This document shows, one piece after another, positions 1 to 22,322 of a stretch of DNA of 22,322 bases. Source of the stretch: Promethearchaeota archaeon (GTDB taxonomy: Archaea > Asgardarchaeota > Lokiarchaeia > Sigynarchaeales > SOKP01); the NCBI GenBank assembly GCA_004524425.1, contig SDNN01000025.1, forward strand, positions 1-22,322, written 5' to 3'. A program made the translations under genes and the position numbers. Numbering within the stretch: the stretch's first letter is position 1; each line of letters starts with the position of its first letter. The notes under the pieces are model-generated. The model saw nothing but the letters and a program-made list of their open reading frames with translations. It did not search any database and had not been told where the DNA came from.

Positions 1-1
1 A

Positions 2-1147
2 GGTGAATTTGAATCCGTAATAATTTCTGAATATAATAGAAACGTGTTTAAAGGAATTAATACTCTTTTACATGGATATTTTACAGGTGATCCCAAGCAT
101 TTGGGTGAATATGCTTCCTTGGAAGAATGTCTAAAAAACGTGATTTTTTCTTATACGATTGGAGATCATGCCATGAGCATTAAAACATCTCAGAAATTTC
201 CTAAAAAAACAATTACTAAAGAAATATCATTGATCACTCATGAACTAATCATTAATCAATATGATGTTGATTTCCATGATTATATTAGTAAATTGATGAG
301 TTTAAATAAATTGTTAATCAGAAAATCTTTTTTTTATAGAAGGCTGAGGAAGAAACTCATAAGAGAGCTGCATTTCTCAAAGAAGATAAAGTTCTTTTTC
401 AGTAGGCTCATATCATTCATAAAAAATTCAAAATCCTTCTCTGAGATTAAAAAATATAAGCATTATAAAAACCTGATAAACATCTTAAGAGAAAGTCTAT
501 GGATTACGCCCTTATATGCCCATGCTATTCATGGAACAAATAATCGAGATTTGAATTTAGGACTTTTTGATGAAACCAACGCAAAAAAAGAACTTGATGA
601 AGAATTCACTGATTCTATTTTTTTAAAAATAATTAAAAAATATGAAAAATCCAATGAATTTAAATTCAAAGATGAGGAGGTTCTTAAAGAAATAAAAAAA
701 GTAAGAGATAACATGGCAAAAATGTGGTTATTGTTTAAAGAACGACATTTTCGATATGCAGTTAAGATCTTAAATGAAATCGCTAATTCATCATTGGAGG
801 ATGAGAATTATGATATCAAAATCAAAAAATATATTGATATACTTATTCCCATAATTTCCATTTATGAATTATTTAATAGACCTTTAGCCGAATCTGTTTA
901 TCCAGAATCAAGCCCCAATGTCAATCGAATCGGTAATTATTTAGCAAGATTTTTTACTTCTCGTTTCAATCCAATTGGCATTAATTTAATGAATATATTT
1001 AATAAATTAGCTTTTAACAATTGGATTCATCTCATAAAAAATCGAAAATTAAATCTTGAAGAATTTTTTTACTTGATATTAAAATTACCTATTTGGAAGC
1101 ACATTCCCGCCCACATTAAGAAAAAGATCTTGAGTCATAATTCTTAA
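2..1147 (+). CDS. Unrecognised alpha-helical protein, 5' partial
   Basis: The reading frame is open to the left edge. An internal GTG at 44 could serve as a start, but the 14 codons before it (GEFESVIISEYNRN) read like ordinary protein, so the true start is probably outside the window. About 381 residues are visible, rich in Lys, Ile, Phe and Asn and mostly predicted helical, with a basic stretch near residues 105-155 and a final segment ending KKKILSHNS. I see no nucleotide-binding, zinc or membrane motif and recognise no family. It ends 55 nt before the convergent Elf1-type gene. It is real coding sequence by length and composition, but its function is unknown. Confidence 0.8.
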   Translation, partial: GEFESVIISEYNRNVFKGINTLLHGYFTGDPKHLGEYASLEECLKNVIFSYTIGDHAMSIKTSQKFPKKTITKEISLITHELIINQYDVDFHDYISKLMSLNKLLIRKSFFYRRLRKKLIRELHFSKKIKFFFSRLISFIKNSKSFSEIKKYKHYKNLINILRESLWITPLYAHAIHGTNNRDLNLGLFDETNAKKELDEEFTDSIFLKIIKKYEKSNEFKFKDEEVLKEIKKVRDNMAKMWLLFKERHFRYAVKILNEIANSSLEDENYDIKIKKYIDILIPIISIYELFNRPLAESVYPESSPNVNRIGNYLARFFTSRFNPIGINLMNIFNKLAFNNWIHLIKNRKLNLEEFFYLILKLPIWKHIPAHIKKKILSHNS

Positions 1148-1202
1148 GAATTATAAATCTATAGGTCTCAAGCAATCTCCCATTTTATGGATTAATTACC
1201 GA

Positions 1203-1784
1203 TTACCATTCAAGAAATCCCGGATCATTAAATACATCATCAATTTTTTTCTCTTTTTTCATTGAGGTTTCATCATGCTCAGAAAAAAGCGATTCATCAT
1301 CTGTTTTAATTCCTCTTTCCAGTTCGCTCGATTCTAAATTTGCTAAAGCATTCTTTTCTTTCTTTTTATATTCTTCAGATTTTAATTTCCATCTATTTAT
1401 TTCTTCGGGATCGAATTCTTCTTCATCTTCCATTGCCTCAGCTGCTTTAACTCTGCAGATATCAGACAATATAGAATAACATAATGCTAATTCTCCCCAT
1501 TCTTGATCTTTTATCAGTTTAGCAACGCGTCTCTCTAGTCTCTGGATTTCCTGATCAGCATAATATATGTCTATGAAATCTCCAAATGCATCCACTGGTT
1601 CAGAAATCGAGTTCACTAAAACGTCTTTAGTCAGTCCACAATTACCGCATTTTACCGTAGCTATCGCAGAATGCCTTATATTCTCCACCTTGACACTTTT
1701 CTCACCACAAGAAGGACAATTGAATATTTTCGGTACCTTTTTCACTCTCTTGTAGGTTTGCTGTTTCCGTTTTCTTCTACCCAT
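1203..1784 (-). CDS. Elf1-family transcription elongation factor with C-terminal extension
   Basis: The first ~75 residues are a clear Elf1 zinc ribbon: a basic start (MGRRKRKQQ), the pair CPSC at residues 23-26, the pair CGNC at 46-49, and the family signature EPVDAFGDFIDIYY near residues 62-75. Elf1 in eukaryotes binds RNA polymerase II and helps it pass nucleosomes; archaeal relatives are assumed to bind the archaeal polymerase. The protein is 193 residues, about twice the core family length. The extra ~115 residues are charged and helical, with acidic runs (EDEEEFDPEE) and an end of DVFNDPGFLEW. The ATG has a good ribosome binding site (AGGAG, about 6 nt upstream). The gene is divergent from the eight-gene block and probably shares its intergenic region with that block's promoter. 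Confidence 0.88.
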   Translation of the reverse strand: MGRRKRKQQTYKRVKKVPKIFNCPSCGEKSVKVENIRHSAIATVKCGNCGLTKDVLVNSISEPVDAFGDFIDIYYADQEIQRLERRVAKLIKDQEWGELALCYSILSDICRVKAAEAMEDEEEFDPEEINRWKLKSEEYKKKEKNALANLESSELERGIKTDDESLFSEHDETSMKKEKKIDDVFNDPGFLEW

Positions 1785-2003
1785 ATTAATCTCCTATTGA
1801 TATTATTTATCTTAAAAATATGTATTGATAATAAATAGTAAATTTCTTAGCTATAAATATAATAGAAACTAAAACTAAAAAATTTATGGATTTCTTCTTT
1901 TCTACAATAGAAAAATTTTTTAGAGATGATTTATTAACAAAGATATCTTTTTTTGTCTATGATTTAATTGAAATAATACTAAGAATGAGTGGATTTTAGG
2001 TTA
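1785..2003. promoter_or_regulatory. Divergent intergenic region, probable back-to-back promoters
   Basis: This extremely AT-rich gap of about 220 nt separates the minus-strand Elf1-type gene from the plus-strand eight-gene block, so it must carry a promoter in each direction. Several TATA-like stretches are present, for example around 1851-1862 and 1879-1887, but base composition makes any single assignment weak. I see no convincing inverted repeat that would act as an operator. Confidence 0.35.
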
Positions 2004-3104
2004 ATGGAACATGAAAATCTTACATTAGAACACGATAAGAATTTAATAAACAAGATTTTAGATGATATTAACATGAGATACATCATCTTGTTTTTATACA
2101 TAATTAGAAATGATTTATTTGAAGATTTAAAAAATCAAAAAACTATCGATTCCTATGAAAGGGTCATAATTCTTGATGATATTTATAAAAAAAATGTCTT
2201 GGATTTCTGGGACGAGAATTTCATTGAAATTGCTATAGATTTAGGATTATTCAAAAACATCAGGAGCATGAGAGAATTTAGACAAAAGGATGAAGATTTC
2301 CTTTTAAGAATGGGAGAGAAAACTATAACGGTTGAAAATAAAACAATAATGACCCCTGAAGAGATTCTCTTCTTATTCATCACTAAAAAGTTCCAATTTT
2401 TAACCAAGCGAAATTTTAATTTAGCAATCACCAGATTAAAAGCAGTAAGATGTGAAGTAAGCAGTAACATTCATTCCTTCATTTTCGAAATCGGTGAGAA
2501 TGAATATACTCTTTCAGATGACTTATATTATATTTTGGATCAATTTGGAAATATTTATCAAGCAATAAAAATTGAACTCACAATTGAAGGATTTTACCAA
2601 AAATTTCAAGAACTTTCGAAAAAAATTAATGATTTTATAGAGATATTTGACCCGGTTTTGAATAGTAAACCAGTTTTAAACAAAATTCACAACTACCTTC
2701 AAGAAAACAAGGATATAATGAAATCACTCAAGGATGATAAGATTAAGCTTTCGGATAAATTTAATATCGAGAAAATCGATAAAAATGCTGAAATATTTAA
2801 AAAATGGAATTCATCATTATTACAATTATTAACTTATAGAAATGATATCCAGAAAGTGAAAGATAAATTATTAGAAATCAAGAAATACTATTCTGGTAAA
2901 GATAAGACGAACACTTATTTGGAATTCATTGAGAAAGTTTCATTTAATGAAGATAACATAGTCAATGAAATTCAAGATACTTTATTATCTTTAAGGGAAA
3001 AAGTGATTAGCATCAATAATGAAATTTCGAAAAAGCATGAAAAAGACATAAAACTTCTAAATTTAGATTATGAACGATTTCTCATAACGAGTGGTGGGGA
3101 ATAA
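2004..3104 (+). CDS. Orphan alpha-helical protein, first gene of the eight-gene block
   Basis: This 366-residue protein has no family that I recognise. I prefer the ATG at 2004, which gives MEHENLTLEHDKN; a GTG five codons upstream (1989) is possible, and TAGG lies just before the ATG. It looks helical throughout. The N-terminal half has hydrophobic helices (RYIILFLYIIRND) without a clear membrane span. The C-terminal ~150 residues have a heptad-like charged pattern and are probably a coiled coil. No catalytic or metal motif is visible. The next gene begins directly after its stop codon, so the two are almost certainly co-transcribed and probably translationally coupled. By position it may be a structural subunit of whatever complex the block encodes; that is inference. 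Confidence 0.82.
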   Translation: MEHENLTLEHDKNLINKILDDINMRYIILFLYIIRNDLFEDLKNQKTIDSYERVIILDDIYKKNVLDFWDENFIEIAIDLGLFKNIRSMREFRQKDEDFLLRMGEKTITVENKTIMTPEEILFLFITKKFQFLTKRNFNLAITRLKAVRCEVSSNIHSFIFEIGENEYTLSDDLYYILDQFGNIYQAIKIELTIEGFYQKFQELSKKINDFIEIFDPVLNSKPVLNKIHNYLQENKDIMKSLKDDKIKLSDKFNIEKIDKNAEIFKKWNSSLLQLLTYRNDIQKVKDKLLEIKKYYSGKDKTNTYLEFIEKVSFNEDNIVNEIQDTLLSLREKVISINNEISKKHEKDIKLLNLDYERFLITSGGE

Positions 3105-3107
3105 GTG

Positions 3108-4085
3108 ATGAAATGCCCTGCTTGTAATGTTGAGATGGAGTCTTTAGTATCTGGTATTTACCAGTGTCCTAATTGTAAAAAAATATTAAAAGAAAAAGAT
3201 GAAGAAGCAGAGATAAAAGAAAAGAAAATTATTGAGGATGGAGATTTTCAAGATGGTCAATATTTTCATCAAAATGCAAGTTTGAACAAACAATATGAAA
3301 TTTGCGATTATGGTATCACAATTAATAAAACTCCCAATCGATGGTTAGCCGTCTTAATTTGTCACAATCCACTATTCAAAAATGATAAATATATTCGATT
3401 GTCATGGTGGAAAAAATCAATTTATCGACATGCAGGTATGTTTAAAATAAATGATAAAGAAGTTCTTAGCAATATCATCCATGCATTAGAAAAAATTGAT
3501 AAAAATTTTGATGAATTATGGAATTTTCGCGGAAAATTTAGAAAAAAAGAACCCAAAACTGAGGAACAATTAGAAAAAGAGAAGAAATTAGACATTATTA
3601 AATATCGAATAATAGAAAATCAAACGTGTCCGAGATGTCAGAAAAAAATGAAAAAAATGAAATCTCATTATGAATGCCAACATTGTGGAGAGATAGTGAT
3701 CCTTGAAGGATATAACCAACCAATTTTTAATATCGCACCATCAGATTTAAATATGAATTTTCAAGGCGATTTTCCCGTGAATTTTTATATGCCTTTATCC
3801 GGAATAACCGTTAAATGGTTAATGGGAGAATGGAAGGCCCTGGTAATCATCTATTCTAAAGACAACCCCAATAAAAAGTGGTTAAGATTTTATTGGTGGG
3901 TTCGCGATTTGCAGAATATTATGAAATATGGAAAGAGAGAAATGGGTGAAAGCACGCAGATGGGATGGAAAATGCAAAAAGGAGTTTCATCACCAAATAT
4001 TTATGACAAGAATTTAGTAAAACCACTTTTAGAGGCAATTAAGAAATGTGCCCATAAACTGAATTGGACAACTGAATTGAATTAA
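3108..4085 (+). CDS. Double zinc-ribbon protein with internally duplicated beta-rich domain
   Basis: Start ATG at 3108; a GTG at 3105 is directly in front, and GGTGGGGA lies upstream. The 325 residues contain two copies of the same two-part unit. Copy 1 is a zinc ribbon (Cys 3, 6, 20, 23), a charged linker, then a domain containing RWLAVLICHNP and KYIRLSWW and ending in a helix (VLSNIIHALEKI). Copy 2 is a zinc ribbon (Cys 174, 177, 190, 193) and a domain with EWKALVIIYSKDNP, KWLRFYWW and a final helix (LVKPLLEAIKKCAHKL). The strand-rich pattern ending in a helix, with a basic aromatic RFYWW/RLSWW patch, recalls PC4-like single-stranded nucleic-acid-binding folds, but this is only a pattern resemblance. 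It is likely to bind DNA or RNA for the complex encoded by its neighbours. Confidence 0.82.
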   Translation: MKCPACNVEMESLVSGIYQCPNCKKILKEKDEEAEIKEKKIIEDGDFQDGQYFHQNASLNKQYEICDYGITINKTPNRWLAVLICHNPLFKNDKYIRLSWWKKSIYRHAGMFKINDKEVLSNIIHALEKIDKNFDELWNFRGKFRKKEPKTEEQLEKEKKLDIIKYRIIENQTCPRCQKKMKKMKSHYECQHCGEIVILEGYNQPIFNIAPSDLNMNFQGDFPVNFYMPLSGITVKWLMGEWKALVIIYSKDNPNKKWLRFYWWVRDLQNIMKYGKREMGESTQMGWKMQKGVSSPNIYDKNLVKPLLEAIKKCAHKLNWTTELN

Positions 4086-4090
4086 AATTT

Positions 4091-4097
4091 GAGGTGA
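4091..4097 (+). promoter_or_regulatory. Ribosome binding site GAGGTGA that decides a CTG start
   Basis: GAGGTGA matches the complement of the expected archaeal 16S rRNA 3' end (GGAGGTGAT). It sits 6 nt before the in-frame CTG at 4104. The TGA inside it is also the in-frame stop that bounds the downstream reading frame, so initiation must happen after it. Confidence 0.7.
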
Positions 4098-4103
4098 ACA
4101 ATC

Positions 4104-5246
4104 CTGTCGCAAGATATTGATAAAAATTGGAATGAATTGTTAAATGATTTCATTCGAGGTGTCGATAAAGCCATAGAAATGCTAGAAAAAAGAGACGTGG
4201 AGAACATTCCCGGAGCAAAAGAAGCATTACTAAGAAGATTAAACGACATGAAAACTCATTTTCCCAAGAATAATGGAGACATTTTTTTAAGATCCATTAA
4301 TAATAAAATTCAAAATGCATTTTTCCCTGATACCAAAAACTTTTCCGAAGCATTTAAAAAAATATTAAAGTCAAGGACCCATGAACAAGACTTCATAATA
4401 AATGAATTATTAAACGGATTCATTACCTCAAAGGCAAAAGCAGTTGCCCTGGGAACTCAAGGACCTATCATAGATCGAATGGTTGAAGCATTTAGCAAGC
4501 GAAATGATTTTCATATTGTTGACCATCAGTTTTTTGCAATGTTTGGAGATCCAAATAAGCCTCGCAGTTATGTTAAAAAACAATTAGAAGAACTCATAGG
4601 TATATTTGGGTTAGTTTCTAAAGAACTCATAATTGAAAAAGATAAAAGAAAAAGCGAGAAAAAGATTTATACTTTTTATACATTTCCGGATGAGATTTTA
4701 GAGATTCTGGAAGAAAAGTACATAATTATTGATGAAGAATTGGGTTATGCATACGTATCTGAAGAGTTTGATAGGAATGTTTTTATTTGCATGTTTTTAG
4801 CTAATCTGTCCATAAATCGAGATAATCTAGAAAAAATAGGTGGGGCTTATACCATAAATGGAATTAGCGCAATATTTGCTCTAATTTTATTATTGAGTTT
4901 CATGCCAAAACTTTCCGTGGATGAAACGAGTCCTGTCTTAAGAGATCCTTCTTTTGACGGAAGCAACATGAGCATCATCCCAAAATCATGGATGATGAAA
5001 CAAGTTTTAGAGTCATTGTTTGAACCACTCATCAAAATAATTGCCTATAGATTGGGAGGTGGACTATGGCTCTCAAAAATTATTGATTCTGAGATCAATA
5101 AAAAAATTCATGCCCAGATTCGATTTTTGTTGAAAGATGTCAATAAGTGGATTTTGGGACAATTAGTGCGAGTGGAGATCCCTATATTCGTTGAAATATC
5201 CAATATATTTACAGAAATTGTGATAGGTACGGATATTGAAGAATAA
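4104..5246 (+). CDS. Orphan protein of the block, probable CTG start
   Basis: No ATG or GTG fits the N-terminus. The first conventional start is TTG at 4137, but the frame is open upstream to a stop at 4095 and reads SQDIDKNWNE. The CTG at 4104 lies 6 nt after GAGGTGA, so I place the start there, giving 380 residues. The protein is mostly helical, with a possible winged-helix region in the middle (near FGLVSKELIIEKDKRKSEKKIYTFYTFPDEI). A hydrophobic stretch (ISAIFALILLLSFM) could be a buried helix or one membrane segment. I recognise no family. It is 18 nt downstream of the zinc-ribbon gene and 23 nt upstream of the next orphan, consistent with one operon. Confidence 0.8.
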   Translation: MSQDIDKNWNELLNDFIRGVDKAIEMLEKRDVENIPGAKEALLRRLNDMKTHFPKNNGDIFLRSINNKIQNAFFPDTKNFSEAFKKILKSRTHEQDFIINELLNGFITSKAKAVALGTQGPIIDRMVEAFSKRNDFHIVDHQFFAMFGDPNKPRSYVKKQLEELIGIFGLVSKELIIEKDKRKSEKKIYTFYTFPDEILEILEEKYIIIDEELGYAYVSEEFDRNVFICMFLANLSINRDNLEKIGGAYTINGISAIFALILLLSFMPKLSVDETSPVLRDPSFDGSNMSIIPKSWMMKQVLESLFEPLIKIIAYRLGGGLWLSKIIDSEINKKIHAQIRFLLKDVNKWILGQLVRVEIPIFVEISNIFTEIVIGTDIEE

Positions 5247-5269
5247 AGCGTATTAGAAAAGGGTTAATA

Positions 5270-6541
5270 ATGTCTAGTAGAAGAGAAAAATGGTTTGATA
5301 TATTACCACGTTATATGACCTTTATTAGTCATATGAGACCAATCTTAAGAGAGACTAGGCGAATAATAGCAGATTTAGATGCCGATCTCCTCTTAGATAC
5401 TGAAGTTTTAGATAAAATTCGACAAGAGGAAGAAAAAAGAAATGTTAGAAAGGTCAGAGCCCTCTCAGAATTTTCAGCCATGTATCGCACGAATATATAT
5501 GAAATTATTAAAGACTTTATCATAAAATATCGAGAACAGATTCCTATAATAGATATTAAAGATTATATAATAGATTTTCTTCACGAATCTATTGATGCGT
5601 TAAAGGTTCTACAAAATATTACTAATCCAGATGAAATACAATATGAAAAAACCTATTTATACCAATTGACCAAATTTATTGAAAACATTCTCTTCCCAAG
5701 GGGCGAAAACCTCAAGATTGTATATGAAAAGATATTAACTAATGTTTCTGAATTTTATGAATGTCAAAGACATTTATTACAACCTCATACGTATTATCGT
5801 GAAAAGCTTGAAAATCCCGACTTTTTTATCGTACCTGGCATGTCACCTAAAGTCTATCAAATAATGAATAATTTAGTTTCGCTATTTAATTTAGATCCAA
5901 ATTTTGGGGCATCTCCTAAGAAAGAAGGATATGAAATTCCCATGGTTCTTAAGAGTGAAGTTTTTGAACCATATATTGATTCAATTTCTAATGCTGAAGA
6001 AGAAGCTATAGAATCTCTTGCTGAAAGATGGGGCCTTCGCTTATTAGATGGAATTTTTTTAACACCTAAAGATGATTTCATAGAAATTCTAATAGCTAAT
6101 AATTTTTTACGTGAAAATAAACAATCAGATGGAACTATACGCCTAATTCCTCAATTTAGCAATGAGACATTGCTTGTTTATTATCTTTCCTTTGCTTCTA
6201 TTAGAAGAGGTTTCTTGTCTAAAGAATTGATTAATTGGATCAGCATGAATTTTGCTTTTTTAATTTACATGGGAATTTTAAAATGGAAATTATCGGATGA
6301 AAATATCTTTTATTCCATATTTAAAGACCCGCAGACGAATGAAAAAGTCTTACCTTATCTAATGAAGTTAATCTGCTTTCCAAAATATTTGGGAATTGAT
6401 AAAATGAAAATTCGAGATTCTGTTCAATATCGCAAGGAAATTTTTAATTTCATTGGTTCTCAAATAGATAATTTAAAAGATTTAATTAATGAAGTAGCAA
6501 TTTTTTGTGAAAAAATAGATAAAGAAAGATTGAATAAATAA
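5270..6541 (+). CDS. Orphan helical protein of the block
   Basis: A 423-residue protein with ATG at 5270 and a weak AGGGTT ribosome site 5-6 nt upstream. The N-terminal third is charged and helical (MSSRREKWFDILPRYMTF, then a run around EVLDKIRQEEEKRNVRK). The centre has a short acidic segment (SNAEEEAIESLAERWGLRLL) followed by a helix-turn-helix-like pattern (DDFIEILIANNFLRENK). The C-terminus is helical. I find no catalytic motif and no recognised domain. If the block encodes an SMC-like complex, this protein or the 347-residue one downstream would be a place to look for a kleisin-type connector, but nothing in the sequence proves that. Confidence 0.82.
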   Translation: MSSRREKWFDILPRYMTFISHMRPILRETRRIIADLDADLLLDTEVLDKIRQEEEKRNVRKVRALSEFSAMYRTNIYEIIKDFIIKYREQIPIIDIKDYIIDFLHESIDALKVLQNITNPDEIQYEKTYLYQLTKFIENILFPRGENLKIVYEKILTNVSEFYECQRHLLQPHTYYREKLENPDFFIVPGMSPKVYQIMNNLVSLFNLDPNFGASPKKEGYEIPMVLKSEVFEPYIDSISNAEEEAIESLAERWGLRLLDGIFLTPKDDFIEILIANNFLRENKQSDGTIRLIPQFSNETLLVYYLSFASIRRGFLSKELINWISMNFAFLIYMGILKWKLSDENIFYSIFKDPQTNEKVLPYLMKLICFPKYLGIDKMKIRDSVQYRKEIFNFIGSQIDNLKDLINEVAIFCEKIDKERLNK

Positions 6542-6558
6542 ATTATACGTACCGAAAA

Positions 6559-6565
6559 GAGATGA
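6559..6565 (+). promoter_or_regulatory. Ribosome binding site GAGATGA that decides an ATT start
   Basis: GAGATGA differs by one base from GAGGTGA and lies 6 nt before ATT at 6572. The ATG inside it (6562) opens only a seven-codon out-of-frame ORF, so it is not the start of the AAA+ gene. Confidence 0.55.
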
Positions 6566-6571
6566 ATAAAA

Positions 6572-7648
6572 ATTACATATTCTGATGATGAAATTAAAGA
6601 AAGGCTTAGTAAATATGGAGCTGTGTATTTACCAGATGAAATAAAAGAAACCATTGATGATATATTAGGAAACGAAAGAAAGAAAGAGAGGATGGATGAT
6701 TTTTTTAGAGCGCTTCAAAACTACGAGAAATTCGTAGATCAGTTAAAAAAAACTAAATTAGCCCCAAATTTGACAATGTTATTATATGGACCTCCAGGTA
6801 CTGGAAAAACTTCATTAACTAGGGCTTTTTCTAAAAAATATAATATTCCACTATGCGTTGTAGAATCAGATAGATTGGTATCTCCTCTCTTGGGAGATAC
6901 TATTAAAAATATTCGTAATGCAATTGAATTGGCTGCTGATATAGCTAAAGAAAATGGAGCCTTTGTATTGTTTTTTGATGAAATAGATGCAGTTGGTTCT
7001 GAACGATCGAATATTCATGAAGTCGGAGAAATAAAACGAGCAGTAATTTCATTCTTACAAGTTATTGACAGGATCAATTATGAAGGGGTCCCATTAGCCA
7101 TTTTTGGGGCAACCAATCATCAAAATCAATTGGATTCTGCCATATGGCGAAGGTTTACCTTTCATTTAAGATTTGATTTTCCCAATTATGAATTAAGAAA
7201 AAAAATCATTGAATCATTTGTAAATAAAATAAAAAATGCAAATATAGGAGTAGATAATGCAATATTAAAAAATTTGAATGACGAATTTGAAAAGATCAAG
7301 AAAGTTGAAAATGATTTAGAAGCAAAATTGGGGCGTAAGATCTCAGAATTTGACGATAATATTTTATGGGGTGAAATTAATAAGAGATATAAACTGGAGG
7401 GTTTATTAAATTTAACCTATGGATATTCTGGATCTGATATAGAGAGAGGTACTAAAGTTGCTCTTTTTAAAACATTAGATACAGAACTATTAACTTATGA
7501 AGTTTTTTATAACTCTCTTAAGCTCGTAGGTGGAACAGCAATTCATGTTGATAGACAAGACGTATTGAGCAATATTCCTCCTATTTCAAGGGATCAAACT
7601 CCCGTAAAAACAAGAAAATCTAAATCGAGTGGACCCCCAGAAATTTGA
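6572..7648 (+). CDS. AAA+ ATPase of the eight-gene block
   Basis: A single AAA+ domain in a protein of about 358 residues. Counting from ATT at 6572: Walker A GPPGTGKT at 73-80, Walker B FVLFFDEID with DE at 136-137, sensor 1 Asn at 182 (GATNH), arginine-finger pair WRR at 193-194, and sensor-2-type GYSGSDIE at 284-291. This is the classic AAA clade pattern (Vps4/proteasomal ATPase/FtsH type), which remodels or unfolds protein complexes. The lid has an insertion of about 60 residues that looks coiled coil (FEKIKKVENDLEAKLGRK). The N-terminal region is only ~60 residues, with no substrate domain I know. GTG at 6623 is an alternative start, but the 17 codons before it (including TYSDDEIKERLSKYGA) read as protein and follow GAGATGA. 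It is likely the motor of the system encoded around it. Confidence 0.93.
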   Translation: MTYSDDEIKERLSKYGAVYLPDEIKETIDDILGNERKKERMDDFFRALQNYEKFVDQLKKTKLAPNLTMLLYGPPGTGKTSLTRAFSKKYNIPLCVVESDRLVSPLLGDTIKNIRNAIELAADIAKENGAFVLFFDEIDAVGSERSNIHEVGEIKRAVISFLQVIDRINYEGVPLAIFGATNHQNQLDSAIWRRFTFHLRFDFPNYELRKKIIESFVNKIKNANIGVDNAILKNLNDEFEKIKKVENDLEAKLGRKISEFDDNILWGEINKRYKLEGLLNLTYGYSGSDIERGTKVALFKTLDTELLTYEVFYNSLKLVGGTAIHVDRQDVLSNIPPISRDQTPVKTRKSKSSGPPEI

Positions 7649-7689
7649 AATCTATTCAATTAAGATAAAATACATTAAATCAAACAACA

Positions 7690-8733
7690 ATGAGCAAAAT
7701 TCAAGCATTTGATCTTGATAAAATAAGGGAAATCTTTATTCCAATCGATTCACTACATGGTAAATTGAATTTATTGGAAGAAGAATATAAAAAATTCATA
7801 AAATTTGAAGAACAAGGCGTTCAAGAAATCCCAAGTGAAGATTTTTCAAAACAAATTCAAAGTGTCAGTAAATATATTAGAAACCTTTTCCCCCATATGA
7901 CTGAGATTTCAAAACGGAACCTTAGTAAATTTCTGTTTATAAAAGACAATTTAGTTAAAAAATATAGACTTGCTTTAAAAAAGGATTTAAAGCTGCTCAA
8001 TCTAAATCAAGAAAAATCGAAAATAATTGGTTTATACTTGATTGATAATAAAAAAATATCTAAAATAATAGATATAATCTCCTATATCTACTCTATTGAA
8101 TTACATCAATGGTTAGACATTTTTGATTCTCTTAAACTTAATTCTCTTTATCGATCAAGCGTGAAAAAATCCGAAAAGTTCTATAGCATTTTAATAGAAA
8201 AAAGACTCTCTCAAGAACTAAATAAGATACCAGAAGATACAGCTAAGATACTTGTTGATGATTTTAAGAAAGCATATAGGGAAGATCCGGATATAACATT
8301 TCAATCTTTTCTCAGAGATATTGAAAAAAGATTAACTAAAAAGGATTTAGATGAAAGAAAGAAGTTCATAAAAAAAAATAAAGAAAAAAAGGAATTAGAA
8401 AAATTGATAAAGGCCCAGGAGGCACAAAAGCAAGCCTATCAAGATTATTTGAGTTTATCTGATCGAGAATTTGAAAGAAAAAGAAGAAAGAGTAAGAGAG
8501 AAAAGCTTTCTGACTTAGTAGAAAAAACAAAACAAACGGAAAAAATAGAAATCACTGAAGAAATCACAGAAAAAATAGAGAAATTTAAGGCTAAGCTTGG
8601 AGATAGCTTTCAGGAAAAATACATGATACAGCAAGACGATGAGGAAGATCCTATTAATATCATCCGTAAAAGAAAGGAAGAAAAAGAAAAGGAATATAAA
8701 AAATATTTAAATAAATTCAAAGAAGATGAGTAA
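7690..8733 (+). CDS. Lys/Glu-rich coiled-coil protein of the block
   Basis: A 347-residue protein with ATG at 7690 and no visible Shine-Dalgarno sequence. The first ~200 residues look like a globular helical domain. From about residue 205 to the end the sequence is almost all charged (KKFIKKNKEKKELEKLIKAQ, later RKRRKSKREK), indicating a long helix or coiled coil with several basic patches that could contact nucleic acid, and an acidic segment (QQDDEEDP) near the end. No catalytic motif is visible. It lies between the AAA+ ATPase (41 nt) and the SMC-like coiled-coil gene (10 nt), which argues for a shared complex. Function unknown. Confidence 0.82.
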   Translation: MSKIQAFDLDKIREIFIPIDSLHGKLNLLEEEYKKFIKFEEQGVQEIPSEDFSKQIQSVSKYIRNLFPHMTEISKRNLSKFLFIKDNLVKKYRLALKKDLKLLNLNQEKSKIIGLYLIDNKKISKIIDIISYIYSIELHQWLDIFDSLKLNSLYRSSVKKSEKFYSILIEKRLSQELNKIPEDTAKILVDDFKKAYREDPDITFQSFLRDIEKRLTKKDLDERKKFIKKNKEKKELEKLIKAQEAQKQAYQDYLSLSDREFERKRRKSKREKLSDLVEKTKQTEKIEITEEITEKIEKFKAKLGDSFQEKYMIQQDDEEDPINIIRKRKEEKEKEYKKYLNKFKEDE

Positions 8734-8738
8734 GTGAT
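8733..8738 (+). promoter_or_regulatory. Ribosome-binding-like AGTGAT before an ATT start
   Basis: The AAGTGAT context resembles the AGGTGAT core with one mismatch. The GTGA at 8734-8737 lies exactly 6 nt before ATT at 8744. A GTG at 8734 itself gives only a four-codon ORF. Confidence 0.4.
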
Positions 8739-8743
8739 TTATA

Positions 8744-10354
8744 ATTAGGTTCGAACCATTTAAAATTTCAATTGGAAAAACCGATCTCTCAATTCAGGAA
8801 AGATTCACCTTAATACTAGGTAAATTTAATGAAGAAGACTTGGTTCAATTTCAGAAAGTTGCACTCTTAAAAGAAATTAAGGATTTCGGTTTAATCAAAA
8901 TGGATACCTTCCTTCAATTACTCAATACAGACAAAAAACAAAATAAGGATTTATTTAAGGGTAAAAAAATTCTTGAACTTTTGAGAAAATATGAAAATGT
9001 TCTGAGCAAAAATTCCGAATCTATTAGAATTTTCCATGATCTTATTCATGCATCTTCATTAACACTTCGTTATATATGGCTCTCTCATGAGAAAGATATT
9101 AAACTGAAGGAATTAGAAATCTTAAAACATAAAAAAACTTCAAATGAGTTAGCGGCAAAAAATGACTTGCTAAAAAAATTATCGGAAGATCTTCAGAATA
9201 ACAAGGAACAATTAACTTATATGGAAGAAGACTACCTACACATCAAGAATCAAAGAGATCAGATCCTCAATACCATTGAGAATTACAAATCAGAAATAAA
9301 AGATCTTAATCTTAAAAAAAAAGATAAATTCAACCAAATTAATAAAATAACTAGAGAGATGAGTAAATCATCTCCAAAGGAATCAAAGGATAAAATTGAT
9401 TTAGGGGTAATCCAAAAACCAGATTATTCGAAATCAGAAAAAATAAGAATATTACAAAGGGAAGCAAGAGAAATTCAAAATCAGATTAAGCAAATCAATT
9501 CAAAAATTAACGAATCGGAAATAAATTTAGAAAAAATCAGTCCAAATTATTATGCATTAGAAAAAGATTATCAAAAACTGTCAAAAAACATTAAAAGACT
9601 CGAAAACCGTTTAGAAGATTTAAAATCAGAATTGAAAGTTGATATGAGGAAAAATTCTGGGATATCGACCGAAGATTTAGATATTTATGAAATAGATACC
9701 TTAAAGACTACCTCCCAAATTGAAATCGAGATTCAAGAGATAAATAAAGAATTGAACAGTATTTTAGAAGATAATAGATACATGAATCAAGAAAATCCAA
9801 AAGATCTATCGAAATTGTTATCTCAATTGGAAAATCTAAATGATCTATTTCAATCTAAAGAGGAGATCTTGACCTTGCCTTATGAAAATGAACTAGTTAT
9901 TGAATATGTCGACAGCTTTAGGAAAATCGAAGATTTGAAAAATGAACTCATCAACATATTAAACAAATTTCTAATGGAAATTAATATTGAAGTAAATTTT
10001 CAAATATGCATGAGGAAGAACTATGAGCAATTCATTATAGAATCAAATTTTTTACATTTAAATAAGAAAAAAAATCTTAAATTTGATGAGTTAACCACTC
10101 CTGAGAAAATTTTTTTTGTAATATCATTTTATATTTCATTACAAGTCATACTTGATTCTAAAAATATCATATTTTCTAATTTATACATTCCTAAGCAATA
10201 TAATAAGAGAGGTTCTATTTATAGAACAATTACTAAACTATTACCCATTTTTGAGAAAGAAAGGTACTTACAAGACCAAAATCTTGTTTTTATCATATCA
10301 AGTTTGGAAATGCAAAAAGTGATAAATGGATTAAAAATCATTAAAATTGAATAA
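8744..10354 (+). CDS. Coiled-coil protein with degenerate SMC/Rad50-like C-terminal head
   Basis: The only conventional in-frame start near the beginning is TTG at 8840, but the frame is open back to a stop at 8735, and the extra residues (RFEPFKISIGKTDLSIQERF) look genuine. Starting at ATT 8744 gives 536 residues. After a ~110-residue helical N-terminus comes a long coiled coil (about residues 120-360) with a probable hinge-like break near SSPKESKDKIDLGVIQKPDY. The C-terminal ~130 residues follow the order of an SMC/Rad50 C-lobe: a helix at the signature position (ELTTPEKIFFVISFYISLQV), a hydrophobic strand where Walker B should be (KNIIFSNLYIP), then a helix and a strand (LVFIIS). The catalytic DE is absent and there is no N-terminal Walker A, so it should not hydrolyse ATP. 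SMC relationship is inference from pattern. The kite-like gene follows 15 nt downstream. Confidence 0.8.
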   Translation: MRFEPFKISIGKTDLSIQERFTLILGKFNEEDLVQFQKVALLKEIKDFGLIKMDTFLQLLNTDKKQNKDLFKGKKILELLRKYENVLSKNSESIRIFHDLIHASSLTLRYIWLSHEKDIKLKELEILKHKKTSNELAAKNDLLKKLSEDLQNNKEQLTYMEEDYLHIKNQRDQILNTIENYKSEIKDLNLKKKDKFNQINKITREMSKSSPKESKDKIDLGVIQKPDYSKSEKIRILQREAREIQNQIKQINSKINESEINLEKISPNYYALEKDYQKLSKNIKRLENRLEDLKSELKVDMRKNSGISTEDLDIYEIDTLKTTSQIEIEIQEINKELNSILEDNRYMNQENPKDLSKLLSQLENLNDLFQSKEEILTLPYENELVIEYVDSFRKIEDLKNELINILNKFLMEINIEVNFQICMRKNYEQFIIESNFLHLNKKKNLKFDELTTPEKIFFVISFYISLQVILDSKNIIFSNLYIPKQYNKRGSIYRTITKLLPIFEKERYLQDQNLVFIISSLEMQKVINGLKIIKIE

Positions 10355-10369
10355 AATATAGTGATAAGA

Positions 10370-10873
10370 ATGGAAATCGACCAATTTGAAGAAAGAATCA
10401 AATTTATATCTAAAATCATCTTATCGAATCCCCAGAAAATGATAAGAGAAGAAGACATTAAAAATTTATGTGGAAACTATGAATTAGACGAAATGCTCTC
10501 AGGAGTATATAATAATTTAAAAAACGTAGGATTTGAACTAATCACTACTAATTTTTTAGAGCAGAAATATTATGTCCTCACAACTGAAGGGAAAGATGAT
10601 GAGATCACTCCGAGCCAATATGGGACTTTAGCTCTAATTTTAGCGCTAAGTAAAGAAATAGATGAGGATCTTAACTTTAAAGATCTAAAAGAAATATTTT
10701 CAGATATGTGGGAATCAGACGTTAAATATTTAATTGAAAAAGACTACTTGAGAAGGATGAATATAGAAGGTATAGATATCATAAAAATCACTCCATTAGG
10801 AAAAGCGATTATGAAAAATATCATACCCGATCTTCAACTTAAAAACTTACTTAAAATATTTAAGAATGAATAA
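10370..10873 (+). CDS. Tandem winged-helix protein, ScpB/Nse3 ('kite')-like
   Basis: I place the start at ATG 10370 (167 residues). An in-frame GTG at 10361 is more likely part of the ribosome site AGTGAT, 5 nt before the ATG. The protein shows two successive winged-helix patterns. The first covers about residues 8-70 (ISKIILSNPQKMIREEDIKN ... YYVLTTEG). The second covers about 77-150 and begins ITPSQYGTLALILAL, continues with LKEIF and VKYLIEKDYLRR, and ends ITPLGKAIMKNI. Two tandem winged helices in ~170 residues, the second opening with a 'TP..xxxLALI' helix, is the layout of ScpB and of MAGE/Nse3 kite proteins, which bind kleisins in SMC complexes. Its place right after the SMC-like coiled-coil gene supports this. 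Assignment is by pattern, not by a search. Confidence 0.78.
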   Translation: MEIDQFEERIKFISKIILSNPQKMIREEDIKNLCGNYELDEMLSGVYNNLKNVGFELITTNFLEQKYYVLTTEGKDDEITPSQYGTLALILALSKEIDEDLNFKDLKEIFSDMWESDVKYLIEKDYLRRMNIEGIDIIKITPLGKAIMKNIIPDLQLKNLLKIFKNE

Positions 10874-10882
10874 AGAATCTTG

Positions 10883-10915
10883 TAAAAAATAAAAAATGAA
10901 GGTTATTTTCCTTCA
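10883..10915 (-). terminator. Hairpin plus T-run terminator for the Sm-like gene
   Basis: On the minus strand TGAAGG and CCTTCA form a 6-bp hairpin with a 7-nt loop. It begins within the last codons of the Sm-like gene and is followed by T6-A-T6. The position in a 29-nt convergent gap fits a terminator; the A-rich complement gives the plus-strand operon no matching T-run here. Confidence 0.5.
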
Positions 10916-11322
10916 ATATCCATCTTAAATTGCTCAAAAATTTTTTTTACTCTTTCTGCTGAGGGACCTGACCCTCTTACTCCATTTTCGTCAACAATAA
11001 TTTTTCCATTTAAAATAGAAATAACATTTTGTTCTTCTTTAAAATCCACATGACCCTTTGAAAATATCGTAGCAATACGATCCGCGAGAGCTTGCATTGG
11101 AAATGGTTCTTCCTCCAAACTCAAATAATTATAAAAAGAGCTTCTAATAAGTACTTTCGGAAAGGATTTACTCTTCTCATTTTTCACATTTATTAAAACA
11201 AGATTGCTGTCGTCTGAGATACCTTTCAATTGACCCACAAAGAATTTATCTTCATCAAGATACACTTTTACAATCTTATCAATTAATAATCCTAACTCCG
11301 TATTGTATTGTCTTAGAGACAT
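10903..11322 (-). CDS. Sm/Lsm-like RNA-binding protein with C-terminal domain (SmAP3-like)
   Basis: A 139-residue protein. Residues ~8-70 fit an Sm fold: GLLIDKIVKVYLDEDKFFVG (Sm1 strands), a turn with GISDDSNLVLINV matching the 'G.L.g.D..mNlvL' pattern, and KVLIRSSFYNYLSL as the Sm2 strand. After this a ~60-residue C-terminal extension ends GVRGSGPSAERVKKIFEQF. Archaeal SmAPs form rings that bind U-rich RNA; the class with an extra C-terminal domain is usually called SmAP3. ATG at 11322 follows a GCTGAT element by about 6 nt. It is convergent with the eight-gene block, 29 nt apart. RNA partner unknown. Confidence 0.75.
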   Translation of the reverse strand: MSLRQYNTELGLLIDKIVKVYLDEDKFFVGQLKGISDDSNLVLINVKNEKSKSFPKVLIRSSFYNYLSLEEEPFPMQALADRIATIFSKGHVDFKEEQNVISILNGKIIVDENGVRGSGPSAERVKKIFEQFKMDIEGK

Positions 11323-11403
11323 TGCATATCAGCTTTATTATTAATGATATTTAAATTATATTAATATTTATTTTCATATCTTATAATTCTTAGCTTACTT
11401 TAA

Positions 11404-12066
11404 TTATAATTCCAAGGCATTAATCAGTTCTGTTATATTCTCCCCAGTAATTGCACTTGTTGTAAATGTTTTTAAATTAGGATTAATTTCTTTGGCATCA
11501 CTGACCATGTTGTCAATATTGACATCTAATACGTCTAAGAGATCTATTTTGTTTATTACTGCTATGTCTGACATCTTAAACAGTAAGGGATGTTTTCTTA
11601 CAACCCATTCTCCCTCAGTAATCGAGACAACAACAATCCTCACTTGCGCACCTAAAATGAAATCAGATGGGCAAATAAGATTTCCAACGTTTTCAATAAA
11701 AATTATGCCATCTTGGTATTCTTGCATGTTAACATTCTTTAATATCTGAGATATGTGATATGCGTTTAAAGCGCACTCCCTTCCGGTATTAACTTGTAAA
11801 GTTTTAACACCGTGCTTTCCTATTCTATCAGCGTCTATTCTGGTCGCCACATCCCCGTTAATCACTAAGACTTTGTATTTGTTTGATAATCTTTCAGAAA
11901 TTATTTCTAATATTGCTGTTTTCCCCGCCCCTATAGCTCCAACCACGTCAAATGTTTTTATGTTATAATTTCTAAATGTTTCTTTATTTTGGTTAGCAAG
12001 CCTTTCATTATTCCCTATAAGATCTTCATTTAATTCAATAATTTTAGATGGTCCTTTTTCTAGCAT
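11404..12066 (-). CDS. hypB: HypB-like nickel-insertion GTPase
   Basis: Length (220 residues) and motif order are those of HypB, the GTPase that delivers nickel to [NiFe]-hydrogenase large subunits (and urease in some species). Walker A GAIGAGKT is at 43-50, INGDVATRIDADRI at 69-82, FIENVGNLICP at 123-133, and the guanine motif NKID at 172-175. Family members normally bind metal at the dimer interface through adjacent Cys-His in 'GxxCHL' and a Cys in 'ENVGNLVC'. Here Cys98 and Cys132 are kept, but the His is Ala99 (GRECALNA). The usual partner hypA and hydrogenase genes are not in the window. ATG at 12066 has an AGGT element about 12 nt upstream. Identification is firm; the metal role is less certain because of the missing His. 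Confidence 0.92.
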   Translation of the reverse strand: MLEKGPSKIIELNEDLIGNNERLANQNKETFRNYNIKTFDVVGAIGAGKTAILEIISERLSNKYKVLVINGDVATRIDADRIGKHGVKTLQVNTGRECALNAYHISQILKNVNMQEYQDGIIFIENVGNLICPSDFILGAQVRIVVVSITEGEWVVRKHPLLFKMSDIAVINKIDLLDVLDVNIDNMVSDAKEINPNLKTFTTSAITGENITELINALEL

Positions 12067-12160
12067 GGTAATAGATACCTGAGAATTTTAACTCTTAAAA
12101 CAATATTAACTAAAAAGAATGTAAGTTGATATTTTTTATGGTTTTCTTCAAAATAAGTTG

Positions 12161-13096
12161 TTAATATCTGTGTTTGAATTTATATTGAAAAACTAAATAA
12201 GATGCCATGATACCTCCTAGATCGGGAAGATAAACTGCAAAGTATAAGGGAGATACTAATATTCCAAAGAGCAATCCTGGTAATAACCTAAAAAGAATTA
12301 AAACTAAGATTAAAGTCTTTCCCTTCATTTTCACGGGAAGAAAAAAACAAAGCAACATCATCTCTCTATCAGGGTTGAAGTAAACGATGAATGAAATTAA
12401 TCCCAAGATTGCACCGGTTGCTAATCCTATAAATACCACGTTTTCGGCATTTATAGGGTAGGCAAAACTTAGAAGATATCTAATCAAGATATAGAATAAA
12501 CCAGTAATGACGGCACAAAAAATATATAAGCTAACAAGAAATCTCGTACCAAATCTTGACTCAACAGTTTTTGAAATATTATAAAGAAACAATATCAGGA
12601 TGAATAGAAATAATAGACCTAAGATACCAGCTGAATAACTAATAAATAAAGAGGAAATTATCGTCCATAAATATAACTGGGACAAACCATAAAGACTTAA
12701 ATTCAGATAGAGTGGTAAAAAGATAGCAATAATGGAAAGTATAACTATGGTGATAATAATGAAATTAGTACCCCTGGTCTCTCCTGCCTGATTAAAATAA
12801 GATTGATAGCTTCTCATAGTTCTACTTCTGTCTCTCTTTTGTTGTTTTAAATATTTCTTCATGGCTTTTTCCTTTTGATAACTATAACGACGGCTTGAAG
12901 TCTTATACTTGGTCCCTATAGGAGGTCTCATCTGAGCATCTCCAGTACTAGTAGGAACGACGGGCGTATGTTTTAATTCGAAAGAACAGTCATGATTTTC
13001 GGGCAAACGATGCTTTTTACAATAAGTTCCCCCACAATACTTGCATTTAAAAGGCAGGTATCCTATCTCTTCCCCGCAAAATTCACAAAAAGGCAA
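12161..13096 (-). CDS. AN1 zinc finger fused to a rhomboid-like pseudoprotease
   Basis: The N-terminus is a textbook AN1 finger: Cys 4, 7, 18, 21, 26, His 29, His 35, Cys 37. A basic linker follows (about 60-105). Then come about six membrane segments from residue ~110 to 302. Rhomboid landmarks are visible: ESRFGTRFLVSLY at 179-191 (the conserved loop after the first segments), GLATGAILGL at 224-233 where active rhomboids have GxSG, and DLGG at 292-295 where they have HxGG. The catalytic Ser is thus Thr227 and the catalytic His is Asp292, so it should be inactive, like derlins and iRhoms. The start is TTG at 13096, with GGTTGA 6 nt upstream; no ATG fits, because the finger begins at residue 4. 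It lies beside another AN1 membrane protein, suggesting related work in membrane-protein quality control or ubiquitin-like recognition. Confidence 0.85.
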   Translation of the reverse strand: MPFCEFCGEEIGYLPFKCKYCGGTYCKKHRLPENHDCSFELKHTPVVPTSTGDAQMRPPIGTKYKTSSRRYSYQKEKAMKKYLKQQKRDRSRTMRSYQSYFNQAGETRGTNFIIITIVILSIIAIFLPLYLNLSLYGLSQLYLWTIISSLFISYSAGILGLLFLFILILFLYNISKTVESRFGTRFLVSLYIFCAVITGLFYILIRYLLSFAYPINAENVVFIGLATGAILGLISFIVYFNPDREMMLLCFFLPVKMKGKTLILVLILFRLLPGLLFGILVSPLYFAVYLPDLGGIMASYLVFQYKFKHRY

Positions 13097-13217
13097 TATT
13101 TCTCAACCAAGATGTTGTTTCTATAATTTTCTTTTTCTATAAATTGCAAAAATCCTTATAATTATAATAAAGATTATTATATTTCTTAATTTTTTAGTTT
13201 AAGTTTTTTGAACCTTG

Positions 13218-13229
13218 ATTCTCGAGAAT
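13218..13229. repeat. Perfect 12-bp palindrome ATTCTCGAGAAT in a promoter gap
   Basis: The 202-nt gap between the two AN1 membrane-protein genes holds this perfect palindrome about 120 nt upstream of the rhomboid-like start. TATA-like sequence (TTATAATTATAATAAAG) lies between them at about 13156-13172. It could be a dimeric repressor site, but it may be chance; I see no second copy. Confidence 0.25.
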
Positions 13230-13298
13230 ACTTAATCATCTCATTAGATAAATTAAATAAAAAGTCTCCCTCTTATTTGAGAAATCTAAATTTTCAGG

Positions 13299-14285
13299 CT
13301 AGTTATTTGCTACATATACTGAAGATTCAATTGGGGCATAAATATTGGCATATGCTATTATTAATAATATTAACAATAATCCGGCAATTATGAGATAAAC
13401 AGTTTTATTCCACTTAAAAATATTTTGTCCATCTAATATACCAATTGGAATCATGTTAAATAATCCTAACATGAAATTTAACGCGGCAGCATATCCTACA
13501 AACAAATTCAATGGGAACAGCTCCCTAGGTATCATGAAAGAGATCAATAGAAGAATTCCACCATATATTAGATTTACTATGGGCCCTGCTGCTTTACATA
13601 ATCCCGTTTTCCTATCTATTTTTTCTAACCCTAAAACCACCACCGCCCCAGGTAATGCTAAAATGGGTAAATTAATAGAACCTGTCAATAATGAAACCAA
13701 ACCTGATATTAATCCAAAAATAGTTAAAAGCATACCGAAGGTAAGAAGTCGAAACTTGGTCTGCAAACCGAATTTCAAGGCTACTTGCCTATGACCAAAC
13801 TCATGAAACAGAAATGCTGTTGTATAAAATCCCGCCAATAGAAAAATTGCCCAAATCATATTCAATTTTACTAAAAGAGGATTATAAAACACGATTAGAC
13901 CTATACTGAATATCAAAATTGCTCCTATGAGTAAATGAATAAATTCTGATTTATGAGGTAACAAAATCCCCTTGAATTCTATTCCCGATTCGGGATCGAA
14001 AGCATTCTCTGGAACATATCTTTCTTGTCGATGCCATGTATAACTTCCATCGGTGGTTCCCCTAACAATCGGAGTTTCAACATCATTTTCTAATGAAACC
14101 TGCGAAACAATTTCCCGCTCTGAGCGTTGATCTTGATATTGATTTGAAGAGAGTGAATCCATCACAATTTTACATTCATGATCTATTGGATCTTTATGGA
14201 GTGTGCAATAATCCTGACCACATTTATCGCAATGAAAAACTTCATTTAATGCAATTTCTCTTCCACAATGATAACAGATTGTCAT
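13299..14285 (-). CDS. AN1 zinc finger fused to an M50 site-2 protease
   Basis: A 328-residue membrane protein. The AN1 finger uses Cys 4, 7, 19, 22, 27, His 30, His 36, Cys 38. A soluble linker runs to ~110, followed by several membrane segments. The zinc metalloprotease motif HEFGH is at 161-165 inside a hydrophobic helix, AAGPIVN at 232-238, and the second M50 motif NMIPIGILDGQ at 277-287 with LDG supplying the third zinc ligand Asp285. All catalytic elements are present, so it should cleave membrane helices. Site-2 proteases act in regulated intramembrane proteolysis; the AN1 finger probably recruits substrates or ubiquitin-like signals, which is inference. ATG at 14285 is preceded by AAGGAG at a rather long distance (~15 nt). 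Its neighbour is an AN1-rhomboid pseudoprotease in the same orientation. Confidence 0.92.
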   Translation of the reverse strand: MTICYHCGREIALNEVFHCDKCGQDYCTLHKDPIDHECKIVMDSLSSNQYQDQRSEREIVSQVSLENDVETPIVRGTTDGSYTWHRQERYVPENAFDPESGIEFKGILLPHKSEFIHLLIGAILIFSIGLIVFYNPLLVKLNMIWAIFLLAGFYTTAFLFHEFGHRQVALKFGLQTKFRLLTFGMLLTIFGLISGLVSLLTGSINLPILALPGAVVVLGLEKIDRKTGLCKAAGPIVNLIYGGILLLISFMIPRELFPLNLFVGYAAALNFMLGLFNMIPIGILDGQNIFKWNKTVYLIIAGLLLILLIIAYANIYAPIESSVYVANN

Positions 14286-14503
14286 GATGGCTTTCTCATT
14301 CTCCTTAAAAATGATCTTTAAATTCTTAATTTATTTTATTATCTTTTTGATCTATTTATGTTTTTTTATTGGTCATAAAAAAATCTCGATTCCTTTCAAA
14401 TTCCATGAATGCAGGTTTACAAAACATATTTAAGTGAAATCATAAATTAGAATATTAAAAATAATATGATTGTACTTCTAACTGATTCCAATCCGTGTAG
14501 CTT
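14286..14503. other. AT-rich divergent gap, no gene seen
   Basis: This 218-nt gap separates the site-2 protease gene (minus) from the 39-residue ORF (plus). A TATA-like ACATATTTAAG at about 14425-14435 could serve the plus strand. I see no RNA gene or repeat in it. Confidence 0.4.
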
Positions 14504-14623
14504 ATGAGTGAAGAAGAAGATGATGATAATGAAGATTTGGAGAATGAAAGAGAAAAAATAAAGAATCTAGGAGTAGGAAGCACGTGGGAATTATTAATTG
14601 GTAAGAAGAAAAAGGAAGAATAA
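14504..14623 (+). CDS. Small 39-residue charged protein
   Basis: A short ORF from ATG 14504. It has a strongly acidic first half (MSEEEDDDNEDLENE), a short central segment GVGSTWELLIG and a basic end (KKKKEE). No Shine-Dalgarno is evident, but it sits alone in a gap otherwise 420 nt long, and its acidic-core-basic layout does not look like random AT-rich DNA. The bipolar charge would suit a peptide that binds another protein or RNA. It is too short to assign, and I recognise no family. Confidence 0.5.
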   Translation: MSEEEDDDNEDLENEREKIKNLGVGSTWELLIGKKKKEE

Positions 14624-14705
14624 TTTTTTTCTATATTTACTTTTTAAAAAGATTTAATTATTTAGCTTAATACTACTTTTACAACCGAAATGGCTTAGCT
14701 GAAAA

Positions 14706-16328
14706 ATGTCTACTCCCGTGTCTATTCATGATGGACCTTATTCTACAAACACGCTTACCTCAAAAAAACCATTAATTCTTTATTTTTTGATAATTTGGAT
14801 CAGCATTTTACCTGTTTTAGTAGAAATATATCTTTTTTGGATAACATTTCAGAGTAATTTATATTTAGTTTTTCTCCTATTACCTTTTCAAATATTTCTT
14901 TGTTATATAATATTGGTGTTCTCTTCATTAATTTGTGCTAAGGCTCTTTTAATCATCATCAATTTGATCCATAAACCGAAAGAAGGAGTTTTTAAAAGAG
15001 TAAAGTCAAACAAAGACTATTTTTATTGGAATTTGAGGGCAATTATAAAAAAGTGGCCAATTTGGGTTTCAAATTTAATTAATATTCAGTTTTTTGAAAT
15101 TATCCTATTAAAATGGTTTGGAGTAAAAACCAGTTTTTCGACTTCTTTATCTAATGGAAATATTGATACTGAATTTGTTGAGATCGGTAAAAATGTAATT
15201 ATTGGAAAAGGTTCTTTTATAAAATCTTCCATGATCATCAATAATTACCTAATTATTAAAAAGATCGTAATTTCAGATGATTCAATCATCGGGCCCTATG
15301 CATATCTACAACCAGGCACCCATGTGGGAGAAAATTCAGTAGTCAATGCTTACACTATAACAAAATTCAATCAAGAATTGGCTGCAAACCACATTTATGG
15401 AGGAACTCCCGCAAAAAAGATCAGCATGAATGATTTTCATATAAATGATCTAATTTCTGAATTTGAAGAAAAAAATAATGAAAATCAAACTAACCACTTC
15501 GATGATTCAATGCTAAATAATCAAAAAGAAGAAAAATTTATCACAAAACTGCACATCTATCTGACTTATTTCTTCTTGATATATATCATTTCATATGGAA
15601 TTCCGCTTCTTTTATTAATATATTATGTCTCTAATTATTTTTATCCTTACATGTTAGAAGACTCTAATTTAATGATCCTAACATGCGATAATAAGTCTAT
15701 TTTTATTTTATGTTTGACCCCGGTGATTTTTTTAGCATTATATTTGCTAAATTTATTTTTAATGACAATAGTAATTAAGTTTTTATATGAATTCAAGTTT
15801 AAAAATTCCCTGGAGGGAAAATATCATTGGACTCAAAAGAGTAAGGAATATGAGGATTATTTCATTCGCTCCTTTTTAATTAGATATGTTAAATGGAAGA
15901 TATTAAAAAGTCCGTTTCCATGGTTAATTAAAACTGTATTTAACTTCATTGGAAACTGTGACTTTGGAAAAAATGTGGTAATTGAAGATCTCTATATTGC
16001 TAAAGAGTTTTTATCAGTTGGAGATAATGTTTACATAGGAAAAGCAATGCTTGCTAACCATTTATGGGACAAAAATCTATACGTGAAAGGTATAAAGATA
16101 AATAATAATGTAGTGATCTCTGATGGCTGTTGCATTGCTCCAGGGACTATTATCGAAAACAACGTTGATTTATTGCCGCTATCAATAACCTCTAAAGGTG
16201 AAAAACTTGCTCAAAATTCAATTTATTTTGATGCTCCAATTTGCAAAATAACCGAAGATGAATTATTAAAATTATTCAATCTTGATTTAGGGAAAATGAA
16301 AGAGTTTTATGGGGATATGCGTTGCTAG
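14706..16328 (+). CDS. Membrane protein with two left-handed beta-helix acyltransferase-like units
   Basis: This 540-residue protein contains two copies of one unit. Unit 1: two hydrophobic segments (~22-48 and ~52-86), the motif NLIHKPKEGVFKR at 86-98, then hexapeptide-repeat beta-helix turns at about 155-235 (IGKNVIIGKGS, IIGPYAYLQPGTHVGENS) ending GGTPAKKI. Unit 2: hydrophobic segments (~282-310, ~330-358), then beta-helix turns at about 418-510 (FGKNVVIEDLYIA, VGDNVYIGKA, ISDGCCIAPGTIIENN). Hexapeptide beta-helices are typical of acyl/acetyltransferases acting on sugars, lipids or peptides. The membrane-plus-beta-helix layout recalls the C-terminal part of some non-ribosomal peptide synthetases of the Pls type. 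Substrate unknown; I see no certain catalytic His in unit 1, while unit 2 has His at ~452. It overlaps the next gene by 7 nt. Confidence 0.82.
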   Translation: MSTPVSIHDGPYSTNTLTSKKPLILYFLIIWISILPVLVEIYLFWITFQSNLYLVFLLLPFQIFLCYIILVFSSLICAKALLIIINLIHKPKEGVFKRVKSNKDYFYWNLRAIIKKWPIWVSNLINIQFFEIILLKWFGVKTSFSTSLSNGNIDTEFVEIGKNVIIGKGSFIKSSMIINNYLIIKKIVISDDSIIGPYAYLQPGTHVGENSVVNAYTITKFNQELAANHIYGGTPAKKISMNDFHINDLISEFEEKNNENQTNHFDDSMLNNQKEEKFITKLHIYLTYFFLIYIISYGIPLLLLIYYVSNYFYPYMLEDSNLMILTCDNKSIFILCLTPVIFLALYLLNLFLMTIVIKFLYEFKFKNSLEGKYHWTQKSKEYEDYFIRSFLIRYVKWKILKSPFPWLIKTVFNFIGNCDFGKNVVIEDLYIAKEFLSVGDNVYIGKAMLANHLWDKNLYVKGIKINNNVVISDGCCIAPGTIIENNVDLLPLSITSKGEKLAQNSIYFDAPICKITEDELLKLFNLDLGKMKEFYGDMRC

Positions 16329-17086
16329 ATTATAAAATTAATACTACACTTATCACTGAAAATAACAAAAAAGAAAAAAATTTCATTGTGATAAATTTTA
16401 TCCTAATGTGGTTATCTCTCTTACCTACTATTTCAATTATACTGATTTTTTTTCAGTTTTTTTATGATATTTTTAACCCATTAATACTTCTTTTAATTTT
16501 ACCCCTCTTAATTTTGTTCTATTATGTCATTTTTGTTTTAATATTACTTTTAGTCAGTAAGATTTTATTAACCATTATTAATCTCTTACATGAACCGAAG
16601 GAGGGAATATTTAAAAGAGATATCAAAAGGGATAAGGATTATTTTTTCTATCATTTAAGAAAAACGATTAAAAAATGTGTTTTCAAAGTTTTTAATTATT
16701 TTCCATTACCATGGGCAAAAGTATTAGCTTTGAGAATATGTGATTTAAAAATACCAAATAGTTCAGGAATATTAGACAGTTATATAGATACCGACTTTAT
16801 TGAGCTTGGTGAAGAAACTATTTTAGGAGAAGGTTCAATTGTCATGAGCTCGATAATATTTGGTGACTATTTACTTATTAAAAAAGTTATTCTAAAAGAG
16901 CGTTGTACGATTGGAGCCTACAGTATAATTGCACCGGGTACAGTAGTTGAAAAAGGAGCCATTCTGGGAATGGGCAGTTATACTGAAATTAACCAACATC
17001 TTGAAGCTGATTGGATTTATATTGGAAGACCTGCTAAAAAGTTTAAGAAAATAAACAAGAAAAAAAACGAATACACGGAAAAATAA
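16322..17086 (+). CDS. Membrane left-handed beta-helix acyltransferase-like protein, third copy of the unit
   Basis: A 254-residue protein with TTG start at 16322, overlapping the previous gene by 7 nt, with GGGGAT as ribosome site. Two hydrophobic segments (~22-48, ~52-86) are followed by NLLHEPKEGIFKR at 87-99, nearly identical to unit 1 of the upstream protein (NLIHKPKEGVFKR). Beta-helix turns follow at about 158-235 (IELGEETILGEGS, TIGAYSIIAPGTVVEKGA), ending IGRPAKKF, again like GGTPAKKI upstream. It is clearly a tandem duplicate and closer to unit 1 than to unit 2. The two genes are co-translated and may form a hetero-trimer, since beta-helix enzymes commonly pack as trimers and three units are encoded in total. 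Activity and substrate cannot be read from the sequence. Confidence 0.82.
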   Translation: MLDYKINTTLITENNKKEKNFIVINFILMWLSLLPTISIILIFFQFFYDIFNPLILLLILPLLILFYYVIFVLILLLVSKILLTIINLLHEPKEGIFKRDIKRDKDYFFYHLRKTIKKCVFKVFNYFPLPWAKVLALRICDLKIPNSSGILDSYIDTDFIELGEETILGEGSIVMSSIIFGDYLLIKKVILKERCTIGAYSIIAPGTVVEKGAILGMGSYTEINQHLEADWIYIGRPAKKFKKINKKKNEYTEK

Positions 17087-17181
17087 TTTGAAAAATCAAC
17101 ATTTTTTATGCTTTAAAGCTTTCAAAAATTAAATATAATAATGAGCATTAAATTAACTTATTAATCGAATTTAATCATGAG

Positions 17182-17409
17182 TTGATCATTACGGTAAAGA
17201 GAATAGTATATTGTGAAACTTGTGAAAGAGAAGTTGAACTTACAAGACGTCATTTTAATCAGAAATATAATGAATTACTGTGTTTTTTATTCTTATTTAC
17301 TTTTGGCATTGGATACCTCATCTTGAAATTTACCAAGAAAAAAGATACTTGCCCGTTTTGTGAAACTCGTTTTGATCTTAATAGTCCAGATATTAAAGTA
17401 TTAAAATAA
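17182..17409 (+). CDS. Small zinc-ribbon protein split by a membrane segment, start uncertain
   Basis: Up to 75 residues: CETC near the N-terminus, a hydrophobic segment (LLCFLFLFTFGIGYLIL) and then CPFC. The two Cys pairs could still form one zinc ribbon at the membrane surface with the hairpin dipping into the membrane. No ATG or GTG is in frame. TTG at 17182 is the only common start. A GAGTTGA element at 17179-17185 overlaps it and would point to a later codon such as ATT 17188 or ACG 17191. The gene stands alone between two opposite-direction groups. Function unknown; there are similar small zinc-ribbon membrane proteins in many archaea. Confidence 0.62.
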   Translation: MIITVKRIVYCETCEREVELTRRHFNQKYNELLCFLFLFTFGIGYLILKFTKKKDTCPFCETRFDLNSPDIKVLK

Positions 17410-17468
17410 TTATTGCAATGAAAAACATATCGAAATTTTCAAATCTTTATATTTATTGTAAGAATATC

Positions 17469-17756
17469 TTATTTAATTTTCATTTGGTTTTTGCATCTTG
17501 GACAGATTCTGTCTTTATCGCTCAAGTTTTTTTTCATTAAAGTTTTCTGATATCCGCATGATTTTTTTGAACAAATCAGAGTGAATTTTTTGAGTTTATG
17601 ACTCTCCAAGGCTTGAGTATTTTGATTTCCTTTTTTTTTTGTACCTTTTTTAATTTTAGCTTTTGAACTTTTCGAGCTTTTTAACTTGTCGTGCTTTTTC
17701 CCTTCACTATCTTGCTCTTCTTCATCATCAGTTTTAATCCATTTATCAAGGCTCAT
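17469..17756 (-). CDS. Lys-rich protein with C-terminal zinc ribbon
   Basis: 95 residues. It starts MSLDKWIK, has an acidic patch (TDDEEEQDSEG), a strongly basic low-complexity centre (KSSKSSKAKIKKGTKKKG) and a C-terminal zinc ribbon with CSKKSC and CPRC about 20 residues apart. Such a layout suits a small nucleic-acid-binding or ribosome-associated protein, but I recognise no named family. No Shine-Dalgarno precedes the ATG, so the mRNA may be leaderless. It lies 94 nt downstream of the S-adenosylmethionine synthetase gene on the same strand and could be read from its transcript. Confidence 0.72.
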   Translation of the reverse strand: MSLDKWIKTDDEEEQDSEGKKHDKLKSSKSSKAKIKKGTKKKGNQNTQALESHKLKKFTLICSKKSCGYQKTLMKKNLSDKDRICPRCKNQMKIK

Positions 17757-17850
17757 GATATTAAAATCGTTTTTTTTCCATTTTTGTTATAAATCTCATT
17801 TTAAATAAAGAAAAAAAGAAATAAAAAAGATAATAATCAACACTATTCTT

Positions 17851-19086
17851 TTAAAATACTTGAACTTTTCCCGCTATTAGCCGCTCTCTCAAATTTATGA
17901 GATATTCTTTTGATAAAAATTCCATGGAGACTTCTTCTCCTATTTTTTTTACACTATTGAAATTGACGTTATCTGCGGTTATTAAGCTAATAGAATTTAT
18001 CCAAGGATCATCGATTGGACGCCCAATTTGAGATAATAGTTTTACATGGGCTTCTATAATGTCACCTTGTCCTCTCTCATTGATTTCTCTAGCCATCTCT
18101 GTAGCCAACACATTGTAGATCTTGCCAACATGATTGATTGGGTTTTTACCACAAACAGCTTCCAAACTCATTGTCCTACAGGGAGTAATTAGTCCATTAG
18201 ATCTGTTTCCTCTTCCTACCTCTCCGTCATCACCTGCTTCTGCTGAAGTTCCAGTTATGGTTAAATAAAGAATTCCTTTTTCAATATTATCTCCCACATT
18301 AACCGAACAATTACAATTTCGTTTGGGGATTATCTTTGCTGCTAAATCCAATACCGCGTCTTTCATTTGATTGGTATAATTTACATATTCATCCTTATCG
18401 TGAATGTATTTACTCACCATTGCACCGCATACTGTAATATCTATGTCATTTTCTACTCTTTGAACCATTACTTTTATATCCTCACCAGAAGCTGGACATT
18501 TATCTTTAAACGTATCAGAATTGAGTAAACGTTCTGCTTCGAGTGCTATTTTCTCAACATCAGAATATGGTGCATAACCAACGCCAAAGCTAGTATCATT
18601 TGCCAAAGGAACTTGTTCTACAGCGTCGGATTCCTCAAACACCCCAGTTAAATCAATAGAACCGGGTCTTACAGCATAATCAAATTGAATATGATGATTT
18701 GAATTAATATCGATATTACGAAAAATATCTCCGACAACTTGTCTACAAGCATCAAGACATATTGTAGCTACTGGAATGTATTCAAGCTTATTCTCTCTTA
18801 GTATCTGATTGATTGCCCTCCCGACAATCAAGAAGTACTCGGGTTCTAAAATGATGCCCCCGCCAAGTTCTGGTTTTGAAATACCTCCCACTAAAACTGC
18901 TTTATCAACATTATGATGATAATATCGACCAAAATTTTGAAAATAATACTTACATAAGGCTCTCGAACACGCATCCGCTGCAGCATCGCAAACCGAATCG
19001 GGATGACCAATACCCTTTCTTTCTACTATCTCTGGAAAATCACTCTTTTCTATAGGTTCAAAATTGGCTTTATCTATTTTTAACAT
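17851..19086 (-). CDS. mat: Archaeal-type S-adenosylmethionine synthetase
   Basis: A 411-residue protein of the archaeal methionine adenosyltransferase family, which makes S-adenosylmethionine from methionine and ATP. It is recognised by [18 protein letters not shown] at 20-37, the [14 protein letters not shown] region at about 55-68, [13 protein letters not shown] in the first half, [20 protein letters not shown] in the second half and [20 protein letters not shown] further on. Length is that of the family (about 400). The start is ATG 19086. It supplies the methyl donor for methyltransferases such as the fibrillarin encoded a few kilobases away, though not in the same operon. It is divergent from the COG1395-type regulator gene across an AT-rich gap; I see no riboswitch-like structure upstream. 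Confidence 0.96.
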
Positions 19087-19319
19087 TTTACTGACATCTT
19101 GATAATTTTAAAGTATTTATTAAAATATTTATTTCATAAAAAAAATTCGTTTTTAAAGAAAAAAGGTTTTCTTCAAACTTATAAAAAATCTTTATCAAAA
19201 ATTTATGGGATGAAAATGCATTTTTTTGAAGAAAATTTCTTTAAAATAATTAAAGTTAATTTATTTGATATAATTGGAAAAGTTTTTTATTCATTTTTAG
19301 TAGATATATAATTGATATA
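19087..19319. promoter_or_regulatory. AT-rich divergent promoter gap
   Basis: About 230 nt separate the synthetase gene (minus) from the COG1395-type regulator (plus). The sequence is nearly all A and T, with several TATA-like stretches (for example 19312-19319 and the region 19105-19130), so promoters in both directions are expected but cannot be placed exactly. A 70-codon frame runs through it but looks fortuitous. Confidence 0.35.
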
Positions 19320-20324
19320 ATGATATATAATATTCTTCACGATATTGAATCAATTTTCAAAAAACAGAACTTTGAATTATTAACATTTCATCACGCAGAA
19401 AACAAAAAGAGCAAGTTTTGTTTTGATTTTTTAGTGAAAAAGTCAAATTTGTTTTATTTAGTAAAAGTATTTCCAAATATCGATAATTTGAATGAATCTG
19501 TCATTGAAAACATAAAAGTTTTATGCCAGTTATTGAATTGTAAGCCAATCTTAATCGGAATCAAAAATAGATATCACAATTTAGAAGACAATACCATATA
19601 TATACGAGATGATTTACCATTTATTTCAGTCAAGACATTATTCAAAATTCTGAATGATGATATTTATCCTTACTACTTGAGTAGGAAAGGGGGTAAAGTG
19701 GTTTTTCTAAATGGAGATTTAATGAAAACCCTGAGAGAACAAAAAAATATTTCTCGGAGAAAATTATCTGAAAAATTGGGAGTCACCAAAAGAACTCTAT
19801 GTTCTTATGAAAATGAAAATTTACGACCTTCACAAGAAATTGCTGAAGAATTACTTGATACCCTCCAGGAAAAAACAATTTTTAAAAAAATTAACGTCTT
19901 TGAATGGCATTTTGAACTTGACTTTGAAAACAAAGATTTTATAAAAACAAGAGAATTGACTGATTTTGAATCTCATCTGCAAGAAATTTTTAAGGATATT
20001 GGAATCACAACTATTTGGTATAAAAGAGGTCAAGTGCCTTTTGAATTTTCGATATGTTCCAAGGATTTTTTTCTGAAGTCTGATAGTGAGTTTTATCCTC
20101 TATTCTCTGGATTGTCTCAAGAAAATGCTAAAATTAACAAGTTAAATCTTGAATATCTAAGATCATTTGCTAACATGGTTCATAAAAATGCACTTTTTAT
20201 TGTAAATAACGATTTTAAAATCCCAAGTATTTTTAAGAGAGTTAAACTTCCCGTTATAAAGGTCAAAAATTTGGAACAGGTGGATAATGAAGAAGATTTT
20301 AAGGAAATTGTACATGAAAATTGA
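19320..20324 (+). CDS. COG1395-type HTH transcriptional regulator
   Basis: 334 residues with three parts. Residues 1-115 form an alpha/beta domain with alternating strands (CFDFLVKKSNLFYLVKVF, KPILIGIKN), resembling a nuclease-like sensor fold without obvious catalytic residues. Residues 132-183 are a Cro/CI-type helix-turn-helix (DLMKTLREQKNISRRKLSEK, then GVTKRTLCSYENENLRPS). The C-terminal part is again alpha/beta (FALFIVNN-like strands). This architecture and length match the archaeal 'putative HTH-type transcriptional regulatory protein' family (COG1395). Targets are unknown. ATG 19320 follows ATTGATAT, a weak ribosome site. Confidence 0.88.
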   Translation: MIYNILHDIESIFKKQNFELLTFHHAENKKSKFCFDFLVKKSNLFYLVKVFPNIDNLNESVIENIKVLCQLLNCKPILIGIKNRYHNLEDNTIYIRDDLPFISVKTLFKILNDDIYPYYLSRKGGKVVFLNGDLMKTLREQKNISRRKLSEKLGVTKRTLCSYENENLRPSQEIAEELLDTLQEKTIFKKINVFEWHFELDFENKDFIKTRELTDFESHLQEIFKDIGITTIWYKRGQVPFEFSICSKDFFLKSDSEFYPLFSGLSQENAKINKLNLEYLRSFANMVHKNALFIVNNDFKIPSIFKRVKLPVIKVKNLEQVDNEEDFKEIVHEN

Positions 20325-20385
20325 TCTGAATTATATTTTTAAGAAATTCAGAACTTTTAAAGAAGTATTTATTCAAAACTAATAA

Positions 20386-20637
20386 TTAAAAATAGATTCT
20401 ACATCTAATACTGTAAATTTCATTTAAATTAATCGAATATATATTTGGCTCTCTTTCCTTTTTCAAATCATCTTCATCCATGGATAAGTTTTCTAGAATT
20501 CTAAAGTAGATTCTATTATTTCTTATCCAGGCTTTATCAGCCAAGAAATTTAAATTTTCATTCTTTTCAATGCTGTAGACTTGAAATGATAACAATTCTT
20601 CCATGTTAAGTTCGTTATATTTATCTAAATAGAACAA
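20386..20637 (-). CDS. Small orphan protein
   Basis: 83 residues from TTG 20637, or 72 from an internal ATG at 20604. The sequence has alternating strands (SFQVYSIEKNENLNFL, IRNNRIYFRILENL), an acidic turn (SMDEDDLKKERE) and an end IYSIRCRIYF, suggesting a small beta-rich fold. There is no known motif. It is divergent from the RNase HII gene. Coding is supported by its even amino-acid composition compared with surrounding AT-rich gaps, but it is not certain. Confidence 0.55.
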   Translation of the reverse strand: MFYLDKYNELNMEELLSFQVYSIEKNENLNFLADKAWIRNNRIYFRILENLSMDEDDLKKEREPNIYSINLNEIYSIRCRIYF

Positions 20638-20700
20638 TTTAAACTAAATTTAAAATTAATATAACGAAAATGTTAAATACTTAAAATTTAGGCAAAATAA

Positions 20701-20709
20701 TTATAAATA
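20701..20709 (+). promoter_or_regulatory. Possible TATA box of the RNase HII gene
   Basis: TTATAAATA lies 54 nt before ATG 20763. Archaeal transcription would start about 25 nt downstream of it, leaving a leader of roughly 30 nt. The surroundings are AT-rich, so this is only plausible. Confidence 0.35.
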
Positions 20710-20762
20710 ACTACTAAAATTTACTTATTTTCATGCATTAATATTGTCATAAATTGATATAA

Positions 20763-21467
20763 ATGGCTGATTCGTTGATATGTGGAATAGATGAGGCTGG
20801 CAGAACATGATCCTATTCGAATCACGTGCTGAAAGGCCCAGCGATAGGTCCACTTATAATTTGTGGTGTATGTTTTTTAGATTCCAAGCTCTCCTATCTA
20901 AGTAAAATCGGAGTGAAAGACTCTAAAAAATTGACTGCTAAAAAGAGAAAAGATCTATCTGAAAAAATAAGAAGTGAATGTCATTCTTATGAGTTAATAA
21001 TAATAACAGTTCAAGAAATTGACAATAGAGAAAAATTGAATCTGACATTAAATAGATTGGAAGAATTGAAAATGGCAGAAATCCTTAATAAATTAAAACC
21101 AGACGAGATATACATTGATGCCGTGGATGTAAATGAAAAAAGATTTGGGCAATCCATGAAAAATTTATTAAACTTCACGCCCAATAAATTGATTTCCAAG
21201 CATAAAGCAGACGATATTTATCCCATTGTGTCCGCAGCTTCAATTATTGCCAAACACGAAAGAGATTCCATGATGGTGGAATTGAATAAAAAATATGGAA
21301 ATATGGGCTCTGGATATCCCTCGGATAAAAGAACTACGGATTTTATGAGAAAATGGATAAGGGAGAATAAAAGCATACCTGGTTTTATTCGAAGATCATG
21401 GGAAACAACTAAAAAAATATTTGAAGAAGAGGTCGAAAATAAGAAAATTACTGATTTTTTTAGGTGA
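20763..21467 (+). CDS. rnhB: RNase HII, interrupted by a probable 30-nt intron
   Basis: RNase HII cuts the RNA strand of RNA/DNA hybrids. From ATG 20763 the frame reads MADSLICGIDEAGR and then meets a stop (TGA 20808). From 20834 it resumes exactly in phase with GPAIGPLIIC and runs to the end. Joining 20763-20803 to 20834-21467 gives 224 residues, normal for the family, and rebuilds the universal motif DEAGRGPAIGP with catalytic Asp10 and Glu11. Other conserved parts are present: YIDAVDV (Asp109), SKHKADDIYPIVSAASIIAK (Asp140/141) and the GSGYPSD region. Translation from GTG 20826 alone would lack the first two catalytic residues and be inactive. The C-terminus NKKITDFFR resembles a PCNA-binding PIP box with Asn in place of Gln, as known for archaeal RNase HII. 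The 3' end overlaps fibrillarin by 8 nt. Confidence 0.9.
20804..20833 (+). other. Candidate bulge-helix-bulge mRNA intron in rnhB (30 nt)
   Basis: The segment contains an in-frame TGA and separates DEAGR from GPAIGP. A fold with archaeal splice-site topology can be drawn by hand. The outer exon-exon helix pairs 20792-20797 with 20836-20840, leaving one A unpaired. A 4-nt 3' bulge (20832-20835) follows. The central helix is TGGC 20798-20801 with GCTG 20828-20831, 4 bp of which two are G-U. A 3-nt 5' bulge AGA (20802-20804) is next. The inner helix pairs 20805-20811 with 20821-20827 with one A-C mismatch, and a 9-nt loop closes it. Cutting after the second base of each bulge joins GGCAG to AGGCCC, giving Gly-Arg-Gly-Pro. 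The wobble pairs and the 4-nt bulge make it a relaxed form. Confidence 0.68.
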
Positions 21468-22158
21468 TGTTTCTTTTTATGATAAGTATGAGATGATTCG
21501 CAGCATATTTATGAATGTTAATGCTTTCAACGAGTTTATAACCACCAGCTTCTAATATTTCTTTCTCGTTTTTATACACTTTTTCAGGTTTGGAAACACT
21601 ATCAATTGATTGAGATTTTAGGGCCACAATTGCCATGCCCTCTTTTTTTAAATAATAGTTTGAATTTGCTATGGCAATATGTGCTTGATTTGGTTGAGCC
21701 ACATCTTGATAGATGCAGTCAATTCCCGTATATATCGATTTTGCATAGCTTTCCGGGAATCGAGCATCTCCTAATATGGGAATGATATTTTTTCGGTTTG
21801 AGGTGTTTTGAATTAATTGTCTTATACTGCGCTCGGCAAATTCTACTCCATAAATTAAACCATTTTCAGCAATATCAGAAAGATGGGAAATAGTTGTTCC
21901 TGATCCCGCTCCCAAATACAAGAATTTTGCATCAGGAGATAAAAAATTAGTAATTGGATTTTCTGAAATTAAAGCCGCCAATTTACTTCTATAGGGGTCC
22001 CATTCTCTAAACTCTATTCCCTTGTATTCAACAAGCTTCTCTCCATATACGTTTTGACCTGGAGTAAGATTCTTGGTATACATTTTTGCATTCTCTAATG
22101 GTCCACTAATATAAACATTTTCAAATTTAGGATGATTTCTAATATCCGTTCTACTCAA
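21460..22158 (-). CDS. flpA: Archaeal fibrillarin, rRNA/tRNA 2'-O-methyltransferase
   Basis: 232 residues. Fibrillarin is the S-adenosylmethionine-dependent methyltransferase of the box C/D ribonucleoprotein, guided by small RNAs to rRNA and tRNA. Diagnostic parts: NVYGEKL and EFREWDPYRSKLAA in the N-terminal region, the SAM-binding FLYLGAGSGTTISHLSD at about 79-95, YGVEFAERSIRQL, LGDARFPE, IYQDVAQPNQA, ALKSQSID and the end HKYAANHLILIIKR. The start is TTG 22158, supported by GAGGCGA six nt upstream; no ATG fits. It overlaps the upstream nop5 stop by 4 nt (TTGA), so translation is coupled, as in the usual archaeal nop5-flpA operon. Its 3' end overlaps rnhB by 8 nt in the opposite direction. 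Confidence 0.97.
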   Translation of the reverse strand: MSRTDIRNHPKFENVYISGPLENAKMYTKNLTPGQNVYGEKLVEYKGIEFREWDPYRSKLAALISENPITNFLSPDAKFLYLGAGSGTTISHLSDIAENGLIYGVEFAERSIRQLIQNTSNRKNIIPILGDARFPESYAKSIYTGIDCIYQDVAQPNQAHIAIANSNYYLKKEGMAIVALKSQSIDSVSKPEKVYKNEKEILEAGGYKLVESINIHKYAANHLILIIKRNIT

Positions 22159-22322
22159 TTATTCTCGCCTCTTCTCTTCTTTTTTTTTCTTTTTTTCTTA
22201 TATTTAGTTTTTTCAGGTCCTTTCTTTTTTGATGGCATTGAATGTTTAAGTTCTATTTCCTTTATTTTCTCATTAATTTCTTTTGTTAAGATGTCCCCCA
22301 TGTACTCTCCACCGAAATGATC
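22155..22322 (-). CDS. nop5: Nop5/Nop56-like box C/D protein, C-terminal part only
   Basis: The frame enters from the right edge and covers the last 55 residues. DHFGGEYMGDILTKEINEKI matches the end of the Nop domain in archaeal Nop5, where 'G.Y.gd.l..el..r...i' is followed by a Lys/Arg-rich tail; here the tail is KKKRKKKKRRGENN. Nop5 bridges L7Ae-bound guide RNA and fibrillarin. The stop codon overlaps the fibrillarin start, which confirms the operon. The start lies outside the window. Confidence 0.88.
   Translation of the reverse strand, partial: DHFGGEYMGDILTKEINEKIKEIELKHSMPSKKKGPEKTKYKKKRKKKKRRGENN

What the first reader, a model, noticed from the sequence alone, without database searches (positions are those of the whole stretch)
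20792..20842. RNase HII active-site motif interrupted by an exact 30-nt segment that folds like a bulge-helix-bulge intron
DEAGR ends at 20804 and GPAIGP begins at 20835 in the same phase. The 30 nt between contain a stop. Removing 20804-20833 restores the invariant DEAGRGP. The RNA fold has an exon-exon helix, a 3' bulge with the downstream junction, a 4-bp central helix, a 3-nt 5' bulge with the upstream junction and an intron hairpin, which is the topology cut by the archaeal tRNA splicing endonuclease. Established: mRNA introns of this type are known in archaea, notably in cbf5. I know of none in rnhB, and the essential catalytic Asp-Glu pair would depend on splicing. The wobble pairs and one mismatch leave room for doubt.
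Basis: partly seen in the sequence, partly recalled or inferred. Interest (0 to 1): 0.87.

Follow-up and report, generated by a model that had tools for sequence, protein, structure and literature searches.

The report
Spliced mini-intron in Lokiarchaeal RNase HII
In this Lokiarchaeon-like genome the gene for the DNA-repair enzyme RNase HII is cut in two by a 30-letter insert that looks like an intron of the tRNA-splicing type; relatives share it and other core genes of the same archaea carry similar ones, which suggests that these kin of eukaryotes splice some of their messenger RNAs.

Summary
Observation confirmed. DEAGR (to 20804) and GPAIGP (from 20835) are separated by 30 nt with an in-frame TGA; removing 20804-20833 restores full RNase HII. 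Of 74 readable rnhB genes in 83 genomes of one Lokiarchaeal class, 35 carry an insert at this site (34 of 30 nt, one of 28). Compensatory changes support bulge-helix-bulge (BHB) geometry (20 pairs, 90.2% of cells paired, 0 of 500 shuffles as high), although the window alone is predicted to fold otherwise. Four Thermoplasmatota genomes carry 35-43-nt inserts at the same codon; these and the 28-nt one break the frame, which argues against read-through. A motif model then led to similar ~30-nt introns in other Lokiarchaeal genes: rpS3 (two sites), AMP phosphorylase, dnaG, pyruvate kinase, a Ras-like GTPase, and tRNA-Thr. One rule (cut between nucleotides 2 and 3 of each 3-nt bulge) restores these frames; at the second rpS3 site it gives LEMPQ, as in intron-less relatives. 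EndA-family genes were found in 15 of 15 genomes checked, RtcB in 14. No transcript was seen: splicing is inferred. In the held library I found only the crenarchaeal cbf5 intron of this type in a reading frame.

The parts
20763..20803 (+). rnhB exon 1 (MADSLICGIDEAG + AG), with the catalytic Asp-Glu of DEAGR (role recalled)
   Evidence: in the 34-row alignment the invariant columns 7-27 are 13 first or second codon positions and one third position
20804..20833 (+). 30-nt BHB intron, phase 2 (AG^A...AA^A)
   Evidence: Best match of models R1 (56.7 bits) and R2 (42.6 bits, next best 15.5) in the window, but the window is one of the rows from which both models were built
20834..21467 (+). rnhB exon 2 (rest of RNase HII and stop codon)
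   Evidence: Pfam RNase_HII: 162.3 bits joined against 140.7 for the ORF from 20826 alone
20808..20810 (+). in-frame TGA inside the intron
   Evidence: all 35 Loki inserts hold a stop in the frame of exon 1
20798..20801 (+). 5' strand of the 4-bp central helix (UGGC)
   Evidence: 92.2% of cells paired over 32 distinct rows, 25 to 50% at slides of 1 to 3 columns
20828..20831 (+). 3' strand of the central helix (GCUG)
20802..20804 (+). 5' bulge AGA; cut inferred between 20803 and 20804
   Evidence: Geometry; L104 has AGT here, yet the cut AG^...^A gives AGA
20832..20834 (+). 3' bulge AAA; cut inferred between 20833 and 20834
   Evidence: The column of 20834 is A in all 34 aligned rows while that of 20833 is A, C or T
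20805..20827 (+). intron hairpin: stem 20805-20813 with 20819-20827, 5-nt loop
   Evidence: 8 of 9 pairs show changes on both sides (1 of 500 shuffles as many), 85.8% of cells paired (0 of 500)
20790..20797 (+). 5' strand of a weaker exon-exon helix with 20836-20843
   Evidence: 94.6% of cells paired, but no pair with changes on both sides, so largely uninformative (coding sequence)

Best explanation
The 30 nt at 20804-20833 are a bulge-helix-bulge intron in the rnhB pre-mRNA. The transcript folds so that exon 1 (UGGC) pairs with the 3' end of the intron (GCUG), leaving two 3-nt bulges. The tRNA-type splicing endonuclease (two or more EndA-family matches in 11 of 12 Lokiarchaea searched) cuts each bulge after its second nucleotide, the RtcB ligase joins the exons, and the joined mRNA encodes DEAGRGP. 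The intron is probably an old feature of the Lokiarchaeal rnhB with several losses, and one member of a class of ~30-nt BHB introns in conserved codons of several Lokiarchaeal mRNAs and in tRNA. Shown: position, conservation, compensatory changes, frame restoration by one rule in several genes, presence of the enzyme genes. Inferred: cleavage, ligation, translation of the spliced product, age and losses.
For: 35 of 74 readable rnhB genes from 83 class genomes carry the insert at the same codon (G005 read). Structure: 20 pairs, 90.2% of cells paired, 10 pairs with changes on both sides, 0 of 500 shuffles as high, slides 29-48%; central helix alone 92.2%. Lengths of 28, 35, 37, 38 and 43 nt break the frame unless removed. 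In L104 the DNA reads AGT but the BHB cut restores AGA/Arg. One match in 75 of 76 genomes (see for unlisted second matches of G039 and G047). dN below dS in exon 2 in 10 of 10 pairs tested, nine of them between carriers. A model built from Loki rows finds three of the Thermoplasmatota introns at E 7e-7 or better, with exon sequence contributing. Similar introns in five other genes, nine of them in rpS3, with the predicted second junction LEMPQ against LE[ML]PQ in 30 of 30 intron-less loci. tRNA-Thr with a 29-nt intron of the same design, which ARAGORN recognises with an intron allowed or after removal. EndA family in 15 of 15 and RtcB in 14 of 15 chosen genomes. S3, AMP phosphorylase, dnaG, pyruvate kinase and GTPase match curated families after joining.
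Against: No transcript or protein data were available. Predicted minimum-energy folds hold 3 or more of the 4 central pairs in only 6 of 29 Loki rows, not in the window; an alternative 3-bp pairing competes, though comparison favours the BHB (75.0% against 92.2% of cells). In the central helix alone, the number of pairs with double changes (2) is reached by 165 of 500 shuffles; the other measures are rarer. The exon helix shows no double changes. The invariant GAG codon in 35 of 35 carriers against 21 of 39 non-carriers is not significant once kinship is allowed for, and two of three Thermoplasmatota carriers counted there have GAA. At the second rpS3 site the central pairing is imperfect. Two candidate inserts (L195, L197) do not fit the standard register. 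G025 bears introns but shows no RtcB.
Confidence: 0.93

Rival explanations
1. Programmed translational bypassing: the ribosome hops over the insert, helped by its hairpin, as in T4 gene 60 or yeast mitochondrial byp elements (both recalled), and no RNA is removed.
For: Insert sizes of 28-43 nt and a hairpin would fit, and the stop is the second codon of the insert in 29 of 35 Loki inserts.
Against: A hop needs matching take-off and landing codons and keeps codon boundaries (recalled); the junctions split codons: AG^A in rnhB, G^TT in pyruvate kinase, AGT restored to AGA in L104. An element of the same design sits in tRNA-Thr, which is not translated. The covarying 4-bp helix with two 3-nt bulges is what the splicing endonuclease recognises (literature).
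Confidence: 0.03
2. Stop-codon read-through or recoding: the insert is translated as a ten-residue loop.
For: 34 of 35 Loki rnhB inserts keep the frame.
Against: Lengths of 28, 31, 35, 37, 38 and 43 nt change the frame; the stop varies in type and position; it would put ten residues into DEAGRGP, which aligns without a gap to solved archaeal RNases HII once joined (two alignments seen).
Confidence: 0.01
3. rnhB is a pseudogene, or only a shortened protein from GTG 20826 is made.
For: The ORF finder lists that ORF.
Against: Exon 1 is conserved as coding sequence in the 34 aligned rows, no intact second copy was seen in the class genomes (two unlisted weaker matches), dN is below dS in exon 2, and the shortened form lacks the Asp-Glu of DEAGR.
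Confidence: 0.02
4. Assembly or sequencing error.
For: No reads of the window's contig were available here.
Against: Inserts at the same site, with diverged sequence and compensatory changes, are in 35 genomes, with isolate names from several sampling projects.
Confidence: 0.01

Closest known systems
cbf5 pre-mRNA intron of Sulfolobales and Desulfurococcales (PMC2738675: abstract and part 1 of the results section)
   Different: Other gene, other phyla; here about 30 nt with nearly fixed length in Lokiarchaea, several host genes, two per gene in rpS3. Spliced cbf5 mRNA was seen as cDNA; here splicing is not shown.
Archaeal tRNA BHB introns
   Same: Same motif and cut rule; tRNA-Thr(UGU) of two of these genomes has a 29-nt intron of the same design.
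   Different: The host RNA is an mRNA, and the exon part of the helix is coding sequence.
Haloferax volcanii HVO_1309 5'-UTR BHB sites (PMC7714728, passages)
   Same: mRNA processed at a BHB motif by the splicing endonuclease.
   Different: They lie in an untranslated leader and interrupt no reading frame.
Archaeal RNase HII (e.g. 1io2, 2dfh)
   Same: The joined protein aligns without a gap through DEAGRGP and passes TIGR00729 (218.6 bits, cut-off 123.3).
   Different: I know of none of those that needs splicing (recalled, not tested).

Membership tests
Archaeal BHB (splicing-endonuclease) intron | Two 3-nt bulges on opposite strands separated by a 4-bp helix | tested here: met
   central helix 92.2% of cells paired, two of four pairs with double changes; bulges AGA and AAA in the window. 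Met by comparison, not by the predicted fold of the window
Archaeal BHB (splicing-endonuclease) intron | Cut between nucleotides 2 and 3 of each bulge yields a correct mature RNA | tested here: met
   one rule restores rnhB, rpS3 (two sites), AMP phosphorylase, dnaG, pyruvate kinase and a GTPase; L104 AGT to AGA. Not met for the candidates L195 and L197
Archaeal BHB (splicing-endonuclease) intron | Outer helices on both sides (hBHBh') | tested here: inconclusive
   Intron-side helix supported by double changes; exon-side helix 94.6% paired but without double changes, with 20835 unpaired in the register used
Archaeal BHB (splicing-endonuclease) intron | Cleavage by EndA and ligation by RtcB | not testable with these tools
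   Genes present: EndA family 15 of 15, RtcB 14 of 15 chosen genomes; no RNA data
RNase HII (rnhB) | DEAGRGP motif and whole-domain match | tested here: met
   Only after removal of the insert: Pfam profile positions 1-199 of 199, against 8-199 without exon 1
Group I or group II self-splicing intron | Catalytic core of hundreds of nucleotides (recalled) | tested here: not met
   The insert is 30 nt
Translational bypass element | Matching take-off and landing codons, codon boundaries kept (recalled) | tested here: not met
   Junctions split codons

The most novel reading that the evidence does not exclude
Lokiarchaeia carry a dispersed and probably mobile family of ~30-nt BHB mini-introns that enter conserved, often catalytic codons of core mRNAs (rnhB, rpS3, dnaG, AMP phosphorylase, pyruvate kinase, a Ras-like GTPase) as well as tRNAs, so that spliceosome-free mRNA splicing is a routine part of gene expression in these Asgard archaea; the same rnhB codon was entered separately in Thermoplasmatota.
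Probability: 0.55. Interest if true: 0.94.

Novelty: new variant of a known kind. Interest (0 to 1): 0.88.

Why it matters
A 2020 paper states that cbf5 was then the only archaeal mRNA with a reported BHB intron of this sort (PMC7714728, passage). Here a second host gene has a deeply shared intron, and five more host genes follow. Because these are Asgard archaea, held to be the group nearest to eukaryotes (recalled), and because rpS3 and dnaG are core genes, the finding bears on when protein-coding genes came to need splicing, and it makes an open question (how common are archaeal mRNA introns, and do they move?) directly testable. An ordinary ORF call on such genes loses the active-site motif of RNase HII and would split rpS3; how public annotations treat them was not looked up.

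Tried and rejected
Single-sequence folding: not decisive, and for the window against the BHB form. An alternative 3-bp pairing seen in many predicted folds was tested by comparison and is worse (against 89). The exon GAG codon as a sign of structural constraint: striking in counts, not significant with kinship. Start at GTG 20826 rejected because exon 1 is conserved.

Rows dropped: alignment A2 (34 rows) is the window plus 33 of the 35 Loki carriers; L102 (28 nt) and L099 (stem shifted by one, gapped in A1) were left out. Model R1 was built from 29 rows (window plus 28 carriers; five more near-duplicates left out), R2 from 26; rows in a model match it by construction, so only 7 of the 35 rnhB hits are outside the model, most of them close kin of rows inside.

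Weak model hits were read one by one. Of 9 fetched, 6 are introns (4 in protein genes, 2 in tRNA-Thr), 1 lies in an unresolved RNA gene (L179) and 2 are not introns (L184, L185). Of 20 fetched, 6 are clear mRNA introns, 2 are candidates whose cut does not fit the standard register (MoxR Walker A in L197, a thiolase in L195), 1 is the same unresolved RNA gene (L200), and 11 are not introns (L191-L193, L196, L198, L199, L201-L205). From, L242 and L243 were fetched and are open frames; the other 7 non-rnhB hits there, and the weaker rows, were not read. Of the eight genomes hit, G084 and G322 (L237) carry the intron, L240 (G434) is an intact gene, L238 and L239 showed no DEAGR motif by the pattern used, and the hits in G178, G085 and G359 were not read. 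With strict filters that scan missed two known carriers (G258, G270), and the table was cut, so four Thermoplasmatota carriers is a lower bound. My first cuts for AMP phosphorylase, the GTPase and site 1 of L178 were one base off and were corrected.

Full report
What is in the window. The + strand reads GAT GAG GCT GGC AGA to 20804, then ACA TGA..., and GGC CCA from 20835 in the same phase. Deleting 20804-20833 gives one frame of 224 codons from ATG 20763 to the stop at 21465-21467, with DEAGRGP intact. The joined protein matches Pfam RNase_HII over profile positions 1-199 of 199 at 162.3 bits, against positions 8-199 and 140.7 bits for the ORF from 20826, and TIGR00729 at 218.6 bits with a cut-off of 123.3. 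It aligns without a gap through the motif with solved archaeal RNases HII (two alignments seen). No whole genome is held for the window. The closest named relatives by rnhB are Lokiarchaeota, and the window falls inside the Lokiarchaeal clade of the rnhB tree (support 99).

The insert is shared. In 83 genomes of the class of G001 (the genome of L002, titled Lokiarchaeota), 76 have an rnhB match. Two loci are partial; of the 74 readable genes 35 have an insert at exactly this site and 39 do not. Thirty-four inserts are 30 nt and one is 28 nt. In one search only G021 has a second match, and it is weak; with the joined query G039 and G047 also show a second match, too weak to be in the cut list. 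On a quick tree of 105 rnhB proteins the 59 Lokiarchaeal rows form a supported clade with 36 carriers (window included) and 23 non-carriers. A non-carrier (L053) is the supported sister of a carrier (L055), and L054 next to them is a carrier too, which I read as a loss; counts alone cannot tell gain from loss. The whole tree needs 10 changes, of which well supported branches force 3. Among the listed rows of 227 Asgard genomes, none outside this class starts at residue 12 or later of the joined query, and the five with an internal stop have no room for a 30-nt insert; the list was cut.

Structure. A gapless alignment of the window and 33 carriers (L099 and L102 left out) was scored with a named BHB structure: 20 pairs, 90.2% of cells paired, 10 pairs with changes on both sides, none of 500 shuffles as high on any of the five measures, and 29 to 48% at slides of 1 to 3 columns. 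The 4-bp central helix (20798-20801 with 20828-20831) has 92.2% of cells paired; its innermost pair occurs as U-G, G-C, U-A and C-G. Taken alone its percentage paired and covariation score are reached by no shuffle, but its number of pairs with double changes (2) by 165 of 500. Eight of nine intron-stem pairs show double changes. Against this, predicted minimum folds hold at least 3 of the 4 central pairs in only 6 of 29 rows, and not in the window, where another fold is 8 kcal/mol better. The competing 3-bp pairing is worse by comparison: 75.0% of cells, and 17 of 32 broken at its middle pair. The exon-exon helix is paired in 94.6% of cells but, being coding sequence, shows no double change. 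The alignment was made without structure, but the structure was derived from these sequences, which favours it.

Cut sites. The column of 20834 is A in all 34 rows while that of 20833 is A, C or T, as expected if 20834 is exon and 20833 intron. L104 has AGT instead of AGA before the insert; the BHB cut AG^U...AA^A still gives AGA, Arg. Five relatives have inserts whose length is not a multiple of three: 28 nt (L102), and 35, 37, 38 and 43 nt in four genomes of the phylum of G084, a Thermoplasmatales record (L237, L150, L148, L147), all at the same codon; the same rule restores the frame in all five. A model built from Lokiarchaeal rows finds three of these at E between 5.6e-10 and 7e-7, with the flanking exon sequence contributing; of eight intron-less controls in that call four matched, the best at 0.0029. 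The fourth (L237) came from its scan of 389 genomes. The three Thermoplasmatota carriers in the tree nest among Thermoplasmatota rnhB (L237 was not included), so the intron probably reached this codon there separately, or moved alone.

The gene looks functional. dN is below dS in exon 2 in 10 of 10 close pairs. In exon 1 the 14 invariant columns between 7 and 27 are 13 first or second codon positions and one third position. All 35 Loki inserts hold a stop in the exon 1 frame. GAG is used for Glu in 35 of 35 carriers against 21 of 39 non-carriers, while the rest of the gene in carriers prefers GAA (456 to 113), but with kinship allowed for this is not significant.

Not only rnhB. Model R1 over the 83 class genomes hit the rnhB site in all 35 carriers (E 1.5e-8 or better; 28 of these rows built the model) and nothing else below 0.02. 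The weak hits were instructive. Read in frame, four lie in protein genes: dnaG (VEKSD^IVGAIFGQTEG), rpS3 (VIGK^GGKR in the KH domain), pyruvate kinase (DLG^VEIP, 31 nt, codon G^TT split) and AMP phosphorylase (DKHS^TGGVPGN). Two lie in tRNA-Thr(UGU), where ARAGORN finds the tRNA only when it allows a 29-nt intron (at position 31 or 32) or after removal by the same rule. A core model R2, built from 26 rows including these, added over 38 genomes AMP phosphorylase in two more, rpS3 in three more and a Ras-like small GTPase (NPSE^RLTIGVDF, before the TIGVDF stretch). Below E of about 0.02 to 0.1 true and false hits mix. This search favours introns with the same loop, so a shared loop signature (UC before the closing G) is not independent evidence. 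In the 22-kb window R2 finds only 20798-20835 (42.6 bits; next 15.5).

rpS3 is the strongest case outside rnhB. 79 of 83 class genomes have a match. Eight genomes show a stop inside the matched span: five are carriers, and three (G036, G040, G076) have spans no longer than the query, so no insert of this size. Four carriers (G038, G039, G049, G057) have two inserts each, and G047 has one, at the second site; no intact second copy was seen. The second site (FGLE^MPQIEVE) was not found by the model but by reading the frames. I took its cut from the BHB rule, although its central pairing is imperfect; the result, LEMPQ, fits LE[ML]PQ in 30 of 30 intron-less loci listed in the same call. Three of the first-site introns are 31 nt and break the frame. 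S3 of G070 and G058, intron-less, is 95 and 93% identical to the query taken from G057, so these introns come or go between close species.

Machinery. Of 15 chosen genomes all have the EndA family above its cut-off. Of the 12 Lokiarchaea 11 have two or more matches, mostly in proteins of about 200 residues (G003 has one, G029 three), as expected of hetero-oligomeric enzymes; the three Thermoplasmatota have one reading frame of 347 residues with two matches. RtcB is found in 14 of 15, not in G025. That hetero-oligomeric enzymes cleave unconventional BHB motifs and go with cbf5 splicing is from PMC2738675 (results, part 1).

Prior knowledge. Ten searches of the held library were made. Judging by the listings, none gave a paper on rnhB introns in archaea or on mRNA introns of Lokiarchaea. 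PMC7714728 (passages) says that only the cbf5 mRNA intron had been reported and adds a BHB site in a 5' UTR; PMC2738675 (abstract and results part 1) describes cbf5; PMC12397907, PMC12558985, PMC6125680, PMC13149111 and PMC12918454 were seen in passages only, and those passages name no other. The library lacks most subscription journals and all preprints.

Verdict. As a kind, it is the archaeal BHB pre-mRNA intron; as a variant it differs in host lineage, in its uniform size of about 30 nt in Lokiarchaea, in having several host genes, and in two introns per gene in rpS3.

Noticed in passing
L197 (G028), about 1493-1531: MoxR-type AAA ATPase (by eye, no family search) with an in-frame, stop-bearing insert just before the Walker A motif (NGHVLLE / GVPGLGKT); a hairpin is present, but the cut does not fit the standard BHB register.
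   Followed up: partly
L195 (G040), about 1501-1540: Thiolase-like gene (by eye, no family search) with an insert of about 33 nt between IVIGN and MDHFEG; long hairpin, neither standard register I tried restores the frame.
   Followed up: partly
L179 (G077) and L200 (G028): A structured RNA gene, perhaps a tRNA with more than one intron (D-arm-like sequence before the mini-intron, then CTCGGCTGTAGA), that ARAGORN does not recognise.
   Followed up: partly
L105-L108 (G021, G019, G020, G023): Intron-less Lokiarchaeal rnhB genes read DEAGRGCL instead of DEAGRGP; one lineage has changed the residue after the junction motif.
   Followed up: no
window 12161-13096 and 13299-14285, strand -: Two neighbouring membrane-protease genes, one rhomboid-like and one peptidase M50-like, each with an N-terminal AN1-type zinc finger (the second AN1 match is below the Pfam cut-off).
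   Followed up: no
L192, L198 (G061) and L199 (G059): A near-identical stretch at three places in two genomes weakly matches the intron model; no interrupted reading frame was seen, perhaps a repeat.
   Followed up: no
window 21460-22158, strand -: A fibrillarin gene converges on rnhB; the two ORFs overlap by 8 nt at their ends.
   Followed up: no
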